NCBI GenBank assembly: GCA_001462345.1
Contig: LIUM01000009.1
Coordinates: 1-52,413, forward strand
Direction of reading: 5' to 3'
Origin: Fibrobacteria bacterium AD312
Lineage (GTDB): Bacteria > Fibrobacterota > Fibrobacteria > Fibrobacterales > Fibrobacteraceae
DNA length: 52,413 nucleotides
In this document: positions 1 to 52,413 of the stretch, piece by piece
Layout: every line of letters begins with the position of its first letter
How positions within the stretch are numbered: position 1 is the first letter of the stretch
Program-made: the position numbers and the translations under genes
Notes under the pieces: model-generated
Databases searched by the model: none
What the model was told of the DNA's origin: nothing
Seen by the model: only the letters and a program-made list of their open reading frames with translations

Positions 1-391
1 GCTGAAAGAGCTCCTCTATTGCAAAAATATTTTGTGGAATTAGTCGTCATTTAATTCAAAATATACATTCTTATTTTTGTGCGTTTTAAATTTTTTAAAA
101 CGGATTTTAGAAATAGACAACGAAACAAATTCCTATAGGAAGCATTCAGGACAAGTAAGGAAATTGAGTTATTGGAATTGGGCTATTAAAAGGATACGCA
201 CTGGATTACGAATAAAGTAAAAACCAATTTATAGGAATTCTGTACACTGTCCGTTACTTTACCTACTTTAGTCAATGAAAAACCAACTTTTTTAGAAAAT
301 ATCAGCACTAAAGATGATGCTTGAGAAGAGGTGCTTTTCAAAAAGGACAACAGACGGGGCGGCGAATCATATTGTGTATGCCATTATTTAT
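1..391. other. Window-edge stretch with no readable gene
   Basis: No gene can be supported here. From base 1 the plus strand is open for 17 codons and stops at 52-54. This could be the tail of a gene cut by the window edge, but it is too short to tell from chance. The remainder has stops in all frames. Around 290-400 the plus strand gives short protein-like fragments in shifting frames, one reading TDGAANHIVYAIIYS. These faintly resemble a transposase tail, which would suit a decayed element beside the accessory genes that follow. That reading is weak. Confidence 0.3.
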
Positions 392-1330
392 TCAATGACC
401 CCTGAGAATAATACCCTCATTACAACGCTCGTCATCTTCTTTTAGATTCAAAATCTTTGAAGGAATTCCTATTATCAAAGTATCATTTTTAATGCGCCAA
501 AAATGAAGAAAGTTGCCTTGTGTATCTTTGGTAATTTTCCCCTTTATCTTTTTATCAGAATATGTTGTTTCTATTTTTGAATTATAAGAGTATTCTCTCC
601 GACCCCAAAAAGAAAACATTTTGCGAAGCACCTCTTCTTCTTCAATTAAAACAGAAGTGCCTTTATAGATATATGTTTTTCTTACGGTTTCCACAAATAA
701 AAGGTCATACTCTTTTCTTGTAATAAATTCTTCAATAATTCTATTTTGCCCATCTTTATTTATTTTTTTGTTTTCACAAATACATTTATCTGGCACTTCT
801 TCTATTTCTTTTATACGAAACTCTTTTTTAACGGATATATTTTTTCCATTTTTCAAACCATTTACAGACATCACCCCATTAAGCGTATCAATAAAAATAT
901 CATACTGATTTTTACGATTACATACCTTATTTTCAGATTCAATATAAATAGGCATTCCGTTATTATATTTAATATATGATTCAAAATAAGGTTTGCAATT
1001 TACACCATCAATACTATCGCAAAGAATTACAACTAATTGATCTGAAGGATAATTAATAAATTGACCTATACTTTCCTTAAAATCATGGGTTTCCCATTCG
1101 TCATCTCTTTGTGCGTTACGAGCCTCTTCATCCTTATAAACTAAAGAATACGACCCAACATCATCTAGTAAATATCTAATAAAAAGATCTTCCAAAGATA
1201 CTAATTTTGGAAGATATGCTTTATCATCAAGCTCATATTCCTTATCATAGCAAATAGCCAATAAATAACCCGTTTTCAAAAGAAATAGTATAGGTAGTAT
1301 TAATAGAATAAGAAGGAAGATTTTTTTCAT
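392..1330 (-). CDS. Membrane-anchored hypothetical protein next to a toxin-tip-like gene
   Basis: This 312-residue protein is not recognised. Residues 1-27 (MKKIFLLILLILPILF...) form one hydrophobic segment, either an uncleaved signal anchor or a signal peptide. The rest is soluble, charged and rich in Lys, Glu and Ile, with scattered Cys (for example CKP and CICE). The frame is open further upstream, but the ATG at 1330 is chosen because it starts the membrane segment and lies one base after the stop of the gene before it (1332). It is the last gene of a four-gene minus-strand series. Its position right after a toxin-like gene makes an immunity or accessory role possible, but nothing in the sequence itself shows that. 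Confidence 0.7.
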   Translation of the reverse strand: MKKIFLLILLILPILFLLKTGYLLAICYDKEYELDDKAYLPKLVSLEDLFIRYLLDDVGSYSLVYKDEEARNAQRDDEWETHDFKESIGQFINYPSDQLVVILCDSIDGVNCKPYFESYIKYNNGMPIYIESENKVCNRKNQYDIFIDTLNGVMSVNGLKNGKNISVKKEFRIKEIEEVPDKCICENKKINKDGQNRIIEEFITRKEYDLLFVETVRKTYIYKGTSVLIEEEEVLRKMFSFWGRREYSYNSKIETTYSDKKIKGKITKDTQGNFLHFWRIKNDTLIIGIPSKILNLKEDDERCNEGIILRGH

Positions 1331-1331
1331 A

Positions 1332-2129
1332 TTAGTAATAAATATGTTGTAGTGTATTTTTCGCATTATCTGGTGAAGAAGTAAATTGATATAAGCCATT
1401 TTTAAAAATGGCTGATGAATTAGTATGTATAATATAAAGAGATGAATTACGAAACATACTTGCACCAATATAATCATTAGCAGAAGGAATCATTGTGCGT
1501 GGTTGGTTATGAATAAGTCTAACACCACTATTCCATCTTAATGCATTGTTAATGCTCCTATTTGTCGTTACACTATTTTCAGAATAATCAGTAGTAAGGC
1601 ACTCTGGGCATGCTAATTTTCCTGTTTTCACTTCATAAGCCCCAAGATACTCAAAGCGCCTATCGCCAATATTTTTTAGATGTTTTTGAGCCATTACTCT
1701 CTCTTGAGAAAAAGCGTCTATAGATTTTAAAACTTTAATACTATTTCTATCTTTTATATTTATTTCACTAGCATAATCAGTCTCTTTTGCTCCTTGTTCG
1801 GGATCAAAATTCCCATCAACACCAAGAGATGTTTCAGATTTAAATTTAACAGGAAAAAAATCTTCTACCCATCCGCTCACATAAGCCATCCCCGCTCCCA
1901 TAAGCCCGCCTTTTAGAACATCCCAGCCATTGCCGTCGTTCAATGCAGATCCAGATGCTCCACCAGCAAAGCCGCCAACCATACTTGCATAGCCTTGAGC
2001 CATATAATTACCAGCAAAAGATCCAGCACCCCCTCCTACAGCTCCTGCTGCAGCACCTTTCCAAGTGGATTCCCATAGGTCACCTGAATTAAATCCGCCA
2101 TTTACAATAAATATTCTCTCATTTTTCAT
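1332..2129 (-). CDS. Orphan polymorphic-toxin-tip-like protein with a JAB-like motif
   Basis: About 265 residues. Residues 15-86 are extremely rich in Gly and Ala (GAAAGAVGGGAGSFAG and similar). This matches the hydrophobic pretoxin segment found in RHS and other polymorphic toxins just before the C-terminal effector domain. After about residue 155 comes RRFEYLGAYEVKTGKL, and then VRLIHNQPRTMIPSANDY (H207, D219). The spacing resembles the JAB/MPN metal site (E ... HxHP ... PSxxD), but the second His is Gln209. The domain could be a diverged JAB-like fold with changed or lost metal binding. There is no signal peptide and no RHS core, so it looks like a detached toxin module. The ATG at 2129 overlaps the preceding gene by 11 bp; a TTG at 2150 is an alternative start. 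The JAB assignment is inference. Confidence 0.6.
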   Translation of the reverse strand: MKNERIFIVNGGFNSGDLWESTWKGAAAGAVGGGAGSFAGNYMAQGYASMVGGFAGGASGSALNDGNGWDVLKGGLMGAGMAYVSGWVEDFFPVKFKSETSLGVDGNFDPEQGAKETDYASEINIKDRNSIKVLKSIDAFSQERVMAQKHLKNIGDRRFEYLGAYEVKTGKLACPECLTTDYSENSVTTNRSINNALRWNSGVRLIHNQPRTMIPSANDYIGASMFRNSSLYIIHTNSSAIFKNGLYQFTSSPDNAKNTLQHIYY

Positions 2130-2664
2130 GATGAATAAATTCTTTTTCAAGCTTGATTTTATGTTCTATAGAACATGATTTTATTCTATCTATAAAAGAT
2201 ATTGATGTACGATGTTCACCATCCCCGTGGATACGTATTGCAGCTATTGAATCATCTTGAAATAAAAGATCAAAACCCGTTGACCCCCATGTTATTTGTG
2301 ATAAATCAAAGCCTCCATTTTTACCTTGAGTTATTTTTTTCTTCTTTTTTAATTCACAAGAAAAATTTGTATAAATAGAATCATCCTTTAAATACTGATT
2401 TTCATTTTCTTCGTAGTCATCAATAGACCCTGCTATATATAGAGTTGCATAATTTTCAGAATTATTAAAATCGTATAATTCTAAAACCCTTTTATTTATA
2501 TTTCCAAAAACACATTTTGAAATGGAATTGATTATTTCTTTATTTTTATTATACAATAAAGTCCAATTTGGAGATTTATTGATTTGCTTTTCACATTCAT
2601 TAAAACTTGAAGCTAAACCAGCAACTACAACAAACATAATTAAAATAACTATTCTTTTTACCAT
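2119..2664 (-). CDS. Small exported hypothetical protein
   Basis: This 181-residue protein has a clear N-terminal signal-like segment (MVKRIVILIMFVVVAGLASS), so it is probably exported. The mature part is hydrophilic, with four Cys that could form disulfides (NECEK, SKCVFG, FSCELK, KSCSIE). No family is recognised. It overlaps the lipoprotein gene before it by 7 bp and the toxin-tip-like gene after it by 11 bp, which suggests translational coupling. Composition is very AT-rich, like the rest of this accessory patch. It could be an immunity or adaptor protein, but this rests only on neighbourhood. Confidence 0.65.
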   Translation of the reverse strand: MVKRIVILIMFVVVAGLASSFNECEKQINKSPNWTLLYNKNKEIINSISKCVFGNINKRVLELYDFNNSENYATLYIAGSIDDYEENENQYLKDDSIYTNFSCELKKKKKITQGKNGGFDLSQITWGSTGFDLLFQDDSIAAIRIHGDGEHRTSISFIDRIKSCSIEHKIKLEKEFIHHEK

Positions 2665-3158
2665 ATATTCAAAATATCTAATTTTTTACTACAGGAATCG
2701 ACTCGCTTTATAAAATTATCATTGCATCCAAAATCACCGCAATCTATTCCTATATCAAAACTTTCATTATTTTTCTTAATATTCAATAGATTTCCTGATA
2801 TTGTAATTGAATCATACTGACAATTGTTATTTGGCAAATATCTAGACGTCCTTATACACACCATACCATCTTTTTCACACAATTCATCTGTTAAAGAAAA
2901 GGCAAAATCATTTTTACCCTCACCACAAAATATTTTTTTCATTTTTCCATATACACAAGAAAGAAGCGTGTCTAAACGATTACCCATATTCAAATGGTTT
3001 AATTCACATGAAACTGTATCCTTGTATGTCAAAGACTTCTTCCACTGCTTACATTTTTCTTGACGATCAACAAGAATGGACTGTGATCGAGAACAAGACG
3101 CTAATAACAGCAAAAGAACTAAGTTAAAAAAACATACTTTACCATGAGACACCCCCAA
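2658..3158 (-). CDS. Putative lipoprotein, Cys-rich
   Basis: This 166-residue protein has an N-terminal hydrophobic stretch ending in a lipobox, LLLLLASC, so Cys22 is the likely lipidated residue. The mature part has many Cys (CKQW, SCEL, CVYG, FCGE, CEKD, CIRT, NCQY, DCGDFGC, SCSK), which fits a disulfide-rich periplasmic or surface lipoprotein. No family is recognised. The start is uncertain: TTG at 3158 or GTG at 3152. The same frame continues upstream beyond one stop codon near 3205 as readable sequence, so the gene may be the tail of a longer decayed one. It begins the four-gene accessory series. Confidence 0.55.
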   Translation of the reverse strand: MGVSHGKVCFFNLVLLLLLASCSRSQSILVDRQEKCKQWKKSLTYKDTVSCELNHLNMGNRLDTLLSCVYGKMKKIFCGEGKNDFAFSLTDELCEKDGMVCIRTSRYLPNNNCQYDSITISGNLLNIKKNNESFDIGIDCGDFGCNDNFIKRVDSCSKKLDILNIW

Positions 3159-3305
3159 GTGATGAACGCTTGAAGCGATCGTTTCTGTTCATAATTTAGC
3201 TACATATTTCCTTGGCGATATCATTTCTAAAGAAAAATGGAGCATTCTGCGCTCTGTGATAAAGATTTTTTTCATTTCATCATCGCCTGAAGGCTTATTT
3301 TAAAG

Positions 3306-3322
3306 CGAGAGCCTAACTCTCG
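3306..3322. terminator. Hairpin with a 6-bp stem
   Basis: CGAGAG and CTCTCG are separated by five bases. On the minus strand a short AT-rich run (CTTTAAAAT) follows. It sits just beyond the stronger terminator of the type IX cargo gene and may serve as a backup terminator. The lack of a real U-tract makes this weak. Confidence 0.3.
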
Positions 3323-3337
3323 GTTTTGAAGAAATAC

Positions 3338-3363
3338 AAAAAAAAGCCCGTATTAAACGAGCT
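3338..3363 (-). terminator. Rho-independent terminator after the type IX cargo gene
   Basis: Read on the minus strand, GCTCGT, a five-base loop and ACGGGC form a six- to seven-base-pair stem (one G-U pair), followed directly by eight T. It lies 27 bp after the stop codon at 3390, where a terminator for the cargo gene is expected. Confidence 0.75.
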
Positions 3364-3389
3364 CTTCTTTTAGCAGTTTTTATTGCTAA

Positions 3390-4334
3390 TTATTTAACTA
3401 GTATTTTCTGTGTCATATTGAGGTTCTTACCTAGCACATGAAGTAAGTAAACCCCAGGATTTACACCAGTGAGACCTACAGAAGCATTAGCATGCCCATT
3501 CTTAACCACTTGACCTTGAAGGTTCATTATTTCAAACGAGGTTTCAGAAGTGATACCGCTAAATGTCAAGGTTTTTCCTGACACAGAAGCTTGAACGAGT
3601 GATTGATTATTACCCCTAGTAGAGATATCGGCAGTTACTCCTATGTATTCAAAATTATAAAGGGTCATAGTTCCTTTGGCTTCATCATGGGCGGCATTTT
3701 TAACTCTAATTTTAATTGATTTTGAATTTTCTAAAGCAGTTTTCAAAGGATGTTTGTTTTTGTCCCAACCATCTTGTTTGAATTTTGACCAAGGAAGATA
3801 GATATTGGTTGGACTTGCAGATGGAGGTAGAGTAGTATACCATGTGTCAAAGCCATATTTGTCCTCATCCCAACCAAGTTCTATTTGTAGGGCTAAAGCC
3901 CCAGTCCAAGCATAGTCTACAATGATACCGCCCATACCTGTGATATCGATTGTACCGTCCTTTAACCAATCGAAAGCGATACCTGCTATCGCTGGCGTTG
4001 ATGCAGAGCCATTAGCAGCAGAAATAGCCACCCGTAAACCAGTATCTTCAATGAGGTTACCGTTAGGAAGGATTGATCCATCACTCGTATCTGTCATAAT
4101 CAAACTTAAGGAACCATCTTCATTTTCTGAGATGGGTTCAAATGACATCACTTGGCCACCTTCGGTATCTCCTGTGTATGGGTACCACCAACCAGCATTA
4201 TTTTCACACGATTCAGGAACACAAGGTATCTGAACCTGATAAGCATCAACAGTCATATTCCATAGAGTACCACCTATGGCAAATGCTGTTGAAACGGATA
4301 ATAGACTAAAAATAGAAATCAAATGCCTTTTCAT
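3390..4334 (-). CDS. Secreted protein with type IX C-terminal sorting domain, carbohydrate-binding-like
   Basis: This 314-residue protein starts with a signal peptide (MKRHLISIFSLLSVSTAFA). The central part, about residues 20-225, has repeated beta-rich segments with many aromatics and Asp (GWWYPY, VDYAWTGALALQIE, IYLPWSKFKQDGW). These resemble galactose-binding or CBM11-like beta-sandwich domains in polysaccharide-degrading bacteria. The last 75 residues, ending in GVYLLHVLGKNLNMTQKILVK minus its final residue, follow the pattern of a type A sorting domain for the type IX system: export across the outer membrane, then cleavage of the tail. A strong ribosome site (AGGAG, then AAGTT before ATG) supports the start. 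It has its own terminator and no operon partner. Substrate unknown; no catalytic motif seen. Confidence 0.8.
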   Translation of the reverse strand: MKRHLISIFSLLSVSTAFAIGGTLWNMTVDAYQVQIPCVPESCENNAGWWYPYTGDTEGGQVMSFEPISENEDGSLSLIMTDTSDGSILPNGNLIEDTGLRVAISAANGSASTPAIAGIAFDWLKDGTIDITGMGGIIVDYAWTGALALQIELGWDEDKYGFDTWYTTLPPSASPTNIYLPWSKFKQDGWDKNKHPLKTALENSKSIKIRVKNAAHDEAKGTMTLYNFEYIGVTADISTRGNNQSLVQASVSGKTLTFSGITSETSFEIMNLQGQVVKNGHANASVGLTGVNPGVYLLHVLGKNLNMTQKILVK

Positions 4335-4440
4335 AACTTCTCCTAGGTATTTATTTAATATTAATTACAATTTGAATATATATAATTTTTGATTTATTAC
4401 AATAAATTATTTTTTAAAAATGTTTTTGATTTAATCTACG

Positions 4441-4504
4441 GTATACTATTTCAAGACGTATACTTCAATAATCCATCATTTGAGGGGATCCTCAATCCAT
4501 CATT
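4441..4504. promoter_or_regulatory. Paired direct repeats around a palindrome in the cargo/ATPase intergenic region
   Basis: Between the divergent cargo gene (starts 4334) and the ATPase gene (starts 4585) lie two GTATACT repeats at 4441-4447 and 4458-4464. Two exact copies of AATCCATCATT at 4470-4480 and 4494-4504 bracket the palindrome TTGAGG-GGAT-CCTCAA (4480-4495). The 17-bp offset of the first pair and the symmetry of the second suit protein binding sites controlling one or both genes. The bound protein is unknown. The flanking bases 4335-4440 are very AT-rich and probably hold the cargo promoter. Confidence 0.35.
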
Positions 4505-4584
4505 ATTTGTTATATAAATTATATCGTAAAGAACATATAAAGGGTTTTGTGCTTTTTTAGAACATCTTTTTATAAATTAATCTA

Positions 4585-5934
4585 ATGATCCCTTCTATTT
4601 CTTGGAGCAAGGCGCATGGCGTCGCCTTTTTGTCGTCTCTATCGAAGACGGAAAGTCACTCTCTACCTGTAGCGATGAGCGACCCTTCTAATGAGTTGTT
4701 AATCGCCTTGATTCAAGCAGAAACAAGCCAAAGTATTACTCCACACCCCTATTCTCTTGCAGAGATTCAGAAATACAATTCTTTAAGTAACCCTTCGACG
4801 GAATCGATTTTGGAAAAGATTCAATTGCAAAAAAATTTAAGTGATACGAATGTTTGGGAATCGGAACCGATTATAGAACTTGTGGATACAATTCTCGAAT
4901 CCGCGATGATGCAAAGGGTTTCTGACATTCATTTTGAACCATTTGAAACGCATCTTTCTGTTCGTTTTCGAAAAGATGGTCTTTTGATTCCCCACTTAAC
5001 GCTCCCTGATTGGCTAAAAGATTCTGTGATTTTGAGGCTCAAGGTTTTAGCATGCCTTGATATTTCAGAAAAAAGGATTCCGCTTGACGGACGCTTTCGA
5101 TTTAGATCACCAAACCACCATTGCGCCATTCGCATAAGTACTCTCCCTACTCGCTACGGAGAAAAAGCGGTTTTGCGTTTATTGCTACCTCAAGAGTCGA
5201 AAGAAGATTTAGAGTCTTTAGGGATGCCTCTTGAGATGTTAACAAAAGTAAAGCTCATTTTTGAAAAACCTCAAGGAATTTTTATTGTCACAGGGCCCAC
5301 TGGAAGTGGAAAAACGAGTTCTCTTTATGCAGGCTTACGTTGTATTATTCAAAAGCAATTAAATGTCACTACCATTGAAGATCCTGTGGAATATGAATTG
5401 CATGGAGCCAATCAAGTACAAGTGAACGAAAAAGCGGGTCTTCATTTTGCCACAGCGCTTCGCTCGGTGTTAAGGCAAGATCCAGATGTGATTTTTGTGG
5501 GTGAAATTCGAGATAAGGAAACGGCATGCGTTGCTTTGCAAGCAGCGCAAACTGGTCATTTGGTGCTCACTACACTTCACACCAATGACTCTGTTTCGGC
5601 AATCTCAAGACTTGAGGATTTGGGGATTTCACCTCCATTGATTGCCGATGCCGTTCTCGGCGTTCTTGCGCAACGACTTTTAAGAAAAGTTTGCCCTCAT
5701 TGCCTTGGGCTAGAAAGTGGCTGCAAGCATTGTGATTTTACGGGTTACAAAGGGCGCTTTGCCATTTTTGAACTACTAGAAGCTAGTCCGAAATTAAATC
5801 ATTGTATCATCAATGATTTTTCTCATTCACAAATTCTTGAAGAAATCTCATTTCTTAAACTGACTGATTATGCAAATCTCGCTGTGAAAGAAAAGAAAAC
5901 AACAATGGAAGAATTAAAGAGGGTTTTGGGGTGA
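4585..5934 (+). CDS. GspE/PilB-type secretion or pilus assembly ATPase
   Basis: This 449-residue protein belongs to the type II secretion / type IV pilus assembly ATPases, cytoplasmic hexamers that drive pseudopilus or pilus assembly. Seen: the N2-type domain with RVSDIHFEPFE (111-121) and the Arg-rich DGRFRFR (168-174), Walker A GPTGSGKT (237-244), the Asp box TTIEDPVEYE (262-271), Walker B DVIFVGEIRD (301-310), the His box (HLVLTTLHTND, 325-335) and a CxxC...CxxC zinc site (Cys370, 373, 380, 383). At 449 residues it is shorter than most GspE because the N1 domain is small. No gspF, pilin or other partner is adjacent, so it is an orphan. The start at 4585 lacks a clear ribosome site; Met31 (4675) is an alternative. 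The 3' end overlaps mtgA on the other strand by 21 bp. Confidence 0.9.
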   Translation: MIPSISWSKAHGVAFLSSLSKTESHSLPVAMSDPSNELLIALIQAETSQSITPHPYSLAEIQKYNSLSNPSTESILEKIQLQKNLSDTNVWESEPIIELVDTILESAMMQRVSDIHFEPFETHLSVRFRKDGLLIPHLTLPDWLKDSVILRLKVLACLDISEKRIPLDGRFRFRSPNHHCAIRISTLPTRYGEKAVLRLLLPQESKEDLESLGMPLEMLTKVKLIFEKPQGIFIVTGPTGSGKTSSLYAGLRCIIQKQLNVTTIEDPVEYELHGANQVQVNEKAGLHFATALRSVLRQDPDVIFVGEIRDKETACVALQAAQTGHLVLTTLHTNDSVSAISRLEDLGISPPLIADAVLGVLAQRLLRKVCPHCLGLESGCKHCDFTGYKGRFAIFELLEASPKLNHCIINDFSHSQILEEISFLKLTDYANLAVKEKKTTMEELKRVLG

Positions 5935-6780
5935 AGGTGGCGCAACCAAAGATTTTAAGGAATCTACTAAAACACTATCTCGTTTGGGGAACATGTTTTG
6001 ATAGATCACAGCACGACGTTGTGACATAAATTGACTCTGTCGCATATGTGGATTATGTTTCCCAGGGCTAGCAAGCACTGCCGCTAAATTAATAGCTTGG
6101 TCAAGACTCAATTTAGAGCAACTCTTCTTGTAATACTCTTTACAAGCGACTTCGCAACCAAACATATCTTTGCCCCACTGGGCGTAATTCAGGTATAATT
6201 CTAAAATACGATCTTTCCCTAATTCTCGTTCCATCAAAATAGCATAAGCGAGTTCCTTAAATTTTCGATCCCAAGAACGTTCACCACTTAAGAATAAATT
6301 TTTGGCTAGTTGCTGCGTGAGTGTACTCCCGCCAAATTTCATTTTCCCTCGCACTTGATTGGCTTCTAAAGCTTCTGCAATGGCACGCACATCAAATCCT
6401 GGATGGAAATAAAAACCAGCATCTTCACTCGCGATCACCGCCTTTTGAAGATAAGGGCTAATACTATCTAAGAGCACATATTCATGTTTTATTTCAAACT
6501 TAGGATTTGAATCTAATAAGGCGCTCATATAATTACTCATCTCAGGTTGAGTGTATTTCAATGATATCACATTGTCATAAAGTTCGTATCCATAATTAAA
6601 AGCCTTATATAAGAAATAAGAAACCACTATGGAAAATACGGCTGCATATAAAAATAAGGCAAGTAAAACGCCTCGAACCATGTAATTTAAGATTCGATAA
6701 ATCCACTTAAAAACTAAAACACTATAACGCTTAAATGGAATCCATAATTCTCTAAACTTTTCATTCATAAACCTAATCAT
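5914..6780 (-). CDS. mtgA: Monofunctional peptidoglycan glycosyltransferase MtgA
   Basis: A GT51 enzyme that polymerises lipid II into glycan strands on the periplasmic face of the inner membrane. The 288-residue length fits the monofunctional form without a transpeptidase domain. One membrane segment lies at about residues 35-58. The catalytic signature IASEDAGFYFHPGFD includes Glu119, followed by GGSTLTQQLAKNLFLS (150-165) and RELGKDRILELYLN with the second Glu region. The start ATG shares ATGA with the stop of the primase-like gene upstream, so the two are translationally coupled. The stop lies 21 bp inside the end of the convergent ATPase gene. Confidence 0.93.
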   Translation of the reverse strand: MIRFMNEKFRELWIPFKRYSVLVFKWIYRILNYMVRGVLLALFLYAAVFSIVVSYFLYKAFNYGYELYDNVISLKYTQPEMSNYMSALLDSNPKFEIKHEYVLLDSISPYLQKAVIASEDAGFYFHPGFDVRAIAEALEANQVRGKMKFGGSTLTQQLAKNLFLSGERSWDRKFKELAYAILMERELGKDRILELYLNYAQWGKDMFGCEVACKEYYKKSCSKLSLDQAINLAAVLASPGKHNPHMRQSQFMSQRRAVIYQNMFPKRDSVLVDSLKSLVAPPSPQNPL

Positions 6781-7850
6781 TTCCGTTGGTTAAACCAATC
6801 ATTAATATCTTGACCTTCTTTCATTTTAAGATCTTCATCTTCAATACCATGTCCTAATGGCACACTATAAATCTGAGCACGCTCAAATAGAGATTGAACG
6901 TATTTTGTGGCTTCTCGACCTGGCTCATCTTGATCAAAACAAAGAACCACCTTTTTTTGAGCAAATAAGTGAACCCATTCAGGCTTAAAAGACTTGACTC
7001 CAGGAACACCTACCGCTTCTATATTTCTAGAGATCAATGTCAGTGTATCCACCACCCCTTCGCAAAGATACACCCAACCTGGTTTTTGATTTAAGGCGGG
7101 TTTATTATAAGGGTACGGGATCTCGCCTTTTAAGTTGAGTTCTTTGGGAACTACACTTGAATCAATGGTTCTCGCTTGAAAAAAAAGTGACCTGACTTGC
7201 TCATCTAAATAAGGGAAAATCAATGGATGTTTATAATAGCGAAGATTCCCTCGATCATTATACAGCCCTATTTTTTGTAAAAGTTCAAGCCCAAATTCAG
7301 ATAGTAATGACTTATTTAAGGCGTTGTAATCTGAAATATATCGAAGGCGCATTTTATCCCAAGCGGGCTTAAAAACACGACGGCTAACTAACCATCGAGC
7401 CGCTGGAGTCCCATCAACAACAGACAAGCGCTTTAAAAAAGATAAAACCACCTTCATTCGTTCTTCTGGTTTGATCTCTGGCTTAGGTGGTTTTGGTGTG
7501 ACAATAGAATCAGATTCTGCGATTATTTTTTTTATTGAAGAAAGTCCATTAATTTGACTTTGAGATAAAAACTCTGTTTTTAACCATTCAATGGCTTCTA
7601 AAAAAGAGCAGCTACGGGCTTGTTTTACAAGTTCAATCACATCGCCACGCATATCTTCACAAACCCAACACGTAAAAAGGCCCTTCTCCTCAGAAATAGA
7701 AACCGAAGGAGTGCGATCGCCATGAGCATGTCGCATGGGATACAAGCACTTAAATTTACCGCGCTGCACCTGAATTCCAAGAGCGGTGGCCACTTCCGTA
7801 ATCGAAAGGGACGCTTTTATTCTATCAATGTCATCGCGTTTGTTTTGCAT
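6777..7850 (-). CDS. Short DnaG-like primase, CHC2 zinc finger plus Toprim
   Basis: This 357-residue protein has an N-terminal CHC2-like zinc finger (KCLYPMRHAHGDRTPS, Cys35, His41 or His43, then FTCWVC with Cys61 and Cys64). It also has a Toprim catalytic domain with LCEGVVDTL (Glu264) and CFDQDEPG (Asp306, Asp308). The C-xx..-H spacing and the HxxGDRTPS pattern look more like phage or mobile-element primases than a chromosomal DnaG, which has CPFH. It lacks the C-terminal helicase-binding domain of DnaG, which is usually about 600 residues. It is coupled by ATGA to mtgA and divergent from murB, with 18 bp between start codons. The real replicative DnaG is probably elsewhere. Its role here, repair priming or a domesticated element protein, is unknown. 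Confidence 0.85.
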   Translation of the reverse strand: MQNKRDDIDRIKASLSITEVATALGIQVQRGKFKCLYPMRHAHGDRTPSVSISEEKGLFTCWVCEDMRGDVIELVKQARSCSFLEAIEWLKTEFLSQSQINGLSSIKKIIAESDSIVTPKPPKPEIKPEERMKVVLSFLKRLSVVDGTPAARWLVSRRVFKPAWDKMRLRYISDYNALNKSLLSEFGLELLQKIGLYNDRGNLRYYKHPLIFPYLDEQVRSLFFQARTIDSSVVPKELNLKGEIPYPYNKPALNQKPGWVYLCEGVVDTLTLISRNIEAVGVPGVKSFKPEWVHLFAQKKVVLCFDQDEPGREATKYVQSLFERAQIYSVPLGHGIEDEDLKMKEGQDINDWFNQRK

Positions 7851-7868
7851 CTTTCTAAATTATTAAAT

Positions 7869-8744
7869 ATGAGCTCCGCTAATTTAAAAGAAAATTACTC
7901 TCTGCGTCATTTAATTTCATTTAGAGTGGGCGGTGAAGCACGTTTTTTTTGTGAAATAGAAACAAATGAACAATTTTTAGAAGTTAAAAAAAAAGCGATT
8001 CAACAAAACAAGCCTTTTTTTATTCTTGGTCGCGGTACAAACGTTGTTATTTCTGACAAAGGCTTTGACGGCTATATCGTAAAATTATCTCGTTCTTTTT
8101 CTGAATTATCCATAGAGGGCTCTATACTAAAAGCGAAAACCGCTACTCCCCTTTCAAGAATAGCTAGGTCGTCCATTCAAAATAATCTCAGTGGCATGCA
8201 TTTACTCGCAGGTATCCCAGGAACATTAGGGGGTGCTATTTATATGAATGCTGGTGCTTATGGGCAAGAGATTTCTCAAACGGTAATAGAAGTCAAAAGC
8301 ATTAATGATCAAGGGCAAATCATTACACGCGACAACGCTGCCTGTTCTTTTTCTTATAGGCACTCTATTTTTCAAGAAAATAAAGAATGCATTCTCGAGG
8401 CCTCTTTTCAATTGACTCTGGGTTCTAAAGATGCTCTAGAAAAAGAAATGAATACAGTGATGCAAAAAAGAAGAGATTCTCAACCTCTAGAATACCCCAA
8501 TGCGGGTTCTGTTTTTAAGAGAACACCTCAAGATTTTCCTGGGGCATTGATTGAAAAAGCAGGGCTCAAAGGATTTTCTATTGGTGGTGCCATGGTTTCC
8601 CCAAAACATGCGAACTTTATAATCAATACAGGGAATGCCACCGCTCAAAACATCTATGATTTAACAAGCGTTATCATTGAAACTGTATTTAAGCAAACAG
8701 GGATTACTCTCGAGCGAGAAATTATCTTTTTAGGTGATTTTTAA
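7869..8744 (+). CDS. murB: UDP-N-acetylenolpyruvoylglucosamine reductase MurB
   Basis: An FAD enzyme that uses NADPH to reduce enolpyruvyl-UDP-GlcNAc to UDP-MurNAc, the second committed step of peptidoglycan synthesis, in the cytoplasm. The 291-residue product matches type II MurB. Seen: the FAD-binding segment ILGRGTNVVIS (52-62), GIPGTLGGAIYMNAGAYG (115-132), the substrate Arg in SYRHS (Arg164), the proton-donor Ser in NAGSVFKR (Ser214) and the C-terminal Glu in LEREI (Glu283). The frame is open far upstream, but the ATG at 7869 starts the conserved NYSLRHLISFRVGG region and avoids overlap with the divergent primase gene. The end overlaps the VanZ-like gene by 23 bp. Confidence 0.95.
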   Translation: MSSANLKENYSLRHLISFRVGGEARFFCEIETNEQFLEVKKKAIQQNKPFFILGRGTNVVISDKGFDGYIVKLSRSFSELSIEGSILKAKTATPLSRIARSSIQNNLSGMHLLAGIPGTLGGAIYMNAGAYGQEISQTVIEVKSINDQGQIITRDNAACSFSYRHSIFQENKECILEASFQLTLGSKDALEKEMNTVMQKRRDSQPLEYPNAGSVFKRTPQDFPGALIEKAGLKGFSIGGAMVSPKHANFIINTGNATAQNIYDLTSVIIETVFKQTGITLEREIIFLGDF

Positions 8745-9129
8745 AAAAGGCTACGTGTAAATAATAGCGATAAGCAACAATAGCAAGAACCGCTCCAATT
8801 CCATCGGCTATTAAATCATAACCAGAGACAAATCGACCTGGTGTAAAGCTTTGGTGAAATTCATCAGAGACTCCATATAGTACGGTTAATAAAAACACGA
8901 CTAAAGCAATTCGAATAGGAAACTTTTTCCAATGGGCTGGCTTAAACCAAAACGAGAAAGAACACCCTAAAGCAGCATAGGCTATCGTATGGAGTATCTT
9001 ATCTGAGCCAAAAAACAGCGAAGGTAATTCCGTTCCTGGTTTTGAAGAAAAATGGAATAGAATAGCCATTATGAGAATGGACGAAGCATAGCGAAAGAAG
9101 GGATATTGAAGAAAGATTTTTTCTAACAT
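8722..9129 (-). CDS. VanZ-like membrane protein
   Basis: This 135-residue integral membrane protein has about four hydrophobic segments. It carries the VanZ-family signatures DKILHTIAYAALG and DEFHQSFTPGR followed by SGYDLIADGIGAVLA. Family members are linked to teicoplanin resistance in vanZ itself, but most chromosomal copies have no known substrate; an envelope role is the usual guess. The frame is open to 9210, but that would run into the divergent rlmI gene. The ATG at 9129 gives the normal VanZ-like length. It overlaps the convergent murB gene end by 23 bp. Confidence 0.85.
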   Translation of the reverse strand: MLEKIFLQYPFFRYASSILIMAILFHFSSKPGTELPSLFFGSDKILHTIAYAALGCSFSFWFKPAHWKKFPIRIALVVFLLTVLYGVSDEFHQSFTPGRFVSGYDLIADGIGAVLAIVAYRYYLHVAFFKNHLKR

Positions 9130-9166
9130 AGTCAGAATAAAATAGAAAATTCTAACTTTTCTTTTT

Positions 9167-10360
9167 ATGAAAGCCATTACATTAAAAGCTGGACGTGAAA
9201 AATCTGCCACACGCCGTCATCCTTGGGTTTTTAGCGGAGCTATCGACAAAGTCCTTGGAGACCCAAGTCTAGGGGATTCCGTTGAAATTTATTCTTATGC
9301 TGGTGATTTCTTAGGCATGGGTGCTTATTCCCCTTCTTCTCAAATTAGAGCACGATTCTGGAACTTTGAAGAAAAGAGAATCATTGATAAAGAGTTTCTC
9401 TCTAAGGTGCTAGATCAAGCCATAGCGAGCCGACATTCTCGAGGCTTTGATGTTTCGGATAAACAAAATGCATTTCGTTTAGTGAATGCAGAAAATGATG
9501 GGATTCCTGGCTGCATTATTGATAAATACGGGCCTTACTTTTCAATTGAAATTTTATCCGCTGGTGCAGAAGTTTTTCGAGAAATCATTTTCAAATTACT
9601 CGCCGAGAAAACAGGCTGTACAGGGATTATAGAACGCTCTGATTCAGAGGTTCGTACCAAAGAAGGTTTACCTTTACGCAAAGAGGTTGCTTACGGAAAT
9701 GTTCCCACAGACCCTGTCCCTATGAATGAAAACGGCATTTTCTTTGATATTGATCTCTGGAATGGTCATAAAACTGGCTACTACTTAGATCAACGCGATG
9801 CCAGAAAAAGAATAGGAGAAATCGCCAAAGGGAAAACCGTTCTAAATTGTTTTTGCTACACAGGTGGTTTTGGTCTTTATGCGCTAAAAGGCGGCGCTAA
9901 ACACGTTTACCAAGTCGATGTATCTAAAGATGCTCTAAAGATTGCACGTGATTTAGTATTAAAAAACAAGCTCCCTACAAGCGAGATTACACATACACAA
10001 GCCGATGTATTTACCTACTTACGGCAATGTCGAGACAAGGGCCTTCAATTTGATTTGATTGTTCTTGACCCACCTAAATTTATTGAATCGAAAGACAGCT
10101 TAAATAAAGGCGCCCGTGGTTATAAAGACATTAATTTACTTGCAATTAAGCTTTTAAGCCCAGGTGGAAGGCTTGCTACTTTTAGTTGCTCTGGTTTGAT
10201 GGAAATGAGTTTATTCCAGAAAATCATCGCCGATGCAGCAGAAGATGCCAAACGCAGTGCTCAAATTATTGAACGTTTTGGGCAACCAGCAGATCATCCT
10301 GTAAAAACATCATTCCCTGAAGGCCAATATCTAAAAGGCCTTCTGATTGAAGTCGAATAA
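9167..10360 (+). CDS. rlmI: 23S rRNA (cytosine-C5) methyltransferase, RlmI family
   Basis: A SAM-dependent methyltransferase that in E. coli makes m5C1962 of 23S rRNA. The 397 residues show an N-terminal PUA-like domain (KAGREKSATRRHPWVFSGAI, about 7-26), a linker domain, then a Rossmann methyltransferase with KTGYYLDQRDAR, VLNCFCYTGGFGLYAL (SAM motif I), a VLDPPKF motif and a TFSCSG motif with the conserved Cys near residue 345. All match RlmI/RlmK-type enzymes. It is divergent from the VanZ-like gene with 37 bp between starts. Only one base separates its stop from the stop of the convergent TPR gene. The exact target base is inferred from the family. Confidence 0.9.
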   Translation: MKAITLKAGREKSATRRHPWVFSGAIDKVLGDPSLGDSVEIYSYAGDFLGMGAYSPSSQIRARFWNFEEKRIIDKEFLSKVLDQAIASRHSRGFDVSDKQNAFRLVNAENDGIPGCIIDKYGPYFSIEILSAGAEVFREIIFKLLAEKTGCTGIIERSDSEVRTKEGLPLRKEVAYGNVPTDPVPMNENGIFFDIDLWNGHKTGYYLDQRDARKRIGEIAKGKTVLNCFCYTGGFGLYALKGGAKHVYQVDVSKDALKIARDLVLKNKLPTSEITHTQADVFTYLRQCRDKGLQFDLIVLDPPKFIESKDSLNKGARGYKDINLLAIKLLSPGGRLATFSCSGLMEMSLFQKIIADAAEDAKRSAQIIERFGQPADHPVKTSFPEGQYLKGLLIEVE

Positions 10361-10361
10361 T

Positions 10362-11654
10362 CTATCGTTTGTTTTGACGAGGTAAAATAGCGGCATTTTT
10401 TTCTTGCCACACCGCATCTTTCCAAGCTCTTTCGGCTTCATTAGCCCAATCCGAATTTGGAAATTTCTCTACAATTTCTCTATACTTTGATACTGCAGAA
10501 CGGAAATCTCGACGTTCTCTGTATATATTACCAATTTGTAATAAAGAGAAAGAATATTCTTCTTCATTCGTTTGTTTATCCAGATATTCTCGATAAATGG
10601 AAAGAGCTGTTGCCAAATCGCCTTTTAAGAAGGCTGCATTCGCCACTTCTATCGAACGAGCCTCTTTTGAAGTGGTGTCTTTTGAAATTTCTTCTACAGG
10701 TTCTACTGGAGCTACATTCTCTGCGTTCACAACAGGGGTGGAGTCTACCTTGGTAGGAACGGAATCTTTTGTTAATTCGGCAAGCCTTGCATGAGCAGGG
10801 TCCTTAGAGTCAATACCAGACATCGTTTCTAAATAAATACGAAGTTCTTCTATTTCTAAATTTTTCTTATTTTGTTTCTTATAAATAAGACTTAAATAAT
10901 AATGCGCTTTAGGCCCTAATTGAGGAAAATCAAAAGCACGTTTTAAATTATACTCTGCTTTCTCTAACTCCCCTAATTCATAACGGACTAAGCCTGCATA
11001 GTAATAAGCTCCAGGATGCCCTGGTTCTTGTTTTAAGATGTCTCTCCAAATAGAAGCCACTTCATTATACTTTTTAGCCTTAAAAAGTTCAACGCCTTTT
11101 AAGAATAGATGGCTATTGTAAGAAAACTTTGAAGAAGAGTCTTTAGCAACCGTTGCTGAAGAAGCGACTGGAGCAACAGAAGAGGAAGATGGTACAACAA
11201 CTGAAGACGAAGAAACGACTACAGAAGAAGAGGAAGGAGGAATCACTGAAGAAGAGGATGGTTCCACTGAAGAAGAAGATTCTTCAACAACAGGAGGTTT
11301 GTTAGCAGGGTCTTTCGCGCGTTCGTCTGCTGCCCCTTTTTTATTACCTAAAACTTCATAAATTCGAGCGGCACCTTCATAAGCCTCACTCATTTGAGGA
11401 GCATAGCGATAAGCTAAACGATAATTAGCTAGTGCACGGCTGTAATCCTTCATTTTAAAACGGACTTCTGCAGCAGAAAAGTAGGCCTGTGCATTATTAG
11501 GATCCGTTGCAAGAATAGCATTGAATTCTCCAATGGCTTTTTCATACTCGCCTGCAGCAGCAAAACGGGCTCCCTGTTCTAAACGAGGATCTATTGCAGC
11601 AAAGGAAACATCAATCAGCAAAACTAAAAGTAAGATAACATGATAAAAGCGCAT
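10362..11654 (-). CDS. Periplasmic TPR protein with Ser-rich linker
   Basis: This 430-residue protein has a signal peptide (MRFYHVILLLVLLIDVSFA). It has TPR repeats at about 24-110 (ARFAAAGEYEKAIGEF, AQAYFSAAEVRFKMKDYSRA) and again from about 180 to 275. The final part (QIGNIYRERRDFRSAVSKYREIVEKFPNSD) looks like the YbgF/CpoB-type tetratricopeptide tail that works with Tol-Pal or cell-wall machinery. Between the TPR blocks, residues 121-178 form a low-complexity linker of SSSSV repeats with Val and Pro. This linker type is characteristic of Fibrobacter secreted proteins and is one basis for the organism guess. The stop touches the convergent rlmI stop. Partner unknown. Confidence 0.85.
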   Translation of the reverse strand: MRFYHVILLLVLLIDVSFAAIDPRLEQGARFAAAGEYEKAIGEFNAILATDPNNAQAYFSAAEVRFKMKDYSRALANYRLAYRYAPQMSEAYEGAARIYEVLGNKKGAADERAKDPANKPPVVEESSSSVEPSSSSVIPPSSSSVVVSSSSVVVPSSSSVAPVASSATVAKDSSSKFSYNSHLFLKGVELFKAKKYNEVASIWRDILKQEPGHPGAYYYAGLVRYELGELEKAEYNLKRAFDFPQLGPKAHYYLSLIYKKQNKKNLEIEELRIYLETMSGIDSKDPAHARLAELTKDSVPTKVDSTPVVNAENVAPVEPVEEISKDTTSKEARSIEVANAAFLKGDLATALSIYREYLDKQTNEEEYSFSLLQIGNIYRERRDFRSAVSKYREIVEKFPNSDWANEAERAWKDAVWQEKNAAILPRQNKR

Positions 11655-11753
11655 AACTAAATAATACTAAAAACAATATTAAAATTTTTAATGATTCGCT
11701 TTTTTTTGTTCTAAAAGAGCCTTTATCTCCTTTTCAAACAAAGAGTAGCTGTA

Positions 11754-13139
11754 TTAACGCCCACCCACGAGAATCTGATCTACTTTAATGGAAGGCTGGC
11801 CCACAGTCACTGGAACTGAACCCGAAGAGGCCCCACACATGCCAGCAGCCGTTTCAAAATCATTACCCACCATGCTAATTCGAGGTAAAATCTCGTGCCC
11901 TTTGCCAATAAGAGTGGCGCCACGCACTGGTTCCGCAATTTTCCCTTGGCGAATCACATAGCCTTCATCTACAGCAAAATTAAACTCGCCTGTCGCAGGA
12001 TTTACAGAGCCTCCCGCCATTTTAGCGGCATACAAGCCGTTATCAATACTTGCAATCATTTCTGCTAAAGAGTCTTTGCCCTCTGCAATAAATGTATTTC
12101 TCATGCGGCTAACAGGAGCGTATTTATAAGATTCTCGACGAGCACTTCCTGTAAGTGGAACACCCACTTCTTTTGCGCCAATTCGATCACTCATGTATGA
12201 TTTTAGAATTCCATTTTCAATTAAAACAGTACGCTCCGTAGGTGTGCCTTCATCATCGACAGAAAGGCTTCCCCACACGCCTGGCAAAGTACCATCATCG
12301 ATAGCGGTTAAGCAAGGGTGTGCAATTTGCTCGCCTAGTTTTCCGCAGAAAGGGCTTGCTTGACGTCGAATAGATTCCGTTTCTAAAGGATGGCCACAAG
12401 CCTCATGGAAAATTACTCCCCCAAAACCATTACCCATTACTACAGGCATTTGGCCTCCAGCAATATAGCCCGCATCTAGCATTCGTAAAACGCGTTCTCC
12501 ACATTCCATAGCAATATTTTCAGGAGAAAGTGTCGCTAGTAATTCATAGCCACCAAGCGCACCAGGAGCTTCATGAGAAGTCAATCGCTCTTGGTTTTTT
12601 GCTCCAGTGACACTCACATTCACTCGCGTACGAGCTCTTGTGTTTTCTATATGAAGCCCTTCGCTATTGATAATTTGAATCGTGGAGCAAATATCAGAAA
12701 CAGAAGAACTCACCTGTACAATTCGGTTAGATAAGGCACGCGCTTTTTCATCTGCAATTTTTAAGAAATCGAGTTTGTAATTTTGCCCTAATATTCTAGG
12801 ATCCTTAAACACATTTAAAGAATAATCCAAAACATTTTGTTTCGCTTGAAAATGAATACCCTTTAAGGAAGAAGTATTTTGTTCACGCCCAAAAGCAAGC
12901 GTTTCTGTCATTTTAAGCAATGTATCCAAATGATCATTACTTGTAAAAGCGTAAAGCACTTCTGTTCCATAAATTAAACGTATGCCAATGCCGTATTCCG
13001 TGCTCGCCGAAGCATTTTCAATTTTGCGATCTTTTAACATGAGTGTCGAAGAACGAGATTCTTCTTCAAAAATTTCGACAAAATCCGCCCCTAAATGGCG
13101 ACCATGATCGATGATTTTTAAGGCTATTTCTGGATTCAT
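11754..13139 (-). CDS. tldD: Metalloprotease TldD
   Basis: The catalytic subunit of the TldD/TldE (PmbA) zinc protease, which degrades or trims small peptides in the cytoplasm, for example in microcin maturation. The 461 residues have the zinc motif HEACGH (245-250), the conserved GGVIFHEACGHPLE context, SVDDEGTPTERTVLIENGIL and the Cys/Gly-rich C-terminus GMCGASSGSVPVTVGQP. No tldE/pmbA partner lies in this window. It starts three bases after the hisF stop, so the two are probably co-transcribed, though no functional link is known. Confidence 0.95.
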   Translation of the reverse strand: MNPEIALKIIDHGRHLGADFVEIFEEESRSSTLMLKDRKIENASASTEYGIGIRLIYGTEVLYAFTSNDHLDTLLKMTETLAFGREQNTSSLKGIHFQAKQNVLDYSLNVFKDPRILGQNYKLDFLKIADEKARALSNRIVQVSSSVSDICSTIQIINSEGLHIENTRARTRVNVSVTGAKNQERLTSHEAPGALGGYELLATLSPENIAMECGERVLRMLDAGYIAGGQMPVVMGNGFGGVIFHEACGHPLETESIRRQASPFCGKLGEQIAHPCLTAIDDGTLPGVWGSLSVDDEGTPTERTVLIENGILKSYMSDRIGAKEVGVPLTGSARRESYKYAPVSRMRNTFIAEGKDSLAEMIASIDNGLYAAKMAGGSVNPATGEFNFAVDEGYVIRQGKIAEPVRGATLIGKGHEILPRISMVGNDFETAAGMCGASSGSVPVTVGQPSIKVDQILVGGR

Positions 13140-13142
13140 AAA

Positions 13143-13916
13143 TTACTTCCGTACCGCAACACCAGCATCACGCATGGCAGATTTAATTCCTTGTACAGTA
13201 TAATCTCCAAAATGGACCATCGATGCGACAAGGGCAGCATCTGCAGAAGTCTTAGAAAAGAGGTCTGAAATATGTTCTGGCACTCCGGCTCCACCACTTG
13301 CAATGACAGGCACGTGAACCGCTTTAGCAATCCTATCGGTAATGGTGAGTTCATAACCTTCTTTTGTGCCATCGGCATCAATAGAATTAAGGCAGATTTC
13401 GCCCACACCCAAGTCTTGAGCTTGAATCGCCCATTGAACAGCATCGATTCCCATGGCTCGACGCCCTCCTTGAATATAGACCTCATAGCCACTTGGTATT
13501 TTTTCTGAAACACCTACAAATTTGGCATCCATCCCAAGAACAATACATTGATTTCCAAAGGCTTTTGCACCATCTGAAATGATTTTTGGATTAAGAACAG
13601 CAAGACTATTAATACTTACTTTTTCAGCGCCCGCAAGAAGCACCGCGCGCATATCATCAAGATGACGAATGCCGCCACCTACAGAAAAAGGAATAAATAC
13701 ATGACGCGCAATATCTTTTACCATTTCGATATCACAAGGACGATTTTCTGCACTTGCAGTAATATCATAAAAAACTAATTCGTCAACGCCTTCATCACTA
13801 TAGCGAGCGCCCATTTCTACGGGATCCCCAATATCAATATTTCCTTTAAACTTGACTCCTTTAGTCACTTTTCTATTTCGAACATCTAGGCAAATAATCA
13901 ATCTTTTTGAAAGCAT
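13143..13916 (-). CDS. hisF: Imidazole glycerol phosphate synthase cyclase subunit HisF
   Basis: The TIM-barrel cyclase half of IGP synthase. It uses ammonia from the HisH glutaminase to convert PRFAR to IGP and AICAR in histidine synthesis. The 257-residue product shows RLIICLDV with catalytic Asp11, VGGGIR (80-84), VLGMDA with catalytic Asp130, and the phosphate-binding VIASGGAG. The ATG at 13916 is chosen because it starts the canonical [11 protein letters not shown] and has an AGGAT ribosome site; an upstream in-frame start would only add seven residues. HisH and the other his genes are not adjacent, so the histidine genes are scattered here. Confidence 0.96.
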
Positions 13917-13961
13917 GGTAAATCCTGTTTTTTCCAAATATATCTTTTCAATCTAGCTCTG

Positions 13962-14939
13962 TCAGAAACTTGGTTGGTCTGTTAGCATTTCTTGCATTTC
14001 TTTAGTAAATGCCTTGCTTTCAAACCACTGCGGTTCTTTGAAGTAGGGTAATTTTAATTGCACTTTGTAGGCATGAAGCATTTGATTTTCGGCACCTAAA
14101 ACGGCATAATCTTCTGTAGTCAAAGGCTCATTCAACATTTTCTCATAATAGAAGCCTTCGTGCCCATAAAGTCGATCGGCGACAACTGGATACCCTAAAG
14201 CAGAAAGATGCGCCCGTATTTGATGTTTACGACCAGTCACTAGTTCGGCTTCCACAAATGAAAAAGGCCCTGGAATAGAATGAAATAGAGCCTCTCTATG
14301 TTTTACCAACCGAAATAAGGTGGTCGAGGGCTTCCCTTCTAAACAGGGGTACATTTTTAGGCGAATGCGACTGTCTTTCTTTTCTTGAAGAGCCAAATCA
14401 CAACGTTGAATTTCTTGAGAGAATCGCCCATGGACTACGGCAAGGTAGATTTTTTTTAATAAAATGAGGTCTAGATGACGTTGGAAACGAGTCGCTGTGT
14501 CTCTATTTTTTGAAAACAGCATAATCCCTCCAGTATCACGGTCTAAGCGATGCATGGGAGTGATTTCTTCATTGTCAAAAGCGCGACGAAGAATACTTGT
14601 AAACGTATTATAGAAGATATGCCCTGTATGATGCACAGGTACACCCGCTGGTTTATCGACTAATAAGAATTCATCATCTTCAAATAAAACATCAAAATGT
14701 GTCGGGACATCGGGTTCTGCATAATTATCAATTTGGTATAAAACTTGATTACCCGTTTCTACTCGAGTTTCTAAGGTAGCGATAACACCGTTAACTAAAA
14801 CGGCACCAGATTGAATACGATCTTCCCATTCTTCTCGAGAATGATAAGTAAAACGAGCACAAAGAGAATCCACTAATAAAAAGCCACGATGTTCTGGGCG
14901 AACAATACTTTCAAAAACCATTTTTCCAATATGAGCCAT
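13962..14939 (-). CDS. RluA-family pseudouridine synthase
   Basis: Converts uridine to pseudouridine in rRNA or tRNA. The 325-residue product has an N-terminal S4-like region (SREEWEDRIQSGAVLVNG, about 34-51), a catalytic domain with LLVDKPAGVPVH and the family II motif MHRLDRDTGG (catalytic Asp133), and the C-terminal LVTGRKHQIRAHLSALGYPV. These place it in the RluA/RluC/RluD group; the target site cannot be read from sequence. The ATG at 14939 is chosen because it lies one base after the stop of the membrane-protein gene upstream; the open frame before it overlaps that gene. Confidence 0.9.
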   Translation of the reverse strand: MAHIGKMVFESIVRPEHRGFLLVDSLCARFTYHSREEWEDRIQSGAVLVNGVIATLETRVETGNQVLYQIDNYAEPDVPTHFDVLFEDDEFLLVDKPAGVPVHHTGHIFYNTFTSILRRAFDNEEITPMHRLDRDTGGIMLFSKNRDTATRFQRHLDLILLKKIYLAVVHGRFSQEIQRCDLALQEKKDSRIRLKMYPCLEGKPSTTLFRLVKHREALFHSIPGPFSFVEAELVTGRKHQIRAHLSALGYPVVADRLYGHEGFYYEKMLNEPLTTEDYAVLGAENQMLHAYKVQLKLPYFKEPQWFESKAFTKEMQEMLTDQPSF

Positions 14940-14940
14940 A

Positions 14941-16047
14941 TTATTGCAGCATCCAAGTTTGTCCTTCAAACACATCGTTTCGGACTTCAAATTCTTTAGA
15001 CCCTATCACAGCTCCATCTTTGAATGCCGTTTCCACTTTCCAGCGCCCGTAATTTAAATTCTTCTTTTTAGTATATGTTCTAAAACCACTTTCTCGCCCA
15101 CCCTGAATCGACATGCCAGAAGAAGATATGCGGTCGGTGAGTTCAAATTTTTCTGTTTTTGGGTTTAAGTAAAACCAGCGATGTTCAATATTTGCCTTGA
15201 CTTTATTTGGAGCAAAAATGGAACTTAAAAAATACACCTCGCCTTCTGAGGGCTGCCAACTAAGCGTTTGACGAGAAAGTCCCATAAGTTCTAAAACACT
15301 TGGATTATCTATTTCGCAAGAATACGTAGTTCGATCAAAATGAATGCAAGCACTATGCTGTTTAACCACTAAAGGAACTGGTGGAATCACATTGAAAAAA
15401 TACATCACAATCAATAAGCAACTTATTGTGAAAGGAGCTAAAATGACTTTCAATGGACGAAGAGAAAGCTTCCAGATGCCATAACACATAAGGAACGAAA
15501 TGGTGGTACTTAATAAAAACCAGAACCACCCAAGACGATGAACCCAATGAGGAATTGCAAAATTCAAGAACATTGTTCCTAATAAACAAAAGAAGGAAAG
15601 GCTTACCGTAAAGCTTTCATAACGACGTTGTAAGAATTCATTGCCAATCAATAAGGCTGTCATAAATAGCACAAGGAAAAGCGAAGCCCAAGAACCACTA
15701 CTTTTGAAATAACAAATCACTAGCGCACTAAATAAACTTCCAAAGCAAAATTGAACAGCCCAAGTAAAACGAGAGGTCCATTTTTCACTCCAATCTCGAT
15801 TCAAAAATATTTTTCTGATTTGATAAGCCTTGGAGGCCTTCATTTCAGAGTCTTCTTCTAAGCGAGAATCCATTTTTGAAGCCGACAATAAAATCACTAA
15901 AATCAAAGCACCAAAATAATAAGCCAGTAAAAAAAGCAAATCTGAACTGTACACCATCCGGCCAAGCGTAATGGAATCCCATGCAAAACCACCAAAAAAG
16001 GCTAATGCTGGAATAAAATGTTTGAACTTTTCTATTGTCTTTTTCAT
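14941..16047 (-). CDS. Polytopic membrane protein with DUF2914-like C-terminus
   Basis: This 368-residue protein has about eight hydrophobic segments in residues 1-230, then a soluble C-terminal domain. The tail contains NYGRWKVETAFKDGAVIGSKEFEV, less its last four residues, the pattern of DUF2914. The membrane part resembles DUF5924, which often precedes DUF2914. Function is unknown. The domain lies outside or in the periplasm by topology and has a beta-rich, ligand-binding look (WRTYSCEI-like and HRWFYLNPKTEKFEL segments). It sits between nadD and the RluA-family gene, with tight spacing on both sides. Confidence 0.75.
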   Translation of the reverse strand: MKKTIEKFKHFIPALAFFGGFAWDSITLGRMVYSSDLLFLLAYYFGALILVILLSASKMDSRLEEDSEMKASKAYQIRKIFLNRDWSEKWTSRFTWAVQFCFGSLFSALVICYFKSSGSWASLFLVLFMTALLIGNEFLQRRYESFTVSLSFFCLLGTMFLNFAIPHWVHRLGWFWFLLSTTISFLMCYGIWKLSLRPLKVILAPFTISCLLIVMYFFNVIPPVPLVVKQHSACIHFDRTTYSCEIDNPSVLELMGLSRQTLSWQPSEGEVYFLSSIFAPNKVKANIEHRWFYLNPKTEKFELTDRISSSGMSIQGGRESGFRTYTKKKNLNYGRWKVETAFKDGAVIGSKEFEVRNDVFEGQTWMLQ

Positions 16048-16057
16048 TTTTTACGAC

Positions 16058-16690
16058 TTATTCTTTATATAAATTGCGACTTAAAATGTATTCGTATACT
16101 TCATTTTTTAAACCACAAGGCTTTTCGGATGAACATAAAAGAGCTTTTCGAATAGCGGTACTCGAAATAGTGCCATCAAAACCGTGTTCTTTACCTACCC
16201 AAAACAAGGGAGCATAACCCATCTCCATGTGTTTTTTTAAGTCTGGTTCTTTATAACCTCGACGACCAAATACAATTAATTCAAAATCGCGAAGTAATAA
16301 ATGACCATTATATTCAGTGCCATAAAAATGAAGTGGATCTCGCCAATGAGGAATCCCTTCATAGCTATCTGCTCCCACCAATAAACGAAAGTGATAGTCG
16401 GGGTATGTCTCTTGAATATGCTGCATAGAAACATAAGACCCTCGATAATCATTCATGTTGATTTCAATATCTGAAACAATAAATGAAGGTTGATCACCTA
16501 CTGCAATCTTTAACATTTCAAAACGTTCTTCTGGAGAAGCTATAAGTGTTTTATCCCAACGATCAGGAGAAGGAACAAACCAAACTTCATCACATAGTTT
16601 TAGTGATAAACAGGTAGATGCTAACGCAAGATGATCTTCATGTACTGGATCAAAGGCCCCTCCCAAAATGGCGGCCGTTTTAATAGACAT
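16058..16690 (-). CDS. nadD: Nicotinate-nucleotide adenylyltransferase NadD
   Basis: Adenylates nicotinate mononucleotide to NaAD, the step before NAD synthase; nadE lies at 38200-40017 in this same window. The 210-residue product shows the nucleotidyltransferase site GGAFDPVHEDHL (the common HxGH appears as HEDH), LLVGADSYEGIPHWRDP, and the C-terminal ISSTAIR signature. The ATG at 16690 is chosen over an in-frame TTG three codons upstream; it overlaps the end of the beta-barrel gene by 11 bp, which implies translational coupling. Confidence 0.93.
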   Translation of the reverse strand: MSIKTAAILGGAFDPVHEDHLALASTCLSLKLCDEVWFVPSPDRWDKTLIASPEERFEMLKIAVGDQPSFIVSDIEINMNDYRGSYVSMQHIQETYPDYHFRLLVGADSYEGIPHWRDPLHFYGTEYNGHLLLRDFELIVFGRRGYKEPDLKKHMEMGYAPLFWVGKEHGFDGTISSTAIRKALLCSSEKPCGLKNEVYEYILSRNLYKE

Positions 16691-17261
16691 AGACAACAAA
16701 ACCTATATTCATTTGAAGACGTGTTCCAGAAACCGTTTCATTTTCAAAAGGATCATAATGCTCCGAAATAAAACGATATTCGATTTCAAAAACCAAAGCG
16801 GATTTAGGGCCTAAAGTAAAAAAAGTACCTAGTCCAAAACCATATTCATCCCAAACGACATCTCCAGCATCGGATAAATTTTTTGCTCTGGTATAAGAGC
16901 CTTGAAGATAAGGACCAAAGCCGAGTGAAATTCCTAGTTGAGCAGAAAAATCTCGGTGGTCTATTTCTCTTTTTTCTCCGTCCTCAGGTTCTTGTACATA
17001 ACTATAAAGCCCATATCCTAAGCGCAAATAACCAAGCCCATTCAACCAAGCACCAATGAGTGGTGTCACGCGAACAAGCCCAGTACCATGATCTCCATTA
17101 GCAAGTACACCAGACCCTGCTTCTAATACGCCACCAACAATTAAAGGCATTTTATTTGTTTTTCCAGTCGTAGGAGTCGCTGTTGCAGACGGCGACGTAG
17201 TCGCTTGAGAATAAGCCCACCCAGAAAAGCATAGTAACAGAATCCATATCGTTTTTTTCAT
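16680..17261 (-). CDS. Probable outer-membrane beta-barrel protein
   Basis: This 193-residue protein has a signal peptide (MKKTIWILLLCFSGWAYSQ), a short Thr/Ser/Pro linker, then alternating aromatic and Gly-rich strands (GLGYLRLGYGLYSYV, ISLGFGPYLQGSYTR, EYGFGLGTFFTLGP). It ends in MNIGFVVYVY with a terminal aromatic, as is usual for outer-membrane barrels recognised by Bam. The size suits an eight-stranded barrel. No specific family is recognised. It is followed, with overlap, by nadD. Confidence 0.7.
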   Translation of the reverse strand: MKKTIWILLLCFSGWAYSQATTSPSATATPTTGKTNKMPLIVGGVLEAGSGVLANGDHGTGLVRVTPLIGAWLNGLGYLRLGYGLYSYVQEPEDGEKREIDHRDFSAQLGISLGFGPYLQGSYTRAKNLSDAGDVVWDEYGFGLGTFFTLGPKSALVFEIEYRFISEHYDPFENETVSGTRLQMNIGFVVYVY

Positions 17262-17268
17262 TTTTCAC

Positions 17269-17679
17269 CTAGAGAACTATCAATAAAGGCGTACACAAAC
17301 CAAAGACAGCATTCAAAATGGAGTCTGTTTTCATGAACAAATAAAAGCGTTTTGAAATTTCCTTGTCTTCGACTACAGTGCGCTGAAACTTGTCTGAAAA
17401 ATAAAGAGTCGCCGCTAGTTTAAGCAGAACTAATGCAATAAACCAAAAAACAAAACCAGATAAATAAAGAAGAGCTAAATAAGCTAATGAAAAAAATGAA
17501 GTTAATAAAGCATTGGTTTTTCTAATGTTTTCAGAAGCGCCTACTTCAATGCGAAGGAGCTCTCTAAACTTTACAGCCTTTTTACAAATCGTTCTGTATC
17601 CATTTGTGCTTAGAAATAAACTATAGCCAAAAAACAGAACAGATGTCATGATTGTCAAATAAACCGATATATTGGTCAT
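17269..17679 (-). CDS. Small integral membrane protein
   Basis: This 136-residue protein has about four hydrophobic segments (near residues 5-22, 55-75, 76-92 and 118-136) separated by a charged loop rich in Lys and Arg (KKAVKFRELLRIEV). No family is recognised. It lies 7 bp upstream of the beta-barrel gene in the same orientation, so the two may share a transcript. Nothing in the sequence points to a function. Confidence 0.6.
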   Translation of the reverse strand: MTNISVYLTIMTSVLFFGYSLFLSTNGYRTICKKAVKFRELLRIEVGASENIRKTNALLTSFFSLAYLALLYLSGFVFWFIALVLLKLAATLYFSDKFQRTVVEDKEISKRFYLFMKTDSILNAVFGLCTPLLIVL

Positions 17680-17789
17680 TATATTAAAGTAACCTCAAAA
17701 TGCGACATTGTTATCAAAAATTTAATAAGTTCCTCAATAAAATAAAGGTCTCGTTATACTTACTAAGGGAATCCATCCTCTTTAGACGA

Positions 17790-18893
17790 TTATTCTTTTG
17801 CATTTAAAATTCGCAAATAACTTTCATATCTCGCTTGAGATAATTCTCCTGAAGAGAGGGCTTTTCGAACAGAGCAACCTATCTCACTAATATGCAAGCA
17901 GTTACTGAATTTGCAAGTAAACAATTCCTCTTTAAAAAAGCCTGGAAATATTTTTGCAAGATCATTAGAATCAATGTTTAATAAACCCAAAGAACGTATC
18001 CCTGGAGTATCGATTACCATACCGCCCCCAGGTAAATCAAATAAACTAGAAGAAGTGGTTGTGTGTCTTCCTTTGCCATCTTTATGACGAACCGCTCCTG
18101 TTCTTAATGCCGCTTCTGGAACTAAATGGTTGATTAGAGTGGATTTACCTACCCCACTCTGACCGCTAAAGACCGACACCTTTCCTTGAAGTGCTTTTTT
18201 CAATTCATCTAAACCTTCTTTTGTTTCACAACTAATGGCAATCGACTGGTCCACTATTTTCATAAAATCCGTAATGGCTTTTGGCATCTCAGAGACTAAA
18301 TCCATTTTATTTAGAACTAAGATAAAAGGCAAACGGTTTAAATTAGCGGCAAGTAAAAAGCGATCCACAAAACCATAATTAAATGCAGGCTGCTCCACAG
18401 AAGCAACAATCACCACCTGATCAATATTTGCTGCTAAAACGAGTTCTTGACGTAGCCGATCTCTAGGCCCAGGACGCACCAAAGAACTCCGCCTAGTGTG
18501 TACTTTAATCACGGCATATTTTTCTTCTGAGGTAACGCCTAAAACGACCGAATCTCCTACTGCAGGAAACTCTCCAAGTTCATCCACCACCGTCGCTTTA
18601 TACTCTGCAGTCACCACCCGATTATCAGATAAACGAACCTCGCAAGTCCGTCGATGGACTTCTAAAACTAACCCTTCTAGTTTGTTTTCCGGCTCAAAAT
18701 GTGTCGTTGGGTTCTTAATTTTCTTTAAACGAGGGTTTTTAAACTCCCTACTCCACCGTTCTTTAACCAAATGATCATCCAAAGCACCCCTTTCCCACAT
18801 TTGTTTGACGTTCAAACGACGCGCTCTATTTTCTCTCCTCGACATTTTCATGCGTGGATCGGAATCTTTTTCATTTTCGCTGTTTTCAATCAT
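17790..18893 (-). CDS. rsgA: Ribosome maturation GTPase RsgA
   Basis: A circularly permuted GTPase that checks late 30S subunit assembly. The permuted order is visible: NKMD (195-198, G4) comes before the P-loop GQSGVGKST (244-252, G1), then GRHTTT (G2) and DTPG (295-298, G3). An OB fold precedes it (about 72-140). A zinc site follows (Cys327, Cys332, His334, Cys340). At 367 residues it has about 70 extra N-terminal residues rich in Arg and Lys compared with E. coli RsgA; this basic tail may contact rRNA. It is divergent from the prenyltransferase gene, 25 bp apart. Confidence 0.94.
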   Translation of the reverse strand: MIENSENEKDSDPRMKMSRRENRARRLNVKQMWERGALDDHLVKERWSREFKNPRLKKIKNPTTHFEPENKLEGLVLEVHRRTCEVRLSDNRVVTAEYKATVVDELGEFPAVGDSVVLGVTSEEKYAVIKVHTRRSSLVRPGPRDRLRQELVLAANIDQVVIVASVEQPAFNYGFVDRFLLAANLNRLPFILVLNKMDLVSEMPKAITDFMKIVDQSIAISCETKEGLDELKKALQGKVSVFSGQSGVGKSTLINHLVPEAALRTGAVRHKDGKGRHTTTSSSLFDLPGGGMVIDTPGIRSLGLLNIDSNDLAKIFPGFFKEELFTCKFSNCLHISEIGCSVRKALSSGELSQARYESYLRILNAKE

Positions 18894-18918
18894 TAATTAC
18901 AAATGTAGTTTTACCTGT

Positions 18919-19770
18919 ATGGTTTCAAAATATATTCTTCTCTTTAAAATGACTAGACCAGTCAATATCTTGATAGCGATATTGACTCTACTCACTGGCT
19001 ACTGTTTAATGGGCTATTACCCCCCCATTTTACAACTTTTGATAGAATGTATTTCCTTTAGCGCAGCGATTGCCTTTGGGAACATCCATAACGATGTAAT
19101 CGATGTAAAAATAGACGCCATCAATCAGCCAGACCGTCCTTTACAGTCTGGACTCATTTCACTCCCCATGGCGAATAGCTTTGCTGGCATTTGCTTTGGA
19201 ATACCAGTTATTTTAAGCATTGCTCCCTTAAACTCTACATTACACGCCACCTTTTTTGCTCTTCTTTTATTGATTTTATTTGCCTACAATCGATGGTTAA
19301 AAAATGCTTTTCTCTTAAAAAACATCACTGTCGCTTTTTTATGCACAACTCCTCTTATTCTCAACATATTAAATAACAAAGAGCAAGCCATTCTAATTTA
19401 CCCTTTGATTCTATTCGCTTTCTTCTTCATGTTCTCAAGAGAACTCATTAAAGATATAGAAGACGAACCTGGGGACTTTCAGCAAGGGATGTTAACCTTC
19501 CCCATCCTAGTCGGTGTCAAAAAAGCCTCTTTTTTCGCCATTTTGAACTTAATCTTTTCTTTACATACATTAATATTACCTGTAGCTGCTGGTATCTATA
19601 CTCCATGGTTCCTAATTTTCAGTGCCATTCCAGTTACATTACTAACGATACAAGCCATTTTAAAGATCAAAAAAAAGTTATTTAAGGCATCGCAAAAGTT
19701 CATTAAACTTGCTATTTTAGCAGGCATCGTAGGGCTTATTTTAAGCCAACGCGTTTTAATCTTTTATTAA
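18919..19770 (+). CDS. UbiA-family prenyltransferase
   Basis: A polytopic inner-membrane enzyme that transfers an isoprenyl chain to an acceptor. The 283-residue product has about eight to nine hydrophobic segments and both Asp-rich motifs: NDVIDVKID (58-66), followed by QPDRPLQSG, and a second DIEDEPGD. The pattern IHNDVIDVKIDAINQPDRPL is closest to the digeranylgeranylglyceryl-phosphate synthase / chlorophyll-synthase-like branch rather than MenA or UbiA proper, so the acceptor is uncertain. The ATG at 18919 is chosen because it precedes the first membrane segment and avoids overlap with the divergent rsgA. Met11 (18949) is an alternative. Confidence 0.85.
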   Translation: MVSKYILLFKMTRPVNILIAILTLLTGYCLMGYYPPILQLLIECISFSAAIAFGNIHNDVIDVKIDAINQPDRPLQSGLISLPMANSFAGICFGIPVILSIAPLNSTLHATFFALLLLILFAYNRWLKNAFLLKNITVAFLCTTPLILNILNNKEQAILIYPLILFAFFFMFSRELIKDIEDEPGDFQQGMLTFPILVGVKKASFFAILNLIFSLHTLILPVAAGIYTPWFLIFSAIPVTLLTIQAILKIKKKLFKASQKFIKLAILAGIVGLILSQRVLIFY

Positions 19771-19798
19771 TTTTGGCTATACCTTAAAAGAGGCATCC

Positions 19799-21184
19799 AT
19801 GCTTGAAGAAATACACGAAGAATGTGGCGTCATTGGCATTTATAATGGCGAAAATATCAGTAGAAACATTGCAATGGGTCTTTATGCCCTCCAACACCGC
19901 GGTCAAGAAAGTGCAGGGATTGCTGTTACTGCTGGAGATAAAATTCGCGTACGTAAATCTATGGGATTAGTCTCAGCCTTATTACGCGAACACAATGTGG
20001 ATGAGCTTAGCGGCTTTGCAGGGATCGGTCATGTCCGATATAGCACCACTGGTTCGAGTACTCTTGCCAATGCACAGCCTATTCTAGTCAGTTGTAAATG
20101 GGGTCATCTTGCAGTTGTTCATAATGGTAATATTACTAATGCTCCAGATCTTCGCGCTGAGATGGAAGCGAATGGTCATATTTTCCAAACCACCTCTGAT
20201 TCCGAAATTCTTCTTCATGAAATTGCACGTACCCCTGCTGCTAATTTATCTGAAGCCATAAAAATTGCCATTTCTAAATTCACTGGCAGTTTTTGTTTAA
20301 TATTCTTAACTGTTGACTCCATATATGTTGCTCGCGACGGCTTTGGATTCAGGCCTCTTGCCATGGCTCGTATGGGTAAAAGCTGGTGTTTTGCCTCCGA
20401 GACTTGTGCCTTTGACTTATTAGGAGCCAATTACGTTCGCGATATTCAACCAGGCGAACTTCTGACCATTAACAAAGATGGTTTACATTCTGAACAATTT
20501 ATCAAAAAAGATCGAAAAGCGCACTGCATCTTTGAATACATCTATTTTGCACGCCCTGATTCTAAAATTTTTGAACAAAGTTGTGATAAAATACGCCGTA
20601 AAATGGGAAAGCAACTCGCTAAAGAATGCCCTGTGGATGCAGACATTGTAATTCCGGTCCCTGATAGTTCCACGACAGCAGCGCTTGGTTACGCCCAAGC
20701 CTCTGGAATTCGATTTGAGATTGGACTTCTTCGTAACCACTATGTAGGTCGCACGTTTATTGATCCTACACAAAATGTCCGCGAACAAAAAGTCAAACTA
20801 AAATTCAATCCTATTGAAGGTGTCCTTAAAAACAAAAAAGTTTGCGTTGTCGAAGACTCTATTGTTCGAGGCACCACACTTAAAATTTTAAGCCGTATGT
20901 TACGTGATGCAGGTGCACTTGAAGTTCATATTCGTATCGCATCACCTCCAGTAGCATTCCCTTGCTTTTTTGGCATGGACTTCCCAAGCCCTGGTGAACT
21001 TGCCGCAAGCTCAATGACACCTCTAGAAATAGCCAAAATGCTTGGTGTTGAAAGCTTAGGTTACCTAAGCGTAGAAGGCATGAAAGCCTGCACAGGCCAG
21101 CCAGATAATTACTGTGCTGCTTGTTTTGATGGCGTTTATCCAGATTTTACTGGCAATGACTCCACTAAAACCCGCTGCGGTTAA
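19799..21184 (+). CDS. purF: Amidophosphoribosyltransferase PurF
   Basis: The first step of purine synthesis: PRPP plus glutamine gives phosphoribosylamine. The 461-residue product has a short propeptide before the catalytic Cys (EECGVIGIYNG, Cys9), a glutaminase domain with IGHVRYSTTGSS, and the PRPP loop VEDSIVRGTTLK. Cysteines in AHCIFEYIYFARPD, PVAFPCFFGMD and NYCAACFDGVYP match the four ligands of the 4Fe-4S cluster in the Bacillus-type enzyme. It probably needs cluster assembly and propeptide removal, and may be oxygen-sensitive. It is followed by a strong terminator. An AGAGG ribosome site precedes the start. Confidence 0.97.
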   Translation: MLEEIHEECGVIGIYNGENISRNIAMGLYALQHRGQESAGIAVTAGDKIRVRKSMGLVSALLREHNVDELSGFAGIGHVRYSTTGSSTLANAQPILVSCKWGHLAVVHNGNITNAPDLRAEMEANGHIFQTTSDSEILLHEIARTPAANLSEAIKIAISKFTGSFCLIFLTVDSIYVARDGFGFRPLAMARMGKSWCFASETCAFDLLGANYVRDIQPGELLTINKDGLHSEQFIKKDRKAHCIFEYIYFARPDSKIFEQSCDKIRRKMGKQLAKECPVDADIVIPVPDSSTTAALGYAQASGIRFEIGLLRNHYVGRTFIDPTQNVREQKVKLKFNPIEGVLKNKKVCVVEDSIVRGTTLKILSRMLRDAGALEVHIRIASPPVAFPCFFGMDFPSPGELAASSMTPLEIAKMLGVESLGYLSVEGMKACTGQPDNYCAACFDGVYPDFTGNDSTKTRCG

Positions 21185-21200
21185 AAACAAAATAGATCAT

Positions 21201-21232
21201 AAAAAAAAACCGCCTTTCGACGGTTTTTTTTT
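21201..21232. terminator. Bidirectional terminator after purF
   Basis: A run of A, then ACCG, an eight-base loop and CGGT, followed by nine T. It reads as a terminator on both strands, closing purF on the plus strand and the paralogous membrane-protein genes arriving on the minus strand (stop at 21253). Confidence 0.85.
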
Positions 21233-21252
21233 ACTATCTAAAACTTAAAAAA

Positions 21253-21750
21253 CTACTCTTCAGAAGATTCTTCACTAGATTGTAAGTCTTCATCAGAGAA
21301 ACCGTTAGAGGTATCTTCTTCTACTCTTCCAAGAAGAGCGTCTACATTGATCCCGACTAAAGCGTTATTCTTTTTATTAAAGCTCGCGATGATATAGTAA
21401 TCACCGCTCCAAGCTACTTTTCGTGTTAAATAACCTGTTTCTTTGTCTGTCTTAGTATCAGGGCTTAAAAGAATCTTACCAGTGTCTTTTCTTTTTTCAA
21501 TTAATGCAAAGTCTTTTGACGTTTTTGCTTGTTGAGCCGCATCGCAAGCAATTTCCCATAATAGACTATTTTTTTCTATCACGCCATTAACAGCTCCGAT
21601 AACATAAGAAGCATTTGAAAAAGTCTTTTTGGTGCTTTTATCATAGGCTTCTTTTGCCTGAGAAACGTAACTCCCTTTTTGTAAAAAGACAGTCACTAAA
21701 AGAGCCACGCTCATTACGATAGATAAAATGGTCAATTTCTTAAAATTCAT
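21253..21750 (-). CDS. Single-pass membrane-anchored hypothetical protein, paralog A
   Basis: This 165-residue protein has an N-terminal membrane segment (about 6-24, LTILSIVMSVALLVTVFLQ), a soluble central part and an acidic Ser/Glu tail (SDEDLQSSEESSEE). It is clearly related to the gene just upstream. Both start MN-K with one membrane helix, then K[GD]xY, QA, STK, a conserved Asn, and LLWE / LIWE at similar spacing. No known family is recognised. The pair probably arose by tandem duplication. The soluble part is periplasmic by topology. Both are minus-strand and 15 bp apart, so they form a small operon ending at the purF terminator. Confidence 0.75.
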   Translation of the reverse strand: MNFKKLTILSIVMSVALLVTVFLQKGSYVSQAKEAYDKSTKKTFSNASYVIGAVNGVIEKNSLLWEIACDAAQQAKTSKDFALIEKRKDTGKILLSPDTKTDKETGYLTRKVAWSGDYYIIASFNKKNNALVGINVDALLGRVEEDTSNGFSDEDLQSSEESSEE

Positions 21751-21765
21751 TGGATTCTCCCGAGC

Positions 21766-22284
21766 TTATTGAGCGTTAAAGTTGAATACAGCTGGTTCTT
21801 TAATCTTAAACATCTCAGATGGAGAAACAGAGCGTAAAGCCTTGTAATCTACTGATTTAAATGAACCACCTGCGAAATCAAATGCCACTACAGGATTCCC
21901 TGCTAGTGAAATGACTCTTTTCGTTTTTTCAGAAGTAATATTCAATTTGAGCTCTTTTAGACCCCATTTTTCTAGCTTTTCCTTATTCTTGGCATTAGCA
22001 AGATAAGCCGTTTCAAGCTCAGTTACTTTTTTATCAAAAGCGGCTAATGAGCGATCGCTGCCGTTGACAGTCTCAAAGACAAGCTCCCATATCAAGTTCC
22101 ATTCATCTACAAATTGACCTTGAGCAAAAAGAGATTTATTGACTTCATCTGTATAGGCTTTTGTAGATTCACGGACAACCGTTAAAGCTTGAGTCTTATA
22201 TCCATCTTTAAGTGTAAGCATGATGACGATTAATGCAATCATCACAAGTAGATTACCTATAAATATTATTTTCATTTTGTTCAT
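21766..22284 (-). CDS. Single-pass membrane-anchored hypothetical protein, paralog B
   Basis: This 172-residue protein starts MNKMKIIFIGNLLVMIALIV, one membrane segment, and then a soluble helical part. It shares with the following gene the pattern KDGY..QA, STK, and NLIWELV aligned to LLWEIAC, which marks them as paralogs of low identity. Beyond about residue 75 they differ. The ATG at 22284 is supported by AGGAA upstream; the frame is open to 22317. No family recognised. A role in the envelope is likely from topology only. Confidence 0.72.
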   Translation of the reverse strand: MNKMKIIFIGNLLVMIALIVIMLTLKDGYKTQALTVVRESTKAYTDEVNKSLFAQGQFVDEWNLIWELVFETVNGSDRSLAAFDKKVTELETAYLANAKNKEKLEKWGLKELKLNITSEKTKRVISLAGNPVVAFDFAGGSFKSVDYKALRSVSPSEMFKIKEPAVFNFNAQ

Positions 22285-22390
22285 TGCAAATACATTCCTG
22301 TTAAAGAAGTGAAACAATCTTCTCAGAGAATCTAAATCCTTACAAGCAAATAATCAAGTTTTTTAAAGTAAAATGTATATTTGAAGCTAT

Positions 22391-22864
22391 ATGACGCAAG
22401 ATAATCAAACTACCACATCCCTATCGTCTGTCGTTTTTGAAAACCTTAAAGAACTATTAAAAGCAAAAAATGCAGCTCATGAGTCCATTTTTAAATTCCA
22501 TTGGAAAAAACTGCCCCCATTTAATTTAATATGGCCTCAAGTGGATTTTTTACGCATTATAAGGCTCATGGGTGAACTAGAAAAACACGCCGAAGAGCAA
22601 AAAATCTTTATCAATAAAAACTTATTTAAAGCAACAGAAAAAGAAATGCCCTTTTTTAAGGCCGTTCCAGACTATTTAGACGCCTTAGTCGTTTCTTGCC
22701 GAGCTTTAACAGAGATTGCTCAATTTAAGCAAGATAAACTGGAGAAAAAAGAAGGTCGTTCTGTTTTTTCATTCAGTAAATTACTAAAATCTTATGAGAA
22801 TGCACAAGATCAATTAGTTCGAAAAGGAGCATTTGTTCAGGTGCATTGGATGGAAATAAACTAA
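22391..22864 (+). CDS. Hypothetical helical protein
   Basis: This 157-residue protein is rich in Lys, Glu, Leu and Phe and is probably all-helical, with no signal peptide or membrane segment. No family is recognised. Features that can be seen are a Trp/Phe-rich HWKKLPPFNLIWPQ segment (about 42-55) and a basic patch (KQDKLEKKEGRS). Its last 19 codons lie in a 57-bp sequence that recurs, diverged, right after sod (23529-23584), so part of this gene was duplicated or sod was inserted next to it. It is divergent from the paralog pair and 42 bp before sod in the same direction. Confidence 0.65.
   Translation: MTQDNQTTTSLSSVVFENLKELLKAKNAAHESIFKFHWKKLPPFNLIWPQVDFLRIIRLMGELEKHAEEQKIFINKNLFKATEKEMPFFKAVPDYLDALVVSCRALTEIAQFKQDKLEKKEGRSVFSFSKLLKSYENAQDQLVRKGAFVQVHWMEIN
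22804..22860 (+). repeat. 57-bp direct repeat, copy 1 (inside the hypothetical gene)
   Basis: This is the 3' end of the gene ending at 22864, from ACAAGATCA to GGAAATAAA. The second copy at 23529-23584 matches at roughly 48 of 57 positions with one deleted base. Copy 1 is coding; copy 2 is not part of any supported gene. Confidence 0.8.
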
Positions 22865-22883
22865 CGTTATCAATAACGATAAC
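22865..22883. promoter_or_regulatory. Overlapping palindromes upstream of sod
   Basis: CGTTAT-CA-ATAACG (22865-22878) is overlapped by GTTATC...GATAAC (22866-22871 and 22878-22883), 24 bp before the sod start codon. The GATAA/TTATC content recalls Fur-like sites, which often control superoxide dismutases. The match is loose, so the site is only a candidate operator. Confidence 0.3.
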
Positions 22884-22906
22884 AAACCAACACAAGGAGC
22901 CCTTTT

Positions 22907-23521
22907 ATGGCATTTACACTACCTACTCTTCCCTTTGCTTATGATGCACTCGAACCGTGGTACGACGAAGCTACCGTAAGAGTACACCACTCCAAACATC
23001 ATCAAGCCTACACCGATAACCTAAATAAAGCGCTTGAGGAAGGGAAAGTGGAGACCACCTCCGTTGAGAGCCTTTTAAAGAATCTGGATTCTGTTCCCAT
23101 GGCTCTACGTACAAGAGTCATCAACCATGGTGGCGGTTATTTTAACCACAACTTTTTCTGGGAAAATCTTTCTCCTGCAGAAAAGACAACTCCTTCGGCT
23201 TTCTTAAAAGCGGAGATAGAAAAGTATTGGCCTTCTTTTGATGCATTTAAGGAAGCCTTTTCAGCAAAGGCTCTAGCTCATTTTGGAAGTGGCTGGGTTT
23301 TTCTTGTTTTAACAAAAGAGAAAACACTCGAAATCATCGACACCCATGACCAAATATGCCCTTTATCCTTAGGTTATGAACCTATAATGACTATTGATGT
23401 TTGGGAACACGCTTATTATTTAAAATACCAAAATCGCCGTGCAGAATGGATTTCGGCTTTTTGGAATATTGTGAATTATGAATGCGTAGAAAAGCGACTC
23501 AAAAACGCCTTAAGTAAATAA
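22907..23521 (+). CDS. sodA: Superoxide dismutase, Mn-type or cambialistic
   Basis: Destroys superoxide in the cytoplasm. The 204-residue product has the four metal ligands His27 (VHHSKHHQAY), His81 (FNHNFFW), Asp164 and His168 (DVWEHAYY). The N-terminal second-shell position reads GGGYFNH (Gly rather than Gln), while THDQICPL supplies Gln149 from the C-terminal domain. This arrangement is typical of Mn-type enzymes rather than Fe-type, though cambialistic forms exist. An AAGGAG ribosome site precedes the ATG. It is flanked by two diverged copies of a 57-bp sequence. There is no obvious terminator. Confidence 0.93.
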   Translation: MAFTLPTLPFAYDALEPWYDEATVRVHHSKHHQAYTDNLNKALEEGKVETTSVESLLKNLDSVPMALRTRVINHGGGYFNHNFFWENLSPAEKTTPSAFLKAEIEKYWPSFDAFKEAFSAKALAHFGSGWVFLVLTKEKTLEIIDTHDQICPLSLGYEPIMTIDVWEHAYYLKYQNRRAEWISAFWNIVNYECVEKRLKNALSK

Positions 23522-23528
23522 TAACGCC

Positions 23529-23584
23529 ACAAGATCAAGGGCTCGAAAAGGAGCCTTTGGTCAATTGCATTGGATGGAAATAAA
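23529..23584 (+). repeat. 57-bp direct repeat, copy 2 (after sod)
   Basis: A diverged copy of 22804-22860 with one base deleted and about eight substitutions. It starts eight bases after the sod stop codon and runs to within 16 bases of the start of the glycosyltransferase gene. The reading corresponding to the original protein tail is frameshifted at its start, so it looks like a relic of a duplicated gene end. Confidence 0.75.
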
Positions 23585-23599
23585 TACGAGCTTGTAAAA

Positions 23600-24562
23600 A
23601 TGCCAAAAATCAGCGTAATCGTCCCTGTTTACAACACAGAAGATTTTTTACTTGATGCGTTAGAAAGCATATCTAAGCAGAGTTTTTCTGATTTTGAAGT
23701 TTTAATTATAGACGATTGTTCTACAGATAAAAGCAAATCTATTGCGCAGAAGTTCATAGAGCAAGACAAACGTTTTTTTCTTTTAAGCAATAGTGAAAAC
23801 AAGGGGCTTTCCTATTCTAGAAACAAAGGGCTCGATCATATTCAAGGTAAGTGGGTTACGTTTGTTGATAGCGACGATATCTTAGATTCAAAATTCTTAG
23901 AAATTCTTTTTTTTGCTATTCAATCTAAGAATGTCGATTTATCTTGTTGTAGCGCTTATAGTTTTAGAAATTCAACAGATTTAAAAATAAAAAGAAACAA
24001 TACTTCATTAAAAGTTTTATCTGGAGAAGAGGCGTTAAAGATCGCTTTATATCAAAAAGGTTATCCAGATCATTCGGCTTGGAATAAACTTTATAATGCA
24101 GATCTTTGGAAAAAAAGACGGTTTCCAGTGGGGGTGTTTTTTGAAGACATGGCTACAATTCCTTGGCTATTTTTAGATGCAAAAAAAGTCGCTTATATAA
24201 ACGAACCTCTTTACTTATATAGAAAACATAATAACAGCATTTTAAGAACCCCCTACACCGAAAAAAAAGCGGAATTACTTGACACCGCAGAAAAACTTTT
24301 TTCCTCAATAACTAAAGAATATCCAAGATTAAGCCAAGCTGGAATGAACACTGTTTTTAGTGCAAGTTGCTCTATTTTAATGAAAACACCTCTTAAAGAC
24401 AATTTTTCTAGTGTACAAAAACGTGCATGGAAACATATTGTTGACTTAAGAATGAAACTATTTTTTGACCCTAATATACGTATTAAGAATCGACTAGCAA
24501 TCTTACTATCATTTATGGGATTTCGACTATTTCAAAAAATCATCCATAGTGGTATAAAATGA
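23600..24562 (+). CDS. Family 2 glycosyltransferase
   Basis: A GT-A fold glycosyltransferase that adds a sugar from a nucleotide donor to a surface polysaccharide. The 320-residue product starts MPKISVIVPVYNTEDFLLDA, the standard GT2 opening. It then shows LIIDDCSTDKS, GLSYSRNKGLD and TFVDSDD with the metal-binding DxD-type motif. The C-terminal 80 residues are helical and may touch the membrane. The ATG at 23600 opens the conserved domain; an in-frame ATG at 23570 lies inside the second 57-bp repeat and is less likely. It overlaps the next gene by four bases (ATGA). Sugar and acceptor are not readable. Confidence 0.9.
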   Translation: MPKISVIVPVYNTEDFLLDALESISKQSFSDFEVLIIDDCSTDKSKSIAQKFIEQDKRFFLLSNSENKGLSYSRNKGLDHIQGKWVTFVDSDDILDSKFLEILFFAIQSKNVDLSCCSAYSFRNSTDLKIKRNNTSLKVLSGEEALKIALYQKGYPDHSAWNKLYNADLWKKRRFPVGVFFEDMATIPWLFLDAKKVAYINEPLYLYRKHNNSILRTPYTEKKAELLDTAEKLFSSITKEYPRLSQAGMNTVFSASCSILMKTPLKDNFSSVQKRAWKHIVDLRMKLFFDPNIRIKNRLAILLSFMGFRLFQKIIHSGIK

Positions 24563-25566
24563 ACAACGTAAAGCAATTGTTCAAAAATTTTCTTATTAAA
24601 ACAAGCAAAGCGCTCGTTGGAGAAGATCGCCTATATAGCTTTCTTTTATGGCGCGGGCTTAAAGTCCGTCACCTAACTAAATTCTACCACTTCAAGACGA
24701 ATCAAGAGCCCACAAGCGAACCTCCAACCTTGATTTTCATGGCCGATGGGAAATGCATGCACGGCGGACTTACCGATCGCTTAAAGGGAATCGTCGGGGC
24801 ATGGGCTTTCGCTAAAAAACGAAATCTAAAATTCAAGATATTCCATAAGTCACCGTTTTCCCTAGAAGATATTTTACAGCCCGCCAAAGTTCAATGGAAA
24901 ATTACGGACAAGGAATTATCTTTTGACAGAAGGGTAGCGAAGCCTGTACTGCTTTATCACTACGACTTCAATAACGAAACTGCCTTGGAACGGCAATTGG
25001 ATTCTTTCCACCAACAATTTCACCTTTATTCTTGCGTTGATTTATCTAAGGATTCTTTTGCCGACTGTTTTCACGAACTATTCCGCCCAGCCCCTATTCT
25101 TCAAAATCTCCTAGATGCTTACCGAGAAAAACTTCAGCGTCCCTACTTAGCAATTTCTTTTCGTTTTCAAAATCTCTTGGGCGATTTCCACGAATGGAAA
25201 TTCAAATCACTTTCTGAAGATGAAAAAGAAGACCTTGTAGAACGTGCGGAAAATGCCATCAAAGCCATAAAAGAAAACCACCCCAAATACGATACGCTAT
25301 TGATTACAGCGGATAGTCCATCATTCTTAGCCAGAGTGTCAAAATGGCCAGGCGTCGTTACCGTAGATGGTTGCAGCACGCATATCGATTTCGATAAGAA
25401 CGGTGAAATTCAACGCTACCTGAAAAGTTTCGTGGAATTTTTCCTGATTTCAGAAGCAAGCGAAGCGATCCTCTATACTGACAAGAAATTCAAGACCTAT
25501 CTGTCGGCTTTTCCGCAATATGCGGCAAAACTTAAAGACATCCCTTTTTCAACATTTCAATCCTAA
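24559..25566 (+). CDS. Fucosyltransferase-like (GT23/GT11/O-FucT fold) protein
   Basis: This 335-residue protein is probably a GT-B glycosyltransferase related to fucosyltransferases. MHGGLTDRLKGIVGAWAFAK (about 67-86) follows the GGLxDRLxG donor-site pattern of NodZ- and O-FucT-like enzymes. Near the C-terminus, LLITADSP, VVTVDG and the SFVEFFLISEA segment fit their D-loop and the aspartate-rich end. Conserved catalytic Arg residues could not be placed by eye. It is coupled to the GT2 gene upstream by ATGA and converges on the minus-strand polysaccharide genes, 15 bp apart. The donor is a guess; other GDP- or dTDP-deoxyhexoses are possible. Confidence 0.6.
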   Translation: MNNVKQLFKNFLIKTSKALVGEDRLYSFLLWRGLKVRHLTKFYHFKTNQEPTSEPPTLIFMADGKCMHGGLTDRLKGIVGAWAFAKKRNLKFKIFHKSPFSLEDILQPAKVQWKITDKELSFDRRVAKPVLLYHYDFNNETALERQLDSFHQQFHLYSCVDLSKDSFADCFHELFRPAPILQNLLDAYREKLQRPYLAISFRFQNLLGDFHEWKFKSLSEDEKEDLVERAENAIKAIKENHPKYDTLLITADSPSFLARVSKWPGVVTVDGCSTHIDFDKNGEIQRYLKSFVEFFLISEASEAILYTDKKFKTYLSAFPQYAAKLKDIPFSTFQS

Positions 25567-25581
25567 ATCATTCTGCGAAAG

Positions 25582-26523
25582 CTAATACTTGAGCATGAAT
25601 CTTGGAATAAAGAGCTTGATGAAATGTTTTAAAAATGTTGGAGAAAAGCTCATTAACTGAGTCATTTTTTTTAGAGCTTCCAATTTATTAGAATAAGCTA
25701 AAGCAGAAAACCATTTTGCTTTCCATGATAATAAAGCTTTTGAATATAGCGGATGTGATTCATAAAGGTGCAAAATTCTTAAAATTGTTGAATAAATCTC
25801 GTTATTTTTTAAATGTAGATTAGCTCCATGTTCACGATAATAGCAACAAATAATATCAGGAACAACAGGCTGTGAGCCATATTCAAAAAGAATTTTTAAG
25901 TATAGGGGATAATCTTCGAAAAAGAAGCGCTCATCATAACCACCTATTTTTTTTATCGCCTCTAAAACAAACATTTCAGAACAACCATGCAAAGCTTTTT
26001 GCCCAAGAAATAATTCGTTAAAGGTGATTTCAGGGCAACTTTTTAAATAACGAGCGTCTATACTTTTTCCAATTTCACCTTCGCTAGTCATAGGAATAAT
26101 CTGCCCAAAACAAGCCACTTTATTTGGGTGATTTTCTAAAAAACTACTTTGTTCATATAATCGACCCTCTGGCATAATATCATCGCTTGCAAACGAACAA
26201 TAATATTTTCCTTTTGCCATTTCCAGGAGCTCATTCATTGTTTTTATAAGCCCATTATTTTGCCGATGAATGTATTTAAACCCATATTTTTTTTGTAATG
26301 AATCTATAATACTTGGTGAATCATCTGTACTTCCATCATCGATTACAATTAATTCAAAAGTAACCCCTTTTTGATTTACTATCGATTCTATAGCTTGTTT
26401 TACATATAAAGAATGATTATAACTAGCCAAAAGCACAGATACTAATGGTTTTAAATTACAAGAATTATCTTCTTTAAATAAGAATTGATCTGATGCAGAC
26501 ATATTAATCATATAGAGTTCCAT
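25582..26523 (-). CDS. Family 2 glycosyltransferase
   Basis: This 313-residue GT2 enzyme begins its domain with LVSVLLASYNHSLYVKQAI, then LIVIDDGSTDDS, NNGLIKTMNELLEMAKGKYYC (first 20 relevant) and FASDDIM with the metal-binding DD. The C-terminal half includes GGYDERFFFEDYPLYLKI, typical of the acceptor region. It overlaps the end of the Wzx-like gene by 16 bp, and the frame has several possible starts (26523, 26511, 26502). It is the last gene of the minus-strand polysaccharide set. Linkage and sugar unknown. Confidence 0.9.
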   Translation of the reverse strand: MELYMINMSASDQFLFKEDNSCNLKPLVSVLLASYNHSLYVKQAIESIVNQKGVTFELIVIDDGSTDDSPSIIDSLQKKYGFKYIHRQNNGLIKTMNELLEMAKGKYYCSFASDDIMPEGRLYEQSSFLENHPNKVACFGQIIPMTSEGEIGKSIDARYLKSCPEITFNELFLGQKALHGCSEMFVLEAIKKIGGYDERFFFEDYPLYLKILFEYGSQPVVPDIICCYYREHGANLHLKNNEIYSTILRILHLYESHPLYSKALLSWKAKWFSALAYSNKLEALKKMTQLMSFSPTFLKHFIKLFIPRFMLKY

Positions 26524-27776
26524 TTTATCCCCTTAAAAGCAATAAGCAATAAAATCAAAGAAATAAAATTTTCCAAAGCATAAGCAAATATAGGGCCATA
26601 AAAACCGAAAAATAAAATACCAAAATATGTTGCTATCGCAAAAAATAATTGCGAAAACGTTTCAATTGCAATAAATGACTTTGTTTTTAATTTTGCCATA
26701 AGTACAAAGCCAAAACACCAAGAAATAGATCGGAAAAAATCCCCAATCAATTGATATGGAATATAATCTGCAGCACCAATATACTTATTAGAAAGCATCA
26801 ATAAAATAACTTGAGACCTAAAAATAAATACACAAAAAATGATCCCAGTAACAATAGCTATAAATTTAAGGAAGGTAGGATAAAAAATTTCATTAAATTT
26901 TTCTTTTGTTAAAGAAGAAGAAATTTTAGGTAATAAAATCACACCTATTATAGCAGAAAAAATAGATGCAAAAAAATCAGAGATTTTCCATATTCCTTGC
27001 CAAATTCCAGCGGCATCAAAACCTAATTTAAGCCCAATAAACGAGCGAACTAATGTTAAAACTAGTGGAGTTAAAATCATGGGTACAAGACCCATTAAAG
27101 CAAATGAAACCCAAGGTTTTCTAATATCAAGTACAGTATGTTTAATAGCATTAAAACTAAAACCCGCTTTTGATGCAATAATCAAAGCAAAAAGGCTAGC
27201 AATTATAGATTCAGTTGCAATAATTAAAAGCACACTTAATTTACCTGTATAAAGAAATAAAGCAACCCATGCCATTTGCCATACAGCAGAGATTACATTT
27301 ATTTTAGCATAAGAAGGAAATCGGCCAAGCCCATTCATAACAGACGAGCATATTGCAATAATATTTGTAGCAAAAATGCCTGGTATAGCAAATATTATAG
27401 CAGCCTGAATATGCCTAACAGGAATATCTTTAAAAAGTAACTCTAAAGGAAATGTAAAGCAAAATACAACAGCTAATATACATGTAATAACACTTGCAAT
27501 GATTGTTATCCTAAAACCACCATACCAAACACCATGCAATATGTTCAAATCATTTTTATTTTTTGCAGTTAATGAGACCCAACCATTTTGCATTGCTAAA
27601 GAAGAACTAGCTTCGCCGATGGTCTTCATGTTCATAAACTGCCCCACAGAGGCATACAAACTAGGCGTTAAAAAAATGGCTAAGAGTTTATTAATAACAA
27701 AAGCTTTTAATGTATTAAAAAAAATAACAAAGCTAGATCCAAAAAAAGGCTTCCAGAATTTCGAATGATCAGCCAT
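26508..27776 (-). CDS. Wzx-type polysaccharide flippase / O-antigen translocase
   Basis: A polytopic membrane protein of 422 residues with about twelve hydrophobic segments, including the early SSLAMQNGWVSLTAKNKND loop and RSFIGLKLGFDAAGIWQGIWKISDFF (partly quoted). The latter is characteristic of WzxE-like O-antigen translocases in the MATE/MOP superfamily. It would flip the undecaprenyl-linked repeat unit to the periplasm. Neighbours (glycosyltransferases, acyltransferase, aminotransferase) fit. No polymerase (Wzy) gene is visible in the window. Confidence 0.85.
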   Translation of the reverse strand: MADHSKFWKPFFGSSFVIFFNTLKAFVINKLLAIFLTPSLYASVGQFMNMKTIGEASSSLAMQNGWVSLTAKNKNDLNILHGVWYGGFRITIIASVITCILAVVFCFTFPLELLFKDIPVRHIQAAIIFAIPGIFATNIIAICSSVMNGLGRFPSYAKINVISAVWQMAWVALFLYTGKLSVLLIIATESIIASLFALIIASKAGFSFNAIKHTVLDIRKPWVSFALMGLVPMILTPLVLTLVRSFIGLKLGFDAAGIWQGIWKISDFFASIFSAIIGVILLPKISSSLTKEKFNEIFYPTFLKFIAIVTGIIFCVFIFRSQVILLMLSNKYIGAADYIPYQLIGDFFRSISWCFGFVLMAKLKTKSFIAIETFSQLFFAIATYFGILFFGFYGPIFAYALENFISLILLLIAFKGIKWNSI

Positions 27777-27781
27777 AAATT

Positions 27782-27924
27782 TTACTCACTTATTTCACGT
27801 CTAATTTTTGTAGGAACACCGCCAATATCTTGTTTGTTAAAAAAGACATTAAAATGCGAACAAAGGCGACTGTTCCAGAAAGTAAAGATTGTTTTAGCAC
27901 CAGAGGCATGAATTTCATGAACTA
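27782..27924 (-). pseudogene. Relic of an acyltransferase-like gene end
   Basis: Between the Wzx-like gene and the acyltransferase gene the minus strand is open without a start. It reads HEIHASGAKTIFTFWNSR ... NKQDIGGVPTKIRREISE and then a stop. The end IGGVPTKIRREI matches the C-terminus of hexapeptide acyltransferases, such as the adjacent gene ([14 protein letters not shown]). It is best explained as the surviving tail of a lost acyltransferase or a recombination scar. Confidence 0.5.
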
Positions 27925-28497
27925 TTACTCCAGAGAACGAATAACTCGAGCAGGAACTCCGCCAATCAAAACTCGTTCAGGGAATGTGCCCGAAACTACA
28001 GAGCCAGCAGCCACAACGCTATGTGCGCCAATCGTTGTCCCTTTTAAGATTGTCACTCGATTGCCTATCCAAACGTTATCTTGAATTGTAACAGCCCCTT
28101 TTTTAGGTTCTCCACCAAGACGATTTTCAGGAGAAAGCGGATGGAAATCGGAGTCATAAATATCCACATGAGTCCCAATTAAGACTCGTTCTCCAATAAA
28201 AATACCTGGGCCTTCTGAAACGGCAGAAAAATCATTTCCAATCCAAGTTTCATTCCCAAAAAAAATTTGAGACGTGCTTTCTCTTGCATCACAAAAAATA
28301 TAAGAGTTCCAAAAAGACTTTCCTCTAATCCAACCTATACGAACGCCAGAACCAAAGTGAATACGCCCCTTTCCATAAGTGAGTAGAGGGGCTCCTTTTA
28401 TTGGCTTACCTTCATAAGATACTTCTGATAAAAAAGTAAAATGAAGCCGCCTAATACAGGCATAAATATGTTGTATTATTTTAGCAAACAAAATCAT
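27925..28497 (-). CDS. Hexapeptide-repeat O-/N-acyltransferase
   Basis: This 190-residue left-handed beta-helix protein has repeated hexapeptide turns ([47 protein letters not shown] in two stretches), the catalytic His in [10 protein letters not shown], and a C-terminal [10 protein letters not shown]. It belongs to the maltose/serine/sugar acetyltransferase group. Beside ketoisomerase and aminotransferase genes it may acetylate the 3-amino group of a dTDP-3-amino-deoxyhexose, as FdtC does, or acetylate a hydroxyl. It overlaps the aminotransferase gene by 17 bp. Confidence 0.85.
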
Positions 28498-29587
28498 TAA
28501 CTCCTTGAACTACTTCCGTGACTTCATCATCTGTTAAAATAGGATTCAAAGGGATACTTACAACAGAAGCGGCTATTTTTTCCGTGATTGGTAATTCACC
28601 ATGTATTAAACCTGTTTTATAAGCCTCTTGTTGATGAGGAGCTTTAGGGTAATAAACAAGTGTTTCTATCCCACGGTTTTGTAAATGCTTTATGAATTCT
28701 TCTCGATAATCTGTTCGTAAAACAAAGGCGTGCCAAACGTGTTCTTCGCTGACTCCCATTTGTGGCAAACGAATCAAAGGATTTTTTATCTCATTTAAGT
28801 AACGTTCCGCAATCGAACGCCTGCGAGCGTTATGACGTTCCAAGTAAGGTAATTTCACCGAAAGGAAAGCCGCTTGAATTTCATCTAAACGTGAATTGAC
28901 TCCTTTATAAGTGTTCACGTATTTTTTTTGTGCTCCGTAATTACTGAGCGTTCGAACCACTTGCGCTAAAGAGACATCTTTTGTAGTGACGGCTCCCCCA
29001 TCTCCTAAAGCACCTAAATTTTTAGAAGGATAAAAACTAAATGCGGCGGCATCTCCTAAAGAGCCCACTCGTTCTTTTCCGTAATAGGCGCCATGGGCTT
29101 GAGCAGCATCTTCTACTACTAATAATTGATGTTCTTTTGCAAAAGAGAGAATCGGATTCATGTTTGCAGACCGACCATAAAGATGAACGGGTAAAATCGC
29201 TCTTGTTTTAGGAGTTAATGCTTTTTCTAAAAGAAGAGGGTCTAAATTAAAAGACTCCTCGTCTGGCTCGACTAAAACAGGCACTAGCCCTGTTTCTGAA
29301 ACGGCAAGCATGGTCGCGATATAAGTATTTGCAGGGATAATCACTTCATCGCCTGGTTTAATACGGCCAAGTTCTATATACGCTTTGAAAATCAAAGTCA
29401 AAGCATCTAACCCATTTCCGACCCCAACACAATAAGGGACTCCACAGAACAAGGCAAAAGCGGACTCAAATTCTGAGCAAGCCCGACCTCGAATAAAAAA
29501 GCCTGAATCAATGATTTTTTTGGCTTCTTGAGACAAAGAAGGCTCATAAAATTGATTTAATTTTTGTAGGTCTAAAAAACGAACCAT
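28481..29587 (-). CDS. DegT/DnrJ/EryC1/StrS-family sugar aminotransferase
   Basis: A PLP enzyme that converts a dTDP-keto-deoxysugar to its amino form. The 368 residues show [12 protein letters not shown] (PLP-phosphate loop), [25 protein letters not shown] and [16 protein letters not shown] with the PLP Lys189. Close neighbours encode FdtA-like 3,4-ketoisomerases, so it most likely acts at C3, as FdtB or QdtB do. It is followed one base later by the FemAB-like gene stop on the upstream side and overlaps the acyltransferase by 17 bp. Confidence 0.92.
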
Positions 29588-29588
29588 A

Positions 29589-30518
29589 TTATGTATTCCC
29601 CTTCAATGTAAAATGATACTTCAAATCGGCAAAGCAACCAATACTTTCCTTAAAAGAACAAAGGCCCGTATTAGGAGCTCCTAATTCTGAAGCAGGCCCA
29701 ATATCTAAAAATTCAAAACCACGTTTTTTATAAATCTCAAATAATTCTGCCGCTAATAAATTCATAGAACCATTAGTCGAATAGTCAGGAAGATTTCCCC
29801 AATAAATCAATTGAGCTATTGTCGGGGTCACTTCATAAACAATCGCTGATGCCACGTGAATCTCATCCATAGAAAGTAAAAAATAGCGACCAAGAATAAT
29901 CGTCATTGTTTTTTCTAAATCATTCAAACTCATTTTTAAGGGATAGCCTTTGGCTTTCCGATTTTGAGCAATCACATCATAAGCGAGTTTTTTTTCTTCT
30001 AAAGTATCCACTTGTTTCAATACATAGGGAATACTCTTAGCCCTATTTAAATGTCTACGTGATTTACTTATTAAAATGGAATCATAATCATCTGTTTTCA
30101 AGTCTAATGCGTAATTAATATCTGTATAACAAGAAGTAGAATAGCGCTGTAAGATATAAGCGAGTTTAACATACAAGTCTTGCTTATAAAAAAGAGGCGG
30201 CATTGTTATTTGTAAAGTAATCACATTTTTTTGGATATAATCTAAAAGGCAATTGACCAAAGAATCAAGAGAGGCAAGTGAAAGCGACTTAGAAAAACTA
30301 AATCCAGCAAAAGGAGCAGAAAATGGAGACTGCCAAACATCTCCTTTTTTACCAACAATCATACCAGCAATTGCTTTTTGGTCTCTTTTAAAAAGTAAAA
30401 AACGCGACTCACTCACTTTACTTGCATTTAATTCGTGAAACGCCACCGATTGATAAATAATCGTTTCTGAAGTTAAAAACTCATTATATTCTAATGCCGA
30501 TACTGGTATGCATTCCAT
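29589..30518 (-). CDS. FemAB/GNAT-like acyltransferase
   Basis: This 309-residue protein looks like the double-GNAT, FemAB- or BioF2-type proteins found in polysaccharide loci. [30 protein letters not shown] and the C-terminal [26 protein letters not shown] region (partly quoted) resemble that family's acceptor and CoA or aminoacyl-tRNA-binding segments. It may transfer an acyl or aminoacyl group to the amino sugar. It lies two bases from the ketoisomerase gene and one from the aminotransferase gene, so it is part of the same operon. Confidence 0.7.
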
Positions 30519-30520
30519 AG

Positions 30521-30937
30521 TTAATCTTTTTTTAATTCTAGAAAACGAGTGTAATCACGACAATAATCTAATTCATCAAAATGATGAGAAGTTAATACCA
30601 AACAAATAGAACCTGAAGAAAAAGAAATCTCTTCAGCCCAAATTCCAGGCGGGATATGTAATCCATAATAGGGGCGATCTAGTCGATAAATTTTAGAAGA
30701 AGTACCATCATCCATTTTTACATCAAAGGCACCGCTTGCGGCAATGAGTAATTGATGGCATTCATAATGAGCATGACCACCTCGAGATTCTCCTCCAGGG
30801 ATATCATAAAGATAAAAGACTCTTGCAATATCAAAAGGAATTGGCTTATCTGATTCCACTGCAGTTAAACTCCCCGATCGTTCACTATGGCGAGGGAGCG
30901 TGATTAACGAGCAATCGCTTAACCTTGTTTTAATCAT
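30521..30937 (-). CDS. WxcM/FdtA-like dTDP-sugar 3,4-ketoisomerase, canonical copy
   Basis: This 138-residue cupin protein has YDIPGGESRGGHAHYECHQ, with His55, His57 and His61, in the position of the FdtA/QdtA active site. It is expected to shift the keto group of dTDP-4-keto-6-deoxyglucose from C4 to C3, giving a substrate for the DegT-type aminotransferase nearby. The C-terminus (LVLTSHHFDELDYCRDYTRF) is typical of the family. Its start overlaps the stop of the second FdtA-like gene by four bases (ATGA). RmlA and RmlB, which would make the substrate, are not in this window. Confidence 0.88.
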   Translation of the reverse strand: MIKTRLSDCSLITLPRHSERSGSLTAVESDKPIPFDIARVFYLYDIPGGESRGGHAHYECHQLLIAASGAFDVKMDDGTSSKIYRLDRPYYGLHIPPGIWAEEISFSSGSICLVLTSHHFDELDYCRDYTRFLELKKD

Positions 30938-31362
30938 TTAGAAGATCCTTTTTTTAATTTTAAGAATTCTTCAAAATCCCAAACATAATCGTCTTCGTCG
31001 TAAGAAGTTGAAGACAACACTAAAGCAAGCGAATTGGTTGAAAAATTATCTAAGGTACGCCAATGCAAAGGAGGCAAATATAAACCGTAATAAGACCTAG
31101 ACAAAGAATAACGTTTTTCTTCTTTACCATCATGAATCACAGCGTCAAAACTACCCGATAAAGCGATGATAACTTCATGTTGATTTTTAAAAGCATGACT
31201 ACCTCTAAGTTCTCCACCAGGGACATCGTATATCCAGTAACAGCGCTTCATTTTGAAAGGAAGATGACGTTCCGATTCCAAAAAACTTAAATTTCCCCTT
31301 TCATCTAAAATTCTAGGGAATTCAATTATTTGTGGTGTCACAACAGTAGAGGACGTTGACAT
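30934..31362 (-). CDS. Second WxcM/FdtA-like protein with altered active site
   Basis: This 142-residue paralog of the next gene has YDVPGGELRGSHAFKNQHE. His56 and His62 are kept but the middle His is Phe58. The C-terminus (LVLSSTSYDEDDYVWDFEEF) is also conserved in pattern. It is probably a related cupin that makes a different ketosugar or is inactive and acts as a partner or control. It begins the minus-strand polysaccharide operon. The ATG at 31362 is favoured over an in-frame TTG at 31371. No promoter was picked out in the 64 bp before metXW. Confidence 0.85.
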   Translation of the reverse strand: MSTSSTVVTPQIIEFPRILDERGNLSFLESERHLPFKMKRCYWIYDVPGGELRGSHAFKNQHEVIIALSGSFDAVIHDGKEEKRYSLSRSYYGLYLPPLHWRTLDNFSTNSLALVLSSTSYDEDDYVWDFEEFLKLKKGSSK

Positions 31363-31426
31363 GAAAATCAAAATAGCAAAAAGGCCTTGAAAAAAAATTC
31401 TGCCCCTCTATTTTCTTTCTATATTT

Positions 31427-33214
31427 ATGCGTATGAGTGAATTTTTGCATAAAGGTAGCCTTGGTCCTGTCACCCCTCGAGATATGATAATCGACTTGGG
31501 GTCTGAAGGGTTTAAACTCGAAGGCGGTGGACTACTTAAAGAACTCTCTATTCGTTATGAAACGTATGGTGAATTAAATAAAGAAGCAGATAATGTCATT
31601 TGGATTTGTAGCCCTTTAACGGCAGATGCTCATGTCGCTGGCTTTTATAGTCCCGATGATAAAAAAGTAGGTTGGTGGGATGCATTAATCGGACAAGGGA
31701 AACCCATTGATACGGACCGTTTTTTTGTGGTTTGCAGCAATATTTTAGGCGGCTGCAAAGGAACTACAGGGCCTGCAAGTATTAACCCAGAAACGGGTAA
31801 GCCTTACGGTTCTTCCTTTCCTAATATCACCATCGGAGACATGGTGAATGCACAAAAGAAACTGGCAGACGCGCTCGGTGTTCGAAAGGTTTATTGTGTC
31901 ATTGGTGGTTCCATGGGTGGCTTTCAAGCCATGAAATGGGCTATTTATTATCCAAATGAAGTGGAACGTTGCATCATCATCGCTTCTTCCCCTCGTTTTT
32001 CTAGTCAGGCTCTAGGTTTTGAAATTGTGGCAAGAGATGCCATTAAACAAGACCCTAATTTTAATGGTGGTGATTATTATGACGGAGATGTCCCTGCCGT
32101 AGGGCTTTCTAACGCTAGAAAAATAGCACACCTTACTTACCTTTCTCCGATTAGCATGGAGAAAAAATTTACTAGAGAATCTTGTAAGGATCCTAATCCC
32201 AAAGAATTCTTATTGGGCTCTTCACTGGAAAGTTATTTGGCTTACCAAGGGGCTAAGTTTGTAGAACGATTCGATACGAATAGCTATCTACACATTACTT
32301 ATGCCACTGATGTCTTTGATTTAGAAACTGAATATGGATCTCTAGAACAAGCATTCAAAAATACAAAAGCCGCATTCTTAAACGTGAACTTAAGCACCGA
32401 CTGGTTGTTTCCTCCACATGAGTCAAGAAAAATTACTCATGCCTTAGTGAATGCAAAAAAAACGGTCACAAGCCTCGAATTAGACACTTTATTTGGGCAT
32501 GACGGTTTTTTACTGGAGGTAGGTGATTTAGGGAAAGCAATTTCTTCATTTATTACCCCTAACCACAAAATTATTCATAAGTCGGAAACTCAAGCCATCC
32601 CCGTGTTTCATGAGAAAGAAGATTTTGATCTTTTAGAACAGGGAATCCCAGAAGGTGCTCGAATCCTAGACTTAGGTTGTGGAAATGGCGATTTAATTGA
32701 AAGTCTTAGAATTCAAAAAAACGTCCAAGGTCTTGGAGTAGAAAAGAATTTTAATAGTATCTTAGGCTGCTTAACAAAAGCAGTCCCTGTGATTCAAAAA
32801 GATCTAGACGAAGGCGGATTAAAAGATTTCGAAAGCCACAGTTTTGATATTGCCGTTTTAAATCGAACACTTCAAGAGGTAAAAAACCCCTTGGACTTAT
32901 TACACGAAATTTTAAGAGTGGCAAATAAAGCAGTGATTACATTTCCAAATTTTGGTCACTGGTCTGTACGATCAGCACTATGGCGTTATGGCCGTATGCC
33001 TAAATCAAGCGAACTCCCCTATGAATGGTACAATACTCCTAACATCCATTTATTTACGTTACGAGATTTTACCCGTATGTGTGAAGATCAAAACTTAAAA
33101 ATTGAAAAACTCTTTATTGATAACGATAAAGTTTTCAGTAAAATACTCACCGCAATTGGTCGAACCAATCTTGGGGCTGAGCGAGTAGTAGCTCTTGTTT
33201 CCAAAAAACAATAA
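31427..33214 (+). CDS. metXW: Fused homoserine O-acyltransferase and MetW methyltransferase-like protein
   Basis: This 595-residue fusion serves methionine synthesis in the cytoplasm. Residues 1-380 are MetX, an alpha/beta-hydrolase fold that acylates homoserine. They contain GGCKGTTGPAS, the nucleophile elbow GGSMGGFQA (Ser162), TDWLFPP with Asp325 and FGHDGFL with His358. Residues 395-595 are MetW: ILDLGCGNGDL (413-423), VLNRTLQEVKNP and FPNFGHWSVR. MetW often sits beside MetX and is needed for its activity in several species; here they form one chain. Donor (acetyl- or succinyl-CoA) is not certain from motifs. Two close ATGs (31427, 31433) are possible starts. Confidence 0.95.
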   Translation: MRMSEFLHKGSLGPVTPRDMIIDLGSEGFKLEGGGLLKELSIRYETYGELNKEADNVIWICSPLTADAHVAGFYSPDDKKVGWWDALIGQGKPIDTDRFFVVCSNILGGCKGTTGPASINPETGKPYGSSFPNITIGDMVNAQKKLADALGVRKVYCVIGGSMGGFQAMKWAIYYPNEVERCIIIASSPRFSSQALGFEIVARDAIKQDPNFNGGDYYDGDVPAVGLSNARKIAHLTYLSPISMEKKFTRESCKDPNPKEFLLGSSLESYLAYQGAKFVERFDTNSYLHITYATDVFDLETEYGSLEQAFKNTKAAFLNVNLSTDWLFPPHESRKITHALVNAKKTVTSLELDTLFGHDGFLLEVGDLGKAISSFITPNHKIIHKSETQAIPVFHEKEDFDLLEQGIPEGARILDLGCGNGDLIESLRIQKNVQGLGVEKNFNSILGCLTKAVPVIQKDLDEGGLKDFESHSFDIAVLNRTLQEVKNPLDLLHEILRVANKAVITFPNFGHWSVRSALWRYGRMPKSSELPYEWYNTPNIHLFTLRDFTRMCEDQNLKIEKLFIDNDKVFSKILTAIGRTNLGAERVVALVSKKQ

Positions 33215-33232
33215 CTAAAAAGGTTTATTAAT

Positions 33233-34117
33233 ATGGCATCTATATTCTCAATGACTGGTTATGGTAAAGTCGAAACCACATTTAACAACCATACTATTGT
33301 AATTGAAATACGATCGGTTAATAATCGTTTTTTAGATATCTCTACTAAAATTCCTAAAAGCTTAAGTCATTATGACTTTGAACTTCGTAATCGCATTAAA
33401 AATAAAGTGACTCGAGGATCCGTCTTTTTAAGCATTACAATGGATTCTGGAGAAAGCGGAAATATTCCTACTACTTATAATGAAGCAGCCGTGAAAGCCT
33501 TTATCGATATTGCAAATGACATTAAAGAAAAGTTTAATATCGAAGGGAATGTGCATTTAGAACACTTGCTTTCTTTACCAGAGTTAATTCAATACTCTGA
33601 TGACTCTTCTAATCAAGAAGAGCTAGAAAAGCAACTTGCCTCTCATTTAGATACAGCCATCGATCAATTAATCGAAATGAGAAAAAAAGAAGGTGAAAAC
33701 CTTGTTATCGATCTAAAGAATCGAATTTCTACAATTAACAACATCTTAAATGATATTGAAAAGCTGGAACCAAATCGCATTAGTGACTGGAAAGAAAAAT
33801 TTGAAGAACGTCTCAAAGGCCTTTTACAAAACCTCGAACTGGATCCGATTCGTTTGATTCAAGAAGCAAGTGTTGTAGCCGATCGCCTTGATATTACAGA
33901 GGAAATAATTCGTTTTAGAAGCCATAATCAACTTTTCTTAAATGCATTACAAGCAGGTGGTTCTCAAGGGAAAAAGCTCGGTTTTATCTTGCAAGAAATG
34001 GGTCGCGAGGCAAATACTCTTGGCACTAAATGCCAATGTGCGCAGATTGCAGCTCTTGCCATTCAATTAAAAGATGAAGTCGAAACGATTCGAGAACAAG
34101 TGATGAATATTGAGTAA
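33233..34117 (+). CDS. YicC-family endoribonuclease
   Basis: This 294-residue protein starts MASIFSMTGYGK, the family hallmark (SMTGYG), followed by SVNNRFLDISTKIPK and, near the end, IQEMGREANTLGTKC preceded by FLNALQAGGSQGKKLGF. The E. coli member is an endoribonuclease that helps RNA turnover. The C-terminal DUF1732 segment is present in full, so the length is normal. YicC often precedes gmk, but here folA follows on the opposite strand. It starts 18 bp after metXW. Confidence 0.92.
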   Translation: MASIFSMTGYGKVETTFNNHTIVIEIRSVNNRFLDISTKIPKSLSHYDFELRNRIKNKVTRGSVFLSITMDSGESGNIPTTYNEAAVKAFIDIANDIKEKFNIEGNVHLEHLLSLPELIQYSDDSSNQEELEKQLASHLDTAIDQLIEMRKKEGENLVIDLKNRISTINNILNDIEKLEPNRISDWKEKFEERLKGLLQNLELDPIRLIQEASVVADRLDITEEIIRFRSHNQLFLNALQAGGSQGKKLGFILQEMGREANTLGTKCQCAQIAALAIQLKDEVETIREQVMNIE

Positions 34118-34195
34118 GCAGTATTTTTATTGGCTTTTTTAGCAGACCATTTCGACGAAAATTATCGGCAAAAATAGCGACAAAATGCATGGTTC

Positions 34196-34684
34196 TTACG
34201 GGCGTTCAAAGACCTGAAAAATAATAGGATAAGCATTTTTTTCATCGGCCTCTCGTTTTTCTTCACTTTGAAGAACCCAGCCATCTCCTAAAAAAGGCAT
34301 CTGAACATCACCCTCAATAGAAGCTAAAACTCTTGTTATATAAAGCTTTTTACACAAGGGCAAAGCCTCTTTATAAATAGCCGCTCCGCCCACAATAAAG
34401 CACTCTGTTTCACCCGCGTCTTTTGCAATTTGTAACGCTTCTTCAAGAGAATAAGCCACAACACAGCCTGGAGCACTAAAAGAATTATTTCGAGTTAAAA
34501 CAACATTCACTCGATCAGGTAAAGGCCTTCCAATATCGGCATAATTTTTACGGCCTAAAATAATATGATGCCCAATCGTCACCGATTTAAAATATTTCAA
34601 ATCCGCTGGCAAGCGCCAAGGCAAATGGCCATCACGACCAATGACATTATTTTCTGAGATAGCGACAATAGCAGATATTAACAT
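34196..34684 (-). CDS. folA: Dihydrofolate reductase
   Basis: Reduces dihydrofolate to tetrahydrofolate with NADPH. The 162-residue product has AIVAISENNVIGRDGHLPWRLPADLKYFK with the usual Trp and Asp, partly quoted here. It also has LGRKNYADIGRPLPDR, then CFIVGGAAIYKEAL. The common MGRKT reads LGRKN. It is transcribed toward yicC with 78 bp between gene ends and no strong terminator seen. Confidence 0.94.
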   Translation of the reverse strand: MLISAIVAISENNVIGRDGHLPWRLPADLKYFKSVTIGHHIILGRKNYADIGRPLPDRVNVVLTRNNSFSAPGCVVAYSLEEALQIAKDAGETECFIVGGAAIYKEALPLCKKLYITRVLASIEGDVQMPFLGDGWVLQSEEKREADEKNAYPIIFQVFERP

Positions 34685-34834
34685 GATATACCGAAAAAAA
34701 GATGAATAGGTTACTCTTTTAGAGGAGCCCTAAAGACAAATTAGAAAAATTAAACAAAGAACACGAATCCTTAGCCCCTCAATATGGTTATTTGCTTGTC
34801 AGAGCACGTCTTTTTCACTATTTTTAACCTGAAA

Positions 34835-34858
34835 TTTTGAATAATTTTTTATTCAAAA
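34835..34858. promoter_or_regulatory. Perfect 10-bp inverted repeat upstream of htpG
   Basis: TTTTGAATAA, four T, and TTATTCAAAA form a perfect inverted repeat with 27 bp to the htpG start codon. It is followed by an AT-rich stretch and the ribosome site GGAGATAAT before ATG. It is not the CIRCE element (TTAGCACTC-N9-GAGTGCTAA) and has no U-tract, so an operator for a heat-shock or other regulator is more likely than a terminator. Confidence 0.55.
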
Positions 34859-34885
34859 AAACACCATTGTATATACGGAGATAAT

Positions 34886-36775
34886 ATGTCAACAGAAAAA
34901 ATGGAATTTCAAACCGAAGTACGCGATTTACTTAACTTAATGATTCACTCTTTATATAGCAATAAAGAAATCTTTCTTAGAGAACTCGTTTCTAATGCAG
35001 CCGATGCCTTAGACAAACGCCGTTTTTTATCAGTTTCTAATGCAGCCCTACTCGCTGTAGGAACTACCTTAAAAATCGATATCGCCGTCAATACCGAAGG
35101 TAAAATCATCACCATTGAAGATAATGGTATTGGCATGAATCGAGAAGATTTGATTAGCAATTTAGGCACCATCGCTCGCTCTGGAACCAAGAATTTTATC
35201 AAGTCTCTCAAAGAAAATGAACAAGCTAATGTCGATTTGATTGGACAATTTGGCGTCGGATTTTATTCTGTATTTATGGTCGCTCGAAAAGTAGAAGTCT
35301 TGACAATGAAAGCTGGAGAATCTCAAGGATACCTATGGACTTCAGCAGGGACTGGTGATTTTGAGATCACAGAAGCTCCTAAACAAGAAGTAGGCACCAA
35401 GATTACCATCTACCTCAAAGACGACGAAGAAAGCCTCGAGTTTGCCAATGAATGGCAAATTAAGAGTGTTATTCAAAAATACAGTGAATTTATTTCTTAT
35501 GGTATTTTCTTTCACCCCGAGCCTACTAAAAATGACAAAGGCGAATTAGAAATTCAAGAACCTAAACGCCTAAATGACAAACCAGCTCTTTGGCGTCAAA
35601 GTGAAAAAGAAGTCACTGAAGAACAATATAAAGAATTTTATAGTGTCGTTGCCCACGAAGGTTCAGAACCAGCCGCTTGGAACCACTCCCATGCCGAAGG
35701 ATCCATGGAGTTCTGGAGCCTTGTTTATATTCCATCCAAAGCACCGTTTAATATCTGGAATAATGAACGTGCACACGGTCTTAAGCTCTATGTAAAAAAA
35801 GTCTTCATTATGGATGACTGTAAAGAACTTTTGCCAACATGGTTACGCTTTGTACGCGGTGTTGTTGATTCTGAAGACTTGCCTTTAAACGTGAGCCGTG
35901 AAATCTTACAGTCCAATAAGATCATCACCAATATTCGTAAGCACGTCATAAAAAAAGTTCTCGATTCTTTACAACAAATGGCAGACAAAGATGTAGAGAA
36001 ATATACTGAATGGTGGCGTGAATTAGGAGCTGTATTAAAAGAAGGCTTCTACATGAACTGGGAACACCTCGATGAACTTAAAAAGCTGCTCCGTTTCCGT
36101 AGCACCAAAACAGAAGGCACTGGTCTCATTAGCCTTTCTGAATATGTTTCTCGCATGCCAGAAACTCAAAAAGAAATCTACTACCTTATCGGTGATCGTA
36201 AAGAAGGGATTGACTCTAATCCTTTATTAGAAGCATTCCGCAGCAAAGGTTATGAAGTCCTTTTAATGACCGATCCTATTGATGAATTCATGATGTCTTC
36301 TTTAACTGAATTTAGCGAAAAGAAGTTCCATGATATTAGTCGTGGTGACGTTGACTTTGAAAAGACAGAAGACGAAAAGAAAGCCGAAGAATCCTCTAAG
36401 TCCGAATTCAAGGGCCTTTGTGAAGCACTACAAAAAACTCTTGATACAGACATTAAGGAAGTTCGTATTTCTAGTCGCCTCAAAGAAAGCCCATGTTGCT
36501 TAGTCACCAGCGAAGACGCCATGAGTTCTAGAATGGAACGCATGATGGAAGCGATGGGACAAGGCAAAATGGAAAAGTCGAAACGCATTTTAGAAATCAA
36601 CCCAACACATCCTATTTGTGAGATGCTAAAAGCTAAAATCGACAAAGCCGAAGATTTAGAAGATTGGCCAAAGGCGCTTTATGGTCAAGCCCTCCTTGCA
36701 GAAGGCTCCCCTCTTCCAAACCCAAGCGAATACGTACAAGCGATTAATAAATTATTAGCTCGCTTAGCCAAATAA
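34886..36775 (+). CDS. htpG: Molecular chaperone HtpG (Hsp90)
   Basis: An ATP-dependent chaperone acting as a cytoplasmic dimer. The 629 residues include the GHKL ATPase domain with LRELVSNAADALDK, IEDNGIGMNREDLISNLGTIARSGTK (in part), and QFGVGFYSVFMVA. The middle domain contains RGVVDSEDLPLNVSREILQ, and the C-terminal dimer domain is complete. A clear GGAG ribosome site precedes ATG. An upstream perfect inverted repeat (34835-34858) may control it. A strong terminator follows, so it is a single-gene unit. Confidence 0.98.
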   Translation: MSTEKMEFQTEVRDLLNLMIHSLYSNKEIFLRELVSNAADALDKRRFLSVSNAALLAVGTTLKIDIAVNTEGKIITIEDNGIGMNREDLISNLGTIARSGTKNFIKSLKENEQANVDLIGQFGVGFYSVFMVARKVEVLTMKAGESQGYLWTSAGTGDFEITEAPKQEVGTKITIYLKDDEESLEFANEWQIKSVIQKYSEFISYGIFFHPEPTKNDKGELEIQEPKRLNDKPALWRQSEKEVTEEQYKEFYSVVAHEGSEPAAWNHSHAEGSMEFWSLVYIPSKAPFNIWNNERAHGLKLYVKKVFIMDDCKELLPTWLRFVRGVVDSEDLPLNVSREILQSNKIITNIRKHVIKKVLDSLQQMADKDVEKYTEWWRELGAVLKEGFYMNWEHLDELKKLLRFRSTKTEGTGLISLSEYVSRMPETQKEIYYLIGDRKEGIDSNPLLEAFRSKGYEVLLMTDPIDEFMMSSLTEFSEKKFHDISRGDVDFEKTEDEKKAEESSKSEFKGLCEALQKTLDTDIKEVRISSRLKESPCCLVTSEDAMSSRMERMMEAMGQGKMEKSKRILEINPTHPICEMLKAKIDKAEDLEDWPKALYGQALLAEGSPLPNPSEYVQAINKLLARLAK

Positions 36776-36786
36776 AAAACATCAAT

Positions 36787-36822
36787 TAAAAAAAGAAGAC
36801 TCTAACAAGTCTTCTTTTTTTT
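36787..36822 (+). terminator. Rho-independent terminator after htpG
   Basis: AAGAAGACT, a short loop (CTAAC) and AGTCTTCTT form a nine-base-pair stem within flanking A and T runs, ending in eight T. It lies 11 bp after the htpG stop. Confidence 0.9.
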
Positions 36823-36899
36823 AGATTTAATTGCAAGCCACCTACAACTAACTATAGGATACTTCTAAATCTTTTTTTAGAAGCACCTTCTTATTCAAA

Positions 36900-37769
36900 A
36901 TGAAATATTTCATCGTAGACGTTTTCTGTAAAAATAAATATTCTGGGAATCAGCTTGCCATTGTTTTCTTGTCTTCCAATATATCAGACACCGAAATGCA
37001 AATCATTGCAAACGAATTTCATTTCTCTGAAACCACATTTATTTACTTACCCCAAAAAGAAGACTCTTCTTACCAAGTAAGAATATTTACACCAAATAAT
37101 GAAGTTCCATTTGCTGGCCATCCAGTATTAGGTACAGCATGCATCATACGAAAAGAATTAGAAAAAAATAATCCAAACGTCATAAACTTAAGCCTAAAAA
37201 TCGGCACTATTTCTGTGACTTTTGATGACACAAAAAACATCCAGTGGATGAAACAAATCGAGCCCATCTTTGGCTCAAATTATAAAGCCAAAGACATCGC
37301 AGAGATAATTGGGGTTAGAGAAGAAGAAATAGATGTACGATATCCAATTCAAGAAGTATCTACAGGAATTAATTTTCTCTTAGTCCCATTAAGAAACTTA
37401 AATGCAAACAAAAAAGCTCGAGTCGACTTGACTAAATACAAAGCTTTTTTCAAAGAAAATATTGAATTGCCTATCTTTATATATAGCAAAGAAACGTATG
37501 AACAAGAAAACGACTTTAACTGCAGAATGTTTGCCGATACCTTGGGGATACCTGAAGATCCAGCTACAGGAAGTGCTAATGGTTGTTTTGCGGCATACTT
37601 ATCAAAATATGAAATCCTTGGATCAAAAAATATAAATGTAAAAGTCGAACAAGGATATGAAATTAATAGAAAATCAATCCTTCATCTTCGAACCCAATAC
37701 GAATCAAAAAAATACAATATCGAAGTCGGAGGAAAAGTCATCAAAATAGCCGAAGGCGATTTAAAATAG
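36900..37769 (+). CDS. PhzF-family isomerase-like protein
   Basis: This 289-residue protein has the PhzF family marks: DVFCKNKYSGNQLAIV (7-22), EFHFSETTFI with the conserved Glu, FTPNNEVPFAGHPVLGT, and EDPATGSANG near residue 224. PhzF itself isomerises DHHA in phenazine synthesis, but most members have no known reaction. No phenazine genes are nearby, so it is probably a general isomerase or diaminopimelate-epimerase-fold enzyme. It converges with nadE across a 430-bp repeat-bearing gap. Confidence 0.88.
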   Translation: MKYFIVDVFCKNKYSGNQLAIVFLSSNISDTEMQIIANEFHFSETTFIYLPQKEDSSYQVRIFTPNNEVPFAGHPVLGTACIIRKELEKNNPNVINLSLKIGTISVTFDDTKNIQWMKQIEPIFGSNYKAKDIAEIIGVREEEIDVRYPIQEVSTGINFLLVPLRNLNANKKARVDLTKYKAFFKENIELPIFIYSKETYEQENDFNCRMFADTLGIPEDPATGSANGCFAAYLSKYEILGSKNINVKVEQGYEINRKSILHLRTQYESKKYNIEVGGKVIKIAEGDLK

Positions 37770-37800
37770 AAGCAACTTTTTCAATACGTTCCGACCGACC

Positions 37801-37817
37801 GCGTACAACGAGTACGC
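37801..37817. repeat. Palindromic element, short copy
   Basis: GCGTAC-AACGA-GTACGC is a six-base-pair hairpin, with the same arms as the hairpins inside the two longer copies downstream. Only the hairpin and one flanking base pair are shared, so it is a partial copy. Confidence 0.55.
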
Positions 37818-37875
37818 CAAAAAAAAACGAAAACATAAGCAACGTTTATTAAAACCGAAACTCAAATAAAAACGA

Positions 37876-37953
37876 GTAGAACAAGGCATGACGACTGAAG
37901 GCGTACAAATGTACGCTGAACAAGTAATAACGACCGTACTACGAGTTTATATT
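37876..37953. repeat. Palindromic element, long copy 1
   Basis: About 78 bp from GTAGAACAAGG to TTTATATT. It contains the hairpin GCGTAC-AAAT-GTACGC and the words GACGACTGAAG and AGTAATAACGA shared with copy 2 at 38104-38182. Overall about 85-90 percent of positions agree by eye. Gap region 37770-38199 holds these copies and no gene. Confidence 0.75.
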
Positions 37954-38083
37954 ACACTTGAATCGCAAAATGCGTAAAAAAATAACTGAATTGAAAATTA
38001 AAGCCAGAACAACCTAGCTTTTCGATCGATTGCAAATCATTTATGCAACGAAGTTTTGCCATACTTCAAAAAAAATATTTCCC

Positions 38084-38191
38084 AAAATGGCGAAGAGAAG
38101 CAAGTAGGACAAGGCATGACGACTGAAGGCGTACAACTAGTACGCCGAAGGAGTAATAACGAAGTACTACGAAGTTTATATTCGCCATTTT
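38084..38191. repeat. Palindromic element, long copy 2 with 11-bp terminal inverted repeat
   Basis: The repeat core is 38104-38182. It is bounded by AAAATGGCGAA (38084-38094) and TTCGCCATTTT (38181-38191), an exact 11-bp inverted repeat. The inner hairpin is GGCGTAC-AACTA-GTACGCC. Together these can fold into a large structured RNA or DNA cruciform. The end lies nine bases from the nadE stop codon. Confidence 0.75.
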
Positions 38192-38199
38192 CGCGACGT

Positions 38200-40017
38200 T
38201 TATATTTGCGATTCCCTTAAGTCAGAGCCGAAAGCGCGGCAAGAAACACACAACACAGGCGGCAACTGTATCCTTTTCGCAAGTGCTATTCCCTTATAGC
38301 GCCCCCACCAATACTTCATATCCGCTATCGCGTCTTCATGACTCTTAAACAACGAATCAAAGAAATCTTTTGAAATCGATAGTTTTTCATATAAAGACCC
38401 ATCTTTCAAAGCCATGATAGAATCACCTAAAGAATTTCGATTCCATCGTTCCATCCAAAAACTAAACAGCTTATCATGATAAGCATAAACAATGGGATCC
38501 CCTTTACCTTCATCTACATTTTGGGCATCACTCAATTCGGCACTTGCAGGAATTAAAATCGAGGCTTCTGGAATAATCTCTCTTTCTTTATTAATCTCTC
38601 GCGCGAGTTCATACACTTGAGTTTTCCACAAATCGCCTAAAGCGCAGACAATACCACAGGTATCTCCGTATAACGTACAATAACCTGTCATCACCTCACT
38701 TTTATTTCCATTGCATGTAAAAGCGGCATTCAACACAGAAGCGATTGTCGCTAAAAATGTGGCCGAGCGAGTCCTCGCCTGTAAATTTTCATAATGAATC
38801 CCTTCTACTTTCAAAGAAACAGAACTTCTTTCAAAAGAAAGAGAAGAAAGCCCACGACAAAATACATCGATCGTATCGGTTATAGGAGCCTCTAAATAAG
38901 GACACCCTAAATTATTAGCTAAATCTTTTGCTGCATTACGCGTCGTTTTCGAATTAAATCGCGTAGGCATATTCACAAGAAAAACGCGGTCGGCTCCAAG
39001 TGCCTCTGTATAAAGCACTGCAGACACCGCACTATCAATCCCTCCTGAAGCCCCAATTACCACGCGTTCAATCCCTAAACGGCGCAAATTCTCAGAAAGC
39101 ATATAGACCAAAGCTCGACGTATTTCTGCCATTCCAGTCAACTGAGGCTTAGAATCTTCAAAAAATCGAATCTGCTTCTTTTCATATTCAATGACCGTAC
39201 TATACGCCTCAAATTTTGGGTACTCATAAATTGTCTTCCCTTGAGCATCGTAAATACAACTATCGCCTTCAAACGCATAAATATTTTTACCATTATTTTG
39301 AGTTCCAACGGAATTCAAATAGAGTAATGGAATTTTATGGTTACGTGCATGAGCCCCAAAAACACGATGCCGAGCATCACTTTTACCAAGCGTAAAAGGC
39401 GAACAAGAAATATTAATCATGAAGCCATTCTCATTCATCTGAGAAGCTAAAATAGAAACGGGCTTAATCTGATAAATCGAATCCCAAGCATCTTCACAAA
39501 TAGAAATTCCTATTTGAATACCATCTTTTCGAGTATAAGGTTTTAATAAAGCCTCAAGCGGTTGATTTAAAGAATAAGCAAGGCGACGTAGATCGAAAAA
39601 ATAACGAGGCTCGTCAAACTCTCGATAACAAGGCAAAAGCGTCTTCGGCAAAAAACTCTTGATCACTCCATTGCACTGCACTAAAGGTTCAAAACATCCA
39701 TTGGAGGCATAAAAAGCGGCATTATATAAAAGAGGACGCCCGTTTTCACCATGAATCTCTTCACGAGCCACATTACCAAACAATATATCGATAGACGCAG
39801 ATAAATTCGCTACGCGATTTCCATATTCCACACATTGATCTATAAAAGAATGTTCTTCCCAAAGATCACCAATCAAATATCCCGAAAGGCACATTTCTGG
39901 AAACACAACTAAATCACATTGATTTAAAACCGCTTTTTCCACTTCTTTTTTCAAAGTTTCAAAATTCAGTTCTGGCTTTCCAGGGACAATATTCATTTGA
40001 ACAGGATAAATCTTCAT
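38200..40017 (-). CDS. nadE: Glutamine-dependent NAD+ synthase
   Basis: Amidates NaAD to NAD+ using ATP and glutamine. The 605-residue product joins an N-terminal nitrilase-type glutaminase with Glu41 (FPEMCLSGY), Lys125 (FLPKTLLP) and Cys174 (SICEDAWD) to a C-terminal synthetase with the ATP loop SGGIDS (324-329). This is the long, two-domain form. Because NadD is also encoded in this window, both final steps of NAD synthesis are present. The ATG at 40017 is chosen over an in-frame TTG two codons upstream. The 3' end reaches a repeat element. Confidence 0.96.
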   Translation of the reverse strand: MKIYPVQMNIVPGKPELNFETLKKEVEKAVLNQCDLVVFPEMCLSGYLIGDLWEEHSFIDQCVEYGNRVANLSASIDILFGNVAREEIHGENGRPLLYNAAFYASNGCFEPLVQCNGVIKSFLPKTLLPCYREFDEPRYFFDLRRLAYSLNQPLEALLKPYTRKDGIQIGISICEDAWDSIYQIKPVSILASQMNENGFMINISCSPFTLGKSDARHRVFGAHARNHKIPLLYLNSVGTQNNGKNIYAFEGDSCIYDAQGKTIYEYPKFEAYSTVIEYEKKQIRFFEDSKPQLTGMAEIRRALVYMLSENLRRLGIERVVIGASGGIDSAVSAVLYTEALGADRVFLVNMPTRFNSKTTRNAAKDLANNLGCPYLEAPITDTIDVFCRGLSSLSFERSSVSLKVEGIHYENLQARTRSATFLATIASVLNAAFTCNGNKSEVMTGYCTLYGDTCGIVCALGDLWKTQVYELAREINKEREIIPEASILIPASAELSDAQNVDEGKGDPIVYAYHDKLFSFWMERWNRNSLGDSIMALKDGSLYEKLSISKDFFDSLFKSHEDAIADMKYWWGRYKGIALAKRIQLPPVLCVSCRAFGSDLRESQI

Positions 40018-40112
40018 ATTCAAAATTTAGCTTTCTACCCTCTCAAAAAAAATGATTTAAAAGAAAAAAGTACTTCAAAGATCAATTGAAAAAGCCTATA
40101 CAACGTTTAAAA

Positions 40113-40148
40113 TAAAAAAGCACCCCAAGTGAATCACTTGGAGCGCCT
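40113..40148 (-). terminator. Rho-independent terminator after pckG
   Basis: Read on the minus strand, GCTCCAAGTG, a three-base loop and CACTTGGGGTGC form a strong stem followed by six T. It lies 17 bp after the pckG stop codon. Confidence 0.85.
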
Positions 40149-40164
40149 TTAATTTCAGGTCAAA

Positions 40165-41982
40165 TTACTTTGACAAACGTTCTGTAATGATTTTGATTTG
40201 GTCTCTAAGTTCTTGAGGGAGCTTATCACCAAACTTAGGATAATGATTCTTTTCAACGTCAGCAAGTTCAGCTAACCAGCCAGCCTTATCAACGGAGAGA
40301 AGTTCATTCATATCTTCTACAGTAACGCCTTCTGGACGATCAATAGCTGTTGCAGTTGGCATGAAACCAATTGGGGTTTCCACTGCATCACCCTTACCAT
40401 CGCAACGTTCACAAACCCATTTAAGAACGCGAGAGTTTTCGCCATAACCAGGCCATAACCACTTGCCTTCCTTAGTCTTACGGAACCAGTTCACAAAGAA
40501 GATTTTTGGCATCTTGTCTGGATTCGCTTTACCCATCTTAATCCAATGAGCAAAGTAGTCACCCATGTGGTAACCGCAGAATGGAAGCATTGCAAATGGG
40601 TCGCGGCGTACTTGACCAACTTGATCAGAAATCACAGCAGCAGTTACTTCTGAACCGACGATAGAACCCATGAATACACCATGTTCCCAGCTCATAGCTT
40701 GATGAACTAAAGGAATGGTGCTTGGACGACGACCACCGAAGAGGAACGCATCTACTGGAACACCCTTAGGATCTTCCCATTCTGAAGCGATCGCTGGGCA
40801 GTTTCTTGCAGGAGCAGTAAAGCGAGCATTTGGATGAGCCGCTTCTTTACCCTTTTCAGATTTACCACTTGCAGGAAGATTCCATTTGTTACCCTTCCAA
40901 TCAATTAATTCTGATTGTGGAGGAGCGTCCATGTCTTCCCACCAAACGGTACCATCAGCTTCGAGAGCTACGTTAGTGTAGATGGTATCTTTTTGAGCGG
41001 AAATCATCGCATTTTTATTGCTATGGAAGTTTGTACCTGGAGCCACGCCAAAGAAGCCAGCTTCTGGGTTAATAGCATAGAGACGACCATCTTTACCTGG
41101 TTTCATCCAAGCGATATCATCACCAATGGTTTCTACTTTCCAACCTGGGATTGTAGGAATCAACATAGCGAGGTTTGTCTTACCGCAAGCGCTAGGGAAA
41201 GCTCCGCAAACATACTTCACCACTCCTTCAGGAGATGTGATCTTTAAGATAAGCATATGTTCAGCAAGCCAGCCTTCTTCATGAGCAACAGCACTTGCAA
41301 TACGTAGAGCTAAGCACTTCTTACCGAGAAGAGCATTTCCACCGTAACCAGAACCATAAGACCAAATGGTACGTTCTTCTGGGAAGTGAGAAATATATTT
41401 CTTTTCAATTGGAGCACATGGCCATTTGCCATTATCGCTTTCGCCAGCTTGTAAAGGCTTACCAACAGAGTGAAGGCAAGGAATAAACTCACCATCAGTA
41501 CCAAGAACATCTAAAACCTTGGAGCCAACGCGAGTCATAATCATCATGTTGACCACCACATATGCAGAATCAGTAATTTCTACACCAATTTTTGCAATAT
41601 CAGAACCAACAGGGCCCATGGAGAAAGGAATCACATACATAGTACGGCCTTTCATACAACCATCATAAAGAGCCTTCATTTCCGCTTTTAATTCAGCAGG
41701 GGCTTTCCAGTTATTTGTTGGACCAGCAGCTTCTTTTGTTTTCGAAGAGATATAAGTACGATCTTCAACGCGGGCCACATCAGAGGCATCAGAGCGGAAT
41801 AAATAGCAACCTGGTAATTTTTCTTGATTTAATTTGGTAGCGAGACCCGATTCTACCATTTCTTTTATAAGCTTATCGTATTGAGCTTGAGATCCGTCGC
41901 AAAGAACGACATTTTCTGGCTTGACCATTGCTTGAATTTCTTCAATCCAAGCATTCAATTTGGCATGTTTAGTCAGGGACAT
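40165..41982 (-). CDS. pckG: Phosphoenolpyruvate carboxykinase, GTP-type
   Basis: Interconverts oxaloacetate and PEP with GTP/GDP. In succinate-forming anaerobes it can also fix CO2 onto PEP. The 605-residue product shows the kinase loop [23 protein letters not shown], and [16 protein letters not shown]-type sequence (as [10 protein letters not shown]), all characteristic of the GTP form rather than the ATP form. The ATG at 41982 is chosen because AGGAGATGAA precedes it directly; an open frame extends further upstream. A strong terminator follows. It stands alone, divergent from glgC. Confidence 0.97.
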
Positions 41983-42187
41983 TTCATCTCCTATTAGATG
42001 GGTTAATACATAGTTTCGATTTATTTCGAACACCTAAAAATTAGAAATTTTAAGCCATAAAAAAAGAGTAAATCGACATAGATAATCAAAAAAAAGTACT
42101 TCTGTAAAAAAACTTACCCCAAGCTCTTACAAATAAGATAAATTAAGACCAAAACGCTATTAGAATTGATCCAATAACAGAGGAAAC

Positions 42188-43441
42188 ATGAGCTGGTCTT
42201 ATAGAGAACATCAAAAGAATATTCTATGCATGATTATGGCAGGTGGACAAGGGAGTCGTCTTCAACCCCTAACTCGAGATCGAGCTAAACCGGCAGTCCA
42301 TTTTGGTGGTACTTATCGCATTATTGATTTTGTTTTAAATAATTTCATCAACAGCGGCATTTTTAAAATTAAAGTCTTAACTCAATTTAAGTCAGACTCT
42401 CTTAACAAGCATATTTCAGCCGCTTGGAGCCTTAATACAAGCCTTGATCAGTATGTGGATCTTGTTCCCGCTCAAATGCGTACAGGTGAGGATTGGTACC
42501 GCGGTACCTCCGATGCAATCTTCCAAAACATCAATTTAATCACTGATGAACGCCCTGATTTAGTCGCTATTTTTGGCGGAGACCACATCTATAAAATGGA
42601 CATCAATCAAATGATTGATTTTCATTTGAGTCGCGCCGCATTACTTACCATTGCAGCAATTCCTGTCCCTGTCAGTGAAGCAAGCGAATTTGGTATTATC
42701 GAAGTCGATTCAGATAATCGAATGATCGGTTTTGAAGAAAAGCCCAAAGAACCAAAAGAAATGCCAGGAAACCCTGGTTGGTGTCTCGCCAGTATGGGTA
42801 ACTACATTTTTACCAGTAAATTTTTAGTACGTGAACTTCTTAATGGTTCAAAACAAGGAGCCACTGACTTTGGTAAGCACATTATTCCTGCTTTATACAA
42901 AGAATATCCTGTTTACGTCTACGATTTCAACACCAATATTGTTCGCGGAGAACAAGCCTCCACAAAAGGCTATTGGCGAGATGTTGGTACTTTAGACGCC
43001 TTCTTTGAAGCGAATATGGACCTTTGTTCCGAGACCCCTTTGTTTGACCTTTATAATCACTATTGGCCTATTAGAACGTTCAACTGGAATCAACCACCAG
43101 CTCGCTTCTTTGGAAACGATGATTTCTCCTCCTCTTATCGAGGGGCTGCCATTGATTCCATCGTTTCAGCAGGCTGTATTATTGGTGGTGGTACTGTAGT
43201 CAATAGTATTCTTAGTCCAGGGACTTCCATTCAAAAGGATGCTTTTGTAAAAGAGTCGATTATATTCCCGAATGTAACCATCGGACCTGGAGCCAAAGTT
43301 CAAAAAGCCATAATTGAAAAAGGCCTCCATATTCCAGCTGGTTTTGAAATCGGATTCGACTTAGAGCGAGATCGACAAATCTTTCATGTCACCGAGTCAG
43401 GGATTGTAGTCTTATCTAAAGATACCGTCATTAAGGCTTAA
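42188..43441 (+). CDS. glgC: Glucose-1-phosphate adenylyltransferase
   Basis: Makes ADP-glucose for glycogen synthesis. The 417-residue product has the catalytic opening MAGGQGSRLQPLTRDRAKPA, YRIIDFVLNN, GTSDAIFQN, GGDHIYKMD, EFGIIEVD and FEEKP, then a C-terminal left-handed beta-helix (SIVSAGCIIGGGTVVNSILS). Allosteric control by glycolytic intermediates is usual for the family. GAGGAAAC supports the start. Only one base separates the stop from that of the convergent dus gene. A GH57-like protein further on may also relate to alpha-glucans. Confidence 0.96.
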   Translation: MSWSYREHQKNILCMIMAGGQGSRLQPLTRDRAKPAVHFGGTYRIIDFVLNNFINSGIFKIKVLTQFKSDSLNKHISAAWSLNTSLDQYVDLVPAQMRTGEDWYRGTSDAIFQNINLITDERPDLVAIFGGDHIYKMDINQMIDFHLSRAALLTIAAIPVPVSEASEFGIIEVDSDNRMIGFEEKPKEPKEMPGNPGWCLASMGNYIFTSKFLVRELLNGSKQGATDFGKHIIPALYKEYPVYVYDFNTNIVRGEQASTKGYWRDVGTLDAFFEANMDLCSETPLFDLYNHYWPIRTFNWNQPPARFFGNDDFSSSYRGAAIDSIVSAGCIIGGGTVVNSILSPGTSIQKDAFVKESIIFPNVTIGPGAKVQKAIIEKGLHIPAGFEIGFDLERDRQIFHVTESGIVVLSKDTVIKA

Positions 43442-43442
43442 T

Positions 43443-44567
43443 TTATCCCTTAAATTGGCGTCCAAAAACAATATCATTTTCTTTTTTCCCGTTCAAATTA
43501 ACCAAACGATCGGGATAAAAAGAAGTGTTTAAAGATTCTTTATCATCCAGAAAAAGTGCAATACGCTCAAAAAACATTTCAGGCGTTTCGCTTGTTAGTA
43601 AAGATTGTCTAAAGAGAAGATTCTCAGGGAAAAGCCCTTTACATAGTCTAGCCGCCAGTTGCTTAAGTCGACCTAATGCCCCTAAAGAGGATAAATCCTC
43701 TTGCATCATAAATCCAAAATATTTTTCAAAAATCGAAAGAGCCTCTCGAATTGATATTTCAAATGGAGGCTTGCCTTCAAAGGCCTCTGCTATTTGCCCA
43801 AAAAGCCATGGATTATGAAGAGCACCTCTGCCAATACTAACCCCAGCAATCGGATACATTTTAAGCTTTTCTATCGCCGTTTCAACGCTCACCACATCTC
43901 CATTACCAACAACAGGAATATGGGCTCTAGACGCTGTTTCTCCAATGATATCCCAATTGGCAAAACCATTATAGCCCTGCACTCTAGTTCGCCCATGTAC
44001 AGTCAAAAGTTCTGCGCCTTCTCCTTCTGCAATTCGTAGTGTCTCAAAAACATTAATTTGAGATTCATCCCATCCAATTCGACATTTAAGAGTCATTGGA
44101 ATCTGAATAGAGGCTTTCACTTTTCTTAAAATCAATGTGAGTCGATCAAGATCTCGTAAGAGCCCAGCTCCGCCACCTTTTCCTGCAACCTTAGGAACAG
44201 GACAACCTGCATTCACTTCAATAAAATCAGGTTCTAAACTTTCAATTACTTGAGCAGCTCGAGCCATTCTATCTGGATCGCGACCAAAAATTTGAATTCC
44301 AAAAGGGCGTTCTTCAGGATAAAACTTCAATTCCTTTCTGTTTTTTAAGGAAAACTCAGATCCACCGTCGGTAGAAACAAACTCAGAAACTAATAGCCCT
44401 ATTCTATTTTTGGATAATTCACGACAAAGTCTTCTAAAGGGAGGATCTGTGACACCAGCCATTGGGCTTAGAATTGTATTTGGAAAAACAGAGAAATTAC
44501 CTAAAGCAAAAGAGCGCTTTATTGACGATGTATCTAAAATAGTATCAACTTTCAACATTCTACTCAC
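43443..44567 (-). CDS. tRNA-dihydrouridine synthase, DusB-like
   Basis: A flavin enzyme that reduces uridine in tRNA to dihydrouridine. The 374 residues contain LSPMAGVTDPPFRRL (FMN barrel start), VNAGCPVPKVAGKGGGAGLL with the catalytic Cys, LTVHGRTRVQGY, VVGNGDV and GVSIGRGALHNPWLF. This order is nearest DusB. The GTG at 44567 has AAGGTGA six bases before it and is favoured; ATG at 44558 is the alternative. The end touches the glgC stop. The tRNA position modified is not certain. Confidence 0.92.
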   Translation of the reverse strand: MSRMLKVDTILDTSSIKRSFALGNFSVFPNTILSPMAGVTDPPFRRLCRELSKNRIGLLVSEFVSTDGGSEFSLKNRKELKFYPEERPFGIQIFGRDPDRMARAAQVIESLEPDFIEVNAGCPVPKVAGKGGGAGLLRDLDRLTLILRKVKASIQIPMTLKCRIGWDESQINVFETLRIAEGEGAELLTVHGRTRVQGYNGFANWDIIGETASRAHIPVVGNGDVVSVETAIEKLKMYPIAGVSIGRGALHNPWLFGQIAEAFEGKPPFEISIREALSIFEKYFGFMMQEDLSSLGALGRLKQLAARLCKGLFPENLLFRQSLLTSETPEMFFERIALFLDDKESLNTSFYPDRLVNLNGKKENDIVFGRQFKG

Positions 44568-44593
44568 AACAATTCACCTTATATCCTCAACTT

Positions 44594-44622
44594 TTGACCA
44601 AAAAAAATATGTTATTTATGTC
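44594..44622 (+). promoter_or_regulatory. Candidate sigma-70-type promoter for the HU/IHF gene
   Basis: TTGACC, a 17-base spacer and TATGTC lie 35 bp before the likely start codon of the DNA-binding protein. The -35 box is close to consensus and the spacing ideal; the -10 is weak. No experimental support. Confidence 0.35.
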
Positions 44623-44656
44623 TAGTTCTATCTTTTTTTTATGATAAACCTATATT

Positions 44657-45007
44657 TTGATTGTGCCAAACGTAACTAAACAAGATTTAATCCAGGAAAT
44701 AGCCAAATCCACCGGCTTGATTCGAAATGACATCAAATTAGTCATCGAACAATTTTTAAGCCTTGTTGGAGAAAAGCTAATTGAAAACAAAACAATAGAG
44801 CTTCGTGGTTTTGGTACTTTCGTATGTAAAGGACGTAAAGCTAGGCCAGCTAGAAACCCAAGAACAGGAGAACCTGTTTTTCTAGAAGAGCGCTTCGTTC
44901 CTACATTTAAATTTTCTTCTGAAATAAAAGACAAAATTAACTTCACTGACATTCTTCAAGCTGAAAAAACGCTTACTCAAGAAGAAGTATTAAACTCCAT
45001 TCATTAA
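44657..45007 (+). CDS. HU/IHF-family DNA-binding protein
   Basis: A small nucleoid protein that bends DNA. The 116 residues follow the HU/IHF fold: VTKQDLIQEIAKSTGLI, a helix pair, then IELRGFGTFVCKGRKARPARNPRTGEPV with the arm's Arg-Asn-Pro motif (partly quoted). The family norm is about 90-100 residues, so the C-terminus is longer by about 20 residues (ILQAEKTLTQEEVLNSIH), an unusual tail. The start is TTG at 44657 or GTG at 44663. Its last 18 bases overlap the convergent RsuA-like gene. Confidence 0.88.
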   Translation: MIVPNVTKQDLIQEIAKSTGLIRNDIKLVIEQFLSLVGEKLIENKTIELRGFGTFVCKGRKARPARNPRTGEPVFLEERFVPTFKFSSEIKDKINFTDILQAEKTLTQEEVLNSIH

Positions 45008-45706
45008 TTGATTTACTTCTATAGAACTCAAATATCTCCATTCTTTAGGCTTTAATTGAGGGTCTAAATTTAAAGTTCCTATAGATAATCGACGCAGTTC
45101 CTCTACGTGATTTCCAACGGCAGCAAACATTCGTCGCACCTGATGATAAAGCCCTTCTCCAATTTCAATTTCTACTTGAGTCTCTGTCTTTTTTTCAAGA
45201 GTACGCGCTACAACAGCACGCTTTTCATTTTTTAAAATCACACCTGACAACAACTCTTTTTCTTGTGCTTTTTCTAATGGTCTTGCTAACGTCACATCAT
45301 ATCGTTTTAAGACACCCTTTTTAGGACTTTCTAAATGATGAATAAAGTCACCCTTATTAGAAAGAAGGAGTAGACCCGAAGAATCCACATCAAGCCTACC
45401 AACAGATTTAATATTCATTCCTAAAAAACGAGAGGGCAACAAGGAGTAAACCGAATCATGGTATCGTGGATTATGACTACACTCAATACCTAACGGTTTA
45501 TGCATCATAATGTACAGGTCTTCAAAAGTTGGAATTTCTTCTCCATTCACTGAAACAAAATCAGGACGAGTTTCTAATTCTATAAAAGGGTCTTCTTGAA
45601 TTTCTCCATTCAAAGCCACAATTCCCATACGAACTAAAGCACGTGAGTCTTTTCTTGAACCAAAACCCAAAGAAGAAAGTAAACGATCTAAAGTCAAAGC
45701 AGGCAT
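44990..45706 (-). CDS. RsuA-family pseudouridine synthase
   Basis: An S4-domain pseudouridine synthase of the small-subunit RsuA group. The 238 residues show an N-terminal S4 region (LDRLLSSLGFGSRKDSRALV), MMHKPLGIECS, and the catalytic GRLDVDSSGLLLLSN, followed by YHQVRRMFAAVGNHVEEL. This is the RsuA/RluB/RluE pattern; the target is not decided. It begins at the stop of the DUF2953-like gene (TAATG), so it is translationally coupled to the envelope operon though functionally unrelated. Confidence 0.92.
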   Translation of the reverse strand: MPALTLDRLLSSLGFGSRKDSRALVRMGIVALNGEIQEDPFIELETRPDFVSVNGEEIPTFEDLYIMMHKPLGIECSHNPRYHDSVYSLLPSRFLGMNIKSVGRLDVDSSGLLLLSNKGDFIHHLESPKKGVLKRYDVTLARPLEKAQEKELLSGVILKNEKRAVVARTLEKKTETQVEIEIGEGLYHQVRRMFAAVGNHVEELRRLSIGTLNLDPQLKPKEWRYLSSIEVNQLMNGV

Positions 45707-46767
45707 TAATCCTCCGCCGCTATAAGGTCTATAATTTTACGACGCCAAAAAACTAAACGAAAAGGAATTGGATTTTCTATAAATCGCTTCTTATTCCGAC
45801 GATACCAGAAATATACTCGAGCCACATAAAATAAAGCGATTAGCGACCAGAGTAAAAAATAAAACAATCGAAATTGAATTAAAAGAGTCCCTCTAATCTC
45901 AGGATTTTTTTCTTTTAACCAATCCATTTGAAACTCCCAATTTTTAAGAAAATTAACTTGGGATGTAGTAAAAGAAGAAATGGCAGCAAACGCCCCCATC
46001 TCATCATATTCCATTCGAATTCCTTGAACGACCACATTTTCAAAACGTATTTGAAATAAACGCCAAGTTCGACGAAGCAAACGCCAGGCCATACGGAGAA
46101 CCATAGAATGAAGTTTGGGATTAAACATCAGCGTCAAAAATTCTTTTTCAGTAAGTTCTCTTGTTTTCTTTGATTTCTTCGAATCTTCTTGAAAAGTATC
46201 ATCATCTATGGATGTTTCTATCGTAGCGTTTGTGTCTGCTTCTGTTTTAAATTCTGCACTTTCTTCAGAAGTAATGTCATCTATATCCGCTTGTGATGTA
46301 TCACTCGTTTCTTCTTTTGATATAACGACTTCGTTTTCATTTGAATCAGCAGCGTCAATATTCGCATCAGTCGTTTTACTTATTTCTGTTTGAGTTTCTG
46401 TATTTTTTTCTGAAGCTACGGCGTCTTCGTTCGCTTCAGATGTTTTACTAGCTTCAACATCTGATTTGCTTATTTCGTTTTCTATCTTTGATTCTGTTAC
46501 GTCTTCTAAATCATCGTCATAGAAATCTGCATTAGATGTTTTACTTTTTAATGTTTCACGAGTCTCAGAATTATAACTTGATTTTTCTTCAGTAGAATTG
46601 TTGATTGATTCTTTTTTGTTTGTAGAAAATAATGTCCATTTGAAAAACCTTATTTCTATAAGACTATCTTTTTTTGCACCGACAAAATGAAATCGGATTC
46701 GTAATGAAAAAAAAAGAAGCAAAGTTGCAAATAAAAACAACCCTGCTATAATAGAAAGGCCTATCAA
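45706..46767 (-). CDS. DUF2953-like membrane protein with acidic repeat linker
   Basis: This 353-residue protein has an N-terminal membrane helix (about 4-22), then IRFHFVGAKKDSLIEIRFF, which resembles the DUF2953 start. An acidic Ser/Thr/Glu linker follows (about 74-198), and then a basic helical region (RMAWRLLRRTWRLFQIRFENV) and another hydrophobic segment (about 305-325). The linker is made of about five diverged units of 23-24 residues, such as EASKTSEANEDAVASEKN and EISKTTDANIDAADSNEN. DUF2953 has no settled function; some members relate to sporulation in Firmicutes. Here it ends an envelope operon. It lies two bases after mlaC. Confidence 0.75.
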   Translation of the reverse strand: MIGLSIIAGLFLFATLLLFFSLRIRFHFVGAKKDSLIEIRFFKWTLFSTNKKESINNSTEEKSSYNSETRETLKSKTSNADFYDDDLEDVTESKIENEISKSDVEASKTSEANEDAVASEKNTETQTEISKTTDANIDAADSNENEVVISKEETSDTSQADIDDITSEESAEFKTEADTNATIETSIDDDTFQEDSKKSKKTRELTEKEFLTLMFNPKLHSMVLRMAWRLLRRTWRLFQIRFENVVVQGIRMEYDEMGAFAAISSFTTSQVNFLKNWEFQMDWLKEKNPEIRGTLLIQFRLFYFLLWSLIALFYVARVYFWYRRNKKRFIENPIPFRLVFWRRKIIDLIAAED

Positions 46768-46769
46768 TA

Positions 46770-47351
46770 CTACTCCGATTCGTTTGCTTTATCGCGAATA
46801 ACTTGAATCAAATCATTAAATGTTTTTGTTTTTAATATGGTAGAAAACTGCTCTTTATAATTTCTTGCTGTTGACAAGTCATCTATAATTAAGTCCCAAG
46901 CCTTCCAAGAGCCATTGACAAGATTCATTCTATATTCCAAGACAGATTCTTTGCCCTTATACCAAAGATGTGCTGTTACACGAGCTTCATCTGTACCTTT
47001 AAGTTTTGCGTCCTCATAAATTGTGGAATCCGCCCGATACATTTCTAATTTTTTTGCTGTAGAATTACGCACCATTCTTTGAAACTCATTAACAAAAGTA
47101 TCTAAAGTGGCAGGATTCTGCTCTTTCCACACATTACTCGCTAAGGATTTCTGAGCTAAAAGCTTAAAATCAAAAGAATCATTTAATAATGTTTTGATTC
47201 TTTCTTTTTCATTTTTTGATAAAGAACTCTTTTTTAACAGCGACTGTAATTCGACATCTTTTTTCTTAATTACACTGACTGGATTTTCTGCCGAAAACAA
47301 AAAGGCTGCTGAAACCAAAAAGATTGTTATTACTTTTTTTATTGAAATCAT
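46770..47351 (-). CDS. mlaC: MlaC-type periplasmic phospholipid carrier
   Basis: A soluble lipid shuttle between inner and outer membrane. The 193 residues have a signal peptide (MISIKKVITIFLVSAAFLFS), then the family pattern FDFKLLAQKSLASNVWKEQ, FVNEFQRMVRN, LEYRMNLVNGSWKAWDLIID and DLSTARNYKEQFSTIL. An AAGGAT ribosome site precedes the ATG. The other Mla genes (mlaFED) are not here; instead the gene follows a tolC-like gene by nine bases and precedes the DUF2953-like gene by two. A STAS-domain protein two genes upstream recalls MlaB. Confidence 0.88.
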   Translation of the reverse strand: MISIKKVITIFLVSAAFLFSAENPVSVIKKKDVELQSLLKKSSLSKNEKERIKTLLNDSFDFKLLAQKSLASNVWKEQNPATLDTFVNEFQRMVRNSTAKKLEMYRADSTIYEDAKLKGTDEARVTAHLWYKGKESVLEYRMNLVNGSWKAWDLIIDDLSTARNYKEQFSTILKTKTFNDLIQVIRDKANESE

Positions 47352-47360
47352 ATAATATCC

Positions 47361-48725
47361 TTATTTTGAAACATAGGTACTATGAAATTCTTCTAATGAT
47401 AAACCCGTTCTAAAAATAAGTTCAGCAAATTCAACATTATAAGAACAAATAGCAAAATAATATTTTTTTAATAAATTAACATTATCCGTATAAGCAGACA
47501 ATAGCTTTTCCGCATTTGAAGGATCTAAATCATATTGTATCGCTGTTCCTTTTAAGATTGCTTCTGTTGCCCGTAGACTTGTCTTCATGCTTTCTACCTT
47601 TTCTTTTATAGAAATCACTTTATCATATTGTTCTTCTATTTTTAACAATAAGCCTTGAGCCGCATAATTTTCTTTCATTCGTAAAGCATTATGTTCTATT
47701 CTAGCTTTTCGATAATTCTGCCAACCTTTCCAGAAATTCAAACGATAACGTAAGCCTATACCAAAAGTCCCAGACAAAGTATTCACGGCATCTTGAGCAA
47801 AAGCATTTTTCTGAATTACTTGGCGATTTCCTGCCCAAGATTTTACATATTCAAATTCAGCCATAATAAAAAATTCAGGAGCGAGTTTTGCTTCTGCTAA
47901 ATCCATCTGATAAGATCTAGCTTCTAAACCTGCTTTAAGTTGCTTTAATTCTGGATGAGATTTTATAGCAATCGCTTTTAATTCTTCTAAAGAAAGCAAC
48001 GGTTCAGAGCGTACTGTTAGCACGGTATCTACTGTTGAAAAAAGATTTCCTTCTTCTAACTGTAAAGAAAAATGAATTGCGAGTAAAACTTGTTTTAAGC
48101 CTCGTCCAGCATCTGATACGGCTTCTTGAACCACATACATATTCGACTTTAATTTGAGAAGATCCATTTGAGAAACATTAGGCTCATCGTTATCTAATGC
48201 TTCTTCTAATTTTTCGTAGGCATTATTTATTTGTTTTTCAACATCTTTAGCTAAACGATTCATTTCTAATGCTAACAGGTAATTGTAATAATATGACTGT
48301 AGCTCTACTTCTTTTTTATGTTCTCCTTGAAGTAGCCCCAATTCGTGCTGTCGAATATCTGCTTGAATTGCTTTTTTTCCAACATTATATTGCCCTAAAT
48401 TAAGAGGCTGAGTGGCCTTAATTTGCGTACCCCAATAAGGACCCATCTTTCTAAAATCCCATGCTTCAACAGTATCGCCCCATGAGTCTACATGCTCTTT
48501 TAATCCAGGAGCAGGACCAACCATCATCGAAAAAGAAAACGTAGGTAATATAACTTCTGATTTTAAAGTGGCGAGCTGTTCTTTCTTCATCGTTGAAGAA
48601 AAACGTTTTTCTGCCACAATAGGATCTTTTTTGATAGACTCGTTCACAAAGCGAAGACAATCATAAGATTCTCCCCATGCGAAAGAAAATACCAAAGACA
48701 AAACTGATAAGACACGAATAACCAT
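47361..48725 (-). CDS. TolC-family outer-membrane channel protein
   Basis: This 454-residue protein has a signal peptide (MVIRVLSVLSLVFSFAWG) and the two helical repeats of outer-membrane efflux proteins (about 110-230 and 330-430; segments such as ELQSYYYNYLLALEMNRLAKD and LLKIEEQYDKVISIKEKVE, partly quoted), with GTQIKATQPLNLGQYNVG as a barrel strand region. TolC trimers form an outer-membrane exit tunnel. No periplasmic adaptor or inner-membrane pump is adjacent; its neighbour is MlaC. The start overlaps the stop of the lytic transglycosylase gene (TAATG). Confidence 0.88.
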   Translation of the reverse strand: MVIRVLSVLSLVFSFAWGESYDCLRFVNESIKKDPIVAEKRFSSTMKKEQLATLKSEVILPTFSFSMMVGPAPGLKEHVDSWGDTVEAWDFRKMGPYWGTQIKATQPLNLGQYNVGKKAIQADIRQHELGLLQGEHKKEVELQSYYYNYLLALEMNRLAKDVEKQINNAYEKLEEALDNDEPNVSQMDLLKLKSNMYVVQEAVSDAGRGLKQVLLAIHFSLQLEEGNLFSTVDTVLTVRSEPLLSLEELKAIAIKSHPELKQLKAGLEARSYQMDLAEAKLAPEFFIMAEFEYVKSWAGNRQVIQKNAFAQDAVNTLSGTFGIGLRYRLNFWKGWQNYRKARIEHNALRMKENYAAQGLLLKIEEQYDKVISIKEKVESMKTSLRATEAILKGTAIQYDLDPSNAEKLLSAYTDNVNLLKKYYFAICSYNVEFAELIFRTGLSLEEFHSTYVSK

Positions 48726-49423
48726 TAGGGTAAATCTAGAAAATTTGAATTAGATACCAAATTCCAATATTTAGAAATAACTCTCTCATAATAGCGAGTT
48801 GGTAGAGGATGGTTCTTTTTCAAGTGGGAATCTAATAAACCTGGTCCAATATTATATGCAATAATAGCATGTTTTAGATTTTGATACTTTCCAATTAAAC
48901 GCATAAGGTAAGCAGTCCCAATGACAACATTCACATCTGGAGCCATTAAATCTTCTGGAGATTCAATTTTGTAACCAAAACGACGTCCAATACTCTTTGC
49001 CGTTTCTAATTTAATCTGCATCAAACCAAAAGCACCAGATTCAGCTCCCGATCGCATTCTTCCTCTTGCTTTTGGATTCCCATGACTTTCTTGAGCGACA
49101 ATACTTAAGATCAATAGTGGATCAATATTATACGTTCTAGAGATTTTCCAAATTTGTTCTGTGAGCTCAATTCGACTTTGTTCATTGATTTTATTCTTTG
49201 ATAAAAAAGTCAATCCCCTTTCAATTTTCACGTAATCTAAAGTCCACTTTCCATATTCTTCTAACTCTAAAATTTCTTCTCGAAGCACTTGTTCTTGGGC
49301 AAGAAGAGCATCCCATTTCTTTTGATATACAATCCAAATAGCAATAAAAACAAGCCAGAGAATCAAAGTCGAAGCATAAAAAAAGAAAAGCACTCCAGAG
49401 GATAGTCGAAGGCTAATTTTCAC
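48725..49423 (-). CDS. Membrane-anchored lytic transglycosylase (SLT domain)
   Basis: Cuts peptidoglycan glycan strands to leave anhydro ends. The product has one membrane helix near its N-terminus (FFFYASTLILWLVFIAIWIV), a coiled or helical linker, and a C-terminal SLT domain: SIVAQESHGNPKARG with the catalytic Glu, SGAFGLMQIKLETAK, and AIIAYNIGPG. The frame is open to 49513 from TTG; the GTG at 49423 has GGAG upstream and overlaps the previous gene by 11 bp, so it is favoured, giving about 232 residues. It may open wall space for the STAS- or TolC-linked complex. Confidence 0.85.
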   Translation of the reverse strand: MKISLRLSSGVLFFFYASTLILWLVFIAIWIVYQKKWDALLAQEQVLREEILELEEYGKWTLDYVKIERGLTFLSKNKINEQSRIELTEQIWKISRTYNIDPLLILSIVAQESHGNPKARGRMRSGAESGAFGLMQIKLETAKSIGRRFGYKIESPEDLMAPDVNVVIGTAYLMRLIGKYQNLKHAIIAYNIGPGLLDSHLKKNHPLPTRYYERVISKYWNLVSNSNFLDLP

Positions 49424-50102
49424 GCCTGGAGTTCTCCAAAAGTTCAAGGTAACCGACCCAGTCTCTAATAGAACCAAAGGCATGAGATGTCGTTGAATCC
49501 ACGACAAGTCCAAGATGTTGTAATGAACCTAAAGATGATTTCAATCGTTCGATCTCTTGAATAGATCTCTTTCTCTCATTTTCTAAGCTAATAATCTGCG
49601 CTTGTTGTTCAAGAATTTCGTTATTTTGTATGTAAACAATCGAGAATAAAGTAACAAACCAACCCAGCAAAATAACAAATAAAGCAACAGCAACACCAGG
49701 GCTCAAACGAAGTCCTGTTTGCTTACTGTAATTGAGACCTACTTGTTTAAGTTGTTTCAAAAGGCCTGAACGCCTAAAAGATTTTCGATTATCATACAAC
49801 TCTAAAATATGTGAGTAACGAGAAAAATAATCCCTATGTTCTTTCCCTGAAGAGATAAACACAAGCATTGCATTTTGCTTCTTTATTCGATTCAAAATAT
49901 TTAAAAATAATTCTAAATATGCATCATCAATAAAATGAGCACGCTCAAGATTCAAAAAGAAAAAGCAACCAGGCCCCTTAATTAACATTTCTAATTTTTC
50001 ACGAACAGCAGGTAGTTGCAATAGTCCAAAAGTGCCACGCAAAGTAATCTCTACTTCATCACCAGCATCATCCACCAGAATGTCCATCCAATCAGACATC
50101 AT
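49413..50102 (-). CDS. STAS-domain protein with membrane helix and coiled coil
   Basis: This 229-residue protein joins a STAS-like domain (about 5-105; EVEITLRGTFGLLQLPAVRE, then CFFFLNLERAHFIDDAYLELFLN in pieces, like the SpoIIAA/MlaB pattern but with HFIDDAYLE where a phosphorylated Ser is usual), one membrane helix (about 135-160) and a periplasmic coiled coil (about 160-195). The layout is rare for STAS proteins, which are mostly soluble or attached to transporters. MlaB is a STAS protein, so a link to the MlaC downstream is possible. ATG shares ATGA with the GH57-like gene stop. Start is ATG ATG. Confidence 0.75.
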   Translation of the reverse strand: MMSDWMDILVDDAGDEVEITLRGTFGLLQLPAVREKLEMLIKGPGCFFFLNLERAHFIDDAYLELFLNILNRIKKQNAMLVFISSGKEHRDYFSRYSHILELYDNRKSFRRSGLLKQLKQVGLNYSKQTGLRLSPGVAVALFVILLGWFVTLFSIVYIQNNEILEQQAQIISLENERKRSIQEIERLKSSLGSLQHLGLVVDSTTSHAFGSIRDWVGYLELLENSRREN

Positions 50103-51979
50103 AATAAAACTCTCCGTTTAGATAATTTTATTTTCATCCCTAACGAATCCGATTCTAAAGCAGATAACTCGACATCCCAAAAAAAGAAAATTCTTAAGCC
50201 CTGTACCGCCTGAGGAGAAGCAAATTGATTCATCCCCATAATTGGGGATAATAGAACACGTGTAGGTCGCTTAAATTCAAAACGAGTAAACCAAGCTAAC
50301 AATCGATCTTGTAATTCTAATACTTCGGCATTTGGATACAAAATTGAAACGTCATCCACCAATGAAATTTTTTTTCCGTTTATTTTCATTAACTGCGTTT
50401 TGGCGTCAAATCCTCTCATCCCGAGTTCTAATTCCGTGCCAAAATAGCCCTTAAAATCAAGATAAGTTGAATTTGTTAAACGATAGTCTAAATCAAATGA
50501 AGCGTGCTTGGAATGCAATGAAAAATGTTTATCTACATGGAAAATATGTTTTGTTTCTGGAGAAGAAAAAATTTGTTCTGAATGAAATAATAAATGAACA
50601 GACTCAGACTCTCGCTTCACTTCATAATCACAAGGAAATATCAAAGCCCCCGAACGATCTTCTACAGCAGATTGAAAACCAGAAACAGATGAAATTTTAT
50701 TCGGTAAAAAGTGATCCAAAAAGCCAACAGAAATATCACCATCATCTCGCATGGCATTAATTAAATTCACTCCCGAAGGCTTATAATTTAAGGATCGCAA
50801 ATAGGCTCCACGACCATGATCTATTAATAAAGAAAGATCTGAATTATTGACCCACACTTGTTTCTGCCCATCCAATAAAAAATCGGATACTTCTATACGA
50901 AGGCCATCAAAGCTCTCTAAACTTTCAACCGTTAATAAAACAGTGATTAAATCTTTATACGCCTTCCAGCGAACGCCTGGATTTTTTATTCCTTGATTAC
51001 CATACAAATCGCGGTAAAAAAATGGAGCCATCAAAGGCAATAGCATTTCTTCTATTTTTTCTAAATCTTCCTCACTTAGTTTTTCTAACGCATAGCGATG
51101 AACAGCTAGAAAAGATTTATGTAAAAAATTAATCTCTGGACGACGAATTAGTAATTCTCTACAGCTATGAGCTCCTATCGGAAGCCCTAAATTAGACCCT
51201 AGTGCGCTCACTAGATTCACTTTTCCTTCTGTCATCTGTTGTTCTATAACATGAGAAACAGTCCATGTTTGGTGATCTAATAAAGCGAGTTTTTCTTCTA
51301 AAGAAGTAAAAAAGGATGAAACTGAAGTAGATTCATCTAAAGGAACTTCTAAAGAGACCACAACACACTTATCATTTTTAGGTAATTTTTGAATTTCTTC
51401 TTCAAAGAAGGGTACTTTTTCTATAAAAGCTTTTGAGAGCCCTGTAGAAACAGAAATCAAACGAAGCATGGTTCCTTTATCCTCTGTAGTAAACCAGCCA
51501 AAAACAGGTGTAGAACGCCCTAAAGCAACTTGTAAATTATCATCATTCACTAACGTGTACTTAAAACTTTGAAGAGCCAACAATTCCGTCATCCCTATTT
51601 CCCAAACCATCGATGAGTTAAAATACCCGCTAGGTTCCACCTGAAATATTTTAGTGATATATTGACGATGTTTTTTTAATTGTAGCGATTGAAGACGAGA
51701 AGGAAAAAAAGGCGGCATAGAATCATAAAACCCACCCCCGATTAATTCTAAACGACCTTCTTGAACACGCGCTTTCATCCACGCTACTTCTTGAGGAGTG
51801 TATTTTACCATAGCTTCTAATACAGAGCCAGGTATGTATAAAGACAATCGAATGGACGTTCTATCTAAAAAAAGTTTTAATTCTTTAGAAAATGATTTTA
51901 TTTCTTCTACGGGAATAACGTTTAATGGAGAGAAGACATCCTTTACAAAAAGAAGAATTGAAAGTTTAATTTTATACAT
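50099..51979 (-). CDS. GH57-like protein, probably catalytically inactive
   Basis: This 626-residue protein has the overall plan of a GH57 4-alpha-glucanotransferase. There is an N-terminal (beta/alpha) barrel-like half with ELIGGGFYDSMPPFFPSRLQ (motif near 78-97) and a region at 118-127 that aligns to GxWLxERVW, reading GYFNSSMVWE. A C-terminal beta half follows with DHGRGAYLRSLNYK, like DUF1926. The residue aligned with the nucleophile Glu is Ser123, the N-terminal HQP is missing, and the usual DDGEKFG is not seen near 206-219. No signal peptide. It starts the six-gene envelope operon. A non-enzymatic sugar-binding role is inferred. Confidence 0.7.
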   Translation of the reverse strand: MYKIKLSILLFVKDVFSPLNVIPVEEIKSFSKELKLFLDRTSIRLSLYIPGSVLEAMVKYTPQEVAWMKARVQEGRLELIGGGFYDSMPPFFPSRLQSLQLKKHRQYITKIFQVEPSGYFNSSMVWEIGMTELLALQSFKYTLVNDDNLQVALGRSTPVFGWFTTEDKGTMLRLISVSTGLSKAFIEKVPFFEEEIQKLPKNDKCVVVSLEVPLDESTSVSSFFTSLEEKLALLDHQTWTVSHVIEQQMTEGKVNLVSALGSNLGLPIGAHSCRELLIRRPEINFLHKSFLAVHRYALEKLSEEDLEKIEEMLLPLMAPFFYRDLYGNQGIKNPGVRWKAYKDLITVLLTVESLESFDGLRIEVSDFLLDGQKQVWVNNSDLSLLIDHGRGAYLRSLNYKPSGVNLINAMRDDGDISVGFLDHFLPNKISSVSGFQSAVEDRSGALIFPCDYEVKRESESVHLLFHSEQIFSSPETKHIFHVDKHFSLHSKHASFDLDYRLTNSTYLDFKGYFGTELELGMRGFDAKTQLMKINGKKISLVDDVSILYPNAEVLELQDRLLAWFTRFEFKRPTRVLLSPIMGMNQFASPQAVQGLRIFFFWDVELSALESDSLGMKIKLSKRRVLL

Positions 51980-52413
51980 AAATCATTATATCTCTTTAAA
52001 AATCAATATAATAAGAAATCAATGAGAATAGATATGATTCAGAAATATAAAAAACCGAAATGGAAGATAATTCAAGCGTTTAATAACAGGAACGATTCGG
52101 CAATAATAATGCCGTAAATAACAGAAGTGATCAAAAATGGATTAAAAGATGAATAATAGATAGAAGCAGAAAAAACTCTGAAATAAAAATGATCCCAAAA
52201 AATTAAGTCAAATATCGTACGTAAAACTCAAGTTTTTAATAGTAGAATCGAACAAAAGTGTTCTCTCGAGAATTAACTGTTGCAAAAAAGAAAAGTTAAA
52301 CAATGGATAACGATGGCAAAAAAATCCTCAACAGAATAATGATAGCTAAATGAAAAAGTTCAATTGCTGAAAGATTTGTAGAAAAGACAAAAAAAGGGAT
52401 TTAAAAAAAGAAG
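51980..52413. other. AT-rich stretch upstream of the envelope operon, no gene seen
   Basis: No convincing gene. It has stops in all frames; a 31-codon plus-strand reading starts at 52022 but resembles nothing. The plus strand is A-rich. A hairpin CGGCA-ATAATAA-TGCCG sits at 52098-52114. A TATAAT on the minus strand (51985-51990) lies only five bases before the GH57-like start codon; a matching -35 at normal spacing was not found. The promoter of the operon is probably somewhere here. Confidence 0.5.

What the first reader, a model, noticed from the sequence alone, without database searches (positions are those of the whole stretch)
45706..51979. Six-gene envelope operon joining a GH57-like pseudoenzyme, STAS anchor, lytic transglycosylase, TolC and MlaC
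Seen: start/stop overlaps (ATGA, GTG overlap, TAATG) and gaps of 2-9 bp bind six genes into one unit. Known: MlaC carries phospholipids across the periplasm, MlaB is a STAS protein, TolC forms an outer-membrane tunnel, and SLT enzymes open the wall. Inference: together they could make a trans-envelope lipid or glucan handling complex, with the STAS-TM-coiled-coil protein as inner-membrane anchor and the lytic enzyme clearing the wall. The Mla transporter genes mlaFED are absent, so this is not a standard Mla locus.
Basis: partly seen in the sequence, partly recalled or inferred. Interest (0 to 1): 0.65.

Follow-up and report, generated by a model that had tools for sequence, protein, structure and literature searches.

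The report
Two-module envelope operon of Fibrobacteraceae
In rumen-type Fibrobacter relatives, one tightly packed operon joins a dead sugar enzyme, a membrane anchor and a cell-wall cutter to an outer-membrane tunnel and a lipid shuttle; comparing 168 genomes shows two older modules welded together, and suggests that in this phylum, which lacks the usual outer-membrane lipid partner MlaA, a TolC-like tunnel may take its place.

Summary
Six genes (seven with rluB) run on the minus strand with gaps of -11 to +9 bp. The same order holds in 63 Fibrobacteraceae loci outside the Fibrimonas branch and genus g8. The interpretation needs splitting. Module A (GH57-like, STAS-TM-coiled-coil, SLT) occurs across the phylum, including genomes without MlaC. 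The GH57-like protein lacks the catalytic nucleophile in every member read; the SLT catalytic Glu is kept. Module B (TolC-like, MlaC, g6) belongs to the Fibrobacteria side. In all ten f3 genomes it lies back to back with a STAS-MlaE/MlaF/MlaD/PqiC-like operon, which supports a lipid-transport role. MlaA is absent from all 168 phylum genomes, while MlaC is single-copy and nearly universal in the class. I therefore favour a TolC-like trimer as MlaC's outer-membrane partner (inference). The modules were joined in the ancestor of the window's order. The window's genome has MlaEFD elsewhere, but no second MlaC. A single six-protein complex is not shown. The nearest known case is the MlaEFD-TolC-TamB operon of Negativicutes, which has no MlaC. 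I call this a new variant of a known kind (module B) joined to an undescribed phylum-wide module (A).

The parts
50099..51979 (-). Module A: GH57-like pseudoenzyme (626 aa), no signal peptide expected, GH57 N-terminal domain plus AmyA-gluTrfs C-terminal domain; nucleophile position Ser
49413..50102 (-). Module A: STAS domain (about residues 1-105), one TM helix (about 137-155), long coiled-coil helix; phylum-wide family
48725..49423 (-). Module A: inner-membrane-anchored SLT lytic transglycosylase, TM plus helical stalk plus SLT domain with catalytic Glu (GTG start at 49423)
47361..48725 (-). Module B: TolC-like outer-membrane factor, signal peptide, two OEP repeats, TolC/CusC fold
46770..47351 (-). 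Module B: MlaC, periplasmic lipid-binding shuttle; the only MlaC in the genome
45706..46767 (-). Module B: g6, two TM segments (about 2-20 and 295-313) around an acidic Ser/Thr-rich middle; one relative of 22 matches DUF2953 weakly
44990..45706 (-). rluB-like pseudouridine synthase, overlaps g6 by 1 bp (TAATG); co-directional in most Fibrobacteraceae, probably a co-transcribed passenger

Best explanation
The operon is a fusion of two older gene modules. SHOWN: module A is a GH57 protein without its catalytic residues, a STAS-TM-coiled-coil protein and an SLT transglycosylase that keeps its catalytic Glu; module B is a TolC-fold outer-membrane factor, MlaC and a two-TM protein; each is inherited without the other in parts of Fibrobacterota, and they are joined in the window's order. 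INFERRED, module B: MlaC shuttles phospholipid between an MlaEFD-type ABC/MCE complex in the inner membrane, encoded elsewhere, and the outer membrane, where a TolC-like trimer rather than MlaA-porin is its docking partner. INFERRED, module A: the dead GH57 protein sits in the cytoplasm on the STAS domain, perhaps reading alpha-glucan state; the STAS protein passes this through its TM and coiled coil to the transglycosylase, which has its own TM and stalk, and so sets where or when the wall is cut. INFERRED, joining: co-expression keeps wall opening in step with TolC insertion and outer-membrane lipid supply; no stable six-protein complex is required.
For: Order conserved in 63 distinct loci. 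Module A without module B in f8, f10-f13; module B without module A in f3; both unlinked in f4 and Fibrimonas. In 10 of 10 f3 genomes MlaC and MlaE lie 2-3 kb apart, and TolC-MlaC-g6 is divergent from STAS-MlaE, MlaF, MlaD and a PF03886 lipoprotein; that MlaE clade is orthologous to one found elsewhere in Fibrobacteraceae. MlaA in 0 of 168 genomes against MlaC in 122 of 168 and MlaE in 41 of 41 relatives. TolC-like model matches CusC and TolC at E about 1e-18, and Fibrimonas keeps the TolC ortholog although it is unlinked from MlaC. GH57: Glu123 of Thermococcus glucanotransferase 1k1w aligns with Ser and is not Glu in any member read; no conserved acid at the acid/base position. STAS fold: SpoIIAA 1.6e-7. 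SLT catalytic Glu invariant. GH57-STAS is the closest pair: median overlap 4 bp, kept in Fibrimonas without the SLT. In F. succinogenes S85, FSU_1094, annotated MlaC, falls 3.68-fold on cellulose while MCE proteins also fall (PMC6851124).
Against: No complex was modelled and no experiment exists. The PF03886 lipoprotein that marks the MlaE1-F1-D1 operon is missing from 10 of 41 relatives, the window's own genome included, although nearly all of these keep MlaC (and TolC wherever the locus could be read), so the inner-membrane partner must differ there or the TolC/MlaC pair has another role. Adjacency of TolC and MlaC is not proof of contact. The glucan-sensing step rests only on the fold of a dead enzyme.
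Confidence: 0.5

Rival explanations
1. All six proteins form one trans-envelope lipid or glucan machine, with the STAS protein as inner-membrane anchor, the transglycosylase opening the wall, TolC as tunnel and MlaC as carrier.
For: Strict order and tight spacing in 63 loci.
Against: Modules A and B occur without each other across the phylum and are unlinked in f4 and Fibrimonas, so no obligate complex is needed.
Confidence: 0.12
2. The TolC-like protein is an ordinary efflux or type I secretion outer-membrane factor; its place beside MlaC reflects envelope-stress co-regulation, and MlaC works with another outer-membrane partner.
For: Canonical TolC/CusC fold and OEP domains; Fibrimonas separates TolC from MlaC.
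Against: No RND, MFP or ABC exporter gene was recognised beside it in the loci read; TolC-MlaC pairing is kept in f1 to f5 and faces MlaEFD in f3; MlaA is absent throughout.
Confidence: 0.25
3. The STAS-TM protein is an MlaB substitute that binds MlaF and regulates the lipid ABC transporter.
For: STAS fold; MlaB chains appear further down the fold hits (E about 2e-3); no MlaB next to the C14 MlaEFD genes.
Against: It is found with GH57 and SLT in genomes that lack MlaC and is missing from f3, where TolC-MlaC faces MlaEFD; the f3 MlaE carries its own STAS domain; its fold is much closer to SpoIIAA/RsbV.
Confidence: 0.1
4. The transglycosylase is a dedicated wall-opening enzyme for TolC trimer insertion, like the dedicated transglycosylases of secretion systems; GH57 and STAS only tether it.
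For: SLT sits directly upstream of TolC in the Fibrobacterales loci.
Against: SLT is linked to GH57-STAS, not to TolC, in the phylum's other lineages, and f3 has TolC-MlaC without this SLT next to it.
Confidence: 0.15

Closest known systems
MlaEFD-TolC-TamB operon of Negativicutes (Veillonella parvula; Grasekamp et al. 2023, PMC10665443)
   Same: MCE lipid-transport genes next to a TolC homologue in bacteria without MlaA
   Different: Veillonella has no MlaC and uses a long MlaD with its own outer-membrane barrel; here MlaC is present and forms the conserved pair with TolC; that paper reports no MlaD barrel in the FCB group, which includes Fibrobacteres
Mla system of E. coli (MlaA-OmpC, MlaC, MlaFEDB)
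   Same: MlaC domain; MlaE, MlaF and MlaD in the genome
   Different: No MlaA in the phylum; MlaC not in an mlaFEDCB operon; TolC-like partner instead
Mpc, the chimeric Mla-Pqi system of Brucella (PMC12436622)
   Same: STAS-MlaE fusion, MlaF, long MlaD and a PqiC-like lipoprotein, the same set as in the f3 and Fibrobacteraceae MlaE1 operon
   Different: Brucella has no MlaC and the paper describes no TolC component
GH57 4-alpha-glucanotransferase (Thermococcus litoralis, PDB 1k1w)
   Same: GH57 domain and C-terminal domain, profile match 6e-24
   Different: Nucleophile Glu123 replaced in every member read; conserved acid/base missing
SpoIIAA/RsbV STAS proteins
   Same: STAS fold
   Different: No conserved Ser in the DSSG-type phosphorylation loop; fused to a TM helix and coiled coil

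Membership tests
Mla system (E. coli type) | MlaC periplasmic shuttle | tested here: met
   Pfam MlaC 5.5e-25, single copy
Mla system (E. coli type) | MlaA outer-membrane lipoprotein | tested here: not met
   0 of 168 phylum genomes; positive in two control genomes
Mla system (E. coli type) | MlaE, MlaF, MlaD in the same genome | tested here: met
   C14 operon: MlaE, ABC ATPase, MlaD
Mla system (E. coli type) | mlaFEDCB gene order | tested here: not met
   MlaC lies between TolC and g6; in f3 it is divergent from MlaEFD
Mla system (E. coli type) | MlaB STAS regulator bound to MlaF | tested here: inconclusive
   STAS-TM protein has the fold but other linkage; binding not testable here
Mla system (E. 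coli type) | Phospholipid transport activity | not testable with these tools
   needs lipid-binding and outer-membrane lipid assays
TolC-family outer-membrane factors | Two OEP repeats and TolC fold | tested here: met
   OEP 1.7e-22, two stretches; CusC/TolC structural hits at about 1e-18
TolC-family outer-membrane factors | Linked efflux or secretion partners (MFP/RND/ABC exporter) | tested here: not met
   none recognised in the loci read, which were inspected by sequence and not all scanned with Pfam
GH57 enzymes | GH57 domain | tested here: met
GH57 enzymes | Catalytic nucleophile Glu | tested here: not met
   mostly Ser at the Glu123 position; no Glu in any member read
GH57 enzymes | Acid/base Asp | tested here: not met
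   no conserved acidic residue at the position extrapolated 4 residues past the end of the aligned block
SLT lytic transglycosylases | Catalytic Glu in the ES motif and the GLMQ motif | tested here: met
   invariant Glu; G(L/V)MQ kept in all module members read
STAS anti-sigma antagonists | STAS fold | tested here: met
STAS anti-sigma antagonists | Phosphorylatable Ser in the DSSG loop | tested here: not met
   loop reads DDAY in the window and is variable in relatives
Negativicutes MlaEFD-TolC-TamB | mlaEFD directly followed by tolC and tamB | tested here: not met
   TolC is divergent from MlaEFD in f3 and no tamB-like gene was recognised there; TamB was not searched with a model

The most novel reading that the evidence does not exclude
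Fibrobacterota use a phylum-wide relay in which a dead 4-alpha-glucanotransferase in the cytoplasm reads glycogen or maltodextrin state and, through a STAS-TM-coiled-coil protein, gates a lytic transglycosylase in the wall; in Fibrobacterales this relay is wired by co-expression to an MlaA-less lipid route in which a TolC-type tunnel receives phospholipid from MlaC.
Probability: 0.15. Interest if true: 0.8.

Novelty: new variant of a known kind. Interest (0 to 1): 0.52.

Why it matters
Most diderm phyla lack MlaA (PMC10665443), so what receives MlaC-borne lipid at the outer membrane of those that have MlaC is open. A phylum with single-copy MlaC, no MlaA and a TolC-type protein paired with MlaC gives a specific, testable candidate, and strengthens the link between TolC-type tunnels and MCE transport first noted in Negativicutes. 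Separately, the GH57-STAS-SLT module is an old, conserved, apparently undescribed unit that may connect carbon-store state to wall cutting.

Tried and rejected
DUF2953 as identity of g6: only 1 of 22 members matches, 3.6e-4, not accepted. The Mem_trans hit of g6 falls in the acidic low-complexity stretch and was rejected. TTG 49513 as SLT start was rejected in favour of GTG 49423. Literature searches for this operon or for a GH57-STAS-transglycosylase unit found nothing. Promoter and terminator scan was uninformative: 18 promoter-like sites against 25.6 expected. A TolC loss in Fibrimonas was suspected and rejected: the ortholog is there, unlinked.
Full report
1. Observation. The six ORFs are present at the stated place on the minus strand. 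Gaps are -4, -11, -1, +9 and +2 bp, and rluB follows at -1, so the run is seven genes. Domain assignments by Pfam: GH57 plus its C-terminal domain, STAS, SLT, OEP and MlaC; the sixth protein, g6, has none that I trust. g6 has two predicted membrane segments around an acidic Ser/Thr-rich stretch.

2. Conservation. The genome belongs to Fibrobacterota, family Fibrobacteraceae; record titles of relatives name Fibrobacter species and F. intestinalis ATCC 43854. Of 68 genome-contig loci in the window's order that come from outside the Fibrimonas branch (L098-L165), 63 carry GH57, STAS, SLT, TolC, MlaC and g6 in this order on one strand; four others are cut by contig ends and one (L165, from f2) has no g6 in range. 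STAS and SLT overlap by a median of 11 bp and GH57 and STAS by 4 bp. The count of 80 includes the same genomes fetched twice. In f2, of the same order, the first five genes are joined.

3. Two modules. A profile of the STAS-TM-coiled-coil protein finds it in 144 of 168 phylum genomes, including f8 and f10-f13, where no MlaC is listed except in one genome with 8 percent contamination. There it lies between the GH57-like and SLT genes (17 three-gene loci), often beside pyruvate phosphate dikinase. Fibrimonas keeps GH57-STAS without the SLT. Conversely, f3 genomes lack the STAS protein but have TolC-MlaC-g6. f4 has both, unlinked. Hence module A and module B are separate units that were joined in the window's order.

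4. Module B and lipid transport. In all ten f3 genomes MlaC and MlaE lie on the same contig 2-3 kb apart. TolC-MlaC-g6 is divergent from STAS-MlaE, MlaF, MlaD and a PF03886 lipoprotein. A tree puts this MlaE with one found elsewhere in Fibrobacteraceae and apart from three other MlaE clades; the window's genome has members of only those three. MlaA is absent from 168 of 168 genomes, while MlaC is found in 122 of 168 and in nearly all members of the class. The TolC-like protein has the TolC/CusC fold. From this I infer that TolC replaces MlaA-porin as the outer-membrane partner. Two facts limit the inference: 10 of 41 relatives, the window's genome among them, lack the PF03886 lipoprotein of the MlaE1 operon, yet nearly all of them keep MlaC; and Fibrimonas has TolC and MlaC unlinked. 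The other MlaEFD, on contig C14, has relatives throughout the sampled genomes and could serve in those cases.

5. Module A. In the profile alignment with 1k1w the nucleophile Glu123 aligns with Ser. That Glu123 and Asp214 are the catalytic pair of this enzyme is my own knowledge. Across the readable members from both branches of the phylum the nucleophile position is never Glu, and no acid is conserved at the acid/base position; that position was reached by extending four residues past the aligned block. The STAS fold is confirmed by AlphaFold and Foldseek, nearest SpoIIAA (1.6e-7) with MlaB chains only near 2e-3; the phosphorylation-loop Ser is not conserved. The SLT keeps its catalytic Glu. 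Both the STAS protein and the SLT have a single TM followed by a helical segment (for the SLT the helical segment is my reading of the sequence). The relay from GH57 through STAS to SLT is inference.

6. Expression. In F. succinogenes S85 the protein FSU_1094, annotated MlaC, is 3.68-fold lower in cellulose-grown than in glucose-grown cells and three MlaD-type proteins are 1.2 to 1.7-fold lower (PMC6851124). Since MlaC is single-copy in almost all Fibrobacter genomes, FSU_1094 is very probably this gene. That paper speaks of MlaABCDE; I find no MlaA.

7. Comparison. Negativicutes have MlaEFD-TolC-TamB without MlaC (PMC10665443); Brucella Mpc has STAS-MlaE, MlaF, long MlaD and a PqiC-like lipoprotein without MlaC (PMC12436622). 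The Fibrobacterota set combines the Mpc-like transporter with MlaC and TolC. I found no paper describing it, nor module A; the library holds open-licence papers only.

8. Verdict. A real, strongly conserved operon; a composite of two modules; a promising but unproven MlaA substitute; and an apparently undescribed phylum-wide module of unknown function with a plausible role in wall control.

Noticed in passing
G000 whole genome; L096:1-3438 in same-genus G002: The STAS-MlaE/MlaF/MlaD/PF03886 operon of most Fibrobacteraceae was not found in the window's genome, and PF03886 is missing from 9 other relatives of 41, although MlaC is kept in nearly all of them.
   Followed up: partly
G000:C50:9859-10077, C50:35562-35783, C40:14855-15073: Three single MCE (MlaD-domain) genes with no MlaE or MlaF recognised beside them.
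   Followed up: no
L189, L192, L193, L196, L200, L202, L208: In other lineages of the phylum the GH57-STAS-SLT module is often next to and divergent from pyruvate phosphate dikinase.
   Followed up: partly
L213-L219: In Fibrimonas the TolC ortholog is followed by a conserved gene of about 245-250 aa of unknown function, and MlaC-g6 lie elsewhere.
   Followed up: no
L223, L224; window 42188-43441: In Fibrimonas the MlaE1 gene sits next to a glgC-like glucose-1-phosphate adenylyltransferase; a glgC-like gene also lies about 2.3 kb downstream of g6 in the window.
   Followed up: no
window 47361-48725 and alignment A6: The TolC-like family has distinctive conserved motifs (GPxPG, NxW, DxDxS) that mark it as its own subfamily.
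   Followed up: no
window 46718-46747: A weak terminator-like hairpin (11 pairs, 4 G-C, T run) lies just inside the start of g6 on the coding strand; it could lower expression of g6 and rluB, or be chance (8 found, 4.8 expected).
   Followed up: no
G059:C33:11696-12115: The only MlaC found in family f8, in a genome with 8 percent contamination; possibly foreign.
   Followed up: no
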